From assembly GCA_021841025.1 (NCBI GenBank), contig JAKBWA010000104.1, positions 23,311 to 87,310 of the forward strand: a stretch of 64,000 nucleotides of DNA. Reading direction: 5' to 3'. A program made the translations under genes and the position numbers. Below, in pieces: positions 1-64,000 of this stretch. Below the pieces are notes generated by a model. That model searched no databases. It was given only the letters and a program-made list of their open reading frames with translations, and was not told the DNA's origin. How positions within the stretch are numbered: the first letter of the stretch is position 1; each line of letters opens with the position of its first letter. Source of the DNA: Bacillota bacterium. Lineage in GTDB: Bacteria; Bacillota; Sulfobacillia; Sulfobacillales; Sulfobacillaceae.

Positions 1-239
1 GCAGGTGAGAGCTCGATCTTTTCCGACAAGGTTGCACGCAGGGGTATCCATGACAAGAGCACTGTCTTAATAAACGGAAGGGAGGCCATTTCATCCCACA
101 TTGCCCAAAATCGTTCTCGCTGGTGCGGCAGTCTGTAGCGTCGTGTTCCCGTAAAACGTTACCTGGTAAAGGATTGCGAACGGTGAAAAAGCGTTACTAA
201 TCATCTCGTTGCTTCTCTCGAAGCTCTATCGTTTGCCAA

Positions 240-773
240 CTATGGCTTAAAGGAATTCACCGCTGGAGATACGACGGGATTATACTGAGTGGCCTGTTTT
301 GCGGGATAGGTAAAGTCCATGAAGTATAACACCATCCCATTGAGAAAAATGAAATCGTAACGGATCAATCCGTAGGCCATTCACGATTTTGCCAGCAAGT
401 GCCACGAACTCCGGGTGCCTTTAACAACATAGCTGAGATTTTGGCGGGACGGAATGCCAAGATGGCTACTGTGGTTCGCCAGGAATGTGGATACGGATTC
501 TGGGGCCGGATATCCATATTCGTTGACCGTCGCGGTTTTGTTTGGGGATTCGTAAGTCACGCCATCCCGGGCACTTCGCAATTGGACTACCCGGCTTTTA
601 GGAATGGGAAAACTGAAACCGTCTACGTCATTCTTAATCCGCCGGATGGGGTCGTTGAAGGCTTGGTAGATGGCGAGGCATGGGTCCATGCTGACTGAGC
701 GGGCGTACTGACCGATCCGAAGGGGGGGTGTTGGGCCCAGTTGCGGTTGTGGTGACGTGCCGGGTGAATCCAC
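240..773 (-). pseudogene. Decayed protein-coding gene of unknown family, in-frame TGA
   Basis: The 130-aa ORF (381-773) stops at a TGA (381-383). The same frame continues with protein-like sequence (MAYGLIRYDFIFLNGMVLYFMDFTYPAKQATQYNPVVSPAVNSFKP) to a TAG at 240-242. Confidence 0.5.
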
Positions 774-1318
774 ATCTGGCGAAAAGCAAGCTGCTGAGTT
801 CCAGGCATCATCCTATGGTTCACACGGCAGCGTGGTCCATTGTGAAGATCTTCCATTTTCTGTGTTAAAGCCCCTGAACGAAGGGCACAGCTTGGCGGTG
901 AAGGCATCCCGATTGACAGTAACAAGCTCCATCTCCCATCTCAACGAACCTAACTTCTATCGATTTCAAAACTTTTCCCGTCAATGGAACCAGATAGATA
1001 AACTCTGAGCTGAATTCGCGCGATGAATTTCATATCAACCCACTCGTGATGTGCACAACATATGATTCGCGGATCCATATGAAGACTTTTCGCCATGGCT
1101 CCAAGGCCCGTCATCATTCACGGCCCTGACATAAAGACAAATACGTAACGTGCCAGGACTTGGGATGAAGGGGGGGCTTGTTCAACTCTGTTGCTATCAC
1201 AGGCGCTCTTAAGATTAAATTCTGTTTATTTTTCGGGTTGTTAGCGAAGTACCCGGGGACTGTCCCGCTAGGCGAATACCCAAACTGACTGAACTAGTCC
1301 CGAGTGCAAAGAAAATCC

Positions 1319-2350
1319 CTATCCAATGCGGGATAAAAGACTAAAGCCGCGATTCGATTGGAAAATCACGCCCTTGGGACTCTGGCTGAATAGTCCGGTA
1401 CTCTGGGGAAGGGGGTGCAGGTTGCGTTTGCCCAAGGTTACCAGTTGGCCAGAGGCATCCAAATTATTAATGACAAGATGTCCTGCCGAGAGGCCAATCT
1501 GTGGTTTCAGCCCGGTTTTCCATCGGTACCATAAGACCCCATGGCTGCTTGTCACCGCCAAAAGGTAAGCGGGTAACGCGCTTGGCCGGCGCAGCAACAA
1601 CGCAATGTGGGAGTTGTACGAAATGGAATCAACGAGTTCCGGCCACCGGGACGATCGGACGCTAAGAATCGGTTTATGGGTTCCTGTGCTAAGAGAGAGG
1701 AGGTTGATTTGGCCCGCTTGATCATAAACCAAGAAACGGCCACCTCTCACAAAGGGATGATATCCCAAACGAACTGTGGCAGGCAAAGCACGCGACGGAA
1801 ACTGAGAATGAACTCTAACAACCTTGCCGCTTTTGCTCACATAGTCCAAAGTGTTGCGAGGCGTAAAATAGGCTGCGATGGCCTGGGGAATTACCCGAAC
1901 AGGTTGGTGGAGGCGGTCCAAAGAGACTCCTTGGGCTACGGGCCAAGCCAATTCTTGACCGTTTGGCGCGAACACCAAGTGTCCTACGGGATCGGTAGGG
2001 GCATTTCGCAGAGCCACGGCATGCCCATTAACCAGCCACCGCGCTTGTCCGTCGTGGAGCACATAGGTGATCGCGGCATGCGAGGAAATCGGCAAATACC
2101 AGTCAGTATGAGGCAAATGGCCGCGTGGCAAAGACAACGCTTTGGTCTTGTCCCCCGCCGATCCGGATAACTGGACAGCGTGAGTTTGACGAGGACTGGT
2201 AATGGGATTGGAGGTTTGCCATCTTACGGGTGAAACTAGAGATTGTTGGTGGATTTTCCCCCATATGGCTAAGGCAGCCACTAACATAATGCCGATTCCT
2301 ATCCACCACCACCTTTTCACAAAAATCCTCCCCGTTCGAAATCCCGCCAT
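1319..2350 (-). CDS. Membrane-anchored hypothetical protein, beta-propeller/WD40-like
   Basis: Long ORF (343 aa) with N-terminal TM segment followed by beta-rich repeats. Confidence 0.65.
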   Translation of the reverse strand: MAGFRTGRIFVKRWWWIGIGIMLVAALAIWGKIHQQSLVSPVRWQTSNPITSPRQTHAVQLSGSAGDKTKALSLPRGHLPHTDWYLPISSHAAITYVLHDGQARWLVNGHAVALRNAPTDPVGHLVFAPNGQELAWPVAQGVSLDRLHQPVRVIPQAIAAYFTPRNTLDYVSKSGKVVRVHSQFPSRALPATVRLGYHPFVRGGRFLVYDQAGQINLLSLSTGTHKPILSVRSSRWPELVDSISYNSHIALLLRRPSALPAYLLAVTSSHGVLWYRWKTGLKPQIGLSAGHLVINNLDASGQLVTLGKRNLHPLPQSTGLFSQSPKGVIFQSNRGFSLLSRIG

Positions 2351-2393
2351 TGGCTCCCTATGACACCTTCAACTTACGCCCGGTACAGAGTTC

Positions 2394-2948
2394 TCAATGA
2401 GATGCCAGTTCATGATCATAGATTACCACAGCCTGGTGCATAGCGGCAGCAGCTTTCTCGGGGGCAATTTGACCGACGCCCGTTCCGTAAGCTGGGACAC
2501 AGACTTTTCTTATGGCGGGGTGCTGGTGCGCTACTCTCAAGAGGGCCAACATGGCTAAAGTAATAGGTTCCGGCGAAGACAAGGGCGCGGGGCAGGGCAT
2601 CGTGGGAACTAAAATAATCCATTTCGGCACGTCTTTGCCACTGGGTATAGCCACCGCTTGTCCGACGGGCATAAACCCACGATATAATTCTGCCAATATC
2701 TGCTGGGCTTTGTCATAGGCATCGGGAAGAACGCGGGAAATGGCCCGATCGAGACCTCCGCCCATTCCGAGACGGCTGTCGGAAGCCGTGGACCAAGCAT
2801 TGGCATCCGGACACAATGCGAGCCCCTGGCGAATTTCAAAACGGGAATCGTGCGAAAAGTGGTCTGTCCATGCCGCTATCATGAGTGGATCAGGTGCTGT
2901 AAGCAAAAACTTTGTTTCTGGAGAATTGTTCGTCGTCATGTCTGCCAT
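2394..2948 (-). CDS. Macro-domain-like protein (ADP-ribose binding family)
   Basis: Motifs resembling the macro fold: SRLGMGGGLDRAISRVLPDAY and VCVPAYGTGVGQIAPEKAAAAM. Confidence 0.65.
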   Translation of the reverse strand: MADMTTNNSPETKFLLTAPDPLMIAAWTDHFSHDSRFEIRQGLALCPDANAWSTASDSRLGMGGGLDRAISRVLPDAYDKAQQILAELYRGFMPVGQAVAIPSGKDVPKWIILVPTMPCPAPLSSPEPITLAMLALLRVAHQHPAIRKVCVPAYGTGVGQIAPEKAAAAMHQAVVIYDHELASH

Positions 2949-3445
2949 CCTTTGATAGTTTTTCCGCTTCTATTTGGACCGCTGGATTGTCGCCAGAGAC
3001 ATGGAAGCCAGATTTTTAAGGCTGACAAGTTCGTATGGGGCATGTCGGGTTGCGGTCTTATTGGTCATGTAAGATCCATTCTACATCCCACGAGCCTGCG
3101 AAGAGAAAGGATTTACATGCGCATTTTAAAGGGATGTCAAGATAAATCAATTATGGAGAATAATAATGGCATTAAACGGAGCTTAGAACATTTCTTGTCA
3201 TTTGGCTTCAAAGAGACATTGCTCTATCATACTCGTTATACTGTTCGCTCGGGTCGATTAAGAGGTGATAGTAACCTTCTTAAAAAATGACGAGCGTTTT
3301 TGTTATAGATAAGAGTGACAATTACATCTAACTGAAAGTCGCAGTACAAAGACGTAACGCGGAAAAATTCTGCCGTTCTTTTAAGACTACACCATTGTGG
3401 TTTAAGGCAATACTGACGGCAGAAGGTGACCGAAAGGAGGAAGTA

Positions 3446-4894
3446 TTGCTGCGTACTCATAATAAAGGATTATCCAGTATCCCGAAATTAAAAAAGAAAG
3501 TGCCAAACCAAGGATTAAGACGGGCATTAGGACCAAGACAGGTACAGTTGCTTTCGATGGGTGGCGTGATTGGAGTCGGGTTGTTTTATGGTGCCGGGGT
3601 GGCGTTGAAACTGGCCGGTCCCGCCGTTATTATCGACTATGTCATTGGCGGGATTATTGTGGCCATTGTGATGCGGTCTTTGGGAGAGATGACTGTAGAG
3701 GAGCCATTGGCCGGATCATTCAGCCGGTTTGCCAATCAAGCTTTTGGAGAAATGTTTGGATTCTTGACGGGAGGAATGTGGTGGTTCTTTTGGGTCGCCA
3801 CGGTCATGTCGGAACTGGCAGCCATTGGGCTTTTGGTTCAGTACTGGTTTCCGGCATTCCCTCCTTGGATTCCCGGACTCGTGGCGCTGGGGTTATTCGT
3901 CATTTCCAACCTGTTTTCGGTCGAAGTATTCGGGGAACTGGAATTTTGGTTTGCGGTATTAAAGATTCTTGCCATTGTCAGCTTTATTGTGCTGGGTGTT
4001 CTGGTCACGATCATTGGCATCAACGGAGCTGGGCTGACTAATTTGTGGGGCCACGGAGGATTCTTGCCGAACGGAGTGGGAGGCGTTTTGCAAGCGGTTT
4101 CTTTGGTGGTCTTGGGATACAGCGGGGTAGAAACCCTGGCGGTTACCGCAGGGGAAACGGGAAATCCCCGGAAGGCTATTCCTCAAGCGGTATCTAATGT
4201 GTCGTGGAGAATAGCCATTCTCTATGTGGGATCCATTAGTGTGATGCTGGTGGCATTTTCATGGACCTCTTTAGCGGGCCATCATGTGAGCCCTTATGTG
4301 CTCTTGTTTGCTAAAGCTGGAATTCCTTTGGCTGCCACTGTCATCAATATCATCATCATTTCCTCAGGTTTGTCTTCCTCAAACACCGGGTTGTATGGAG
4401 GAAGCCGGATGCTGTTTTCCATGGCTAAAGACGGATATTTGCCTGTCTCCCTTAAACGCCTTTCGCGTTTTAAGGTGCCGAAGCTGTCGGTGATCATTAC
4501 TGGACTCGGCATGTCTGTGGGAATTCTCATTACTTATCTGGCCCCCAATTCGGTGTATGTTTGGATTTCTAGTGCTTCCGCATTTGCCGCCATATGGACT
4601 TGGAGCATAATTTTATTGTCGGAAATTACCATTCGAAAGAGAAAAGGCGGAAGATCAGCCTCTCTTCATTACCCGTTATGGCCCTGGCCTATTCTTCCGG
4701 TGCTGGGTCTGATTTTGCTGGCAGGCATGCTGTTGGCCATCATGACCTCTCCTCTGACCGAGGTATCGGTCTGGTCTGGTGTGCTCTGGTTGGTCTTCTT
4801 AACCGGGTGGTGGTTCTTATATTCCCGTAAGCGCATCAAAAGAAATCAAGACCATGACGAAGATGAGGTGACCTCGAAGAAAAAAATGCTGTAA
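3446..4894 (+). CDS. APC-superfamily amino-acid permease
   Basis: Multi-TM protein with GGVIGVGLFYGAGVAL and SLGEMTVEEP motifs. The likely start is TTG at 3446 behind AAAGGAGG, in frame with the listed ORF. Confidence 0.9.
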   Translation: MLRTHNKGLSSIPKLKKKVPNQGLRRALGPRQVQLLSMGGVIGVGLFYGAGVALKLAGPAVIIDYVIGGIIVAIVMRSLGEMTVEEPLAGSFSRFANQAFGEMFGFLTGGMWWFFWVATVMSELAAIGLLVQYWFPAFPPWIPGLVALGLFVISNLFSVEVFGELEFWFAVLKILAIVSFIVLGVLVTIIGINGAGLTNLWGHGGFLPNGVGGVLQAVSLVVLGYSGVETLAVTAGETGNPRKAIPQAVSNVSWRIAILYVGSISVMLVAFSWTSLAGHHVSPYVLLFAKAGIPLAATVINIIIISSGLSSSNTGLYGGSRMLFSMAKDGYLPVSLKRLSRFKVPKLSVIITGLGMSVGILITYLAPNSVYVWISSASAFAAIWTWSIILLSEITIRKRKGGRSASLHYPLWPWPILPVLGLILLAGMLLAIMTSPLTEVSVWSGVLWLVFLTGWWFLYSRKRIKRNQDHDEDEVTSKKKML

Positions 4895-4902
4895 CTGGCG
4901 AG

Positions 4903-6144
4903 TTAGGGCCTCGGGGGCTTGGGGGCCAAGAGGGTCATGAGATGGGCAAGATTTTGCAGAATTTGAATACGGGTGCTGCTCCACTTGAAGGGATCCCTAT
5001 AATAGGCCCCCACTGTTCCCCACACAGGTTTTCCAACGGGCATAATGGCGACGGACTCGGGAAAGCCTAGTGTCTGGATGACAGGTGCTTGCAGGTACTC
5101 GGCCTCGTCACTTTTGTTCTGCAATATAACCGGGGCTTTCTTTCGAAAGGCCCGAATTCCGACTGACGGAGAGTCCCACGAAATCACTTCGCGATAGGCG
5201 TGGCCGATACTGAATAACGGTTGCATGCCGCATGGGACGGCCTGGTACAGCGTCAAGGCCAGGGGCTGCAGCATTTTGAATGCGGTATTCATCATGGTGG
5301 TAATTTGATCGCTAGCAGACAGCTTGGCTTCTACCAGATGTTCCAGCAAAAGACTCCAATGCGAGAGAAAGGGCTCAAGTCCTTGCCAAGGATGGCTTGA
5401 CGCTGTGTGAATCTCTCGTTGGCGTTGACGAATCAAGCTAATCACTTCCGGCCGCAAGGATTCCATCTCTTTCCAACTCCTGGGTTTGCCAAAGTAAAAT
5501 CCTTGGGCGGTTTCAACTCCCAAATCGATGCATGTCAATAGTTCATCACGGGTTTCAATGCCTTCGGCAATCAGTTGAAAGCCGAGAAAGCGGGCCATCT
5601 GGCTAACCGAGGCCATTAAGTTGCGTTTTACCGGATGTAGTTGGCATTGGGCAACGAGAGTACGGTCGAGTTTGACAAAATGAGGATGAACAGCCACGAG
5701 TTTGTTCAGCCCGGAATAACCCGTACCAAAGTCGTCGAGGGCAATCGTGCCGCCTCGGTGGCGAAAATTTCGAATAGCCTTTTCCACCTCGGGACCCAGC
5801 CAGTTCCCGCGCTCGGTGATTTCTAAAACCACCGAGCCATCGGGGCACGACTCAATAAGGTTTTGTACGATATCGTCTGAGAGAGAATCCGGATGAATAT
5901 TGACATATAGCGGCGTGACAATGGAATGTGTGTGAATGAATCGCGTTATTTTTCTCAAGATAATTCGGTCGACTTCCACAGACAACCCCTGCTTAGACAC
6001 CTCTTGAAAGAAAATTTCGGCATTGATTAACTCTTTGTCGGGGGTGTAAGGGCGTGTCAGAACTTCATAACCTATCACGTGTCCCGTTGACAAGGAGATC
6101 AAGGGATGGAATGCCAAAGAGAACTGGTCTGGGCCATTTTGCAT
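4903..6144 (-). CDS. EAL-domain c-di-GMP phosphodiesterase with C-terminal GAF-like region
   Basis: YEVLTR, LYVNIHPDSL, VLEITE, ALDDFGTGYS, KLDR, AEGIET and AQGFYFGKP motifs all present. Confidence 0.9.
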   Translation of the reverse strand: MQNGPDQFSLAFHPLISLSTGHVIGYEVLTRPYTPDKELINAEIFFQEVSKQGLSVEVDRIILRKITRFIHTHSIVTPLYVNIHPDSLSDDIVQNLIESCPDGSVVLEITERGNWLGPEVEKAIRNFRHRGGTIALDDFGTGYSGLNKLVAVHPHFVKLDRTLVAQCQLHPVKRNLMASVSQMARFLGFQLIAEGIETRDELLTCIDLGVETAQGFYFGKPRSWKEMESLRPEVISLIRQRQREIHTASSHPWQGLEPFLSHWSLLLEHLVEAKLSASDQITTMMNTAFKMLQPLALTLYQAVPCGMQPLFSIGHAYREVISWDSPSVGIRAFRKKAPVILQNKSDEAEYLQAPVIQTLGFPESVAIMPVGKPVWGTVGAYYRDPFKWSSTRIQILQNLAHLMTLLAPKPPRP

Positions 6145-6620
6145 CCATTCTCGGATATTGAAGTTTGGGGAATGACCCTTTCTATCACTAGACGTGGCGA
6201 ATCTCTCCTCAACTTTTACTAAGGCTATTGTGCAGATATTTGTCGTTCCTGTCTACGTCGTGTCGAAACTTGACTAATTTTGCTGCACTAGACATCGCGG
6301 AGATGCTACCTATGCCTGTTGATTTCTCAAATTACCGGGAGTACACCAAAGGAGGGGAGATTTCAAGCCAGGCCCCTTGGCGTTCGTGCCGACTTGCTTG
6401 TAACTAGCGCAGATACAGAGAAGATGGCCAAGCCCACTAGGTCCAAAAGCTCATGTCACCACGCTACAGTAACCCGCGTCAGCGAAAAAAGCGCTGAAGT
6501 CCAGGGGCCAATGATCTTGTGGTGTCTTGTGGAAGATTAGAGGCTGAAGGACAATTCATCCAACACAAGACAAGAGGAAGCAAGGGTGATCTTGCCCGCG
6601 AGTGTTACCGGATAATCACA

Positions 6621-7526
6621 TTAAGGAGATGATTTGGCGGATCTCTGGGGATTTGGACGGCCCACCTCGCTTTTTGGACGATTGTTTTTGGTTAGGCTGT
6701 ACAGAGCCATGAATGATAATGTCCAAAATAACGCAAAGAACAGCATAAGGAACCATCCGATGAATTGTCCCGCCGTGTGTGCAAGCTCTGTGAGCCACAG
6801 CGTGGTGAATATCAGTACTGCTTGGCCTCCATAGGCTGTGATAACAGCCGCCAGGCTCAAATACCGGTTGTGCTGTTGATATTGCCACGCATATCTCCAG
6901 GCCTTGCGCAACTTTAAACCGGCAACAAACAAAAAATTCATCACCCATAATATCCACACGCTGACGAAAAGACCGAGTACCAGAGCCACTGCAGTCAATA
7001 TAACCAGCGAGGACAGTAAAGCGAGTCCGAATAGGATGTGCATTACGATATAAACCAGACCCATGACAATCAGCCATAGGGTCCAGGACAACGAGGCGGT
7101 GAGGATTAGTCCGTAACTACGGCCAAAATAGCGCAGCCCGTTTGCAAAAAAGCTGCGGAAACTCAAGGGATTATGTCTTATAGCTTCACCCAGGGTTCCC
7201 AAAAACCCCGCAGTGAAATAGGGCACCAGAAGAAACAAGTAAATCGCCGCCAAAGGAGTCAGTCCCAAGAAATGCCCCAACTGCCTCCCGTTGGCATTAA
7301 GGGTCTGGTTTAGGATCGTGAGGGCTGTCATCACAATAAGAACGAACTCCCAAAGAAGAAGCCCGGTAATCTGAGGGTTGTTGCCTAAAGCCCTGATACT
7401 AATACGGTAGATTTTGAGGTACATGCCGCCGCTCCCCTCTTTTCGATTTTCTTGTTGTCTTATGGTATCAAGAAGCAGACCTATGGTGGAGGGACAATTT
7501 TTAAAAAAGCGTAAGTGCTTAGGCAT
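6621..7526 (-). CDS. Multi-pass integral membrane protein, unknown function
   Basis: 301-aa ORF with several hydrophobic segments. Confidence 0.65.
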   Translation of the reverse strand: MPKHLRFFKNCPSTIGLLLDTIRQQENRKEGSGGMYLKIYRISIRALGNNPQITGLLLWEFVLIVMTALTILNQTLNANGRQLGHFLGLTPLAAIYLFLLVPYFTAGFLGTLGEAIRHNPLSFRSFFANGLRYFGRSYGLILTASLSWTLWLIVMGLVYIVMHILFGLALLSSLVILTAVALVLGLFVSVWILWVMNFLFVAGLKLRKAWRYAWQYQQHNRYLSLAAVITAYGGQAVLIFTTLWLTELAHTAGQFIGWFLMLFFALFWTLSFMALYSLTKNNRPKSEVGRPNPQRSAKSSP

Positions 7527-7589
7527 TTCTTGCTCCTGAACACCTAATAGTGAGAAGACTAAGAGAAAGCCGACTTTGTGTTACCATAA

Positions 7590-8708
7590 ATGAGAGAAAG
7601 GCATGTAAGGGGGATGCGTATGCACCGACTAGCCAAGGCGCGAGAGCGTCTAGGTAAAGAAAATGCCATGATGTTTATGTCAGCCGGCGATGATTTGCGA
7701 TACCTCTTATCGTGGTCGCCGTTGGCGGATGAAAGATTGACGTTTCTGGGAATATCGGAAGACTCGGTAACTCTCGTGGTTCCGTCGGTAAATGCTCAGG
7801 AAGCGCGAGAGCACGTGGCTGGAATAGTTGAGATTTTTTCCTATACAGACCAAGAGGGACCGGAAGCTTTATTGCAGAAAGTCTTTGGCAAGACAACTCT
7901 TCAGGTACATACCATTTACGTATCAGATGATGCTCGGTTTGATCATGTCGAAGTTCTCAAAACTTCACTGGGGTGGAAATCACGACTAGAGCGTGCTTCG
8001 GCGTTGATGGCGCCCTGGCGTATGGTCAAGGACAGTGATGAAATTGAAAAATTGAAAGCATCCCAGGCCATCAATGACCGGGCTATGGAGGTGGGGTTGG
8101 CCGCAATTCGTGCGGGCATGACAGAGGTGGAACTCCAAGATATTATCCACCGCGCTTTCATGGCTAATGGGGCAGATCGTGATGCGTTCATCATTGTGGC
8201 GGCGGGATCTCATAGCGCTTTGCCTCACCATACCCCTGATCATACTGTCATTGCCGAAGGACCGGTATTATTAGACATAGGGTGTTTTAAGGATGGGTAT
8301 GCGTCTGATATGACCCGCGTCGCCTATGTGGGCACTCCCGGTGATGAATTTCTCCACGTTCACCGAATTGTCAATCAGGCAGTCGAAGCGGCTCTGGTCA
8401 AAGCCACGGCCTTGACCGAGGCACAAAGTATTGACCACGCAGCCCGCAGGGTGATTGAAGATGCTGGCTATGGGCCATATTTTGTACACCGTCTGGGACA
8501 TGGTATTGGTCTTTCGGTCCATGAATTGCCCTCCATTATGGAAGGCAATCCGGCCAGGGTTCCGGTGAATTCGACGTTTTCCATAGAACCGGGAATTTAT
8601 TTGCCTAAGCGCTTTGGAGTACGTTTGGAAGACATAGTGGTAGCCAAAGAGGACGAAAGTGTAGTTTTGTCTCAAGTTTCCCGGGATGTTTACCAAGTGC
8701 ACCGCTGA
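7590..8708 (+). CDS. Xaa-Pro aminopeptidase/dipeptidase, peptidase M24
   Basis: LLDIGCFKDGYASDMTRVAYVG, HRLGHGIGLSVHELP and FSIEPGIYLP M24 metal-ligand motifs. Confidence 0.93.
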   Translation: MRERHVRGMRMHRLAKARERLGKENAMMFMSAGDDLRYLLSWSPLADERLTFLGISEDSVTLVVPSVNAQEAREHVAGIVEIFSYTDQEGPEALLQKVFGKTTLQVHTIYVSDDARFDHVEVLKTSLGWKSRLERASALMAPWRMVKDSDEIEKLKASQAINDRAMEVGLAAIRAGMTEVELQDIIHRAFMANGADRDAFIIVAAGSHSALPHHTPDHTVIAEGPVLLDIGCFKDGYASDMTRVAYVGTPGDEFLHVHRIVNQAVEAALVKATALTEAQSIDHAARRVIEDAGYGPYFVHRLGHGIGLSVHELPSIMEGNPARVPVNSTFSIEPGIYLPKRFGVRLEDIVVAKEDESVVLSQVSRDVYQVHR

Positions 8709-8784
8709 GTCGAGGGGATTGCCTTCTTTAGCTTCATCATATTGCTGAGATGAAAATCTCAAAGCCATTTCGATGAGATAGGAG

Positions 8785-9294
8785 ATGATCGTTGTCGTGA
8801 CCACAAAGATCCAAACACATAAGCAAGACCCGATGGTAGGGGAAAAGGCGCCGGATTTCACTTTGGAAGGAACCAACGGCTCTGTGCACTTGGCCGATTT
8901 GTTGGGCCGTGTGGTGGTTCTCTATTTTTATCCCCGTGATAATACGCCGGGATGTACTACGGAAGCCTGCGACTTCCGGGATATGATTCAAGACTTCTCA
9001 GACGTGAATGCGGTAGTGCTGGGAGTAAGCATGGACTCTTTGACCAGTCATGCAAAATTTACCGCCAAGTACCAGTTGCCGTTCAACTTATTATCGGACA
9101 GTGACGGGAAAGTTGCGAACCGTTACGGGGTTTACAAGCAGAAAAATCTGTACGGCAAAGTTTCTTACGGTATTGAACGATCGACGCTCGTCATAGATCG
9201 GAACGGAATTATCCGTTATGTCTTTAGAAAAGTGAGAGTGCCTGGGCATGTGAGTCAGGTGAAAGAGTTAGTCAAGCAAATGACCAATGGATAA
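8785..9294 (+). CDS. bcp: Peroxiredoxin, Bcp/PrxQ type
   Basis: VVLYFYPRDNTPGCTTEACDFRD, typical of PrxQ/Bcp. Confidence 0.93.
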   Translation: MIVVVTTKIQTHKQDPMVGEKAPDFTLEGTNGSVHLADLLGRVVVLYFYPRDNTPGCTTEACDFRDMIQDFSDVNAVVLGVSMDSLTSHAKFTAKYQLPFNLLSDSDGKVANRYGVYKQKNLYGKVSYGIERSTLVIDRNGIIRYVFRKVRVPGHVSQVKELVKQMTNG

Positions 9295-9985
9295 CGGGGC
9301 TAAGACCATGCCGAAGACAGAGCCGCGTCGGTCAGTGGAAGAGATATTGACCCTTCTGGCCAGTCTTTACCCCAACCCTACAACGGAATTAATCCATGAA
9401 AGCCCCTGGCAGCTTTTAGTGGCAACGATTCTGTCCGCCCAGTGCACCGATAAAAGGGTCAATATGATTACCCCGCGAATCTTTGCCATGTTTCCGGGAC
9501 CGCAAGAACTTGCCCAAGCGACACCCGGAACAGTCGAAGACTTAATTAAGGATTGCGGGCTTTTTCGTACCAAGGCCCGCAATCTGATAGTTGCGGCGCA
9601 ACTGGTTACGAAGAAGTACAGCGGAGAAGTGCCTTACGAACGTGAAGAACTCATGGAGTTGCCAGGAGTGGGCCGAAAGACGGCTAATGTCATCTTGGCC
9701 AATTGTTTCGGCGTGGACGCCATTGCGGTGGATACCCACGTGTTTAGACTGGCGCACCGCTTGGGATGGTCTTCCGCCAAAGATGTGATGGGCACGGAAG
9801 ATGATCTGATGCAAGTCATTCCCCGGAGCAAATGGCGTAATGCCCATCACTGGCTCATTTATCATGGGCGAAGGGTTTGTCTGGCCAAAAATCCCCGTTG
9901 CTCTACGTGTGAACTCAGATCTTTATGTCCCCAAATTGGGGTAAAGAACAGCGAAAAGGAGTTGACGTCAAAGTGGTCGCCTTAG
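9287..9985 (+). CDS. nth: Endonuclease III
   Basis: LPGVGRKTANVILANCFGVDAIAVDTHVFRLAHRLGW HhH-GPD plus C-terminal 4Fe-4S cysteines (CLAKNPRCSTCELRSLC). Confidence 0.95.
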   Translation: MDNGAKTMPKTEPRRSVEEILTLLASLYPNPTTELIHESPWQLLVATILSAQCTDKRVNMITPRIFAMFPGPQELAQATPGTVEDLIKDCGLFRTKARNLIVAAQLVTKKYSGEVPYEREELMELPGVGRKTANVILANCFGVDAIAVDTHVFRLAHRLGWSSAKDVMGTEDDLMQVIPRSKWRNAHHWLIYHGRRVCLAKNPRCSTCELRSLCPQIGVKNSEKELTSKWSP

Positions 9986-10314
9986 TTGCGGATCTGTTTT
10001 TTGCTGAGCGCATTATGAAGATAGGCGTCTCAGTGGGCGAAGATGTGACAATTTGCGGGACTATCAAAGAGTTTCGAGATTTTGTCAATCAAAAACATCC
10101 CGATCTAGCCGTCGTAGATTTGAGCTTGATTAACAGCAATGATTTGTCATGGTTTGGAGAAATTCCGCACGTTGCGGGATTTGGGCCGCATGTTGACCGC
10201 AACAAATTTCAAAGTGCCAAAGCCGGGGGAATTTGGCCTCTGTGGGCTAACTCTCATTTAACGCAAAAACTGGGTCCATGGATTGTGGCGACAAGAGCTA
10301 TAAGCCGTGCGTAA
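9973..10314 (+). CDS. Receiver-like small protein (degenerate REC fold), overlaps the nth 3' end
   Basis: ORF 9925-10314; likely GTG start at 9973 behind AAGGAG. VVALVADLFFAERIMKIG..PDLAVVDLSLIN resembles a receiver alpha/beta pattern. Confidence 0.5.
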   Translation: MVALVADLFFAERIMKIGVSVGEDVTICGTIKEFRDFVNQKHPDLAVVDLSLINSNDLSWFGEIPHVAGFGPHVDRNKFQSAKAGGIWPLWANSHLTQKLGPWIVATRAISRA

Positions 10315-10381
10315 GACGAATCGGGGTGTTCCCGTGTATCATGCCCAGGATAACATCAGAACATGGGAGGACGATGACTAG

Positions 10382-11248
10382 ATGCGGGCAGTCGTCTTTG
10401 GCGGAGGAGGCATTTTTGGGGTCGCAGCGATAGGGATTCTACAAGCTTTGGAAGAGTTAGATGTAAGACCTGACATTATTGTGGGCACGTCTTCTGGTTC
10501 TATTATCGGGTCACTTTATGCGTTGGGGTGGAACGTGAAGGATCTTCATGATTTAGCCGTAACAATCCGGCGCAAGGACATGATTTGGAATTGGCGGCGG
10601 ATGGGGAGGACACTTCTTACCCGCCGCACTCTGGCCGAGTCGATTTTAGATCCGCAGCCCTTGTGGGCTAAGCTCTCACCGTATATTGGCGACAAAACTT
10701 TCCGTGATACCAAAATCCCCTTGTTCATCGTTGCTACCTCCTTGACTCACCGGACGAGTGTGGTGTTTGGCTCGTCCATTCCCCCTAATTTTCATAAATT
10801 ACCCCATGTTTTTTGGGTAGACGCAAAGGATCAGGAGATTTTATCAGCGGTCAAGGGTTCTGCTGCCATTCCGGGATTTCTTCCACCCGAGCGTGTAGGA
10901 GAGATGGTTCTGGTGGATGGAGGGATGACTGATGACTTTCCCATTGACGTTGGGGAGGCCACCGGAGCCAACTGGGCATTAGGACTATGGATTGATGAGC
11001 CATTGAGATGGCAAGTACCAAATCCTTCACCCCATTTGCTGCAAGTCTTGAGTGCGAGCGTTGCTGCCGCCATTCATCACATGACCATTCTCAAAAAAGA
11101 TGCGGTCACAATCCCCTATGTCCTCCTCCGCCTGGAAATGGACCACAATATGGATATGGCCCGCATTCCTCACATCATTCAAGCTGGATACGAGAAAACA
11201 ATGGCCAGACGCGAGGAAATCATCCAAGAATGTGGACATGGGGGATGA
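10382..11248 (+). CDS. Patatin-like phospholipase
   Basis: GGGGIFGVAAIGIL oxyanion loop, GTSSGS (GxSxG) and DGGMTDDFP motifs. Confidence 0.92.
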   Translation: MRAVVFGGGGIFGVAAIGILQALEELDVRPDIIVGTSSGSIIGSLYALGWNVKDLHDLAVTIRRKDMIWNWRRMGRTLLTRRTLAESILDPQPLWAKLSPYIGDKTFRDTKIPLFIVATSLTHRTSVVFGSSIPPNFHKLPHVFWVDAKDQEILSAVKGSAAIPGFLPPERVGEMVLVDGGMTDDFPIDVGEATGANWALGLWIDEPLRWQVPNPSPHLLQVLSASVAAAIHHMTILKKDAVTIPYVLLRLEMDHNMDMARIPHIIQAGYEKTMARREEIIQECGHGG

Positions 11249-11296
11249 TGACTCGCAAGATAAAAACAGTACAACAGCAGCAGGGAAGGATTATTC

Positions 11297-12277
11297 ATGG
11301 GCAATGAGCTTGAGGAGTCACTAACAACACTTATCGAGCAGTCCCGCAACTGGGGTTCGGTGAGTCGCGGACTCGAATTGTTTTATGCCGCCCGAGATAT
11401 GCTGCAGCAACACTATAACATTGACAGTGGATTCTTTATCTATAAAAAGCATGTGGTGGGCACTGAAGAAGAAAAACAGTATCGTGTTTACGCGCCCTGG
11501 GGAATGCCCTCTGGTTGTCAAAAGGGCTTATTCCAGTATGTTTTGGAACACCTGGAGCACAATCTCGACCCGACTCACCTGGCTACGGAAAAGTGGGTGA
11601 GTATCGGGAAAGCTTCCGGATTGCTCCAAGTTTTATGGAAACGGTGGGGCATTGTGTCCGGCGGTTCCTGGGTATTGACGATCGGATCTGTTCCGGTCGG
11701 CATGGCCGTTTTCCACAGGAAAAATCGTCATATAGATGACACGGCGGTTATGAGTTTAGTGGTCCGGCAGATTTCTTTGGTGATGGAACTTCTGCGTTAT
11801 CGTCGTCAGGCCGAAGAAGCTAGCCAAAGGGACCCACTCACGGGCATTTATAACCGCCGAGGGGCTACCGTGCATATTGAAACGCTTCTAGCTCTTCGGG
11901 ACGCGGGGGAAGGAGAGTGGATATTTGCGATTTTTGATATCAATGATTTTAAGGCGATAAACGACCGTTTAGGCCATCCGCATGGGGATGGTGTCTTGAT
12001 AGAATTTGCCAGGATATTATCTTCCCAAATTCGGGAAGGGGATATTTGCGGGAGGTGGGGTGGAGATGAATTTGTCGTGATGTTCAAAAGTCCGTCCCAT
12101 TTAGTGCCCGCAATTATCGAGCGCATTAAGAGAAAAGTCCTCGGGGAATTGAAAGACGTGTCGGTCAGTGCTGGTTGGGCCGTTTGGAGCAAGGAAGGAA
12201 CGAGTTTGGAAGAGATTTACCGAGCGGCCGACAAACGTTTATACCAAGACAAGCGGTCTGGCAATCAAATACGCTAG
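11297..12277 (+). CDS. GGDEF-domain diguanylate cyclase
   Basis: RDPLTGIYNRRG and RWGGDEFVVMF, intact GGDEF. Confidence 0.92.
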   Translation: MGNELEESLTTLIEQSRNWGSVSRGLELFYAARDMLQQHYNIDSGFFIYKKHVVGTEEEKQYRVYAPWGMPSGCQKGLFQYVLEHLEHNLDPTHLATEKWVSIGKASGLLQVLWKRWGIVSGGSWVLTIGSVPVGMAVFHRKNRHIDDTAVMSLVVRQISLVMELLRYRRQAEEASQRDPLTGIYNRRGATVHIETLLALRDAGEGEWIFAIFDINDFKAINDRLGHPHGDGVLIEFARILSSQIREGDICGRWGGDEFVVMFKSPSHLVPAIIERIKRKVLGELKDVSVSAGWAVWSKEGTSLEEIYRAADKRLYQDKRSGNQIR

Positions 12278-12984
12278 ATACTGCGAGACGGTAACGAAAA
12301 TCCTTGGTACTCCCTATACCGACAAAGAGGAGATTTTTGCGAGAAGAGCTTACTCGCTATGGGGCGAGCCAAACATCCCCGATCTGGTCGTCTGCACAGT
12401 CATGTAGGTACTGAGAATGAGTCTTCTTCGCGTCTGGTTAACGTCTTGTCTTGACGACTCGAGACATTTTCACGTCTCCGGTTGCGGAAGACAATCGCGA
12501 ACGTATCCGATTGTCAATGGGTGAACACAAACTTTTGCTAGCAAAATTCCGGACGGTGGGTGCGTGATGCGAAAAGATTTTTGTCTGACGGCGAGCATCT
12601 GATATTCCTTCGTAGCTAGAGTTAGCAGTTTTACGGCGCATTTGATAATTTTTCTGGTACGGTAGAACCTGCGGTACTTTGCGGTGTGATCCAAAAAGTT
12701 AGGGGGTATTTAATCAAGCCCAATTTAAGACAGAAATGTTATAATAAATGTGTTTAAATGGACAACTGCACAACCTTCGCACAAACAATATTCTGAAAGC
12801 CAATAAGCCTTTTGGGAGGATGTTTGGGCAAAGTCTTTCAAAACACACAAGAATTTCATGGCCGGCATAGGTTCAGTGAATTTCGAAAACTGGACGGGAC
12901 TATAGCATGCGCGAGTGCATACTCCAAGCCGTCATACAACCCGTTTTCGCGTTGTTGCGTTGCTGACGCCACCATTACTTAGTA

Positions 12985-13836
12985 TTGATGGAAAGGAGCG
13001 AGGCACATTCTTCCCAAGATTTAAGAGTTCGGGGTGGTCGTGTGTGCCGAAACATGATGGATACTCAACAAGCAGTAATAGTGGGGATGGGGCAATTAGG
13101 TCGCACCCTCGGAGAAGGGTTTTTGTTGAACGGGGTGACAGTTAACCCAATTTTGCGGTCGACCCCAATCAATACGGCGTTAAATCCCAAAATAGTTATC
13201 GTAGCAACCGGGGAAGATGATTTGAAGCCGGCTCTGGACAAGATTCCTGAGAGCTGGAAAGAACGCTCGGTAGTGCTTTTGCAAAATGAACTGCTGCCGC
13301 CTAAGTGGCAGAACAGTGGGGTAATTGAGCCAACCATTTTTGTTGTATGGTTTGAACGCAAGGCCCACAAACCGATTACCGCGCTTTTGCCCTCGCGAGT
13401 GTATGGCCCTAGGCAAGACATGATTCAAGCCGCGATGGACGCTTTGGAAATTCCTTGTGAGGTGGCGCGAGATCAAAGAGAGATTTTTACCGAACTGGTC
13501 ATTAAAAACGCCTATATTTGGGCCATGAATATTGCCAGTCTCGAGGTGGGGAAGATGACGACGGGGGAGTTGCACGAAAAACATCTTTCGCTGGTCGAGG
13601 CATTGGTTGAAGAAAGTGTGGCCGTGCAAAACCGGGTGATGAACGAGTCATTTGCCACTAAGGACATTTTGCCCCATGTCATTGAGGCGATGTTGGCCGA
13701 CACCTCCCATAATGCCGGAGGACGCAGCGCGAAAAGACGACTCGAGCGATTTCTGGCTCAAGCCAACGAGATTGGTATCTCGGTGCCCAAGGCCCAGAGT
13801 ATTGCTGATCACAACCGAATTCTGTCTCGGTCCTAA
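12985..13836 (+). CDS. NAD(P)-binding ketopantoate-reductase/6PGDH-like protein
   Basis: AVIVGMGQLGRTLGEGFLLNG Rossmann start and helical C-terminal half; true start may be downstream (MMDTQQAVIVG). Confidence 0.55.
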   Translation: MMERSEAHSSQDLRVRGGRVCRNMMDTQQAVIVGMGQLGRTLGEGFLLNGVTVNPILRSTPINTALNPKIVIVATGEDDLKPALDKIPESWKERSVVLLQNELLPPKWQNSGVIEPTIFVVWFERKAHKPITALLPSRVYGPRQDMIQAAMDALEIPCEVARDQREIFTELVIKNAYIWAMNIASLEVGKMTTGELHEKHLSLVEALVEESVAVQNRVMNESFATKDILPHVIEAMLADTSHNAGGRSAKRRLERFLAQANEIGISVPKAQSIADHNRILSRS

Positions 13837-13912
13837 ATACGGCGATTTAAGCTGATATTCGGCCATGTTGCGTTATCTGTCACAAATTATTTGCGTTTTT
13901 TACGCTGAACCG

Positions 13913-13942
13913 TTGACACGCGCGTTGGCCCATGCGTATAGT
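13913..13942 (+). promoter_or_regulatory. Candidate sigma-A promoter: TTGACA-18-TATAGT
   Basis: TTGACA at 13913-13918 and TATAGT at 13937-13942, about 20 bp before the M-box 5' end. Confidence 0.65.
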
Positions 13943-13960
13943 TATATTGTCGATGAAATC

Positions 13961-14126
13961 AAGTCCTCGTTAGGCGAGGCGTCTGCATCAATATAGGCCA
14001 CTGCTCCGACCCGTCCAAAGACGCTAAGGAGTAGACCAGAGGTTGCCGGATTAAGGCTTCTTCGAATGTGGCTGAATCTGTAAAGATTCTTACGTGATGC
14101 AGTGCCAAAGCTCCACAAGGGGGGAT
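13961..14126 (+). ncRNA. M-box (ykoK) magnesium riboswitch aptamer
   Basis: Sequence signatures CTCGTTAGGCGAGGC, CACTGCTCCGACCCGTCCAAAGACGCTAAGGAGTAGACC and CAGTGCCAAAGCTCCAC match the conserved M-box blocks in order. Confidence 0.88.
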
Positions 14127-14280
14127 CTCGTGTTTAGTAACGTGGTCCTCTTGCTGGAGTGCAAGAGGACCAAATTTATGTAACCCAAAAGTTGAGGAGG
14201 GTGAATCGGGTGAGCACAGACCCAGGAGGCCATAGTAGACGCTTATTGCCTTCGCAACAAATTCATAAATTACTGAGCTC

Positions 14281-14345
14281 TTCCGAGGGCTGTCCTTAGC
14301 TTTTGCTCTGCCCCCCCTCGGAAGATGCCGAGGGGGGTTTAAACG
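14281..14345 (+). promoter_or_regulatory. Candidate riboswitch expression platform with SD-sequestering hairpin
   Basis: CCCCCCTCGG (14312-14321) pairs with CCGAGGGGGG (14328-14337). The GAGGGGGG arm is the only SD-like sequence before ATG 14346. Competing pairing: TTCCGAGGG (14281-14289) with CCCTCGGAA (14315-14323). Confidence 0.6.
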
Positions 14346-15689
14346 ATGTCGAAGAAAATGGCCTATCAAGCCACTTCAGTCTGGGACGATGCCCGGATCC
14401 GGGCAGAGGATCAAGCGCGTATTGCTGCATTGCGTCAATCACCTAGCTGGCTCAAAAGAGTTTTGTTATTGCTGACACTAATCGGACCGGGAATTTTGGT
14501 TATGATTGCCGATAATGATGCCGGTGGTGTCATTACTTATGCCGAAACGGGTGCTAGCTACGGGATTGGGTTTTTCGTGCCGGCTTTGGTTATTGGCGGT
14601 ATCATTGCTTTCATTGTCCAAGAGATGACCGTACGACTCGGAGCAGTCACCCGAAGAGGCCATGCGGAAATGATCTGGGGCCGGTATGGTGCCTTTTGGG
14701 GATGGTTTTCGCTGATCGATTTGGTTGTAGCCAATATTCTTACCCTGATTACTGAATTCATCGGAATTACGGTGGGCATGTCGGTGTTCGGCGTGCCGCC
14801 TATTCTTAGTGCAGCGGGTGCTTTAGTATTGGATGCGGGTATTCTTTTAGTCTTGCGCTACCGCTCCTGGGAGCGAGTGTCACTGTGGATTGCATGTGGC
14901 AATTTGGTGTTCATTCCCTTGGCATTGATGGCACACCCCAACTGGGGGAACGTTGCGGCAGCATTCGGCCGATGGCAAATTCCTGGGGGGTTTGGACCGG
15001 TTTTTCTCTTTGTGGTATTGGCGAACTTTGGGACGACCATTGCTCCCTGGATGTTGTTTTTCCAACAGTCTTCCGTTGTAGACAAAGGGCTTACCGTTCA
15101 AGATATCCGGCACGGTCAGCTCGATACAGCTTTGGGAGCTTTGGCCATGGTGATTGTGGGAGTGGCTCTGGTAACGTTAACCGGAACTTTGGCTTATGGA
15201 CACCCGGGAGCCTCTAACTACAACATTCAGCAAATTATGCAACTGATTGGAGCCCGCTTGGGTACAACAGGCGAAGACTTGTTCGCCCTCGGTCTTGTGG
15301 AGGCTGGCACCATTGCGGCGATTGCGCTGACCGCCAGCACGTCCTGGGCTATGGGAGAAGCTTTCCATTGGCCCAAGAGTATTAATCTTCCCGTAAGGCA
15401 AGCATGGCGGTTTTATGTCCCGGGGCTCTTAAGCGCGGCCATTGCTGCGGGCGTTGTGCTTATCCCCAATGCGCCGCTGGGCTTTCTCAACTTAACCGTA
15501 CAGGTTATCGCATCCATTTTCATGCCGGCAGCGTTGTTGTTTTTGCTGCTATTGCTTAATGACCGAGAGATTATGGGACAGTTTGTCAACCGGAAGTGGC
15601 AGAACGTTATGGCATATGTCATTGTTGGCCTGCTTGTGGTACTCAATGGACTCTACGGCGTTTCGGTGGTGTTTCCGCGATTGTTTTAG
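14346..15689 (+). CDS. NRAMP-related divalent metal transporter, probable NRMT-type Mg2+ transporter
   Basis: GPGILVMIADNDAGG replaces the canonical DPGN; TM6 TTIAPWMLFFQQ replaces the MPH motif; M-box upstream. Confidence 0.85.
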   Translation: MSKKMAYQATSVWDDARIRAEDQARIAALRQSPSWLKRVLLLLTLIGPGILVMIADNDAGGVITYAETGASYGIGFFVPALVIGGIIAFIVQEMTVRLGAVTRRGHAEMIWGRYGAFWGWFSLIDLVVANILTLITEFIGITVGMSVFGVPPILSAAGALVLDAGILLVLRYRSWERVSLWIACGNLVFIPLALMAHPNWGNVAAAFGRWQIPGGFGPVFLFVVLANFGTTIAPWMLFFQQSSVVDKGLTVQDIRHGQLDTALGALAMVIVGVALVTLTGTLAYGHPGASNYNIQQIMQLIGARLGTTGEDLFALGLVEAGTIAAIALTASTSWAMGEAFHWPKSINLPVRQAWRFYVPGLLSAAIAAGVVLIPNAPLGFLNLTVQVIASIFMPAALLFLLLLLNDREIMGQFVNRKWQNVMAYVIVGLLVVLNGLYGVSVVFPRLF

Positions 15690-15843
15690 CATATGGCAGT
15701 GAAGTTGTCTAAAGAAGAGGACAAAGGGACCCCCGGGAGTGAGGCGTTGGATACCGTTTGGCTATCAATGTCAGGTCGGTGTGCCGGAGCAGATTAGGAG
15801 GGCGTCTAACGTCTAACTTAGGAAGAAATAGGAGGTGAAAGAG

Positions 15844-16023
15844 ATGAAAGGGAACAACAAGCAGCTTTTGCATGTCGTTTCATATCATGACCAAGAACAT
15901 CGGGTCACACTTGAGCGTATTACCCCTAAGGGTTCTATCCGTTTCATCTTCTGGGGATTGCGGATTTATATTGTAGCCATGCTCGTTCTCGTTATTATCG
16001 GATTTAGCCGAGGAATCCATTGA
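15844..16023 (+). CDS. Small single-TM protein, unknown function
   Basis: Strong SD AGGAGGTGA before ATG 15844; hydrophobic C-terminal segment IRFIFWGLRIYIVAMLVLVIIGF. Confidence 0.6.
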   Translation: MKGNNKQLLHVVSYHDQEHRVTLERITPKGSIRFIFWGLRIYIVAMLVLVIIGFSRGIH

Positions 16024-16099
16024 CCGTCTAAAGCAAGGAGCAAAAGAGAAAAAAGGAGGAGAAGACGGAACAAATGAATCAAGAAGAACCTTCAATGTG

Positions 16100-16140
16100 A
16101 ACCCTGGTCGGGAACGCAACATATTCTCGACCAGGGTTTT
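16100..16140 (+). terminator. Rho-independent terminator
   Basis: CCCTGGTCG (16102-16110)/CGACCAGGG (16128-16136) followed by TTTT. Confidence 0.8.
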
Positions 16141-16721
16141 AACAGTTTCTTAAAACTTTACCTATGAGTATCCATAGTTGTATAATTATGGTATGGAGCG
16201 AAAACTTGTTGGCATTCGAAAAGCTGCAGAATTTTTAGGAGTTACGCCCTCGACATTACGTCGATAGGAGCATGAAGGCAAGCTGGTACCCGATGAACGC
16301 ACGGCGGGTGGGTATTGGCGTTACGACTTGGCCCGGTTGCGGCCTGAGCAGTTTCAGCGACTTAGCCTTCCTCGCAAAACCGTGGCCTATGCGCGGGTGT
16401 CGAGTCATGACCAGAAAGACGATCTTGACCGGCAAAAGCAAGTGCTAGAGCTCTATTGTGCCCGCCAAGGCTGAACGTTTGAGGTGGTCGCAGACCTGGG
16501 GTCGGGGATGAACTACCACAAAAAAGGTCTCAAACGACTCTTGAATGACATCTTGGCCGACCGAGTCGGTCGGCTGGTAGTAACCCATAAAGATCGTTTG
16601 CTACGTTTTGGAGCGGAGCTTGTTTTTGCCATCTGTGAAGCCAAACACGTCGAAGTCTTGATTCTCAATCAGGGCGAGGATACGACTTTTGAGGAAGAAC
16701 TGGCTCAGGATGTCTTGGAAA

Positions 16722-17888
16722 CATACATCCCCGGATAGCTCAGGGAGTAGGGACAGCATAATAAATCGTAAGCAAAACCACAGACGTTTGTGGCGATTGT
16801 CATACATGTATACTAAGCATCCCAAAAAACCGTGCGACTAAGGTACCCCCTCCTGCTTCGGTCGGGCGTTGGCCGTGCTCGATTCTGTTATCTCCGGCTA
16901 CGTCCCATAGGGATGAGCCGCAGATTCCACGCAGGCGATCAATAATCGGGAAGCGATGCCGGTCTTCATATGACGACGATTGAAGCGATAAACGAATTCT
17001 TCGAGGTATAGTTGACGGCGGGCGCGTCCGCGCCCGTGATAGGTCCCATCAATGAATGTTTTGGCGAGACTAATAACCGTGTTCACCCAGTGAAAGACGA
17101 CCGGCGCCTCCGGATCGTCGCTGAGGGTGACTTCATGATCGGCCTCATGAGCATGGGCTCCCGCAGCATAGACAGGCGCACCGTCGCTACGCCACACGCC
17201 TTGGTGTTCTACGCGACGCTCGAGGACATCCAGGACGGTGTCTTTCTTCAGGTCTGGCACGGCGTCCAGAAAGATATGGCGTGGGTGCCCTTGGCTATTG
17301 AGACTCACACCCACGACGACCGGATCTTGATCGGTACCCCGGCCCCGTTTCCCCGCCCCATGGCTGACGCCACCGAAATAGGCATCATCCAGTTCCACCA
17401 GTCCGCCCAGTTGATAGCGAGCATTACGGTCCTTCATGGCCTGTTGAATTTTATGGTGCAAGAGCCAGGCGGTATCGTACCGTAGTCCTAATTCGCGACT
17501 AAGCGCCATGGCGGACTTGCCTCCTTTATCGACGGCGATCAGGAAAATGGCCATAAACCACACACGCAGGGACACTTTGGTGCGATGGAAGACGGTACCA
17601 GCCGTAACAGACGCTTGATGGCCACAGGCCTGGCATTCATAGAGGGGCGCGGTCCGGCCGGACCGCTGAATCGTCCAGAAAGTCTTACCTTGACACTGAG
17701 GACAGACAAATCCGGTTGGCCAACGCTGCTGGAATAAGTATTCCTGGCACGCATTTTCCGTTGCAAATTGATCTTGCCATTCTAACAATGTCATCCGTGC
17801 TACCTCCCACCTGCAACCTTAATTTACCTGAATTGTACCACGTTCCCTCCACTTGGGGATCTCTACCTGAGTTATCCGGGGATGTATG
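16722..17888 (-). mobile_element. IS1595-family insertion sequence, 1167 bp
   Basis: Terminal inverted repeats CATACATCCCCGGATAGCTCAGG/CATACATCCCCGGATAACTCAGG; perfect 8-bp direct repeat CTTGGAAA at 16714-16721 and 17889-17896. Confidence 0.93.
16898..17794 (-). CDS. IS1595-family DDE transposase
   Basis: N-terminal zinc ribbon CPQCQ...CQACG, AGTVFHRTKVSLRVWFMAIFLI, LDDAYFGG, C-terminal YRFNRR. Confidence 0.92.
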   Translation of the reverse strand: MTLLEWQDQFATENACQEYLFQQRWPTGFVCPQCQGKTFWTIQRSGRTAPLYECQACGHQASVTAGTVFHRTKVSLRVWFMAIFLIAVDKGGKSAMALSRELGLRYDTAWLLHHKIQQAMKDRNARYQLGGLVELDDAYFGGVSHGAGKRGRGTDQDPVVVGVSLNSQGHPRHIFLDAVPDLKKDTVLDVLERRVEHQGVWRSDGAPVYAAGAHAHEADHEVTLSDDPEAPVVFHWVNTVISLAKTFIDGTYHGRGRARRQLYLEEFVYRFNRRHMKTGIASRLLIACVESAAHPYGT

Positions 17889-17993
17889 CTTGGAAATCAT
17901 CAGGGTCTTTTCCGCCCGGCTCTACGGTAGCCGCTCGCGAAAAAATCAGAAACTGCTCAATGGCGTGAAGCAAGTAGTGGAGGAGGTGTCGTC

Positions 17994-19184
17994 ATGATTC
18001 TGGCCCATAAGATTGCGCTCGAACCGAATAACGTTCAAGAGACCTATTTTCGCAAGGCTGCGGGGACTGCGCGGTTTGCCTACAACTGGGCGTTGGCCCA
18101 ATGGCAACGACAATATGAGGCCTGGAAAGCAGATCCAACTGGGGTTAAACCTTCCGATCCGGCATTGCGTAAGCAACTCAATGCCATCAAAAGAGACCAG
18201 TTTCCCTGGATGCTGGAGGTGACCAAGAACGCCCCACAGATAGCCATTATCCACTTAGGAGAATCCTTCAAAAACTTCTTCGAGGGACGTGCCGAGTATC
18301 CTACGTTTAAGAAAAAGGGCCGTCACGATAGTTTTTCGTTAAGTAACGACCAATTCACAGTCAAAGGGCAGAAAGTGCATATTCCGAAACTCGGATGGGT
18401 CCGGATGCACGAATCGTTACGCTTTGTCGGGAAAGTACTGGAGGGCACGATCTCCAGGACCGCTGACCGATGGTTTTTCAGCGTCACCGTTGAGATTCCA
18501 GATCCTCCCGGTATCCTCCGTGAAAACCAAACGGTGGGTGGGGTGGATTTGGGCGTGTCGGCGTTGGCGACACTCTCCACCGGCGAGAAAATTGTGGGGC
18601 CGAAAGCCTATGCTGTGGCGTTGAAGAAACTCCGCCAGTTATCGAAACACTTCAGTCGGCAGATGGAGGCCGCCAAAGTGCGTGCCGGGCTGGAGCCCGG
18701 CGAACCCATTCCAAAAGGAATGCACGTCTCCTGGTCAAAGAATATGCGGAAAACCCAACAGCGCATTGCCCGACTTCATGCCCAGATTGCGAATATTCGG
18801 GCCGATGCTTTGCACCAACTTACGACCTATCTGGTCAACCTTTTCGATGTCATCGCCATCGAGGATTTGAACGTCGCCGGTATGCTCAAAAACCATAAGC
18901 TGGCTAGGGCGATTGCCGACAGGGGCTTTGGGGAATTTCGCCGTCAGTTAGAATATAAGGCGGTCCAACACGGCAAAACAGTTATCGTGGTGAACCGTTG
19001 GTATCCCAGTAGCAAAATCTGTTCCACGTGTGGGTACAAGGTTTCGAAAATGCCCTTAAGTATGCGGGCATGGACGTGCCCGCAGTGTCAGGCCTATCAT
19101 GACCGCGACATCAACGCGGCGATCAATTTACGGACAGCGGCCGAGAGTTCGATGGGTTTTAGCTGCCCATCCGTTCCTGCCTGA
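17994..19184 (+). CDS. tnpB: TnpB (IS607-associated RNA-guided nuclease family), intact ORF
   Basis: RuvC motifs GVDLGV, IEDLNV and DRDINAAINL plus CSTCG..CPQC zinc finger; ATGA overlap with the tnpA end. Confidence 0.93.
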   Translation: MILAHKIALEPNNVQETYFRKAAGTARFAYNWALAQWQRQYEAWKADPTGVKPSDPALRKQLNAIKRDQFPWMLEVTKNAPQIAIIHLGESFKNFFEGRAEYPTFKKKGRHDSFSLSNDQFTVKGQKVHIPKLGWVRMHESLRFVGKVLEGTISRTADRWFFSVTVEIPDPPGILRENQTVGGVDLGVSALATLSTGEKIVGPKAYAVALKKLRQLSKHFSRQMEAAKVRAGLEPGEPIPKGMHVSWSKNMRKTQQRIARLHAQIANIRADALHQLTTYLVNLFDVIAIEDLNVAGMLKNHKLARAIADRGFGEFRRQLEYKAVQHGKTVIVVNRWYPSSKICSTCGYKVSKMPLSMRAWTCPQCQAYHDRDINAAINLRTAAESSMGFSCPSVPA

Positions 19185-19658
19185 CAGTAGGACTGCTCGG
19201 TGACTCGCTTGGGGAGCGCCCTCCAGTGGACGACTGGTCCTTGAGACCCTAAGAAGCTGTGACGCAATGAACCAAGAAGGTGGCGACAGGTTGATCATTT
19301 GCATAGCGGTGATCACACTTGGACAAGTCCATCAGAACGGTTCTAAGACTTTTATACAACATGGATTGATCTATTAGGGGCATTAGTGTGACTATATTTC
19401 CGAGATGTTCATGAGAGGTCTGCAAGAGGTGTTCGCACAAAACCCTAGGTGTTTTTATGTTGTTCTGATGTTCAAAAACATAAGGCTCTTTCGAAATCCG
19501 TTAGCCGAACTAAGTATGTGCTGTGAAATGGGCTTATCAATTAGATAAAAAATGACATGATGGTCAGCGAATGGTAGATTTGCTACCCTTCTTTTTGCCG
19601 TGAAAAGATTGGGCCGCTCGGACGTTACTCAGGGGACTCTGGGGTTTTACAGTGTATT

Positions 19659-19677
19659 GAGAACGAATGTCATTCTC
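19659..19677 (+). promoter_or_regulatory. Fur-box-like palindromic operator
   Basis: GAGAACGA-ATG-TCATTCTC, 7/8 symmetric arms; 13/19 identity to GATAATGATAATCATTATC; 18 bp upstream of the ATG. Confidence 0.5.
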
Positions 19678-19694
19678 GTTACAGGAGAAACTCC

Positions 19695-20918
19695 ATGAAT
19701 TGGCTGCATTCGCCTTTCTATCACCGAGGTGAGCGTGCACACTGGCAGTGGCTTAGAATTTTTGGCCCTGGAATCCTGGTTATGTTAGCGGATACCGATG
19801 CGGGGAGTATTGTAACCGCTGCCCAATCGGGAGCCAAGTATGGCACTCGGTTGGTCATACCCGATATTTTTCTGATTGTCGTATTGTACCTGGTCCAGGA
19901 AATGACGGTGCGGCTAGGCTTGGTCACGGGTTTGGGCCAGGGCGCATTAATCCGGAAATATTTTGGACGGATGTGGGCAGCTCTGGTGGTGTTAATACTT
20001 TACATGATTTGCATCGCAGCCTTAGTTACCGAATACGCAGGAATTGCCACCGTGGGGCAAATGGCGGGGATAGGGAAGTGGTGGGCTGTTCTTATGAGTC
20101 AAGCGGCTTTGATCGGCGCGGCATTTTTGGGAAAATACCGACGCGTCGAACGTCTTGGTATTATGTTAGGACTCTTGGAGGTCATCTTCATTCCTGCTGC
20201 CGTGTGGGAAGTGATGCAGGGACCCAAAGTATTGGCGAACTTGTGGAGTCTGCCGCTAGACCAGACTCATTTCGCTTGGATGGTTGCGGCCAATGTAGGT
20301 GCCGTAATTATGCCCTGGATGATTTTTTTTCAGCAGCAGGCGGTTCACGACCGCCACCTAGGGCTGAGGCATCTGAAAATAGCTCGACATGATACTCTTG
20401 TTGGTGCTATTTTAACCCAAAGTGTGATGGTCGCAGTGATGATGACCGCAGCCGCTGTATTTCCCCATCACGCAACATTAACTTCGGTGGCTTCACTCGC
20501 ATTGACGTTGGTCCCACTATTAGGGCGAGGAGCCGTGATAATCTTCGGAGCAGGGCTATTAGGGGCTAGTTTAGTGGCCGCATTAGTTGTGTCTTTGGCG
20601 GGGGCATGGGGTTTGGCCGAAGTCTTTGACTGGAAACATAGTTTAAATTCCAGCTTTCGCGACACTCCTATGTTTCACCTCGTCTACGCCTTATCCCATG
20701 TTATTGCCGTGGGGATCGTGTTAACGACCACAGCTTACGTGTCTTTAAGCATCACGGTGGAAGTGATGAATGCCGTAGTGCTGCCGCTGATTCTCGTCTT
20801 CTTAATCATTTTGGAATACCGGGCATTGCCTCATTTTTGGAGAATGAGCAAAAACCGCCGAATTACGGTCATTGCGCTTAGTGCTCTAGTCGTTGTGTTC
20901 GCTCTGGTGACACTCTAA
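19695..20918 (+). CDS. NRAMP-family divalent metal transporter, divergent metal site
   Basis: GPGILVMLADTDAGSIVTAAQSGA and GAVIMPWMIFFQQ; SD AGGAG before ATG. Confidence 0.87.
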   Translation: MNWLHSPFYHRGERAHWQWLRIFGPGILVMLADTDAGSIVTAAQSGAKYGTRLVIPDIFLIVVLYLVQEMTVRLGLVTGLGQGALIRKYFGRMWAALVVLILYMICIAALVTEYAGIATVGQMAGIGKWWAVLMSQAALIGAAFLGKYRRVERLGIMLGLLEVIFIPAAVWEVMQGPKVLANLWSLPLDQTHFAWMVAANVGAVIMPWMIFFQQQAVHDRHLGLRHLKIARHDTLVGAILTQSVMVAVMMTAAAVFPHHATLTSVASLALTLVPLLGRGAVIIFGAGLLGASLVAALVVSLAGAWGLAEVFDWKHSLNSSFRDTPMFHLVYALSHVIAVGIVLTTTAYVSLSITVEVMNAVVLPLILVFLIILEYRALPHFWRMSKNRRITVIALSALVVVFALVTL

Positions 20919-21109
20919 TGTTCATTTTTTTCACCCCCTATGGCGGGATAGGAAGGTATTCGATCAGCAAAAAAGGGCTTGCATAAAACAGTTTTTTCTG
21001 ACTATTATGTATCCAATCTGGCAGAGCTACCATAACGTATGCATAGAACCTCAGTAAAAGGAGTATACTAAACACGATTGGCAAAATCACAAGAAGAGGG
21101 AGACCAGTC

Positions 21110-21307
21110 ATGGACAAGAAGCGGCATGAACTGACCAAGCAACTATTGCGGATTACAGAAACTACGGGATTGTCAGCGCAAGCCGCGATCCATGCACTTG
21201 CCCTGGAAAAAGCAGGAGAAAGACATCGAGACGAAGAAGACCAGTTGCACTCACGTGTTGCGAACTCCGCCACAAAATCCCATGATCTGACTTTAGAGGA
21301 TCAGTAA
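21110..21307 (+). CDS. Small hypothetical protein
   Basis: 65-aa ORF, SD-like AGAGGGAGA upstream, followed by a terminator. Confidence 0.5.
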   Translation: MDKKRHELTKQLLRITETTGLSAQAAIHALALEKAGERHRDEEDQLHSRVANSATKSHDLTLEDQ

Positions 21308-21403
21308 TGGAGCAAGCGAACTCATAGGAACAGAAAAAACCGAAGCACTGAAGAACGACCTTGCTACGCCGAATTCTTTTGCCGTGATTTTTGGGTGCAC
21401 CAG

Positions 21404-21427
21404 ACGCCGAAACCGGCGTATTTTTTT
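21404..21427 (+). terminator. Rho-independent terminator
   Basis: ACGCCG-AAAC-CGGCGT followed by ATTTTTTT. Confidence 0.75.
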
Positions 21428-21778
21428 ATTCCTTTACGAATTATCATTTAAGCTAAATTCTTTCCGGGAAATCTCTGTCTTCTATTCAGGTCGATGCATG
21501 ATAACAGAGGTTCATCTCCCTAGATTGTTTGGCTGTAAAGTGCACAGACAAAGCGTTCCACTATGGTGAGGCCAAAAACAATATCTTCCAAAATATCCAG
21601 GAGGACGAGGTTCGGGTCAAAGGGAAAAAATTCGAGAAGGGCGGTAAATATGGGACAAACCGTGTGATCCACCAATACCGTGAGTTGGTATCCCGAGTCA
21701 ATATTGGACTTAATTGTGACTTAGCGACAGACATCAAAAGGCGCTATTCGACACACACTGTCGCTGAGGTGATAATTC

Positions 21779-22879
21779 ATGAATGCCCGAGGAATTCAAA
21801 TATTGAGTTTGGCATCGGTGCTTTTGGTGGCTGGATGCGGTTCTTCAAGTCAGGCGTCTCCATCGAAGCACGGGACTAGTCCCAAAAAGACAGTGAGCAC
21901 CCGCAACAATACGAGGAAGGCCACTGTGAAGAAACCCGGGTCCACAGGGGGCAAAGGATCTAAGGGAGCCGCAGGCGGAAACACGTCCACGAAGAAATTA
22001 GCCGTTACCGGCTATTGGGCGCATCATGAGGCTCTTCCCGTCACTTCGTTGTCGGCGAGTGATCATTCCCTGACCTATATTTCACCGTTTTTGTACAGCT
22101 TGAGTGCCAAGGGTGCGCTTCATGCCAAGCCGGATCCTGCATTACTAAAGGAGATCGGGAAACTTCATATTTCCGTCGTGCCTTTGGTGGGCGATGCCAC
22201 TGGGAAACAAGCATTTTTGACCAGTAAGGCAGCGCGAAAAGCCGCGGTTCAAAGTATCGACCATCTCATTGCAACAAAGCATTATCAAGGCGTGGATGTT
22301 GACTTGGAACCGCCTCATACACATTTGAAGCCAGAACTTACGAAATTTATGGTCCAGTTGCGTGATACGTTGCCCAAGTCCGACAAGATAATCCTCGATG
22401 TCGTGCCGCATTCCGGTGGAGCCTATGATTATAAGAAATTGGCCCCGGAAGTGACAGGCTTTCAGTTGATGAGCTATGATGAGCATGGCGCAGGAACACC
22501 CGCCGGGCCGGTGGCTGCTCTCAACTGGGTTACGAGCTTGACTAAACGGCTGATAAAGGTCGTGCCTCCATCGAAGATATTTCTTGGGGTGGCTCTGTAC
22601 GGCTATGAATGGCCAATCGGGACGACTCATGCTGTCACAGTTCCCTATTATGCCGTTACTCCGGCGATAAAGTCCAAGGGAGTGTGGAATAAGCGCTATG
22701 AGGAAATGACGGCCAAAGTTGGAGGAAAGGTGTATTGGTGGGAAAATCGCAAAGGCATCTCCCAAAAAATCGCACTAGCCAAGAAGGATCATTTAGGTGG
22801 TATTGCCTTATGGCAGGTAGGATACGCCAACAAGGCCATTTACCAGGAACTGTTAAAGAACGTGGGAAAACAACCGTAA
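21779..22879 (+). CDS. Glycoside hydrolase family 18-like lipoprotein
   Basis: Lipobox LLVAGC; GVDVDLEPP matches the GH18 DxxDxDxE active site; VALYGYEWP. Confidence 0.85.
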   Translation: MNARGIQILSLASVLLVAGCGSSSQASPSKHGTSPKKTVSTRNNTRKATVKKPGSTGGKGSKGAAGGNTSTKKLAVTGYWAHHEALPVTSLSASDHSLTYISPFLYSLSAKGALHAKPDPALLKEIGKLHISVVPLVGDATGKQAFLTSKAARKAAVQSIDHLIATKHYQGVDVDLEPPHTHLKPELTKFMVQLRDTLPKSDKIILDVVPHSGGAYDYKKLAPEVTGFQLMSYDEHGAGTPAGPVAALNWVTSLTKRLIKVVPPSKIFLGVALYGYEWPIGTTHAVTVPYYAVTPAIKSKGVWNKRYEEMTAKVGGKVYWWENRKGISQKIALAKKDHLGGIALWQVGYANKAIYQELLKNVGKQP

Positions 22880-22904
22880 GTCATCTGGCATACTCTCCTA
22901 ATAC

Positions 22905-22942
22905 CGAGCCAGGCAATTCCCAGATTGTCTGGCTCGTTTTTT
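22905..22942 (+). terminator. Rho-independent terminator
   Basis: CGAGCCAG...CTGGCTCG followed by TTTTTT. Confidence 0.9.
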
Positions 22943-23176
22943 AACAGGAGGGGTGAGCGTAATCGCTGAGGATTCTGTGGCCTTCGTGCTGATACATCCA
23001 AACAAGAAGGGCGTTCAGAAAACAGGCAAAATGATGATAGGTGATGGTTTTTCGTGGCTATTCTCCTATGGTGAACGATGTACAGCAGAAATGCCTCCCA
23101 ATACTGATAGGGAGTCCTTGGAAACATGTTAGAATTGCCGTAACAGACCATAGGCAAAAATGACAGGAGGAAAACA

Positions 23177-23440
23177 ATGGAAGAACGCATTATTGATGTG
23201 CGCGGCTTGTGTTGAGGCCCCCCAATTATTGCCGCATCGGAAGCGGTACGTTGGCTGGATGCCAACAGCACATTTGTGTTGATGACCGACAAGTCTTCGG
23301 TCATTCGAGACATGGAGGCTTGGGCAAGAATTACCCGGAACCAGATATTGAGCGTTGAAGATGTCCGGGGAGTCCACCATATTCGTATTAGACGGCTTGC
23401 AAGCTGCACGATGACTCCAAGAACCAGCAATGCTACGTAG
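23177..23440 (+). CDS. TusA/SirA/YedF-like sulfurtransferase ORF with in-frame TGA at codon 13 (selenoprotein candidate or pseudogene)
   Basis: SD AGGAGG then ATG: MEERIIDVRGLC(TGA)GPPIIAASEAVRWLDANSTFVLMTDKSSVIRDMEAWARITRNQILSVEDVRGVHHIRIRRLASCTMTPRTSNAT, ending at TAG 23438. Matches the GLxCPxP family with TGA at the catalytic Cys position. Confidence 0.6.
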
Positions 23441-23930
23441 CATTTTCTGATGCGGTTCTTAAAGCCCAGGGCTAGCATGTCCCAAAATGGCTGTGAGTGT
23501 CTACTTCCCCAAGTGACAACGCGTGATGGCTGGGGAGCCATGGGAGTTTTTCAAGAACCTGTCGATGGTCCTCCCGTATGATTAAATACGAGGTGGGCAC
23601 TATCGTTTCTTTCTTGGAATAAAGGAGTCATGACGAAGTCTCAACGGCCAAGTATGTTTTTGCGGAATTCTAGTTTTGGTGCATCCATTTAATATATTGG
23701 AATGCCGAAATCTCGCCGAGATAAACCCCTATAACCGCGCCAGTCTGCTGCCGGCGAGCTCTTCTTTTGATGCCCAACCCTGATGAGTGGAGAGGATTTC
23801 TGAGACAGCCTCTTTTTGTGGAAAGTCTCACGCATCAATTCGAAAAAACTCCGCACCCTCCCAGGATGTCTCCTCGAGCGGGCTCTGTTTTGGCTTCGAC
23901 TGAAAAGGGGAAGGTGTCAAATGCGAATGG

Positions 23931-23973
23931 CAAAAGATCCTCCCAGGAATTTTGGGATCGGAAGGATCTTTTG
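23931..23973. terminator. Strong hairpin, possible bidirectional terminator
   Basis: CAAAAGATCCT (23931-23941) and AGGATCTTTTG (23963-23973), perfect 11-bp arms, with inner CCCA/TGGG. Confidence 0.55.
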
Positions 23974-24565
23974 TTGTGTTATCCTGTAAATTTTTGCTAG
24001 GAGAATCAATTCTGTGGCTGTTGGGTACCGCGTTCGGATGAGGTTAAAAGTCATCCCAATTTTTGTGAGACAAATGAACGACGCTCCAAGACAACAGGGT
24101 TTATCTCGCAACAACCGGAAACGGTATTGCGTTGTATTATTATGGGGGTAGAAGCTGCGGTGATAGCTGAAGATTGGTTAAGGAATTTTTGATGAGGGTC
24201 CACCTGGCCGTCACGGAAGGCATGTCCCGGCGTGGCCAAGATTTAGGCGAAGAGCTCCATTTTTGATGGATTAAGCGGGCGCTAGGGTTAATACCCATGC
24301 CTTAGAGGAAAGAAGGCCATTTAGGCATCGTTTGAGCGACTCGAGAAACCGCCTTAAGGTATTGTTTATGGTCAAATGAACCCAAAGCAACGCTTTGACA
24401 GTGGGATAATGGGGGCGGCTAACCGGTCTTGTCATGGGGCTGTGAGGGTGAGTTTTGATATATCCGGAAATTCACTCGGCATGGCTGGGGAAAATCTCCG
24501 GGATTTTTAAGACAGGTCAGATAACAGATCACAAGTGACAATATTAACATTAGGGGGGTGGGCAG

Positions 24566-25345
24566 ATGATTCCAGCACTCTTCATTGCGCATGGGTCTCC
24601 GCTTTTAGCTGTTGAAGAGGATGAATACACAGCATTTCTTCGTCAACTAGGCCAAGATTTGACCCGTCCTCAAGCCATTGTCCTCTTTTCCGCTCACTGG
24701 GAGGCCAGTGTGCAAAAAGTCAGCCGGGTGAAGGACTATTATAGCACCATACATGATTTTGAGGGATTTCCGCATGCCCTTTATCAGATCAAATATCCTG
24801 TTCAAGGCGATGACAAAATTGCGGAACAGGTTGAGAGTCTCTTAACGGCTGAGGCCATACCATTTGAGATGGAAAAAAGCCGCGGCTTGGACCATGGCGC
24901 ATGGGTCGTTTTGGCGCGGCTTTATCCCCATGCCGACGTTTTTGTTACGGCAATGTCAGTGAATCCTCATCAGACTGTCGAACAGCTCTACAGGATTGGA
25001 AAAGCGTTGAAGGCATTACGGGAAAACGATGTCTTAATAATTGCAAGCGGCGGGACGGTCCACAACTTACAAACCTTGGCGTGGCAGACCAATGAGACAG
25101 ATGATTGGGCCCTTGAATTTGACCGGTGGCTGGAGGAACGGATTATGGCCTGGGATCTAGATTCTTTGTACCAGTACCGCACCTTGGCCCCCAATGCCTC
25201 GTTAGCGGTGCCTCTCAATGGAACGGAGCATTTTGTTCCACTATTTTACGCGATGGGCGCCGCTGATAATGTGCGCAAGGCCACCTTATTATACCGAAGC
25301 TACCGCTACGGAAATCTGAGTCACAGTGTTTGGCGTTTCGGCTAG
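24566..25345 (+). CDS. DODA-type extradiol dioxygenase (LigB/YgiD family)
   Basis: PALFIAHGSPL, IVLFSAHWE and GLDHGAWVVLARLYPHADV motifs. Confidence 0.9.
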   Translation: MIPALFIAHGSPLLAVEEDEYTAFLRQLGQDLTRPQAIVLFSAHWEASVQKVSRVKDYYSTIHDFEGFPHALYQIKYPVQGDDKIAEQVESLLTAEAIPFEMEKSRGLDHGAWVVLARLYPHADVFVTAMSVNPHQTVEQLYRIGKALKALRENDVLIIASGGTVHNLQTLAWQTNETDDWALEFDRWLEERIMAWDLDSLYQYRTLAPNASLAVPLNGTEHFVPLFYAMGAADNVRKATLLYRSYRYGNLSHSVWRFG

Positions 25346-25514
25346 ACGATCTCGCTGCCCATCTTTCATGAGAGGCAGCACCAATTAATGATGCGGCGTA
25401 CGGGATCGACTGGCTTTCCTCTTAGAGGCTGAGGAAATCGCATGATCAGGCTGAGGACGTTGGAGATAACAGGAATACTCTCAACTTTTTTAATGACTGA
25501 TTCAAGAGGAGCCG

Positions 25515-26180
25515 GTGATCAAAAGAAATACAGAGGTGAGTCAACTGCTGTTAACACTCCTGACGATTATTGGCAGCGCCGCTTTTGCCCTAAGTGGCGC
25601 TCTTGTAGCTATCGAAGAAGACTATGACATATTTGGCATTATGGTACTGGGTTTCATTACCGCTTTCGCTGGCGGCATGGTGCGGAATCTTATTGTCGGT
25701 CTTCCGATTGCCGTGGTTTGGCACCAAAATGGTGCCTTTGCCGCCGCGTTGATTGCGATACTATTAGCTATCGTATCTCCATCGGGGGTAGTCAAGTATG
25801 GACTGAAGACTATGCTCGTGTTTGACGCTCTCGGCTTGTCAACCTTCGCTGTAGAAGGTGCGTTGTATGCAGCGCATGTCCATGCGCCCGTGAGTACGGT
25901 CATGGTGGCGGCCGTGATGACGGGGACTGGCGGGGGAGTCATTCGCGATGTTTTGGCTCGGCGCAAACCCCTGGTTCTCCGGGCAGACACCTATGCGATT
26001 TGGGCGCTATTAGCAGGAGCCCTCATAGGCTTACAATGGATTAGCCTTCACCGCGATTGGGAAATTTATGGACTGATTGTTGTCATTTTTGTCTTGCGTC
26101 TTCTCTCCATGATATTTAAGTGGCGATTGCCCCATGTGCGAAATGGGGAAAAAGAACCGCATCTCGAACACCGGGCCTAA
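25515..26180 (+). CDS. TRIC/UPF0126 family membrane channel protein
   Basis: IGSAAFALSGALVAIEEDYDIFGIMVLGFITAFAGGMVRN and GTGGGVIRDVLARRKPLVLR. Confidence 0.92.
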   Translation: MIKRNTEVSQLLLTLLTIIGSAAFALSGALVAIEEDYDIFGIMVLGFITAFAGGMVRNLIVGLPIAVVWHQNGAFAAALIAILLAIVSPSGVVKYGLKTMLVFDALGLSTFAVEGALYAAHVHAPVSTVMVAAVMTGTGGGVIRDVLARRKPLVLRADTYAIWALLAGALIGLQWISLHRDWEIYGLIVVIFVLRLLSMIFKWRLPHVRNGEKEPHLEHRA

Positions 26181-26479
26181 CGGCACAGCTACATCAAGGC
26201 ACTGCGTAATTTTTGAGAAATTCTTCACATCTAGCGAATGACTTCATCCTTTCATAATCGGGGCCGTCACCTTGATGCCCGAGTCTTTACAACAAAATCT
26301 CAGGGCGAAGCCCACGGCTCGCCCAGTGGAGTGATGACACAGATCGTCATCCCCTGGGAAGCATCGGACTCTAGAGGTTTATCGTATCGGTGGGGCTTGC
26401 CTCACGACCCCACAGGAGAACCCGTTCATACCAATGCTTTAGAGCAGATAAAATGACAGCGCAATGGTCCTAACCGGGT

Positions 26480-26950
26480 ACCTACTTGGTAAGGGTGGGG
26501 GATGGACATGTGGACTGGCAAACTCATGTAATTGTCCAATCGCCTTCACATTCGAAGACTACTACCGCCGTCTTTGTCGGAACACACGTTAAACGCTGTC
26601 GCGACTCTCAAGCGCTGCACGCCCTTCCTAACGGGTTTGTTGCGACGAGTCCTGCCGTTCTTCACCGTACACTGACGTTTTCACCCCATACCTATCACCA
26701 TATCTAGGGATTCGGCATGTTAGATGGTCATTCGTTTGTCCTAAATTTTTATCAAAAGTACCCCGACGGAACTTTTGTGGTAACTTACGGCCCATCTGTT
26801 TTGGTCATGGGTCCGCGCCCGTATTTGATGTGTTGAACTTTACCGGCGATTACGTTGTCCCGGAAGCACCATCTGCTGGATCCTATATGGCCATAAATCT
26901 GATATTCGGGCTGCATTATGACATAATCGACAAGTTGTTCCTCTAAAGGG
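26480..26950 (+). pseudogene. Decayed protein-coding gene (unknown family) in at least two frames
   Basis: Contiguous protein-like segments: ALPNGFVATSPAVLHRTLTFSPHTYHHI, then GFGMLDGHSFVLNFYQKYPDGTFVVTYGPSVLVMGP, then VLNFTGDYVVPEAPSAGSYMAINLIFGLHYDIIDKLFL, separated by a stop and frameshift. Confidence 0.5.
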
Positions 26951-27273
26951 CTACCAAGGACTTGCTACGCCGACCCACAAGTCCCGCATTCTGGGATTAC
27001 CGAATACCTGTTATTCCGTAAGTATTCCTTATGGACGTAGGACTTAGGCGCTGGGGTGACACCAACGAGAAGTTATTACAAAGAGTCAAGACCCAACGGG
27101 CACAGATAGATCCAATAAACCCGATTCAGCTAATCCCTGCAATCCGCATCATAATGCCGGTCCGAGATGCATTGTTGCCGGGTATGAGTTCCCAGGTTCC
27201 CCTTTAAAGCGTATGATTTTTACCGGGCGTTTAGCATGCGCTTAGAACGGTGATCTTCCACAGTTGTGCCGTG

Positions 27274-27699
27274 TTATTCTTGCGCGGGATCAAGCGGCGT
27301 TTTTTGGCGCCATGCCATCCATAGAAATGTGCCCGCCCACATTCCGGGAATCCAATAACTTGTTGAATTTTCCAAATGTCTAGTGATCCACAAATATGCA
27401 GGAGCCCCCATATTTATCAAAATAGCAGGAAGAAACATGATCTGAATCATCCACACAATAAAAATGAAAAGTACTATGACAGCTTGCCATCTTCGAATGG
27501 TCTGTGCATAGTGAGTTATAAGCAATGCAGCGAGACTTTCTATGCATCCAACCACGGCAGGGACCGCCAATCGTCCTTCAAAGTTGCCGACCAGCGATGT
27601 AGTTCCATGATTATTGAGTCCGGCGCTTTGAGCTGCTATTGCCATACCGATTATAGCGATGATAAATGGGCTGACTAAAATGAAAAGTTTCTTATTCAC
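27274..27699 (-). CDS. Integral membrane protein, unknown function
   Basis: 141 aa with four hydrophobic segments; AGGAGGG upstream of a GTG start. Confidence 0.6.
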   Translation of the reverse strand: MNKKLFILVSPFIIAIIGMAIAAQSAGLNNHGTTSLVGNFEGRLAVPAVVGCIESLAALLITHYAQTIRRWQAVIVLFIFIVWMIQIMFLPAILINMGAPAYLWITRHLENSTSYWIPGMWAGTFLWMAWRQKTPLDPAQE

Positions 27700-29132
27700 G
27701 CAAGAACCCTCCTGAAAAAGATGAGTGAGACAGTTTAATAGGTCAGACAGAAGTAACGTGAGAAAGGGCTATATTTTGTGGTTGCACTTCATGGTGATGG
27801 GCTTCTCCATAATATTGATACGACACTTTATAAGCCGCCAGCAAAAACCCTAAAGCATCTGACACCTGATAGGGACATCAAGTACCCATCAGTGTTGCTG
27901 GGTTTGTATCGACTAATTTATTTTTTTCTATAATAAAGTAAAGATGCTTATTTATGATTATACCAATTGAGCGGCATATAATGAGAACTCGCACCGTTAT
28001 TGGAGGCCTTCAGGAGGAGGAGGATTTGAGCGTCTTGCTCATCCTTGAACACCCAGGGTGTTATGGCCCGATACAACAGGCTAGTGAGCTTGGTCGTACG
28101 GTTTCAGCGATGTACCGTATCCGAAGGACCGTAGGGCGCAACCTTGACCGTATCCGGGTCACTTGATAATGTGTTTTGGAATATCCTACGTAGATGTGTA
28201 TGCGAAACTCCGTTAACACGCTCATGGTGTCATAATTGTGGCCGATTGCACCAAGCTTCACCGGATCCGTCTGGAGCATGGTCGGCAGAGCGCTGTTGTT
28301 TCCGGCGACAAGTGGGAAAATGTTAAATAATATCAAGGGTAAACGCGGACAATTTGTATCTAAGTGGCAGAGCCTCTTAAAGAGACTGCCAGAAGCCGGC
28401 GGATCGAAATCCCAATGCTTTGTTGTGTGTGGGGGGTGTCGATATATCGAGGAACTTCGTTGTGTGGGAAGAGGGTGCGTTTGAAGAAAGGACTCCTTGT
28501 TTTTCATTGACGTAACTTAAGGAGGGGGTGAAAGTGGTGGACTGGCTTTGGTGGATACTCATCCTTGTCCGTGTGTGAAAAATCACCAAGACAAAGTTTC
28601 GCCCCGGTCCCTTACAACCCGCTATCAGAAGCCAACGATGACGATTGAAACCAGTTGTCCAATCTGACTGGTTTATCCGTTGTCGAGCAATATCGTTTGG
28701 GCTTTTAACCTATCATCCCCAGATCACCTAAATTTTGGAGAATTTTACTAACGATTCGTGGATTACTGATATCTTGACGCGAGTATCGCGATGGGTTAGT
28801 CATGCCGACGTTTGGCTGAATACCCGTTGTCGTTTATATTTAGCCCTTGTGCTTAACGTCAGACACTTTGGGTCAATTAGTGCTGTGGTCCAATGGGCCG
28901 TCTTTTTGCAAAGGCGCAAGCGGTAGCGCCTTTTGACTTTGGAAATTTCGCGATAAATAATAAGGTCGTTCAGCAAAATTCATCACCACCGTGGCTACCC
29001 ATTTTCGATTATTAATCCATTTCCGTTCGCACTGTCTAGAAATCAGAGGTTACCGGGTTCGGGATAACCTCGTTCTGCTTGGAGTGAGAACTTACATATG
29101 CACTCTGTGGCATTTGATTTCTCTGGTTTTTG

Positions 29133-31085
29133 TCAGTTGATATCAAGGATGGGCAAGTGGACATTGCCGCTGCATCTGGCAGCAATTAAAAGGGTGGCCC
29201 GGGTATCAGGGTCTTGAAGATCTAAAGGGTCCAGAAGCTGGGTGATTTGTCCCAAGCGGTAGCGAATGGTGTTGGGATGGACAAAAAGAGTCCGTGCGGC
29301 TTGGCTTAGGCTGGGAGAGGCTAGATACACAGCGAGGGTGGTTACGAATTCGGTGCCATTTTCTTCGTCGTGACGGAGCAAGGGTCCTATCCAAGCGTCA
29401 GTAAATAACTGCAAGGATGTGTCAATACCGGGAATGCGAAATAATTGATCGGCCCGGGGGCGGCCTAGTGAGCGTGTGATGCCTTCGGGTGAAACGCGCT
29501 CGGCTTCCGACAAAGCGGTTTTGATTCGCGTCATGGCGGCGATGACGACGCTGGCTTCGGAATCGGATCCAATACCGGCTGCAAATAGAGGTTGACCTAA
29601 ACGCGTCATGAGCTGTCGGCGAAACGTATCGACGTCATCAGGCAGCAAGGGACGGGTTGCCCACACCCAAATCGTACGTCCTTCGGTTATCGGCTGGATG
29701 CCAAATTGCCTGCGGATGGCCCGCATTAGAGCCCGGCCGGATAATGTGAGAGACTGGTTTTGGGAGATGCGAATTCCCCAAATTTGGGCAATGGGCTGGT
29801 CCAGTCCGTAGGTTTTCCGTTCGTTCCAGATTTGTTCTTGTTCGTCGGGAATTTGATTCAAGCGAGCCAGCCATTCTTGCAGCTGTTGCGCGCGGGTATC
29901 ATGGAGAGTGGCTTCGGTATTGACTAAAATTCCAATAGTTTGCACCAGGTATGGATAGATTTTGTCCACACGCTTAGGAGAGTGTCCCCAAATGGTCAGC
30001 ATCGTGGTTTCTAATCCGTCCAAGGCTACCGTGCGCGCCGGCGGCTGATCCGGAATATCCGAGGATTTTCTTAAGAGGTGTCCCCAAGTGTCAGTCAGTT
30101 GAATCCAGATGCCCTGCTCTGCTAATGCCGGCAACAGCGTCTCCCAGCTTCCGTGGCGTCTTGCCAGACGCAGGAGGCGAAGAAGGCTTTGGCTGACGGA
30201 ATCTTCGGTAAACCTGGCTAAACTTGCGGCATAGGAGTACGGGCTGGCGCTTTGAGCCGATAGTACGACGGCGCGAATAGAACGCACATAGCGTTGAAAT
30301 GCGTACAAAGCCAAGGGGGAGGGAGCGCCCGGTTCATGAAACCAGGCGTACATGACTCCATAGAGCCCGTCTGTTGCCTGCCAAGGAACTGCCATGCCTC
30401 CTCGGAGGTTTTCGGAGTGGATGAGGGCACTTTCATGAGCATCACGCCACGAGGAGGTGTCATAATCCGAGACTGCGACGCTTTCCTGGTTTTCGGCAAC
30501 AAATCCCCCTAATCCGCCTCGGACAATGGGGACGGGGTGTTTGTCCACTCGGGAATGGACGAGACCGCGTGCATGGGTAATTTCCAAGACTTGATATCCT
30601 GTTTTGCGCGCTGCCAGCAAGATGACCGGGGCTCTGACGATGGTTTCCGCACCTTGAATCAGAAACGAAAGGAGGGCCTCAGGGTTATTCTGTCCTTCAT
30701 GAATAGACAACCAAAGCGTATTCCACACTTGATCCAGTGACTGAGTCGATTCCCACCAGACCTTGCGCCAGCGTTCCGCTAGCGCCTCCAACACAGCAGA
30801 TGGCACCTCTAAGGCATAATGGGGCGGTGATTGGATCATTAACTCTGGGGCAATTTCCGGAAAGACAGCGCTTATAATGCGGTGGCGCTGAAGATGGGGG
30901 CTATTCCCATCGAAATCTTCCGTTGTTAATGTGATTGGCTGGCCGTAGGGAGCTGGCCAAAAGAGGCGGAGGGGCCGTCTTATAATCCGGTGAAGCAAAG
31001 CAAAACATTCGCTCAAATCCCAGTGCCCGTTAGCGCCAGATAACGTGGCCCACATCTGGTATGACTCGGTAAAATTATCCATCAC
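29133..31085 (-). CDS. PucR-family transcriptional regulator with GAF-like sensor region
   Basis: C-terminal PucR HTH: SPSLSQAARTLFVHPNTIRYRLGQITQLLD. Confidence 0.9.
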   Translation of the reverse strand: MMDNFTESYQMWATLSGANGHWDLSECFALLHRIIRRPLRLFWPAPYGQPITLTTEDFDGNSPHLQRHRIISAVFPEIAPELMIQSPPHYALEVPSAVLEALAERWRKVWWESTQSLDQVWNTLWLSIHEGQNNPEALLSFLIQGAETIVRAPVILLAARKTGYQVLEITHARGLVHSRVDKHPVPIVRGGLGGFVAENQESVAVSDYDTSSWRDAHESALIHSENLRGGMAVPWQATDGLYGVMYAWFHEPGAPSPLALYAFQRYVRSIRAVVLSAQSASPYSYAASLARFTEDSVSQSLLRLLRLARRHGSWETLLPALAEQGIWIQLTDTWGHLLRKSSDIPDQPPARTVALDGLETTMLTIWGHSPKRVDKIYPYLVQTIGILVNTEATLHDTRAQQLQEWLARLNQIPDEQEQIWNERKTYGLDQPIAQIWGIRISQNQSLTLSGRALMRAIRRQFGIQPITEGRTIWVWATRPLLPDDVDTFRRQLMTRLGQPLFAAGIGSDSEASVVIAAMTRIKTALSEAERVSPEGITRSLGRPRADQLFRIPGIDTSLQLFTDAWIGPLLRHDEENGTEFVTTLAVYLASPSLSQAARTLFVHPNTIRYRLGQITQLLDPLDLQDPDTRATLLIAARCSGNVHLPILDIN

Positions 31086-31248
31086 TGTCTCTCCTTATGC
31101 TCGAAGTCTGCTTTTCTGCTTTTCCAAGGTAGATACCATATTGTGCGAAGTCCATAAAAGTATTCCCAAGATTCCCGTCACATTTGTTCATTTCGTATAG
31201 ATACAGTACTCATAATACACGCAATAATCAAAATAAAGGAGGGTATAT

Positions 31249-32034
31249 ATGACAGAGAATACCATCCAAACGGAAAATCATTCGGGCACTTTGGTGATCC
31301 GCCTTAATATCCCCGGCCGTCGAAATCCCTTAACCTCTGCTTTAGTAGGGGAATTGCGAGAGGCATTGCAAAAGGCTCAGGATGAACCAGAGATCCATGC
31401 CATCGTGCTGACTGGCACGGGTCCTGCTTTTAGTGCCGGAGCTGACTTGCAGGAGTTTTCCCGCATAGGGGCCAGGACCCCGGCTGAACTCTATGATGAC
31501 GCATATGACGCGGCGGATTTGTTTCGCCTGGGAACCCAACTGCGAAAACCTCTGATTGGTGCCATTAATGGCGCCGCATTTGGCGGCGGTATGGGGCTGG
31601 TGGCTATGTGCCACTGGGCGGTATCTGCTGACACGGCCCGATTTGGGACGACGGAACTTCGCGTGGGACTCGTTCCATTCGTGATACTGCCACTGATTCG
31701 CCGTGCGATTGGGGAAAAAAATGCACTGAAATTGATGATCTTAGCGGAACCGATTACAGCGGAAGAAGCGTGCCAAATGGGGTTAGTGCAAAAAGTCGTT
31801 CCCGAGACCCAGGTTTTAGACCAAGCGCTTGCATGGGCCAAGACCGTGGGAGGGTATAGTCCTTTCGCGGTGAAAATGGGGCTTGACGCCTTTTTCACCA
31901 CCCAAGATTGGGATTTGGAAGCGAGTTTCGCCTATCTGGCTCGACTCCGGATATTATCATTTTTGAGTGACGATTTGAAAGAAGGAGCCCAAGCCTTTGT
32001 GGAAAAAAGGGTGCCAGTGTGGAGGGGGCAATGA
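31249..32034 (+). CDS. Enoyl-CoA hydratase/isomerase
   Basis: GTGPAFSAGADLQEF and GAAFGGGMGLVAMCHWAVSADTARFGTTE crotonase motifs. Confidence 0.95.
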   Translation: MTENTIQTENHSGTLVIRLNIPGRRNPLTSALVGELREALQKAQDEPEIHAIVLTGTGPAFSAGADLQEFSRIGARTPAELYDDAYDAADLFRLGTQLRKPLIGAINGAAFGGGMGLVAMCHWAVSADTARFGTTELRVGLVPFVILPLIRRAIGEKNALKLMILAEPITAEEACQMGLVQKVVPETQVLDQALAWAKTVGGYSPFAVKMGLDAFFTTQDWDLEASFAYLARLRILSFLSDDLKEGAQAFVEKRVPVWRGQ

Positions 32035-32035
32035 C

Positions 32036-33406
32036 ATGGGAAAAACGGTGCGAGTGGGAGCGGCTCAAGGGTTCTACGGTGACAGTCTGGATAGCGCCTG
32101 GGAGATGGCACGTCAGGGAGCAATCGACTATCTCTCATTTGACGCATTGTCCGAACTGACGTTGGCGATTTTGGCCAAGGATCGGACCAAAAATCCCGAC
32201 CTCGGCTATACCAAAGATTTAGTCCCGGCCATGCGGATCTTGTTGCCCTTGGCCTGGCAGCATGGTTTTAAGATGTTGACCAATGCTGGGGGCATTAATC
32301 CCGAGGCCGCTCAAAGGGCGGTTTTAGAGGTTGCAAAAGAGCTTGGGCTTAAAGGGATCAAGGTAGCGGTGGTGACTGGCGATGATTTAAGGAGCCGAAT
32401 TCCTGAGTTGATGCAACAAGGAGCATTGGGAGGTGATTGGGAAACTGGGCGGCCATTTTCTGAAATGGCTCAGGAGTTGCTCTTTGCCAACGTCTATCTT
32501 GGGGCGAGACCTTTGGTTAAGGCTCTGGCCATGGGGGCTCATGTAGTGATTTCAGGGCGCACCACGGACAGCGCCCAGTTTATGGCACCCTTGCTCTATG
32601 AATTTGGCTGGGGAAAGACGGATTGGAATCGGCTGGCGCAAGGTGTGCTCATGGGGCATTTGTTGGAGTGTTCCGCACAATCGACGGGGGGAAACTTTAG
32701 TGGAAAATGGTGGGAAGCGCCCGATATGGACCGCATTGGCTATCCTGTGGCATGGGCCGAGGAGGACGGCACTTTTGTGCTGACTAAAATTCCAGGCACG
32801 GGCGGCATGGTGACACGCGACACAATCAAAGAACAAATGCTCTATGAAATTCACGATCCGGCCGCCTACATAACACCTGATGTCGTCGCCAATTTTACTA
32901 CTGCCCGCTTGGAAGAAATAAAACCGGATCAAGTCCTGGTCACGGGAGCCACGGGGCATAACAGTCCGGATTCTTTGAAAATGGTAGCGGGATATCCTGC
33001 GGGATATATGGGCCAAGCCATGGTCGGATACTCTTGGCCGGACGCCTTGAAGAAAGCGGAAGCGGCCGCCGCCATTATTCAAAAGCAAATAAAGCGGCGC
33101 AATCTCCACTATGATGAAGTGCACATCGCCTATCTGGGATGGAATTCATTAGGGGGACCGACAGCCCCCAGGCCCAGTGAAGATGTCAACGAAGTTTATT
33201 TGAGAGTTACGGTACGCGCTAAAACCCAAGAAGAGGCCGGTAAGTTAGGGCGCTTGTTTCCTCCCTTGGCTTTGGATGGCCCCCCGGGGCTCGGCGGAGG
33301 ATCCGGCATGCTTCCTTCTCGCCAATTGCTCGGGATGTGGTCAGGCTTGATTCCGCGGCAGTGGATTGAGCCTCGGGTGTCAGTTCAAGTACAGGAGGTT
33401 GATTAA
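32036..33406 (+). CDS. Acyclic terpene utilisation AtuA family protein (DUF1446)
   Basis: VRVGAAQGFYGDSLDSAWEMARQGAIDYLSFDALSELT and GRTTDSAQFMAPLLYEFGW; start ATG 32036. Confidence 0.88.
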   Translation: MGKTVRVGAAQGFYGDSLDSAWEMARQGAIDYLSFDALSELTLAILAKDRTKNPDLGYTKDLVPAMRILLPLAWQHGFKMLTNAGGINPEAAQRAVLEVAKELGLKGIKVAVVTGDDLRSRIPELMQQGALGGDWETGRPFSEMAQELLFANVYLGARPLVKALAMGAHVVISGRTTDSAQFMAPLLYEFGWGKTDWNRLAQGVLMGHLLECSAQSTGGNFSGKWWEAPDMDRIGYPVAWAEEDGTFVLTKIPGTGGMVTRDTIKEQMLYEIHDPAAYITPDVVANFTTARLEEIKPDQVLVTGATGHNSPDSLKMVAGYPAGYMGQAMVGYSWPDALKKAEAAAAIIQKQIKRRNLHYDEVHIAYLGWNSLGGPTAPRPSEDVNEVYLRVTVRAKTQEEAGKLGRLFPPLALDGPPGLGGGSGMLPSRQLLGMWSGLIPRQWIEPRVSVQVQEVD

Positions 33407-33407
33407 A

Positions 33408-33743
33408 ATGCCAACGGTGAAATTGGCGCAATTTTGTCAGGCCCGGTCCGGGGACAAAGGGAATACCGTCAATATAGCTCTCTTTGCACCCAATGAAATC
33501 CTCTTCCAGATTGTCAAAGACCAAGTTACTCCAAGGCGCGTTCAAGCTCACTTTGGCGAGTGGGTTGAAGGATCTGTGGATCGTTATGAGGTGCAAAACC
33601 TGTGGGCCCTCAATTTTGTACTGCATGGCGCCTTAAATGGAGGAGGTTCTCTCTCCATTCGTATGGATAATCTGGGAAAGTGTTTTGGGCCCATGATATT
33701 ACGGATGTCCGTCACGATACCGAATGGAGGAGAAACACCATGA
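33408..33743 (+). CDS. Small AtuA-associated protein (AtuA C-terminal-like)
   Basis: LAQFCQARSGDKGNTVNIALFAPN and NLWALNFVLHGALNGGGSLSIRMDNLGKCFG, typical of the AtuA-associated domain. Confidence 0.8.
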   Translation: MPTVKLAQFCQARSGDKGNTVNIALFAPNEILFQIVKDQVTPRRVQAHFGEWVEGSVDRYEVQNLWALNFVLHGALNGGGSLSIRMDNLGKCFGPMILRMSVTIPNGGETP

Positions 33744-35290
33744 ACCTTGCTCAGATGATTGACCAAAGCGTTTTACAATTTCCCGAACGTCTGGCTATGA
33801 CAGATGGCTTGGTGGCATTAACGTATCAGGAGTTGCACGATCGCTCCATGGCTGTTGCCCGCTTTTTTCGCCATAATGGTTTAAATCCGGGGGACAGGGT
33901 TCTCATATGGCTTCCTAATGTAACCGATGCCATGGTTTTAGCATACGCGACCTGGTGGGTGGGTGGGGTATTTGTGCCATTGAACACGCGTTTTAGTGTT
34001 CCGGATCTTTTGAGCGTGTTGGACGACGCCAAACCCCGGTTTTTGTTCGCTCTGGCTGATGACCGGACACGGCTGGAAGAGAAAGGAATTCAGAACTCAA
34101 TTCCAGTATATTGGGTGGGTGACACGGCGGGTGATGACAGGAGCCTTGGCGGGATCGTCGAGTCGTATTCCGGATTGACTGAGCCTTTGGCTATGGAGCC
34201 TCGGCGGGATAATGAGGCCGCTCTCTTAATGTATACCAGCGGGACCACCGGCCGCCCCAAGGGGGTTATACAAACACAACGAAACAATACTGCAGCCGTC
34301 TCAATGGTTCAGGAGTGTTGGCAGATCAGGCACCTGGACCGATTTTTGGTGAGTGTGCCTCTATTTCACGTGGGCGGCATGCAGTGTGCCGTGTTGCCGG
34401 CCTTGACATCAGGGGCAGCGGTGAGCTTGCTTCCACGGTGGTCTGCCGAAACTTGGGTGAACCTCGCATCGACATTTCAGCCCACGATTACCGCCTTGGT
34501 CACGACGATGTTGGTGGATTTAATCCGGTGGGGGGAAGAGCATGCCGACACCCTGCCCGATTTGTCATCCCTGCGGGTGACGGTCATGGGGGGATCTTCG
34601 ACGCCGCCAGCTGTAGTGAACAGGTTCCAATCTCTCTTTGGCATTCATTTAATCGAGCTTTACGGACAGACGGAACTCACGGGACTATCCGTAACTTACC
34701 GTGCGGGAGAAGCGTGGCGAGTCGGGTCAATAGGAAAGACCCAGAGTCAGGTGCTCGACACGGCACTTTATACCGACGGACACATTCTTTATCCTATTGT
34801 GCCGGGGATAACGGGTGAACTGTTATTCCGGGGCGAGACCATAAGCTCTGGATATTGGCAGCAACCGGACAAGACGCAAGAACGCCATATTGGGGAATGG
34901 TTTCGCACAGGCGACATGGTGAGTGCCGATGATGAAGGCTATCTCTATTACCGGGACCGGGTGGATGACATGATTGTCACGGGAGGCGAAAACGTCTTTC
35001 CCGCGGAGGTTGAGACGATATTGTCAGCGCTTCCGGGTATCCGGCAAGTGGCAGTCATTGGGACTCCTCATCCCAGGTGGGGCCAGGAAGTTACCGCCTT
35101 TATTGTTCCAAGCACTGCCGATCTGAGCCTGGAGCAGATTCGCTTACGCATAGAAAACCATCCAGGCTTGGCTCCCTACAAGCGTCCTCGCCGGATTGAA
35201 TTGGTTACCAGTCTGCCTAAAACCGGCAGCGGCAAAATTAATAAGGCATGGTTGAAGAAACAATATAGCCAAAGTGAAGGAGAAGTCTAA
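33740..35290 (+). CDS. AMP-dependent acyl-CoA synthetase/ligase (1)
   Basis: LMYTSGTTGRPKG, YGQTELTG, GEWFRTGDM and PKTGSGKINK; ATGA overlap with previous gene. Confidence 0.94.
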   Translation: MNLAQMIDQSVLQFPERLAMTDGLVALTYQELHDRSMAVARFFRHNGLNPGDRVLIWLPNVTDAMVLAYATWWVGGVFVPLNTRFSVPDLLSVLDDAKPRFLFALADDRTRLEEKGIQNSIPVYWVGDTAGDDRSLGGIVESYSGLTEPLAMEPRRDNEAALLMYTSGTTGRPKGVIQTQRNNTAAVSMVQECWQIRHLDRFLVSVPLFHVGGMQCAVLPALTSGAAVSLLPRWSAETWVNLASTFQPTITALVTTMLVDLIRWGEEHADTLPDLSSLRVTVMGGSSTPPAVVNRFQSLFGIHLIELYGQTELTGLSVTYRAGEAWRVGSIGKTQSQVLDTALYTDGHILYPIVPGITGELLFRGETISSGYWQQPDKTQERHIGEWFRTGDMVSADDEGYLYYRDRVDDMIVTGGENVFPAEVETILSALPGIRQVAVIGTPHPRWGQEVTAFIVPSTADLSLEQIRLRIENHPGLAPYKRPRRIELVTSLPKTGSGKINKAWLKKQYSQSEGEV

Positions 35291-36444
35291 TGCCTTACCC
35301 GCCGTATTTTACTGAAGATCATGACCAGTTTCGCGAAACTGTTCGAAAATTTGTCGCCACCGAAGTTACCCCCTTCGTGAGGGACTGGGAAGAGGCCGGG
35401 GAATTTCCTTTGAGTCTCTTAAGGCGAATGGGAGAATTAGGGTTTTTGGGAGTTCACTATCCCGCTGAGGCTGGTGGACAAGGTGCTGACTATTTCATGA
35501 GTGTGGTCTTAGCCGAAGAATTGGCCAGATGCGGTGCCGGAGGATTTCCCATGGCCATGGCAGTACAAAGTGAGATGGCTACGCCGCCAATTTGGAAGTT
35601 TGGAACTCCAGAACAAATTGAGCGGTATTTAAAACCGGCGCTCGCAGGCGAAAAGCTTGCCTGTCTTGGTATTACGGAACCCAATCACGGATCCGATGTG
35701 GCATCGATACAGACCAGGGCTCGGCGGGAGAAAGAGGGGTGGGTCATTCGTGGCAGCAAAGTTTTCATCACCAACGGACCCCGCGCCGACTTCATGACCC
35801 TTCTGGCTCGCACCACCGATGCGCCCGGCTATCAGGGGCTCTCCCTGTTTTTGCTGGATTTGAACCGTTCGGGGGTGAAGATGACAAAGCGGTTGAACAA
35901 GGTGGGAATGCGGTCGTCAGATACCGCACTTTTCTATTTTGATGATGTGCGGGTGCCTCAAGAGGCCTTATTGGGCGAAGAGGGCCGGGGATTTTACCAG
36001 ATTATGTGGGAGCTTCAAGGCGAACGCCTGATTGCGGCGGCAGGAGCTGTGGGATCCGCCCAGTACGCTTGGGAGATAGCCCAAAATTATGCCCGCAAAC
36101 GTCAGGTCTTCGGCCATGCCCTTCAAGGATTTCAAACCATAACCCACCTTCTGGCGCAAATGGCCACTGAGATTGAAAGTGTGCGGCAACTGACCTATCG
36201 GGCGGCCTGGCGTTTTGCCAAAGGGGAAGTGCCAACCCAAGAAATTGCCATGGCTAAATTGGCCACGGCCCAGACGGCCTATGAAGTCATTGACCGGAGT
36301 TTGCAAATTCTGGGTGGTCATGGTTACGTCAGTGACTGGCCAATCGAGCGCATGTGGCGGGATATTCGCTTAAACCGCATCGGGGGTGGAACGGATGAAA
36401 TTATGAAGGAGATCATTTCCACTACCATGGGCCTGAAAACGTAG
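35290..36444 (+). CDS. Acyl-CoA dehydrogenase (1)
   Basis: CLGITEPNHGSDVASI, GSKVFITNGPRAD and LQILGGHGYVSDWPIERMWRDIR. Confidence 0.95.
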   Translation: MPYPPYFTEDHDQFRETVRKFVATEVTPFVRDWEEAGEFPLSLLRRMGELGFLGVHYPAEAGGQGADYFMSVVLAEELARCGAGGFPMAMAVQSEMATPPIWKFGTPEQIERYLKPALAGEKLACLGITEPNHGSDVASIQTRARREKEGWVIRGSKVFITNGPRADFMTLLARTTDAPGYQGLSLFLLDLNRSGVKMTKRLNKVGMRSSDTALFYFDDVRVPQEALLGEEGRGFYQIMWELQGERLIAAAGAVGSAQYAWEIAQNYARKRQVFGHALQGFQTITHLLAQMATEIESVRQLTYRAAWRFAKGEVPTQEIAMAKLATAQTAYEVIDRSLQILGGHGYVSDWPIERMWRDIRLNRIGGGTDEIMKEIISTTMGLKT

Positions 36445-36486
36445 CTGAAGCGAGGAAGCCAAAAGGCACGTAGAAGGAGGGTTTCG

Positions 36487-37647
36487 ATGGACACCTGGCC
36501 ATTTTCGGCGGACCATGAACTGTTTCGTCACAGTATTAGAAAATTTCTCGAACAAGAAATGCTTCCCGTTATTGATGAATTTGAGCAATTGGGCGTCGTT
36601 CCTCGTGAAATATTCCAAAAAACTGGTCAAAAAGGATATTTAGGCATCCGGTTTCCGGAAAGCGAGGGGGGGTTGGGAGGTGATGTGCTCTTCGAGGCGG
36701 TATGGATTGAAGAATTGGCGCGCTTGGGATCAGGAGGGCTGGCAGCGTCATTGTCCGGCCATACCACCATTGGCTTAACCCCCATTTGGCGCTGGGGAAC
36801 CAAAGCCCAAAAAGTTCAGTACCTTCGTCCCGGAATTTTAGGGGACAAGATTTGTGCCTTAGCCGTAACGGAACCAGACGCTGGATCAGATGTGGCGTCT
36901 ATTAGAACACGCGCCGAGAAGGTTCCGGGAGGGTTTCTTTTAAATGGGTCCAAGCTGTTTATTACCAACGGCACTCAAGCCGATGTGGTGATAGTGGCTG
37001 CGAAAACAAATCCAGATCAAGGCAGAAGGGGAATCAGCCTATTTCTGGTGGACACTCATTCTCCTGGATTTCGGGTAGGCCGGCGGCTTGACAAACTGGG
37101 CTGGCATGCTTCCGACACGGCTGAACTCTATTTCGACGGGGTGATGGTGCCTGAAGACCATCTGTTGGGCACATTGGGACAAGGGTTTTGGTACTTGATG
37201 GAGGAATTTCAGTGGGAACGCATTACCCTGGCCCTCTCGGCCGTGGCGCTGGCGGCACGGGCTTTGGACGATGCCCTGGCTTACGTAGGCAAGCGTGAAC
37301 AATTCGGAAAGCCTCTTCAAGGATTCCAAGTGATACGGCATCATTTGGTGGACTTGGCAGTGGATATTGAGAAAGCTCGTCAACTCACTTACCGGGCACT
37401 GTACGTCTTTGCCGAAGAAGGGGATGTCTCAATTCTATCGGCCATGGCCAAGGCGTATGCCGGTGAAATGGCGAGGCGGGTGAGTGATGGCGCACTGCAA
37501 GTGTTTGGCGGCAATGGTTACATGATGGATTATCCCGTTCAAAGGTACTGGCGAGATGCCCGTATTCTGTCCATTGGCGGAGGAGCTACCGAGGTGATGT
37601 ATGAGATTGTGGCGAAGGCTTTAATTCACGGGGGAGGTCAAAAATGA
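36487..37647 (+). CDS. Acyl-CoA dehydrogenase (2)
   Basis: CALAVTEPDAGSDVASIRT, GSKLFITNG and LQVFGGNGYMMDYPVQRYWRDAR. Confidence 0.95.
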   Translation: MDTWPFSADHELFRHSIRKFLEQEMLPVIDEFEQLGVVPREIFQKTGQKGYLGIRFPESEGGLGGDVLFEAVWIEELARLGSGGLAASLSGHTTIGLTPIWRWGTKAQKVQYLRPGILGDKICALAVTEPDAGSDVASIRTRAEKVPGGFLLNGSKLFITNGTQADVVIVAAKTNPDQGRRGISLFLVDTHSPGFRVGRRLDKLGWHASDTAELYFDGVMVPEDHLLGTLGQGFWYLMEEFQWERITLALSAVALAARALDDALAYVGKREQFGKPLQGFQVIRHHLVDLAVDIEKARQLTYRALYVFAEEGDVSILSAMAKAYAGEMARRVSDGALQVFGGNGYMMDYPVQRYWRDARILSIGGGATEVMYEIVAKALIHGGGQK

Positions 37648-39200
37648 AAGGCGAACAGTTTCGTGACCAGACGCTTGGCGGGATCGGGTATTGGGCAAGA
37701 CGGCACGCCGAGCTCTCTTTTCTCCGCCCGGCTTTGGCAGACCATGACCAGAATTTGACCTGGGGAGAGTTCAATTCTCGCGTCAATCAATTGGCGCATG
37801 CCCTCAGGGCCAGGGGCATCGGTCACGGGGATCGGGTCGCTGGGGTTTTATGGAACAGCATTCCATTTTTGGAAGCGGTTTTTGCAACGGCGAAACTGGG
37901 TGCCGTTTTGGTCCCCATTAACTACCGGCTGAGTGAACCCGAAGTGCGCTATATTCTCATAGACAGTGGTGCTCGAGTGCTTTTATGCCATGACTCTTTT
38001 TATCCCATCGTCCAGGCGACCATGGATAAAGATGCTCTGATCCGGGTGGCCGACCCCGGCACATCTCGCGATCACAATCCTTATGAATCTTTGCTGGCCG
38101 CCTTCTCTGATTCAGAACCGCCATCCGAGGTCAAGACGCATGACATCCACATCATGATGTACACATCCGGTACCACCGGAAAACCTAAGGGAGCTCAATT
38201 GAGCCACCGCAACACGACCTGGAATGCTATTCAGTTGATGCTTCATGAAGCGACTCTTCGCATCGATGACACCGTATTGACGGTGGCGCCGCTCTTTCAT
38301 ATTGGAGGACTCGGGGTCCATACTCTTCCCGCGCTCTACCTGGGCGCTTTTGTCATAGTTCTTCCGCGTTTTAATCCCCAAGAGGTGTTGGAAACGATTC
38401 AAAATCGGCAGGTTACGGCGCTGTTTCTTGTTCCGGCGATGTGGCAGGCCATCTCTCAAGTACCCCATTTCGATCACTACGATTTGTCGTCTTTACGTGT
38501 CTTGGTTTCGGGGGGCGCTCCTTGTCCCATTCCTTTAATTGAATTCTACCAATCTCGCGGCTTGACGTTTCTAGAAGGATTTGGCATGACCGAAACCGCG
38601 CCTATCACCATGGTTTTGGGCGCAAAGGATGCTATCCGCAAACACGGGTCCATTGGCCGCCCGCTATTTTATCAAGGGGCCCGGGTCGTGGATGAGTCAG
38701 ACCATGATGTTGCCACGAACGAGGTGGGGGAACTGGTGCTGCAAGGACCCAATATTTTTGAGGGCTATTGGAATATGCCCGAGGCTACTCAAGATGCGTT
38801 TCGCGGAGGCTGGTTTCACACGGGCGATTTGGCGCGTGTCGACGAAGAAGGCTTCTTCTATTTGGTTGACCGCAAGAAGGATTTGTTGATTTCCGGAGGA
38901 GAAAATGTGTATCCGATCGAAGTCGAACAGGTTTTAGTCCGCCACCCTAATATCGCCGAGGCGTCTGTTATCGGAGTGCCGGATGAAACTTGGGGCGAGG
39001 TGCCGCTGGCTGTCTTGGTGCTCAAAGATGCGAGCCAAAGCTTGACGGCCGAAGATGTCCAAGAGTTTTGCCAGGGACGGCTGGCGGGATTTAAGATTCC
39101 TAAAGCTGTGAGAGTGGTGACGAGTCTGCCGCGAAACGCGACGGGCAAGGTGCTGAAGACCACATTGCGGCAAACCTATGCCAAAGGGAGAGATGCGTGA
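37644..39200 (+). CDS. AMP-dependent acyl-CoA synthetase/ligase (2)
   Basis: MMYTSGTTGKPKGA, GFGMTETAP, GWFHTGDLA and PRNATGKVLK. Confidence 0.95.
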   Translation: MKGEQFRDQTLGGIGYWARRHAELSFLRPALADHDQNLTWGEFNSRVNQLAHALRARGIGHGDRVAGVLWNSIPFLEAVFATAKLGAVLVPINYRLSEPEVRYILIDSGARVLLCHDSFYPIVQATMDKDALIRVADPGTSRDHNPYESLLAAFSDSEPPSEVKTHDIHIMMYTSGTTGKPKGAQLSHRNTTWNAIQLMLHEATLRIDDTVLTVAPLFHIGGLGVHTLPALYLGAFVIVLPRFNPQEVLETIQNRQVTALFLVPAMWQAISQVPHFDHYDLSSLRVLVSGGAPCPIPLIEFYQSRGLTFLEGFGMTETAPITMVLGAKDAIRKHGSIGRPLFYQGARVVDESDHDVATNEVGELVLQGPNIFEGYWNMPEATQDAFRGGWFHTGDLARVDEEGFFYLVDRKKDLLISGGENVYPIEVEQVLVRHPNIAEASVIGVPDETWGEVPLAVLVLKDASQSLTAEDVQEFCQGRLAGFKIPKAVRVVTSLPRNATGKVLKTTLRQTYAKGRDA

Positions 39201-40759
39201 TGGATAGCGTGTTGGAGAAAAATTTGGCCTCAAGGGTAGCCGTCGGGGATATTGCTGTGCGAGCCGCACAACACTTTCGGCAAAAGCTGGCTATTCATGA
39301 TGGCGATGTGCGGTTGAGCTTTCAAGAAGTCAATGCCCTAGCATGCCGCTTTGGGCAGGCTCTCATTAAAAACGAATTGACCACACATCCGGTGGCACTC
39401 ATGAGCCGGAACCGCTGGCCTTTTTTTGTCAGTTATTTTGGTACGGCAAAAGCCGGGGCGACCATCATGCCGTTAAACTTGGGACTGGATGCGCCCTCAT
39501 TGGTATATTGCCTGAATGACGCCCAAGCAGAGGTGTTAGTGGTGGAGAAACCGCTGGCTTCTTTGGCCGAGCAAGTGATCGCCCAGGTGCCGACACTTCG
39601 CAGGGTGGTATGGTTTGGATCTCCAGACGCGGCAGATTTTCAAGATTTTTTGATGGAAGGGGATGATACAGAGCCAGAAGTCGTGATTGCCGACCGCGAT
39701 CCCGTGCAGCTTCTTTATACTTCAGGGACGACATCGGCGCCCAAAGGGGTGCTCACGAGTCATCTGGCGGTGACGATTACAGCTTTGGGAGCGGCTTTGC
39801 AAAATCAACTGTCGGCCGAAGATTCCCTGCTTCATGTGCTCCCGTTGTTTCATTGCGCTGATCTCAACGCGTTTGCCCTGCCGGCCTTTATTGTGGGCGC
39901 TTCCAACCATCTCCTGGCCCAATTTGATGCCACAAGAGTGGCAGATATCATAGAAGAGGAACAATTGACCACGCTGTTTTTGCTGCCCATGATGTGGCAG
40001 GCGATCCTAGGAATAGAGAATATTGATCGCCGCGACTTTTCTTCGGTGCGCCTCGCGTTATATGCTATGGCTCCAATGCCTGATGAACGCATTGCCCGAA
40101 TCGCTGAGCGATTTTCTCGGGCCACGGTCATTTTGGGATCAGGTCAAACGGAGTTCACGCCGCCCACCACTTTTCAACGTCCCTATCATCAAGGAACAAA
40201 ATCTGCCTCCTGGGGAACACCCGTCTTGACGGTTGACGCACGCATTATGAATGACGGGGAGGTGCTAAAGCCGGGAGAAGTGGGCGAAATTGTCTACCGC
40301 GGCGCTCATGCGATGTCGGAATATCTTCATCACCCTGAAGCCACCGAAGAGGCTTTTCGCCACGGTTGGTTTCACAGTGGCGACATGGGATGGATAGATG
40401 AAGAGGGGGTAGTGTGGTTCCTTGACAGAAAGAAAGACATCGTGAAAACCGGAGGCGAAAACGTCTCTTCGGTGGAAGTCGAACGATGCCTGTTAACGCA
40501 TCCAGCCATCCAGGATGCCACGGTGATTGGACTCTCTCACCCCCATTGGGGAGAAGCGGTGACGGCCTTGGTGACAGTAAATCCTCAGTTTAACGTGAGT
40601 GAAGAGGAAATATTGGCATTTTGCAAAGATCATTTGGCGGGATTTAAAGTCCCCAAGCGCGTCCTCTTTGTCACCCAATTTCCCCGCACGGGGACGGGAA
40701 AGATCCAAAAGCATCTATTGCGCGACACTTACCAGGATTTTTACCGTAAATTGCCATAG
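39197..40759 (+). CDS. AMP-dependent acyl-CoA synthetase/ligase (3)
   Basis: LLYTSGTTSAPKGVL, GWFHSGDMG and PRTGTGKIQK; GTGA overlap with ligase 2. Confidence 0.94.
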   Translation: MMDSVLEKNLASRVAVGDIAVRAAQHFRQKLAIHDGDVRLSFQEVNALACRFGQALIKNELTTHPVALMSRNRWPFFVSYFGTAKAGATIMPLNLGLDAPSLVYCLNDAQAEVLVVEKPLASLAEQVIAQVPTLRRVVWFGSPDAADFQDFLMEGDDTEPEVVIADRDPVQLLYTSGTTSAPKGVLTSHLAVTITALGAALQNQLSAEDSLLHVLPLFHCADLNAFALPAFIVGASNHLLAQFDATRVADIIEEEQLTTLFLLPMMWQAILGIENIDRRDFSSVRLALYAMAPMPDERIARIAERFSRATVILGSGQTEFTPPTTFQRPYHQGTKSASWGTPVLTVDARIMNDGEVLKPGEVGEIVYRGAHAMSEYLHHPEATEEAFRHGWFHSGDMGWIDEEGVVWFLDRKKDIVKTGGENVSSVEVERCLLTHPAIQDATVIGLSHPHWGEAVTALVTVNPQFNVSEEEILAFCKDHLAGFKVPKRVLFVTQFPRTGTGKIQKHLLRDTYQDFYRKLP

Positions 40760-40776
40760 ATTGGAAGTGTGAGATC

Positions 40777-41130
40777 ATGTTTGATCGTCCATTTTACGCC
40801 GATTACAACTGAAGATAGGTTGGTAAATTGGAAGGGACGATTACCGAAACGGATCTGACGCTGTTTTCTTTACTAGAGTGGTGATTGAAAGCCATGGCAT
40901 ACCGACCGAGAATGGGCGGAAAAAAATCCCTTTGTCCAACCGCATGGATTGCTTGGGCTTTGGGTTGTGCCAGGACTCATACTAAACCGGAAATTGTTGT
41001 GTCCTGTTACGGTACCAATGGGGTGCTGTTTGTGCTCCCCGCTTAGATTAGCGTTTGAAGTGGGAAGAAAAATCCTCACGCATTGGATGAAGATTGCCAA
41101 ACAAATAGGGGGGCAGGTCACTTGATGCCA
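40777..41130 (+). pseudogene. Decayed MaoC-like (R)-hydratase gene
   Basis: One frame with several stops: MFDRPFYADYN*R*VGKLEGTITETDLTLFSLLEW*...TAWIAWALGCARTHTKPEIVVSCYGTNGVLFVLPA*. This matches the MaoC pattern GKTxxTRTITETDVxLFAxLTGDxNPLH...SLALGLxxxxxTVVALYGxDxVRFxxPV. Confidence 0.7.
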
Positions 41131-41193
41131 GAGTAAGACACCTGTGGCAAGAAGCCTATCGGCGGCCAAAAATGTATAGAAAGAGGGAAGCAT

Positions 41194-42768
41194 ATGCAGG
41201 AACACCAAGACACTCCGAACCTTTCGCAAATGGCGGATCAACTGGAGCAGCGAAAAACGGACATTAGGCAGCAAATGGGCGGGTTTGAACAAATCGAGAG
41301 GCAGCATCAGTCGGGAAAGCTCACCGCCAGAGAACGGATCCATCATCTCTTCGATCCGGAAACTTTTGAGGAGATGGGCATTTTTGCCCACCATCAGGAC
41401 AATGTTCCCGAAATGCGGGGACGGCAGACGCCAGCAGACGGGGTGATTACCGGAACTGGAAAAATTAGAGGGCGCCAAGCCGCCATTGCCGCCTACGATT
41501 TCACCGTCCTGGCCGGATCAATGGGAATAGTTGGCGAGCGTAAGGTGGCCAGAGTGAGACAATGGGCATTACGCCACCGTATCCCCATGATTTGGCTTAT
41601 TGATTCGGCCGGGGCTCGGATCCAAGAGTTGGCCGGGTCATGGTTCGCCGGTACCGGCGATATCTTTTTTGAAGAGGTGAAAATGTCAGGAGTGGTGCCG
41701 CTGGTATGTGCGGTCATGGGGCCTGGGGCCGCGGGCACCGCTTATGTCCCGGCATTGGCTGATTTCGTGCCGATGGTGAAGGGGACGAGCTTTATGGCTT
41801 TGGGAGGACCTCCGTTGGTTAAAGCGGCGATTGGCGAAGACATCAATGAACAAGACTTGGGCGGCAGCAAAGTTCACACCGAGGTCTCAGGGGTGGCGGA
41901 CTTGGAAGTGGCGAATGATCAGGAGTGTCTCGATGCCATCTGTGATTATTTGAGTTATTTTCCTTCCCACAGCCAAGAAATGCCGCCCCATTCGCCAAGT
42001 TCTGATCCGCCTGAACGGGAGGTTCGGGCATTGGAAGATATAGTGCCAGTGGCTTTAAATCAAGGGTATGATATGCACAAGGTGATTCGGGAGATCGTAG
42101 ATGATGGGACAATTTTCGAGATGAAACCCAGATGGGCCCGCAATTTAATCACGGCGTTTGCTCGTATTGGCGGATATTCGGTTGGCATTATCGCCAATCA
42201 GCCAATGGTATTGGGAGGTGCCATTGATGTCAACGCGTCGGATAAGGCGGCGCGTTTTATCATGCTCTGCGATGCCTTCAACATACCTTTGGTCTATTTG
42301 GTGGACACGCCGGCTTTTATGATTGGGTCATCTGTGGAAAAGCAAGGCATTATCCGGCACGGTGCCAAATTTCTCTATGCCACTTCGGTGGCGACAGTTC
42401 CGAAATTCACGGTCATCGTACGTAAGGCCTTTGGCGCAGGTTATTACGTCATGAATGGACGCGCTTACGAACCGGATCTTATTGTGGCCTGGCCCCATGC
42501 CCCCATCAGCCTGATGGGGGCCGAAGGCGCCGTCAACATTCTTTATGGGAAAATGATTTCGAAAAGCGATGATCCGCAAGCCGCCCGCCAGGAGCTATTG
42601 GAGCGCTATCGAGAGCGCATCGGACCAGATATTGCTGCGGGCTCCGCGTTAATTGACGATATTATCCGGCCGCGGGATACCCGCTGTGTCCTCTACGCCG
42701 CACTCGAACGCACCCAGAAGAAGGTCGTAGAGCGTCCAGCCAGAAAGCATGGTGTCATGCCCGTCTAA
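41194..42768 (+). CDS. Acyl-CoA carboxylase carboxyltransferase subunit (propionyl/methylcrotonyl/geranyl-CoA carboxylase beta-like)
   Basis: LTARERIHHLFDPETFEEMG, GVITGTGKIRGRQAAIAAYDFTVLAGSMG and MVLGGAIDVNASDKAARFI. Confidence 0.93.
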   Translation: MQEHQDTPNLSQMADQLEQRKTDIRQQMGGFEQIERQHQSGKLTARERIHHLFDPETFEEMGIFAHHQDNVPEMRGRQTPADGVITGTGKIRGRQAAIAAYDFTVLAGSMGIVGERKVARVRQWALRHRIPMIWLIDSAGARIQELAGSWFAGTGDIFFEEVKMSGVVPLVCAVMGPGAAGTAYVPALADFVPMVKGTSFMALGGPPLVKAAIGEDINEQDLGGSKVHTEVSGVADLEVANDQECLDAICDYLSYFPSHSQEMPPHSPSSDPPEREVRALEDIVPVALNQGYDMHKVIREIVDDGTIFEMKPRWARNLITAFARIGGYSVGIIANQPMVLGGAIDVNASDKAARFIMLCDAFNIPLVYLVDTPAFMIGSSVEKQGIIRHGAKFLYATSVATVPKFTVIVRKAFGAGYYVMNGRAYEPDLIVAWPHAPISLMGAEGAVNILYGKMISKSDDPQAARQELLERYRERIGPDIAAGSALIDDIIRPRDTRCVLYAALERTQKKVVERPARKHGVMPV

Positions 42769-43585
42769 TCTATCGTCTCCATTTATTCTTCAGCAAAATT
42801 TACCATGATTCGCCCCCCCCCCCAGCGACAGATGAGAGGGTTTGATTGTGGCTTGTATGACCTAGGAAGTGGGGTGCACCTGCAGTTTGAATGTTGACAC
42901 AGCTCACCTCACTTGTGTTTTCGTGCCGTGCCGCAGGTCTTCATGATGTAGATCCATTATGCCCGGTAAATCTTTCTGGCCGAATCGATAGAAGGAAGGC
43001 GGCAAATCAAGATGGCAAATTTCGTGGGATAATAATGTATTTTGGATGATATGACACGTGCAGCATAAAGATTTGTAACAAATAATAATGCGAGATGTCA
43101 CGTAATCTCGTATATATGATAAAAACGTGTCATAGAATGGGTGTGAAAATGACCTGAGTGTCACGGTTTGATGGGAATCTTTGCGAATCCCCGGTGCGTT
43201 GTTTAGGTTTTGGAGAGAGGCCGATAACCATGACAAAGGGACCGATACTCATAACTCTCTTATTGGTGGACCATTCAACAGACTTTTCCGGTTATGTTCA
43301 TGAGTTTTATGGTTCGCAATCGGGATTATTCCCTAAAGGACTTATTAATCGATTGCTTAAAGAAAGCGGAGCGTTTTAGCTTCTGCTTGATATTTTCTGG
43401 CTATTCCAAAACCGGACTGATGCAAACAGTTCTTGCCCGGTCTATGAAATTCGGTAGAGTGACAATGGTTGCGGCGTGTCTGTTTGATAGCTGTGGGTAC
43501 CGGACAGCGCAACCGGACATTCCGGTGGTTCACACCGGATCGGAGTTTCGTGGTGTTTCTAAAATGGGGATAAGGATGGGAGAGT

Positions 43586-44245
43586 TTGAAAATATTATTA
43601 GTTAATCCAAATAGCAACCTGCAACTAACCCAAGAACTTCAACGACAAGCGGTTCTGGCTGCATCGCCAACCACATTCATTGATGTGTTCAATCCATCAC
43701 ATGGACCGCGGTCTATAGCAAACGAAGGAGATGCAGAAGACAGTGTAGCCTATACTCTTGAGGAATTGCAGGATAGGCCGGCGGGGGCGGATGCAATGAT
43801 CGTCGCTTGCTATAGTGATCATCCTCTTGTGTCGCTTCTCTTCCGGCAATGGAATAAACCTGTCATTGGAATTCTGGAAGCCTCGTTAATTTGCGCTGAT
43901 CAGATGAATAAAAGGCCCATTATTATGACTAGTGATGATGAGTGGATTGATCCGCTTTCAGCGTATGTGGAAAAGACCGGACGATCAGGCGTTGTTCGCG
44001 CAATTCACGACAATGCGTCCAATCTCTTTGAAGGACGGGAACATATCAATGGCAAGGTGCTCCAGGAGATTCAAGACCTCTTGCGTGAAACTGACTATGC
44101 CTTGTGTTTAGGGTGTGCGGCCTTATCCGGAACCGAAGCGCAATTGATATCGGTTCCATGGGTGGTGATTGACGGAGTAAAAGCGGCAGTTAAACTTTTA
44201 GAATCCCGGGAGGCGAGCCGTGTCCTACCTAGATCAGCAAATTGA
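43586..44245 (+). CDS. Asp/Glu/hydantoin (allantoin) racemase family
   Basis: LKILLVNPNSNLQLTQELQRQA, ACYSDHPLVSLL and LGCAALSG; TTG start. Confidence 0.85.
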   Translation: MKILLVNPNSNLQLTQELQRQAVLAASPTTFIDVFNPSHGPRSIANEGDAEDSVAYTLEELQDRPAGADAMIVACYSDHPLVSLLFRQWNKPVIGILEASLICADQMNKRPIIMTSDDEWIDPLSAYVEKTGRSGVVRAIHDNASNLFEGREHINGKVLQEIQDLLRETDYALCLGCAALSGTEAQLISVPWVVIDGVKAAVKLLESREASRVLPRSAN

Positions 44246-45449
44246 TCAATTAATCGGTGATGCTTTGCCCAGTATTATTGAAAAACTCCAAGAACTGGTG
44301 TCAATCCCTACAGTGAATCCCGGCATAGATATGCGGCCTGCTGCACTCATGTTAGCTGATTTGGCTGATACTTTAGGCTATGAGGTCGAAACTGATGAGG
44401 TGCCAGAGCCCATCGCTCGGGACAGTGGCATAACCTTTGCGACTAATGTGTTAGCAAATTACCATCAACAATCACCGTCGCATTTTGGTTTAATTCTCAA
44501 TGCCCACTTCGATACCATAGCCCCGGGACCCGGTTGGACCGTGGATCCCTACCAAGGGCTGAGGCGCGATGGGCATATTTACGGGCGGGGTGTGATGGTG
44601 TCGAAAGCCGATGTGATTGCATATCTCTTTGCTCCCTTCTTGGCACGCCAAATTGCTCAACCGACCATTCCTGTTACGGTGGCATTGACAGGAGACGAAG
44701 AAATGGGTGGGTATGTTGGGCCTGCGCGACTGTTGAACACTGGAATGCTCAAAAACAACAATGTAGCGATTTGTCCGGGTACCACTTATCAAATAGTTCA
44801 TGAACATGCGGGTGTCGTTCAGTGGAAAATACAAATTAGTGGGCGAAGCCGACATGCAGCAATATGTGAAAGAGGTGAGGACGCCAACCAAGCAGTTGCC
44901 GGTCTTATTTCCCGACTTTATGCCCATCGTGACAACGATCTCACCGACGGCGGGTGGTTGACAGTCGGAAAAGTTACCGGGGGAGTGGCTGCTAATATGG
45001 TTTCAGGTCAAGCGACCATTTTCTTCGATCGCCGTATTCGCCCCGGTGAATCAATGGAAATAGTTCGCGAAGACTTGAAAACGGTTGTTGACCAATGGAA
45101 AAGGACTACAGAGTGTGCCATCACGATAGAGGAAGTTTTGGCGGCAAATCCATTAAGAGCACACGGATCCGAGGGGTGGAACAATTGGTTTCGGGACAAG
45201 GCGTCGCAGATATTGGGCCAGGACGTTCCTTTGGTAGTATCTCCTCTTTACACAGATGCACGCCATTTTGCGGAACATGGTATTTCCACTCTTTGTTATG
45301 GTGTTGGGAGCCATGATTTGAAGCTGTCAGGCGCCCACGGTGTCGATGAACACATTCTCGAAAGGGATATGATGAACGCATTAAAAGTGCTAGTGCGCGT
45401 CATCGCCGAACTATGGCAAAAGGGCCCGGGTTTCATTGATGCGTGGTGA
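44220..45449 (+). CDS. M20-family metallopeptidase/deacylase (ArgE/DapE-like)
   Basis: LNAHFDTIAPG, YGRGVMVSKADVIAYL and ALTGDEEMGG; GGGAGGCGAGCC before GTG. Confidence 0.9.
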   Translation: MSYLDQQIDQLIGDALPSIIEKLQELVSIPTVNPGIDMRPAALMLADLADTLGYEVETDEVPEPIARDSGITFATNVLANYHQQSPSHFGLILNAHFDTIAPGPGWTVDPYQGLRRDGHIYGRGVMVSKADVIAYLFAPFLARQIAQPTIPVTVALTGDEEMGGYVGPARLLNTGMLKNNNVAICPGTTYQIVHEHAGVVQWKIQISGRSRHAAICERGEDANQAVAGLISRLYAHRDNDLTDGGWLTVGKVTGGVAANMVSGQATIFFDRRIRPGESMEIVREDLKTVVDQWKRTTECAITIEEVLAANPLRAHGSEGWNNWFRDKASQILGQDVPLVVSPLYTDARHFAEHGISTLCYGVGSHDLKLSGAHGVDEHILERDMMNALKVLVRVIAELWQKGPGFIDAW

Positions 45450-45502
45450 CCGAATCGGTACACCTATTGACGGAAGTACCACGTTATCACGGCTAAAAGG
45501 AG

Positions 45503-46753
45503 ATGTTGCGAAGGATGTTGTTTTCAGAGACATCACGGACAATCGAAAATTACTTGTGGGAGTTAAGTCGTTGTACAGAATTTTATGAGCGCCACGGTGT
45601 GACACGTCGGTTGTATACGACAGCATGGCAGAAGGCACAGTCGATGATCTTCGATTGGATGTGCGAGGCCGACTTGGATCCTTGGATTGATGCGGTGGGA
45701 AATGTGCATGGACGAGTCCAAGGATCTTCGGACCAAACGATTTTGACGGGGTCCCATGTTGATACTGTTGTAGATGGTGGTGCTTATGATGGCGCCTACG
45801 GCATTATAGCGGGTATTATGGCTTTGGGCGAAATTAAGTCGCGCCAAATCTCTTTGCCCCGGTCCCTTGAGGTCGTCGCGTTGTGTGAAGAAGAGGGGAG
45901 CCGTTTCCCCATGACGTGTTGGGGTAGTCGTGCTCTTCTTGGGCAAGTTGCACTGGAAAACTTGTCTCTCCAAGACGCTGACGGCGTGAGTGTGAAAGAG
46001 GCGATGCGATCTTGTGGACTGGATCCGCATCATATCGAGTGGGCGCCATCTTGCTATTACACGGGATTCATTGAACTTCATGTCGAACAAGCGTTGCAGT
46101 TAGAATCATTACATTGTCCCATCGGCGTGGTAGACACTATTTTTGGTCAGGAACGATGGAACGTGAGTATAGTGGGAGAGAGCGCTCATGCTGGGACAAG
46201 TCGTTTAGCTAACCGCCATGATGCTTTAGTTGCCTCCAGTGAAATGGTTCTAGGTACGTATCGCTTGGCTCAACAGCATGAAGAGAAGGCAATAGGGACG
46301 GTTGGACGTCTCCAAGTACATAACGGCACGAGCAATTGCGTGCCTGGGCAAGTAAATTTCACCGTTGATTTACGGGCCCAAAGCGATCTTCTTCGGGAAG
46401 CCTTGGCATCAGAATTACGGGGACTGTTTAAGGACTGCGGCAGACGATACGGAGTCGGGATCGCTATTGATCAGTACTCGAGTGCTAATGCGGTGCCCAT
46501 GCATTTAGAATTGCAAAATCTCATCCAGAAATCGGCCAAGACACACCACTTGGATACTCTGCTGCTTGACAGCCGTGCTGGCCATGATGCGCAAATTTTT
46601 GGCACAACGATACCCACTGCAATGATATTTGTGCCGAGTCACCAAGGATTGAGCCATCATGTTAACGAATTTACCAACGCAGAAGATTTAATGAATGGGG
46701 AAAAGGTTTTACGTGATGTGTTGGAACGAGCTGCCAATGCGATGTTTTCATAG
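45503..46753 (+). CDS. Allantoate amidohydrolase / N-carbamoyl-L-amino-acid hydrolase family (M20)
   Basis: ILTGSHVDTVVDGGAYDGAYGIIAGIMAL, ALCEEEGSRFPMTCWGSRALLG and RAGHDAQIFG. Confidence 0.9.
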   Translation: MLRRMLFSETSRTIENYLWELSRCTEFYERHGVTRRLYTTAWQKAQSMIFDWMCEADLDPWIDAVGNVHGRVQGSSDQTILTGSHVDTVVDGGAYDGAYGIIAGIMALGEIKSRQISLPRSLEVVALCEEEGSRFPMTCWGSRALLGQVALENLSLQDADGVSVKEAMRSCGLDPHHIEWAPSCYYTGFIELHVEQALQLESLHCPIGVVDTIFGQERWNVSIVGESAHAGTSRLANRHDALVASSEMVLGTYRLAQQHEEKAIGTVGRLQVHNGTSNCVPGQVNFTVDLRAQSDLLREALASELRGLFKDCGRRYGVGIAIDQYSSANAVPMHLELQNLIQKSAKTHHLDTLLLDSRAGHDAQIFGTTIPTAMIFVPSHQGLSHHVNEFTNAEDLMNGEKVLRDVLERAANAMFS

Positions 46754-46766
46754 TGGGAGATGACCT

Positions 46767-48437
46767 ATGGCAATCACCGTCGGCCGGTTAATGGATACCA
46801 GGGTATTACAGGATGCCCAAGTGGTAGCAGGACTCCGGGGTCTCGATCACCGTGTGGAATCGGTCAACATGATGGATGCACCGGATATCGTGGAATGGAT
46901 TCGTCCGCACCAGATGCTTGTAACCACTCTTTATAACGTGAAGGATAATGCGGACGCGCTGCAACGATTGATCCCTGAATTAGCCGAGCGCGGGTGTTCA
47001 GCCGTTGGTATCAAGTCACGGTATTTTCGTATTCCCTCATTTATGTATACTCAGGCCAACGACTTTGCGTTGCCGATGATTCAACTACCTTATGATATGC
47101 CCTTAGGGGTCTTGTCGCACGAAATAACTCGCATGTTATTGAACAGAGACTTTCTCAGCGATCAGTTGGCGCCAGATTCTGATCATCTTTGGGATCTGGT
47201 GATGGCACAAGATGCCATGGACCGAGTGGCAGCATACCTAGCCGCGGAATGGAAAGCCCCCGTGGCCCTGTATGACCAAGACCACCAACGACTGGCGGCA
47301 TCCTTCTCGAGTATGCCATCATCCCTTTTTGATGCCCTGGTGGAAGAGGTGTCTTCTAAATGGGAGCGGCTTCACCGTCTTGATGCGCAGGCATATACAC
47401 TTCATGGTCATATCGTGGAAAGAATGCCGTTGATTGACCATCACTGTTATTATGGTGAACTGATGGTTATTGATCGCGCTAAGCCCACAGGAAAAACCTT
47501 GGCCTTCGCCATTCAGGCCGTGTCAGCATTTTATCTCACAAAAGATCTCAGGCGGCAGGATTGGCGTCACTACCTTCAGAATGTCGCGGAAGTTCTGTTG
47601 GGAAAAGCATGTCAATCAAATCCCACGGCCAATCATGACTATGGGAGAGGACTCCTGATCGATGCTTTCGAGTTCACGCAGGCTAAGACGTATGGTGTTA
47701 TTTTAGCTGAAGTAACATTGACAGGAAGTCTCCAAAGATTAGGGAATCATTGGAATGCCGTGGAGTCGTTGCAAGACGCAGTGTTGATGCGGACTGAAAA
47801 ACGGTTCCAGAGTTATGGATGGAATGTCGTAGCAGGAATTATCGATAGTCAATTGGTGTTTTTGATTGCTTTTCCCGCGGAGTATCGAGTCGACAATAGG
47901 ACATCCCCACAACGTGTAGTCCATCTACTTGAATCCATTGCTGAGGACATGGCGAATATCTATGCTATTCACATTCGTTTTTCGGTGGGGAATTTTTATT
48001 CGTCTATTCGTCATTTTGCATATGCGTATCAGGAGGCACGCGAGACGATGAGGGCGAGTCAAGAAAACATCGCCATATTTCAACCCCAAAATGTTCAAAA
48101 CTTTCTTCAGTATATTCCCGAGCCAGAGCGCAAGCGGTTTGTCGAAGGGGTTTTAGGTGTTCTTTTAGTTTTACCGCCATTAGAACGCAATCCACTCTTA
48201 AAAACCTTACAAGTGTTTTTGACTGTGCAGAATCAAATCACTGAGACAGCTAAAGTGTTGTTTGTGCACCGAAATACGGTGATTTACCGGTTGCGTAAAA
48301 TTGAGGGGTTATTAAACAAATCATTAGATGATGCTGATGATGTGTTGAGCTTGCGGTTGGCGTTGCTGTTTTTAACGAATCTAGAAGTCCAGGGAGAAAT
48401 GCCCGGTGAATCATCGTATAGATTTGTCGATCGTTAA
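46767..48437 (+). CDS. PucR-family transcriptional regulator (purine catabolism type)
   Basis: N-terminal PucR domain (VAGLRGLDHRVESVNMMDAPDIVEWIRPHQMLVTTLYNV) and HTH QITETAKVLFVHRNTVIYRLRKIEGLL. Confidence 0.93.
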   Translation: MAITVGRLMDTRVLQDAQVVAGLRGLDHRVESVNMMDAPDIVEWIRPHQMLVTTLYNVKDNADALQRLIPELAERGCSAVGIKSRYFRIPSFMYTQANDFALPMIQLPYDMPLGVLSHEITRMLLNRDFLSDQLAPDSDHLWDLVMAQDAMDRVAAYLAAEWKAPVALYDQDHQRLAASFSSMPSSLFDALVEEVSSKWERLHRLDAQAYTLHGHIVERMPLIDHHCYYGELMVIDRAKPTGKTLAFAIQAVSAFYLTKDLRRQDWRHYLQNVAEVLLGKACQSNPTANHDYGRGLLIDAFEFTQAKTYGVILAEVTLTGSLQRLGNHWNAVESLQDAVLMRTEKRFQSYGWNVVAGIIDSQLVFLIAFPAEYRVDNRTSPQRVVHLLESIAEDMANIYAIHIRFSVGNFYSSIRHFAYAYQEARETMRASQENIAIFQPQNVQNFLQYIPEPERKRFVEGVLGVLLVLPPLERNPLLKTLQVFLTVQNQITETAKVLFVHRNTVIYRLRKIEGLLNKSLDDADDVLSLRLALLFLTNLEVQGEMPGESSYRFVDR

Positions 48438-49779
48438 TGCCCGTATTGTGACCCCGAATGGCATTTGCGAAGGCAGTATTAATCTCGCAGACGGTCGAAT
48501 TGTGACGATTGCCAAGGGGCCGGGAGAGACTGGCAATGCGATCTTTGATGCGCAAGGCGCATGGATCATGCCAGCGATGATTGATGCCCATGTGCATTTT
48601 AATGATCCCGGTCGTGACGACTGGGAAGGATTTTATCGTGGTTCGCGAGCAGCCTTGGCTGGAGGAGTTGCGACTATTGTTGATATGCCGCTTAACAGTG
48701 TGCCCCCTACGGTAAATGTTTCAGCTTTAATGCTTAAAAGGATACGGGCTAGTGAAGATTGTTCTACTCATTTTGGTTTTTGGGGAGGAATTATTAATGA
48801 TTGTGAACAGGATTGGGATCAGTTATGGAAGCACGGTGTCTTGGGTTTTAAACTATTTTTAGCGGCTTCAGGTGCTCCGGAATTTCCGTGTGTTGCCGAA
48901 TCCGTTGTCAAAAAAGCCTTACGGTTTTCCGCACAATCTGGCGCCCTGCTGCTTGTTCACGCCGAAGATCACGACACTTTGCGTCACAATCAAGGACAAA
49001 TCGGTGAGAGATCATGGACGCCGTCGGCCTATTTGAAAATTCACGATCCGTCTAGCGAAACGGTCGCGGTCGATCGATTGCTCTATTGGGCCAGCCGGTT
49101 GGGTGGTCATTTGCATATTGTTCATGCCTCCTTGCCAGATACTGTTTACCGAGTGAATCAAGGCAAAAATCAAGGAATTGATGTGTCCGTGGAAACGTGT
49201 CCGCATTATCTTATTTTCGATGAAAGGGATTTCATGGCACGCGACTCACTTCTCAAATGTTCTCCTCCATTGCGATCACGACAGACTGTTGAGAAAATGT
49301 GGACGTGTTTAGACGAAGGGCTGATTGATTACATTGCCAGTGATCATTCACCCAGCCCCGAAGCCATGAAAAAGAGTGCGGATTTCTCAAAAATTTGGGG
49401 TGGAATTTCCGGTGTTCAATCATCCATGGAGATTATGTTAACGGAAGGTTGGAAACGGAGGCACATCGCGCTGCAGAAGATTGTGCAAATGCTCAGCCTC
49501 CGGGTCGCTCAACGCCTTCACCTTTCTGGCCGCGGCAGTATTGCTCCGGGATACTGGGCAGACCTTGTCATGGTCCGTGAACAACTTCCCCAAATTTTTC
49601 TCCCTGATGAAATATATGACACGCATCGCCATAATCCATATCAAGATTTTCCACTTCAAATGCGTGTGGCCGCTACATGGTTAAATGGACAACTTGCCTA
49701 CTCCCAGGGTGCGTGGTTTCGCCCTGCATCTTCTTGGGTTGCTGGACGCGGACGCCCTGGTTATTCAGCTCATGTCTGA
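48406..49779 (+). CDS. Allantoinase/dihydroorotase-like cyclic amidohydrolase
   Basis: WIMPAMIDAHVHFNDPGRDDWEGFYRGSRAALAGGVATIVDMPLNSVPPTV, VETCPHYL and IASDHSPS. Confidence 0.92.
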   Translation: MNHRIDLSIVNARIVTPNGICEGSINLADGRIVTIAKGPGETGNAIFDAQGAWIMPAMIDAHVHFNDPGRDDWEGFYRGSRAALAGGVATIVDMPLNSVPPTVNVSALMLKRIRASEDCSTHFGFWGGIINDCEQDWDQLWKHGVLGFKLFLAASGAPEFPCVAESVVKKALRFSAQSGALLLVHAEDHDTLRHNQGQIGERSWTPSAYLKIHDPSSETVAVDRLLYWASRLGGHLHIVHASLPDTVYRVNQGKNQGIDVSVETCPHYLIFDERDFMARDSLLKCSPPLRSRQTVEKMWTCLDEGLIDYIASDHSPSPEAMKKSADFSKIWGGISGVQSSMEIMLTEGWKRRHIALQKIVQMLSLRVAQRLHLSGRGSIAPGYWADLVMVREQLPQIFLPDEIYDTHRHNPYQDFPLQMRVAATWLNGQLAYSQGAWFRPASSWVAGRGRPGYSAHV

Positions 49780-50533
49780 TGATAAATGTTTACACTGATG
49801 ATGGTGCAATTCTCATTGCAACCTTCTGCACCCTTCGGCAACTGTGTGCGCAGTTGAAGCCCTAATGTGGCAAGCCCTTGGAGAAAATATTTTGGTCAGG
49901 TCCCGAGATGTCTTGTCGGGCATTGTCGCACTTGCGACAGACCCCGGGCGCTTCTCGGCTGAAATTGTCTCCTCCAGGTGAGAACGTTAACGTTTCCAGT
50001 TTCCAGTCTATAGACCATTTGGCGAACGCTTTTATGAGCCCTGCCAAGAGCTAAAAGACAGCACATGGTGGAGGTTGTAGGGTTAATTCTCGCCAGCCGT
50101 TATTAGTGAGAACTCAAACAGCCAAAATAGACCATTATCAGTGCGTGTGAAATTTTTGGATAGTGTACTACCTGACCCGCATCATAGGCATGGCGATAAT
50201 GATATTGGCGAAGTAAAGCGGGACAGGTCAACGAGATCAAGAGGCGTTTTTGGCCGCGGAGAGTAAAGTTAAGTTCTTATAGTTTTGCGCTAGTGTTCTC
50301 CCTAGGAGAGGTATGTCACGGACCATACACGAAAAGAGGTTTGTCAAAAGTCTGTCGTTTTGAGATGTTTGCGTCATGTTATTGAATGATTAAAACAATA
50401 ACTACCATGTATATGTAGTGTTTGTTAGATATGTTAAACGATATTGGTAAGTTTGTCAGATCGTCCATGGAGAATTGTTCAATTATCATGGTACAGTGGG
50501 ACCGTTGAAATCAAAGAAGGGGGGTAGTGACTG

Positions 50534-51988
50534 TTGAGTGATGACATTATTCTGACAGATTCACGACTGTACAATCCTGATTTGGCTCCGATCCCCAAAA
50601 CGAAACGACGATGGACATGGCTAAACTTCTCTACTGTCTGGATGGGGATGGTGCATAATATTGTCGCCTACGAAACTGCCGCAGCACTTCTGGCTCAAGG
50701 GTTCAGTGTAGAGCAAGCCCTGGCTGCCGTGGTGTTGGCGAACATGATATTGGTCATCGCTTTGTGGTTTAACGGTGTTGCGGGGGCCAAATATGGGCTG
50801 CCATTTCCTGTGCTGATTCGGGCCGCGTTTGGATACCGGGGAGCACAAATACCCGTATTGTTGCGAGCGTTCGTGGCAATATTTTGGTTTGCGGTGCAAA
50901 GCTATGCGGGAAGTCTCGCAATCAATGCGTTGTTTGGCTTGTTTATTCCGGGATGGCAGCAACTGGACCACTTTGTAGTATTAGGGCTGCAAGCAAATGT
51001 TGGTATAGCCTTCGGCTTATTTTGGTGCTTGCACGCTCTAATTATTTCGCACGGGATGGAGCGTATTAGGCATTTTGAGTTGTGGGCCGGACCTTTGGTC
51101 ATTGTCATGGGGTTGATTGCGGTTATATGGGCTTTAAGGACGGCTCATGGTTTGGGACCATTGTTTTACAGGACAAGCAGGCTTACTCCTGCAAGGTTTG
51201 CGGTTGACTTTCCTGTAGCTGTGACAGGGCTTATCGGGGTGTGGGCTACATTGATTCTGAATATCCCGGATTTTACGCGTTTTGCCAAATCTCAAAAGGA
51301 TCAAATGGTGGGACAGGCTATTGGATTGCCGATTACGGCGATTGTGTTTGCCCTAGTCAGTATTATTACCACCTCAGGGGCGGCTTTGGCTTTTGGAAGC
51401 GCCATTTCTAATCCAGTGATATTATTACAGCATTTCCACAATCCGATTGTTTTGATCTTAGGGGCTATCACCCTCATTATCGCGACATTGTCTGTCAATG
51501 TTGCCGCCAATGTCGTTTCCCCTGCCTACGACCTCGTCAATCTGTTTCCGCAAAGACTCAATTTTGTCAAGGCTGGAATCATATCTATCGCCATTGGTGT
51601 CTTGTTCGTGCCTTGGCTTTGGTTTAATAATGCGAGTACGATTTACAACGTCTTGGGTGGCATCGGCGGTGCTTTGGGACCTGTAGCGGGTTTGATGTTA
51701 GCTGATTTCTATGTGGTGCGAAAAAGGTGCTATGATATCTCGATGTTCTTTGCAGAAACGGGTGAATTTGCCTATCAGAATGGATGGAATGTTAAAGGTT
51801 TGGCCGCATTTGGCATCGGTATTTTTGGCGCCTTTATCGGGTTAATTATTTCATCTCTGCATGTTCTCTATACCTATTCGTGGTTTGTTGGTATTGCTTT
51901 CAGTTTCATTAGCTATAGTTTGTTGATGAAGTCTCAACCTGCTCAAGAGGTGTCATTGTCCCCAGAGGCTCAAGAAGTCGAATTTTAG
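50534..51988 (+). CDS. NCS1-family nucleobase/allantoin/hydantoin permease
   Basis: WTWLNFSTVWMGMVHNIVAYETAAALLAQG, FPVLIRAAFGYRGAQIPVLLRAFVAIFWFAVQSYAG and LADFYVVRKR. Confidence 0.93.
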   Translation: MSDDIILTDSRLYNPDLAPIPKTKRRWTWLNFSTVWMGMVHNIVAYETAAALLAQGFSVEQALAAVVLANMILVIALWFNGVAGAKYGLPFPVLIRAAFGYRGAQIPVLLRAFVAIFWFAVQSYAGSLAINALFGLFIPGWQQLDHFVVLGLQANVGIAFGLFWCLHALIISHGMERIRHFELWAGPLVIVMGLIAVIWALRTAHGLGPLFYRTSRLTPARFAVDFPVAVTGLIGVWATLILNIPDFTRFAKSQKDQMVGQAIGLPITAIVFALVSIITTSGAALAFGSAISNPVILLQHFHNPIVLILGAITLIIATLSVNVAANVVSPAYDLVNLFPQRLNFVKAGIISIAIGVLFVPWLWFNNASTIYNVLGGIGGALGPVAGLMLADFYVVRKRCYDISMFFAETGEFAYQNGWNVKGLAAFGIGIFGAFIGLIISSLHVLYTYSWFVGIAFSFISYSLLMKSQPAQEVSLSPEAQEVEF

Positions 51989-52124
51989 AAATTGGGACAT
52001 ACGATTGGATACCAATAGGTAGAAAGATGATAATCGGCAGAGTAGGTTATTAAGGGCGGATTAGTTGCCCTGATCCCCTGGGGATATGCGTGAAGCTGCC
52101 ATGGTGGATGGCGTCATTCATCCA

Positions 52125-52263
52125 AATTTGTATAGATGAAGATGCACAGCACCGTGATCAAGCGGATGATGGCAGCGGGTGTTGGATACTTCCCGGGGGA
52201 AGCGATGCCCATGTGCATCTCGACTTATATTTCATATTTTGGCCTACGACGTGTGGCAGATGA
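52125..52263 (+). pseudogene. Truncated hydantoinase/dihydropyrimidinase fragment
   Basis: CIDEDAQHRDQADDGSGCWILPGGSDAHVHLDLYF resembles the cyclic amidohydrolase metal-binding start PGGIDxHxHLD; runs out at TGA 52261 inside the neighbouring gene. Confidence 0.6.
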
Positions 52264-54582
52264 TTGGTTTTGGATTTGGATCCACAAAGAAACCAGATGG
52301 GGATCGAGGCAGGTGCCGGCCTCCGTCTCCAAAATATCGTTGACTTCTTCCGAAGAGGCTGTATTCAGTTCGCGGGCAATCCAAAACGCATGATCTGCGA
52401 CGGCTATGATACGCGAGAACAAAGGTATATCAGAACCTTTAAGACCGTGCCGTGAGTTGTGACCATCCCATCTTTCGCCTTGGTGGCGTATGGCCAAAGT
52501 CATGTGCTCCAGATCGGGATAGGCAGCTAAGAAATCCGCGGCAATAGCGGCATATTCATGACTGGACTCGAATCCCTTGGGAGCGTTGGCAGCCGTTGGG
52601 CCTTTTAATAAACGGCCCAGATTATGCAATATGGCGGCTATCCAAACACATTGCTGTTCTTGCGAAGAACACCCCAGTCGCTCGGCCAAGGCCTGGGCTG
52701 TGTCGGCGACACTCAATGAGGTATCGCGCGGCCAGTCAAAACGATCGTCAAGCCATGCCGCAATCACTTTGGCTGTTTCGCTTTCACGGTGCTGACTCAA
52801 TGCGGCCAGCATGTCCACCAGACGAGCGAAATATAATTGATGCCGTCCGCGTCTTTTGGCCTCATAAAGAGCCCAGTCCGCCGTCATAAACAAGACTTGC
52901 GGACTAAGGCCCATGGTTGGGCATTGGGCAACGCCGAAAGACAGGGTTAAACTCTTGGGCAGATCCATTTGAATACGCCGCGCCACATCACGGGGATGAG
53001 CAGAATCTTCTGCGCCGTCCATGAGCAAGGCAAATTCATCCCCACCGATACGAAAGGCTTCGACGTGCTCGTTAGTGACTTGCTTCAGGGCGTCGGCTAC
53101 CCGTTGCAGGGCCTCATCCCCAGCCTGATGCCCTTGGGTATCGTTTATCTCTTTTAAACGGTCCACATCGACAAGCATGAGTTGAAAAGGGGCGGTGTTT
53201 TGAGAGCGTGGCACAATTCTGGCTCCTAGGCGACTTTCGAACTCGCGACGGTTGGCCAATTGGGTGAGCGCATCTTGTTTGGCTTGACGCTCAGTCTCTT
53301 GGAAAAGCCAGACTTCTGACCACATATTTTCCAGTTGCGTAATGGCCAGTTCCATGATCATCTCTTCCGTCTCGTCTTTACAGGAGAAGACGTCAGAGAA
53401 GATAATTAGATAGCTTCGTCCCAGACGATAGGGTCTCCAGGCAAAAACGCGTGCCTCGAGGGGTTCTCCGGGGAGAACGAGAGGCAATGGCACCGTGTTG
53501 TTTGCAAGCATTTCTCTTAATTTGTCGGGAATCTGGATGAACCCATCAGGTACGATGCCTTCTTGCGCGTTTTTTTCAAAAGTTTCGGCGTTGAAGGATA
53601 CCCAGCCCCGAGCTCCGATCGTACGAAGAAATTCTTGAGAAATATGGGTGAAAATATCTGCGCGGTGCCAATCTTGCCTGGCCTCGGTGATGAATCGCAA
53701 TACGTCTTGCAGGCGTAGAACTGTGTGCTGGGCTGATTTGGTGCGAGTAGCAATGACATTTTCCTGGTTTTGGATGACGGTGACTAACGTCAAGAGAGCT
53801 TCGGATAAAGCCTGCCTCATGTCTGTGAAAGCCCGCTCAACAGGCAGGTAATCATTCCAGATTACTGTTCTCTGAGTTTCGGTGAAATGACCTTGGGCGG
53901 CCATATCCAATTCGTTCACCAAGTTGCGGGTTGATTTGCGAAAACTCATCAGTCCGACAGTAGTGACAGAGAATACAATAAAAGCCAGAATCGCGAGCTC
54001 ATCGTTAATGGAGGTCATATGTCTGCGCAGATCGTCTGCTTGTTGTCTCTTTAACACGGCGACCTGGGCGTTTAATCGGTTGAGGGCGCTATTCATAGCT
54101 AGTGTCACGGATTGATTGCTCACGTCTTGCAGATACAAGGCGGAATGATAGTGGTGATTTTGCATGTCCTTGGTTACCTGTGAGGCAAAACTTTGGTAGC
54201 GGAGAAAATCGGCTCCAATGGTTTTGAGGGTGGAAGATAATGACGTATTCCGCATTTCTTTCATATCTTGGCGGTATTCTGTAACAAAAATTTGATGGTC
54301 GCGAGAGATCAGCTGAAACGTACTTCGCTTTAAGGAGGCGCTCGCTTGAGAATCGGAATCCAGGCCAACCTTCATGTTCAGAACTCCGTCATATTGGGCA
54401 AAGGCGAGTCTCAAGCCATCGCTTGTTTGCTGCATAACTTGGGTTATACGGTCCATTTTGTGCCATCTTTGCCAAGCCGAGTGCATGCTCCATCCAAACA
54501 CCGCGAGAGCAGCTATCAACAGAGTCAGGATTGTAACGACGAGGGTTTGCAATGAAAGGGTATGGTAGGATTTCGTTTTCAT
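52225..54582 (-). CDS. Membrane GGDEF diguanylate cyclase fused to a degenerate HD-type domain
   Basis: N-terminal TMs; RIGGDEFALLMDG intact; C-terminal AILHNLGRLLKG...SHEYAAIAADFL...IRHQGERWDG...RIIAVADHA. Confidence 0.9.
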   Translation of the reverse strand: MKTKSYHTLSLQTLVVTILTLLIAALAVFGWSMHSAWQRWHKMDRITQVMQQTSDGLRLAFAQYDGVLNMKVGLDSDSQASASLKRSTFQLISRDHQIFVTEYRQDMKEMRNTSLSSTLKTIGADFLRYQSFASQVTKDMQNHHYHSALYLQDVSNQSVTLAMNSALNRLNAQVAVLKRQQADDLRRHMTSINDELAILAFIVFSVTTVGLMSFRKSTRNLVNELDMAAQGHFTETQRTVIWNDYLPVERAFTDMRQALSEALLTLVTVIQNQENVIATRTKSAQHTVLRLQDVLRFITEARQDWHRADIFTHISQEFLRTIGARGWVSFNAETFEKNAQEGIVPDGFIQIPDKLREMLANNTVPLPLVLPGEPLEARVFAWRPYRLGRSYLIIFSDVFSCKDETEEMIMELAITQLENMWSEVWLFQETERQAKQDALTQLANRREFESRLGARIVPRSQNTAPFQLMLVDVDRLKEINDTQGHQAGDEALQRVADALKQVTNEHVEAFRIGGDEFALLMDGAEDSAHPRDVARRIQMDLPKSLTLSFGVAQCPTMGLSPQVLFMTADWALYEAKRRGRHQLYFARLVDMLAALSQHRESETAKVIAAWLDDRFDWPRDTSLSVADTAQALAERLGCSSQEQQCVWIAAILHNLGRLLKGPTAANAPKGFESSHEYAAIAADFLAAYPDLEHMTLAIRHQGERWDGHNSRHGLKGSDIPLFSRIIAVADHAFWIARELNTASSEEVNDILETEAGTCLDPHLVSLWIQIQNQSSATRRRPKYEI

Positions 54583-54805
54583 GGGAAAGTCCTTCTTTCG
54601 GCGTTGACATTGCTCAAGTTGCCATGTTGTGTTTCAGAACTTCAAACAGCGAAATTCGGCCAGCGTCCATTCATGTCTTCATGCATTTAATACAAGGAGT
54701 ACCGGGTGTATTTCTTATCCGCTGGAGCTGCTTATATTATCCTTATCCTTTCATTGTGGTTGTCAATAACACCACTCTTGTGGAAGAAAACAAGTCCCAA
54801 TACCG

Positions 54806-55960
54806 TCATGGGGCATTTTCAAATGGCCAAAAGTATTCAATGGCTCCGATGGTCTGTTTGGTAATGGGGTTCCATAAGGGCGTCATGAGAACTTCTATGG
54901 GGAAACGGGAGCCATCGGCCGCGCACACGGTAACGCATTGTTTGTGGGGGCGACCATCCATGATGGTCGCCACGAGTGGGCAGGCAGCTACACAAAGAGG
55001 GTGTCCGTTGAGATCATGATGATTGAGACGTTGGTCCATGCACCGGTGCTGCTCCATTTGCTCTTGTGTCCATCCCGTCAAGGTTGTGGCCGCTTGGTTC
55101 CAAGCTATGATGCGCCGGGTACGGGTGAGGACATAGCCTGGAAATGATGCGGCGTAGACAATCTCAGCCGTCTTTTGAAAGATGCTGTGATCGGATGGCC
55201 TCAAGCGGGGACGGAAGTCAAAGGACAATGCCCGCAGTATGCTAGATGGGGTGGCTACAACCTGGGGGCATGGGGAGGTGAGTGGATTGGGGTCAGGCTG
55301 TCCTAAGAAAAATCCTTGGCCAAAAGGCATTTCCAGCTCTTGCAGTGTCCTCAGCTCGGTTTCTGTTTCAATACCTTCAGCGACCAGTGACACACCTTGA
55401 TCCCGGGCTAAGTTTAAGAAATGGATGATGATGGATTGACGCATTCGGTCATGGTCGATGCCTGCGATTAGCAACCGATCGATCTTGGCCATATGGGGTT
55501 GGACGGTCAGCAATAATCCTAAGCCGGCATATCCCACCCCATAATCGTCCAGGACGAGATGGTAGCCTTCTTCCCGCCACTTCTGGATTTGCTGCAAATA
55601 TTCGGGATTCTCCAGGATATTCTGGGATTCGGATATTTCTAGAGCTATGCTCTGGGGATCCAGTGCTATACTCTCTGGATTAATGGGCATAGTCGCGTAC
55701 TGACCGTGAACATTTAAAAATAGCATTTGATCCGGGGTTAGGTGCAAATGTCCCCAGCTTAGTCCCAAGGTCCGGCAATGCATTTCCAATGTAGCTTCCA
55801 ACCCTTGCTTTCGGGCTTCACCAAACAACTGGGCGGGGGAGGTCCAGGGGGACAAGAGCTTTCCGCGAATCAGGCTCTCATAACCGATAACCTCACCTGT
55901 CGATAAATTCACGATGGGTTGTGCAGCGACCCATAATCCTTCCAAGAATTCAGCGTCCAT
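54806..55960 (-). CDS. EAL-domain c-di-GMP phosphodiesterase with C-terminal PAS
   Basis: YESLIRG, LFLNVHG, ALEISE, VLDDYGVGYAG, KIDR, AEGIET and GQGFFLGQP; PAS with LCVAACPLVATI. Confidence 0.9.
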   Translation of the reverse strand: MDAEFLEGLWVAAQPIVNLSTGEVIGYESLIRGKLLSPWTSPAQLFGEARKQGLEATLEMHCRTLGLSWGHLHLTPDQMLFLNVHGQYATMPINPESIALDPQSIALEISESQNILENPEYLQQIQKWREEGYHLVLDDYGVGYAGLGLLLTVQPHMAKIDRLLIAGIDHDRMRQSIIIHFLNLARDQGVSLVAEGIETETELRTLQELEMPFGQGFFLGQPDPNPLTSPCPQVVATPSSILRALSFDFRPRLRPSDHSIFQKTAEIVYAASFPGYVLTRTRRIIAWNQAATTLTGWTQEQMEQHRCMDQRLNHHDLNGHPLCVAACPLVATIMDGRPHKQCVTVCAADGSRFPIEVLMTPLWNPITKQTIGAIEYFWPFENAP

Positions 55961-56485
55961 CTACCCCTTTTCCTCCCCGTAGGCGGGAAGTTCCCTTAAT
56001 CATAGTGACATCTATGACCGGAAAACACCGACTTTTTAACTAACTCTGTAGTAACTGGAACTATTATGAGTATTTCGACAAGAAATGCAAATAGTCCTTG
56101 TTTAGTCCACGAAAGATTGACAAAAAATTGACAACAACCTGGGCGTAGGGATTTACTCACGTGTGAACGAAACAACTCCCAATTGGCAAATTAACGTAAC
56201 GCTAATGGCAACAATCCCCCCTTGGCTTCTGCGTTCTGGCCAAGGGGGATTGAGAGGGGAAAGAAGTTTGCAAATCGAGAAAATTATTTTCTTGCACCTC
56301 CTTTTAAGGATTAAGGAGGGTGATGATCTGCGGGTGATGCGCCTAATCAGCGCAAACGTTGGCTTCTTGCCCTCGCAAAAAAATTGGAGCACGGCCATTT
56401 AAGGCTAAAAGGTCGGAACCATAAAAATGGTTTCATAAGCGCCATGTATTCCAAGGGAATATTTTTCCCTCAGTCTTTTATTCTT

Positions 56486-56710
56486 TCAGCTCTTATTGGT
56501 CTTTGGATTTTTGGCTTTGGTTTCTTCAACTTTTTTTGGCCGATAGACATTGAGCCCGATCTTTTCGTCCCGGTCAGGTCCCACGGGTATATTGCCTTCT
56601 GTGCTTGCGATAATGCGGGTTTTTCCTGAGCTCGAGGGGCCAAAATCTTGCGTCAAGTCAATCCGGATGGTGAGGATATCTCCTTCGATAGTCCAGTCCA
56701 CATTTTTCAT
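56486..56710 (-). CDS. Small conserved-looking hypothetical protein
   Basis: MKNVDWTIEGDILTIRIDLTQDFGPSSSGKTRIIASTEGN; GGAGGG SD before the internal ATG. Confidence 0.65.
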   Translation of the reverse strand: MKNVDWTIEGDILTIRIDLTQDFGPSSSGKTRIIASTEGNIPVGPDRDEKIGLNVYRPKKVEETKAKNPKTNKS

Positions 56711-57756
56711 CAAAACATCCCTCCATAAATACCATTGATTCGAAATATAGATTGATATTATCAAATTACTGTCTTGTTATAATGTGGAAACGTGCGGTTA
56801 TCGAGAAACGGTCCGTGTTAAAAGGATCCATACAAAAATAGCGAGGGGGTGCTGAATACTGGAATATAAGGATCAGTGAAACCTCTCATCCGTTCAGCAT
56901 CCATGTGTCTAAGGGCCGTCTAACTGCCCACCATTACTTTGGGTACCCTCTATTCACCACAATCGCCTACAGTCGCTTGTTTTTGTTCTGACGGCGTGAG
57001 GTCCCTTTCCCCGGCGGTGCGCGCCATTATTATTTCGCTGGGGTGAATAGGGATTTGACGGTAGTTGCAAACACTTCGTATGGGAGGACACGTAGTGCTT
57101 CGTTTGGGGAGGGAGAGGTGCCATGGACTTATTTGGGCCATGTGCAATATTTTAAAAGCCAAATCTTAATATTTACACATGTGGAGGAAAATTTGCCAAG
57201 GTAAAGGTTTGGCTGGTGCCTGATGCGTCCATATGTCACAGCCTTATTCCGGCGGATGGTCACTGGCCAATGCCTGCGCCCCTAGAAAGTAAAGATCATC
57301 TGCAAGACGTTCTGCATCCCTGTTAGGCTGTGGCCCAAAAGTCTGGGGAAGCGAATGCAGCTTCGTGAAGATATTATGGAGGGTCCCTAAACGCTCACGG
57401 CGAATTGCCCGGCTGATATTAAGCTGTGGCGATGACTTCCAGAAAGTTCCCCCAGGGATTGAGGGGGGATTCGTTGAACAATAACGTACTTCATTAATGA
57501 GAGTTTCTCCTTTTCCTCTTTATTTGACATACTCACTCAAATATTCCGCTCATGGCAGGTTGTTATCTTCATAAGCCGCTATGATCTGGATGGATATGGA
57601 GAAGAGATTGGTAAAATCTCCACTCATCCCTTATGTTCCACCAGACATACTCCCAATGAGAAAAATTTAGAGTTTTGCGCGAAAAAAACAACTCTATGAA
57701 CAGACATGCTTGAAAAACTGGCGAAGTGCCAGACAACTTTTACCCCAAAGAAGACG

Positions 57757-57966
57757 CTAGTGCACGGGCCGGTGATGACGTCGAGAAGATATCTCCACAA
57801 CTCTAGTATGGGTAAAGTGTTCCATATATCTGATGCGATCATAGATCAGCAACTCGATTTCCTCGGCGATGACATGTCCAAACATCATAAGCTGTTCCTT
57901 TGTCAGATTGGGATGATATTCTCGTAACAAGTTGCGGATGACGTTTTCGTCTACCACTGATGCCAT
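57757..57966 (-). CDS. Small hypothetical protein
   Basis: MASVVDENVIRNLLREYHPNLTKEQLMMFGHVIAEEIE; GAAGGGGG upstream of ATG. Confidence 0.5.
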   Translation of the reverse strand: MASVVDENVIRNLLREYHPNLTKEQLMMFGHVIAEEIELLIYDRIRYMEHFTHTRVVEISSRRHHRPVH

Positions 57967-58176
57967 AATGAAACCCCCTTCCGTTCCGAGAATGAAATGG
58001 ACGTGTCAATATTGAAATGGCACATTGTGACACTTTTCGACTTGCCTATAGGGAATCCTCTTTTTAGGAAGAGGATTTTTAGGAGGGAGAACAAACAACA
58101 TGGCCTAATTCGCTGGCCACTTTGACTTTATTTGGTGAAAGAGATTCCGTTGCTTATTTTTTCGGATGGCATCCTG

Positions 58177-58960
58177 TCAAGTGATGTAAAAAGTTTCGGT
58201 TTTCCGATGATCTGCTAAATCAATTGTCTTGGTTACTCCGGCAACTCCTCCGGTGCATCCCCGTCGGCTCATGGTTTCTCTATGGACGTTTGGCTGAAAT
58301 ACCGCCGTGGAAATGCCGCCCATTCGACGCTGGACTCCATCAAGACCGAGATCACGAGCTGCAATGCTCCACCCGGTGGGGGAGATTGCGACCACATCGG
58401 CCCGTCGCTCAATTTCGCGATTCAGCCGTTCTCACGGGTTCGTGGATCAATCTGCTCCCAGTGCTCGTGGGGGAACCCTATATAGGCTAAAATGTCTTCC
58501 TGGGATCCCGTCAAGAGTGCGTCTGCCTGGCGAACTCCTGCAGGCTCTCGACCACCCACCCCAGTTCCATTCGTGTCATGGCTTGGCCGGGTAGCGCGAA
58601 GGTCGTCCAGGCCAGGGCAAAGACCATCCATTGCGCGTGTTTCGGGACGTGGACCAATAAATTCCGCATGAAGTGGACGTGGCACCGCGGACACCTCAGC
58701 CTTGCAGCACTTGTCGACTGCCAGCTTGGCGTTTCCTATGGGCATCACTGATGACCCACTGTACCCTGCGGACGACCCCAATCCCGGAGAGACGGCGTCC
58801 AAAATCCCGCGGCTTTGTTCAGGCCGACATCAAAGCCCAGTACCTCGCGGTCGCCTGAGTCGGTCGCGACGAGGAAGGCCATACTCACTACCCGGTCTCC
58901 GTCGTTCAAGGGGAAATCATTGGGGTTCATCCCAGCCAGGATTATTGCATTACCTTTAGT
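58177..58960 (-). pseudogene. IS256-family transposase remnant
   Basis: Frameshifted minus-strand pieces: RVVSMAFLVATDSGDREVLGFDVG...FWTPSLRDW (IS256 catalytic region) and DILAYIGFPHEHWEQIDPRTRENG (IS256 C-terminal region). Confidence 0.75.
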
Positions 58961-59215
58961 AGCCTTCGGCTGTGCCGTTCTTACGGCGCTGATCCTTCTA
59001 GCGGTGATATTTGAAGCTTAAAATACCGGTCGTCACGGGATAACGGTATATAATCACGCTGATGGCCTTATCCATTTGTCACGGGATGGAAAATGTGAAA
59101 CGGTTATGGGGCGTCAGTGCTCATTGAACGTTCGAATTTTTACAAGAACACGCTGCTTTTGGTTGCACTTTTCGTTCTCACTAGGGCTATGAAAGGAATA
59201 AAGGAGTTTGAACGG

Positions 59216-61186
59216 ATGGATATCACAAACCCTTCGGTGGGACATCATAGGCCGGAGGACGCTCCCAAACAAACACGATGCAAAATGTCTCGCGATACGA
59301 TATTGGCACGAGTGGCCCTGGGCCTATTTATCGAGCAAACAGTAGCTTTAATCCGTATTAGTACCATTATTTATGCGCACTTCGATTTAACGAGAGACTT
59401 TATGGAATTTTATCAAGCGTGGTTTTTAATTGCCCACGGACAACTTAACCCCTATCTTACATCTGTCCATAGTTATTTTTGGCAAAACCACCTGGAATGG
59501 ATCATGTGGCCCTTAGCGTTGTTGTATTTTGTTTATCCGCACGGGATGACTTTGCTCATAGTGCAGGATGTTGCTACCGTGGGTGCCGAGGCCGCCGCCT
59601 TCGGATTGATTCGCGACATTGTGAAAAACCAGCCGGAAGGACTCCGACAATCGTTATGGTGGGTTCAATGGCTCGGCTTATTGCTTCTTGTCTTCAATCC
59701 CTGGGTCTATGCCGCGAATATTTTTGATTTCCATTTTCATACCCTTGAGGCCTTTTTTGTGACGGCAGCAGTTTGGCAATTTTACCGCAAACATGTTGGC
59801 TGGGGATATTTTTTTGCTTTACTGTGTTTTGCCACCAGTGACGTTTCGGTGACATATTTGGCTGCCGTGGGCCTGCTGCTCCTGGTTTGGCGTAAGTGGC
59901 GTGAGGGAATCGTAGTCGGCTCCATGGGATTGCTCGGGTTTATTGTGGAACAACATCTTTTCTACCATGGGCTCGGCGGTTTGGGCCTTCCGAACGTGCC
60001 CAAGACATCTTTTCATTCTACCAGACACTCTTGGCCTTTGCTGTCGCTGTGGCGACTGTTCCGATCCGGCGGCTCGTTATTTTGGACGGAACGCATGAAT
60101 TGGTACGCGAACTTAGGGCCATCGGGTTTTATCGGCATCCTATCTCCCATAGGTCTTTTAGTGCCGGGGTTAGTGTTTTTTGAAGCGAGTTTGGGCCAAA
60201 CGCCAATCTTTCAACCGGGATGGGCCGTGATCTCAGCGTATGCACTGCTGACGGTGGGTACTGTTTCTGTTGTGATTTGGCTAGCTAGACGCTCCACGGT
60301 ACTCAGTCGCATTGTAGGCGGACTTCTTCTAGTAAACCTTGTGGGATGGTTTGTTGTGGGGATGTGGGGACTGCCTTTTCGCACAGCCATGCCCACAACG
60401 GCTGCCAGCAAGACGTTGCTGCAGTTGCGGCAGAGTATTCCCCGAAAAGCAGAAGTTGTTGCTTCGCAAGCCGTGATTGGGCGCTTCGGAGCACGCGAAC
60501 ATGTTCAGTTGTTTTGGCGCCGGCAAATCCTGGTCGAGAGCCCTGTCCTTTATTTTATCATCCTGCCCTATCAGGGGATTCAACAAAATGGTCCTGCGGC
60601 ACAATTGGCGCGTATTGGTTATGTGGCGGATCATTTGCATGCTCGCCTCGTGACGCATCATGGTGGGGTCTGGACGTTTCGGTGGACACCTCACGATCCG
60701 GTGCGCAGCATCTCTATCCCTTCTGCGTTCTCGGTGTTGCCCGCATGGGCCTTGAAAACCGCAGTGGGGCACCGGATTGTATCGGGACCGTCTGCTGCAT
60801 GGCATCTTAGTGCCGATAACTCGCGCTCCGGCTATGTGGAGAAAGGGGCCTATTGGCCTCTTGCCACAGGGAAGTATCGGGCGTCTGTCTCTCTTAACAG
60901 CAACGGACCCATTCGCGTTACGGTATGGAATGATACTAACAACAAAATGTTGAGCAGCAAGACATTTCCCGCTACTCATGGTATCCATACCCTCACAATG
61001 CCCTTTACCCTGGCTCACGAAATTCAGCACAAGCTTCAGTTGGGGAGAGGACCTTTTCAATATGCAGCGACTGCATCGCTGCCTCAGCTAATAGATAATA
61101 TCGAAGTGCGGGTGTGGACCCCTGGGCATGAAAACGTATCGGTTTATAAGGTGGGCATGGCCAAGACATCAAGAAAGACATCATAA
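59216..61186 (+). CDS. DUF2079-family multi-pass membrane protein
   Basis: Long multi-TM ORF with YAHFDLTRDFMEFYQAWFLIAHGQLNPYLTSVHSYFWQNHLEWIMWPLALLY; likely start ATG 59216 behind AAAGGAG. Confidence 0.75.
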   Translation: MDITNPSVGHHRPEDAPKQTRCKMSRDTILARVALGLFIEQTVALIRISTIIYAHFDLTRDFMEFYQAWFLIAHGQLNPYLTSVHSYFWQNHLEWIMWPLALLYFVYPHGMTLLIVQDVATVGAEAAAFGLIRDIVKNQPEGLRQSLWWVQWLGLLLLVFNPWVYAANIFDFHFHTLEAFFVTAAVWQFYRKHVGWGYFFALLCFATSDVSVTYLAAVGLLLLVWRKWREGIVVGSMGLLGFIVEQHLFYHGLGGLGLPNVPKTSFHSTRHSWPLLSLWRLFRSGGSLFWTERMNWYANLGPSGFIGILSPIGLLVPGLVFFEASLGQTPIFQPGWAVISAYALLTVGTVSVVIWLARRSTVLSRIVGGLLLVNLVGWFVVGMWGLPFRTAMPTTAASKTLLQLRQSIPRKAEVVASQAVIGRFGAREHVQLFWRRQILVESPVLYFIILPYQGIQQNGPAAQLARIGYVADHLHARLVTHHGGVWTFRWTPHDPVRSISIPSAFSVLPAWALKTAVGHRIVSGPSAAWHLSADNSRSGYVEKGAYWPLATGKYRASVSLNSNGPIRVTVWNDTNNKMLSSKTFPATHGIHTLTMPFTLAHEIQHKLQLGRGPFQYAATASLPQLIDNIEVRVWTPGHENVSVYKVGMAKTSRKTS

Positions 61187-62879
61187 GACTAAACAGACCA
61201 AACAGACTAAACGCATATTAATCACCACTGCCCCTCTTAACATGACAATGAATCATAAACTAGGGCAAAAGCTTTCACGAAAGCGGAAAGGTAAGTGTTG
61301 GGATGTCCGAATGTATGATGAGTATTGTCATTCCGGTATTTTACTGAAGCTGCAATAATTTTCACGGGTTAACGGGCAACTTTTCCTAGGCCTCCGAAAA
61401 AAGGAACAGCGCGGTATATCTTATTGTTGGCTTCGGATGATCAACTGGACGGACAGTTTCTTAGTCGGATCCGTGAGCCTATCCAACGGTATGATGGTTT
61501 GGGTTTGATTGATGGCCGATGTATTGTCAGCAGAAACATCGAGTCTTTCCGTTCACGGCGCTTGTCGGATATTGCGCACCCGGATCCACCGTGGCTTGTG
61601 TGCTCGCCAATGGTAAGTTATATGGACTGTATTCATCGGTTGCAACCAATCGAGGAGCGTTGCCAGCGGCAGGGGGCATTGTGAACGACAATTCATGGAC
61701 CGGAGATTTATGAAGCCTTTGTGCGCACCGCAGCTCGTGAATCAGTGCTTTTTGACGCCGAAGCGATCAGCATGTGGATCAGACCACTCAAACCCCGTAT
61801 TTTTTGGGAAATGGGCTGCTTGCGGATTATGAGATCATGACCATGAACCATCTGCTTCGAGACACCGCTGTAAGCAAACATCTGCACGTTACGACGGTCT
61901 TGCATCGGCTGAGGAGTAGTATGGGCTGCAAAATACAATTATGCGTGGGTAATGACCTTGACCAGGATGGCCGTGTCAGTCCGACAATGATTGCCGACAT
62001 GTGGGATGCTTATTGGGAATACTCGAGACAGGAGCGCGTCGCATTAATTGCACCTCGATACCGTCTTCCTGATTAACAAAAAATCAAGTCATAGGCTTTG
62101 TCAAAGTCTTTACGGAAATACTCGCTGGTGTGGCGTACGATGACGACGGGTAATCCGGTAAAAGTTGAAGTGTGTTCTCTCGTATTGGTGCATAAATTGT
62201 TCAGGAAGAAATTTACTGTGACCAACTACCCACTGGCAAGACGATGTTATTACACCCGTAATCTTATCCGAATGTGCTGGGCGCATGGGCTGATAAATAG
62301 TGTGTGCGTTTTCATTGCTAGCCTTATCTTGATGTACGAAATGGCGGGGATTCTTGTATTTGAAAACGACCGTTGAAAGAAACTTAGAGCCATTGTGCGA
62401 GGAATTTATCATGGTCTTGTGGGCCGCATGGGGCCGTTGCCACCTTGACTTCTTGTCCGGAATGCCGTCTAGGACTTGGAACAAAATACAAAACTCTGAC
62501 AGATTCTCAAAACACACGGCAGGATTAACTGGCCTTGAGATTCACCCCGTCTCCGTGATACATACTGATCATCGACGAATCCGGATGGGCGGCCAGGTCG
62601 TGCGCTAAAGTCAGGATCCGCCCGGTTGACCGGGCGTCACCGAAATCTGCTGGTCCGAATTGAAGCGGAAAGATTTTCCGCGGATCATCGTGTCCATACC
62701 AATGTTTTCGCTATCGGTATCGTCAATTCCTTTGAGAAAACCTACTCCAATTAAAAAAATTTTGAGTGTGCAGAGATGTGCATACGAGTCAACGGATTAC
62801 CTAGCGCTCCCAATTTCGCTCAAAGATGTGGGTAATGAAAAGCTAAAGTCCCTAACCAACCGAAAACATTAGTGACTAC

Positions 62880-63240
62880 TTAGCCCATAAGCAATAAGTT
62901 AATCGTGAACGCGATAACCATTACAACAGCTAATGCCCGATATGGCGGTGTATGGTGAGGATGTGATTCTCCCAACGCCATGGCTCCGAATCCATCCCGA
63001 CCCATGGAAAAGCGAATTCGGGGATCCGACAGTGGCAGTGGCTAGCACCGACAAAAAAGCCGAGATTGTGGATCCAAACACAATAATCGCCCTCTTGATG
63101 TTACCAACATAATTTTGGGCCAGGGATGCTAGGGGTGCGATGAATTCGGCAAATTTCTTGACTCCGGGGATGCTACGCCCCTGGATCATGCAGTGCAACA
63201 ATCCTATCGATTTTAGCGAATTGGCACCAACGATAGACTC
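62880..63240 (-). pseudogene. Decayed APC amino-acid permease fragment
   Basis: FAEFIAPLASLAQNYVGNIKRAIIVFGSTISAFLSVLATAT then, after a frameshift, MGRDGFGAMALGESHPHHTPPYRALAVVMVIAFTINLLLMG. Confidence 0.7.
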
Positions 63241-63325
63241 TCGAGTGTGGGGGTGTCGAGATACATCATTTTATAGTCCTTACCGCTATCTTCATTTAGG
63301 CGGCCTATAAAAATTAGTTTTCACT

Positions 63326-64000
63326 ATGCAAAGGACAAAAGGGGGGGAATGTCGAATGTATAGGTCACAGCAGAGAGGGAGGCATTCGACGATAGACACT
63401 CAAGATATGGAAGGTAAAATCCGGAAAAAGTATGGACGGCTGGCGCCCTTTTTAGATGAAAAACTGCGTCGATTAATGGCCGCGAGTGAAGCCTGGGCAC
63501 TGGGATACGGAGGCATCGCCCTCGTGTCCCGAGCCACGGGATTGTCGATTCCCACGATTCGTACGGGTTTGGCTGAGCTGGAAGACCCGGACACGATCAT
63601 CGGAGATCGGATTCGCCGGCCCGGAGCAGGCCGGAAACCCCTCGTCGAGACCGACCCGACCTGGTTAGCCGATTGAGATGCCCTCATTGAACCCGCTACG
63701 CGTGGGGATCCGGAATGTCCGCTGCGATGGACGTCGAAAAGTCTGGAGAAACTGGCCCGGGAGTTACAAGCTGACGGCCATCCCATCAGTCCGAGCACTG
63801 TCGCCGCCCTCTTGCCTGACCAGGGCTATCGTTTACAGAGCCCGCGGAAAATCCACGAAGGATCCGTCGACCATCCGGATCGGGACGATCAATTCCCGTG
63901 GATTCATGATCAGACTCGGGCCTTTCAGGAGGCGGGACAACCCGTCATTTCGGTGGATACCAAGAAAAAAGAGTGAGTGGGGAACTTTCGCCAGGCGGGT
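63326..64000 (+). pseudogene. ISAzo13-family transposase with in-frame stops, truncated by the window end
   Basis: IRKKYGRLAPFLDEKLRRLMAASEAWALGYGGIALVSRATGLS...RRPGAGRKPLVETDPTWLAD*DALIEPATRGDPECPLRWTSKSLEKLARELQ...PVISVDTKKKE*VGNFRQAG. Confidence 0.85.

Follow-up and report, generated by a model that had tools for sequence, protein, structure and literature searches.

M-box riboswitches in front of NrmT genes, which encode NRAMP-related magnesium transporters (NRMTs), were already reported in 2014 by Shin et al. (PMC4072509), and the residue signature DxxG-TxxA/T of the NRMTs was given by Ramanadane et al. in 2022 (PMC8806188). Short translated leaders in front of Mg2+ transporter genes are known from other systems. 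In the account of PMC11282234, citing Chadani 2017, low Mg2+ causes the ribosome to drop off at the EPDP sequence of MgtL, and mgtA is switched on; EttA dependence required at least DPEE (PMC11282234). MgtQ is an ORF of eight codons with an AGGAGG sequence, Asp2 and Glu5, and here competing stems bare the ribosome binding site of mgtB (PMC8092293). In Mycobacterium tuberculosis the pe20 M-box is followed by a conserved small ORF (uORF Rv1805A) and then by the main gene; that M-box acts at the level of translation, together with Rho, and its uORF is believed to encode a functional protein (PMC12810186). Finally, MgtS is a small transmembrane protein that stabilises MgtA and that was found bound to GkApcT, a transporter with a LeuT fold (PMC5803215).

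The locus described here lies in a 64,000-nucleotide stretch of bacterial contig that was analysed as a whole (the window). Its nearest named relative was Sulfobacillus benefaciens, found beside Bacillota MAGs at 92-93% identity, and the host appears to be a Sulfobacillus-like acidophile. As a pairing of M-box and NRMT gene the locus is a further example of something already known. What sets it apart from the known pairs is a leader peptide stacked behind the riboswitch and an obligately linked small partner; the conserved leader ORF and the linked small membrane protein had both been overlooked in the first-pass annotation of this DNA and are the new content of the present work. The features are collected in Table 1. 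Taking all of them together, we consider it quite likely that the locus encodes a two-gene Mg2+ importer that is induced by Mg2+ starvation and governed by two stacked cis-controls.

Table 1. Features of the nrmT locus, with positions in the window.
Feature	Position	Strand	Basis or remark
Sigma-70-type promoter TTGACA-18-TATAGT	13913..13942	+	TTGACA at 13913, TATAGT at 13937, spacer 18; consensus match only
M-box magnesium riboswitch aptamer (RF00380)	13959..14130	+	cmscan; kept at nrmT in relatives
Predicted antiterminator: GGGGGGATC (14119-14127, P1 3' strand) with GGTCCTCTT (14144-14152)	14119..14152	+	Duplex -10.1 kcal/mol; function inferred
M-box terminator hairpin (GGTCCTCTTGC / GCAAGAGGACC)	14144..14171	+	Weak U-tract here; most relatives have a strong one
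Shine-Dalgarno GGAGG of leader ORF	14196..14200	+	Nine bases 5' of start
Leader ORF, GTG start, 29 aa (MSTDPGGHSRRLLPSQQIHKLLSSSEGCP, begins MSTDPGGHSRR), putative acidic-proline leader peptide	14210..14299	+	Codon conservation, enrichment, kept without M-box
Strand A, within 3' end (last codons) of leader ORF (CTTCCGAGGG)	14280..14289	+	Pairs with B
Strand B (CCCCCCTCGGAAG)	14312..14324	+	Pairs with A or C
Strand C (CCGAGGGGGG), contains nrmT Shine-Dalgarno	14328..14337	+	Pairs with B
nrmT, encoding a 447-aa NRAMP-related magnesium transporter (NRMT)	14346..15689	+	Pfam, residues, tree, fold
Conserved nrmT partner gene, encoding a single-TM protein of 59 aa	15844..16023	+	tblastn, profile search, neighbourhood
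Putative intrinsic terminator at the end of the unit (AACCCTGGTCG...CGACCAGGGTTTT)	16100..16141	+	Read by eye

With cmscan the aptamer matched RF00380 over the full length of the model (1-169 of 169), and its score of 138.3 bits (E = 4.4e-31) is well above the gathering score of 44. This bears out the M-box that the first-pass annotation had placed at 13961-14126, and the promoter that it had named was likewise found in front. The copy at nrmT is the sole M-box of the 3.39 Mb assembly. Alternative terminator and antiterminator pairings were found in the window, though its U-tract is weak, and 38 of 41 M-box loci had a terminator-like hairpin with a T-run 3' of the aptamer. The locus shares with the M-box (ykoK) family its full-length aptamer, antiterminator and terminator-like platform, but differs in that an apparently translation-based second module with a leader ORF of its own comes after it.

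M-boxes were called with cmscan, a regex scan having overlooked many true ones. Among the family's 34 genomes 23 carried an M-box, one each and every one at the nrmT locus; none was found away from nrmT in these genomes, nor was there a second one serving the neighbouring NRAMP gene at 19695. The M-box was also present in Alicyclobacillaceae and in one actinomycete MAG. At the close NRMT relatives from Acidithiobacillus, SZUA-79-type bacteria and archaeal MAGs the signature was not found by regex, three of these loci being examined by cmscan as well. It had been suggested beforehand that the locus would extend the association of NRMT and M-box to an acidophile. This is right but modest, as the pair occurs across Sulfobacillia and Alicyclobacillaceae. 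In the literature searched (open-licence papers) nothing on point was found on a Mg2+ riboswitch of Sulfobacillus.

Between the M-box terminator and nrmT sits the leader ORF. Over 33 grouped loci its start codon was GTG in 22, ATG in 9 and TTG in 2; the codon for Asp4 was GAC in 24 and GAT in 8, all four codons were used for Pro5, and the Gly codons varied. Conservation was limited to the first 8 residues, with DPGGH as the conserved block, and the C-terminal part varied freely in sequence and length while the frame stayed open through indels. Because of the synonymous changes, the exchanges of start codon and the open frame with its free C-terminal part, we read this pattern as that of a translated cis-acting leader rather than of an RNA element. 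Ser was nearly always encoded by AGT at codons 2 and 7-9 of the leader ORFs of several clades (e.g. GACAGTAGC, CATAGTAG), which suggests an added constraint at the nucleotide level.

Comparable leaders were found in more distant company, other phyla included. They begin with MRSEPDSS in SZUA-79-type loci, where each of the four Pro codons is likewise used, with MDSHP or MDSDP in Acidithiobacillus, with MDSDPGSRR, MESGPS and similar sequences in Alicyclobacillaceae, with MSDEPPNW and MTDVPPKR in two Thermoplasmata MAGs, and with MPDDSPYRKRR in a class-level relative. Using one fixed motif, a Shine-Dalgarno-led acidic-proline ORF was detected in 40 of 80 nrmT leaders; in front of neighbouring genes it appeared in 6 of 195 leaders, and after shuffling in 35 of 1600. 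The motif was set only once the leaders had been inspected, and the loci share ancestry, so that this enrichment is strong but is not independent evidence. Some nrmT leaders of Acidithiobacillus, Acidiphilium and Micrarchaeota showed no such ORF, and none was found in front of distant NRMTs (30-37% identity, L148-L165), so that the leader is restricted to the clade of the window NRMT. Four genomes without an M-box retain the leader ORF directly behind a promoter, which argues that it is an independent regulatory unit.

Before nrmT, strand B can pair either with A, in the last codons of the leader ORF, or with C, so that the stems A:B and B:C compete. The A:B pairing energy was -20.8 to -23.9 kcal/mol. 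Complementarity of A and B exceeded both composition-shuffled and synonymous-codon nulls (Fisher combined p ~1e-12 over 28 loci, which are related, so that the combined value overstates their independence), and it was weak in several loci (L007, L013, L014, L036). In 22 of the 28 loci at least 3 nt of the nrmT Shine-Dalgarno were paired, by many differing stem sequences. Because the hairpins shift register, a covariation count on a MAFFT alignment of the A/B/C region was not used, and the variation of the stems was taken from the fold of each locus. Leaders of the MgtL/MgtQ type use competing stem-loops to control either the Shine-Dalgarno or the terminator of the transporter gene; the predicted stems here take in the nrmT Shine-Dalgarno, and from the distances a ribosome at the leader stop codon would be expected to cover A, leaving B free to pair with C. 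In L010, L020, L025 and L035 (Alicyclobacillaceae and relatives) the leader ORF overruns the nrmT start in another frame; a different coupling design is likely at these loci, and the stem logic cannot therefore be identical there.

We propose that the two layers would act in series. When Mg2+ is ample, the M-box would fold and hold the P1 3' strand, and the terminator hairpin would end transcription; at low Mg2+ the P1 3' strand would instead pair with the 5' arm of the terminator and transcription would proceed. The transcript would then present the 29-codon leader ORF with its acidic-proline N-terminus. A ribosome that finishes the leader would cover A, so that B:C pairs and the nrmT Shine-Dalgarno is hidden, and a ribosome that drops off early, as proposed at low Mg2+ by analogy with MgtL and MgtQ, would let A:B pair and nrmT be translated. 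The products would be a Mg2+ importer of the NRMT type that lacks the proton-coupling histidines, together with its 59-aa single-span partner.

With MgtL and MgtQ the locus shares a short, Shine-Dalgarno-led acidic-proline ORF in front of a Mg2+ transporter gene and competing stem-loops, and at mgtQ-mgtB the Shine-Dalgarno of the transporter gene is hidden in a stem, as predicted for nrmT in the window (PMC8092293). By this analogy the leader is probably a low-Mg2+, ribosome-dropping attenuator and forms a second, translation-based control. The differences are that the transporter is an NRMT here and a P-type ATPase there, that the phyla are far from Enterobacteria, and that the leader here stands behind an M-box. 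In addition, MgtL has EPDP and MgtQ has Asp2, Pro4 and Glu5, whereas the window leader has a single early acidic residue, in Asp4-Pro5, and here the analogy is weakest; its relatives have more (MDSDP, MRSEPD, MPDDSP, MSDEPP). The nearest precedent with an M-box is the pe20 leader with its uORF, in the same order of elements, but its working is different: here a terminator hairpin and, as we read it, a cis-acting leader take the place of translational control with Rho and a functional small protein (PMC12810186).

The single acidic residue, and a conserved block that is DPGGH and not an acidic run, would also fit a real control peptide that answers to another signal, such as slow decoding of Asp-Pro/Gly/Ser, EF-P or ABC-F activity or the supply of aminoacyl-tRNA, or that does no more than couple translation to the nrmT Shine-Dalgarno. 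The Mg2+-transporter leaders of Salmonella, too, respond also to Pro-tRNA and ATP (PMC8092293). We regard this explanation as possible but rather unlikely, because the unrelated leaders MRSEPDSS, MDSDP, MSDEPP and MPDDSP at nrmT all keep acidic-proline starts, which points back to the theme shared with MgtL and MgtQ at Mg2+ transporters.

The nrmT product matched the Pfam family Nramp (PF01566) with 202 bits. Its closest solved structure by sequence was EleNRMT (PDB 7qia, E = 3e-57), the best MntH reaching E = 7e-16. Residues D58, G61, E137, T230, A233 and Q386 align to D55, G58, E133, T224, A227 and Q379 of EleNRMT. The retained D58, Gly61 and Ala233 pointed out in the first-pass annotation thus hold on this alignment; with T230 added they make up the complete DxxG-TxxA signature in place of DxxN-AxxM, and the two TM6b histidines that couple protons in MntH are replaced by W235 and Q240. 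In a maximum-likelihood tree, which included EleNRMT but not C. acetobutylicum NrmT and in which the EleNRMT and MntH rows stood on long branches, a split with 100/100 support set the protein apart from ScaDMT and DraNramp, and it lay far from the canonical MntH among which it might have been placed. It fell in a supported acidophile clade, with EleNRMT and other Firmicute NRMTs as the sister clade. An AlphaFold2 model (pLDDT 80) gave 7qji and 7qia as its top matches in a fold search, with TM scores of 0.78 and 0.86, EleNRMT being the best. Two CorA genes and no MgtE were found in the genome.

The window protein shares the DxxG-TxxA site and the loss of the TM6b histidines with C. acetobutylicum NrmT and EleNRMT, and it shares the upstream M-box with the former. 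It differs from EleNRMT in belonging to a separate clade and in the leader ORF at its locus, and from the NrmT/NRMT group in that no MgtE-N-type gene was noticed beside it in the window. Sequence, residues, tree and riboswitch all give good support to an NRMT-type importer, of the Mg2+ class, under M-box control, and to this extent the earlier reading of a Mg2+ importer under a Mg2+-sensing RNA stands. The DxxG-TxxA motif alone is no proof of Mg2+ specificity, because an NrmT-group protein of Acidobacterium capsulatum behaved mainly like a Mn2+ transporter (PMC4072509). Still, given the metal site, the placement in the tree, the EleNRMT-like fold and the presence of two CorA without MgtE, transport of Mg2+ by the window NRMT is likely.

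A transporter mainly for Mn2+, or for divalent ions broadly, with the M-box reporting general divalent status, is in our view unlikely. The A. capsulatum NrmT did rescue Mn2+ transport better than Mg2+ transport (PMC4072509), and EcoDMT with an NRMT-like site still took up Mn2+ and not Mg2+ (PMC8806188). Against this, the window protein has the complete site and has lost both histidines, EleNRMT is its nearest solved structure by sequence and by fold, conservation of the M-box extends across Sulfobacillia and Alicyclobacillaceae, and the soft Met is retained in a second, neighbouring NRAMP (19695-20918).

For the leader ORF, a small protein acting in trans under M-box control, as proposed for Rv1805A, has the M-box and uORF of M. 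tuberculosis as a precedent (PMC12810186). It is nevertheless very improbable here, as conservation stops after the first 8 residues, with sequence and length free beyond them, and the 3' end of the ORF belongs to the competing stems. Least credible of all is an untranslated structured RNA element at 14196-14240: nucleotide identity is locally high, GGGTGAGYACAGACCC can form a short hairpin and AGT is favoured at Ser codons, but the synonymous Asp/Pro/Gly changes, the GTG/ATG/TTG swaps, the proper Shine-Dalgarno spacing and a frame kept open through indels speak for translation, and no Rfam family matched above chance in 14120-14400.

Behind nrmT lies the gene of a 59-aa protein with one hydrophobic span (FWGLRIYIVAMLVLVIIGF). 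It was detected by tblastn at 68 of 82 loci and by profile at the 14 others with enough sequence, and thus at every locus of the clade with readable downstream sequence. Its range covers Firmicutes, an actinomycete, Acidithiobacillus, Acidiphilium, SZUA-79-type bacteria and MAGs of Thermoplasmata and Micrarchaeota, although the archaeal assignments may include mis-binned contigs. Among the neighbours at 22 diverse nrmT loci it alone was conserved, in 21 of them. In 81 whole genomes the profile gave 69 matches, all 69 directly behind an NRAMP-family gene, strong after nrmT and weak where the gene belonged to a sister group of NRAMPs with the site DAPS...ATxTPW. Behind each of four members of this NRAMP-like sister group (L168, L169, L140, L197; DAPS, ATxTPW) lay a divergent version of the small TM protein. 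Beside the homologues on the EleNRMT side, in contrast, the small protein was absent. No match was found in Pfam or NCBIfam at E up to 10, nor in PDB sequences at better than E = 0.2, and a search of open-licence papers brought up nothing on point on an accessory subunit of NRAMP transporters.

The simplest reading of this linkage is that the 59-aa protein is a dedicated partner subunit of the NRMT, with which it would form a physical complex. MgtS bound to GkApcT provides a precedent for a helix of this kind packing against a transporter of this fold (PMC5803215). MgtS and the 59-aa protein have in common that they are single-span small proteins tied to Mg2+ transport, a likeness for which we make no claim of homology; the 59-aa gene differs in being the dedicated neighbour of an NRAMP-family transporter gene.

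More tentatively, the pattern may be general: acidophile NRMTs could be two-subunit importers whose acidic-proline leaders sense low Mg2+ through ribosome instability, in bacteria and some archaea, with an M-box stacked in front in Firmicutes. If the proposed reading of the locus is true, two Mg2+ sensors of differing physical kind, an RNA fold and the stability of the ribosome, stand in series at one locus. Mg2+ sensing by an unstable nascent chain, which in the literature found is described only from enterobacteria, would then operate at unrelated transporters in different phyla, perhaps archaeal ones among them. The 59-aa protein would be the first candidate accessory subunit for the NRMT family, and M-box, leader ORF and small partner would together mark a clade of Mg2+ transporters that automatic annotation would label MntH-like.

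Some further observations were made downstream and elsewhere. A micro-ORF encoding MNQEEPSM, again acidic-proline in character, lies at 16074-16100, 3' of an AGGAGG sequence and just 5' of the terminator, with MNQEPSR and MDREPPPR at the same place in the close relatives L002 and L003. As it was present only in the window and these two relatives, it was excluded from the proposal. The second NRAMP-family gene, at 19695-20918, has the site DTDAGS and AVIMPW, i.e. DxxS-AxxM, and is preceded by a palindrome (GAGAACGAATGTCATTCTC) that resembles a Fur box and is also found in L003. In relatives this gene lies closely 3' of nrmT; in the window two transposase-like ORFs intervene, at 16898-17794 on the minus strand and at 17994-19184 on the plus strand, the latter TnpB-like by eye. 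An NRAMP paralogue seen in the genome search (G000:C92:16633-17865) has one in-frame TGA, and the same was found in G006. In two relatives a selenocysteine tRNA (RF01852) was located near the nrmT locus (L092, 3460-3550; L093, 775-865).
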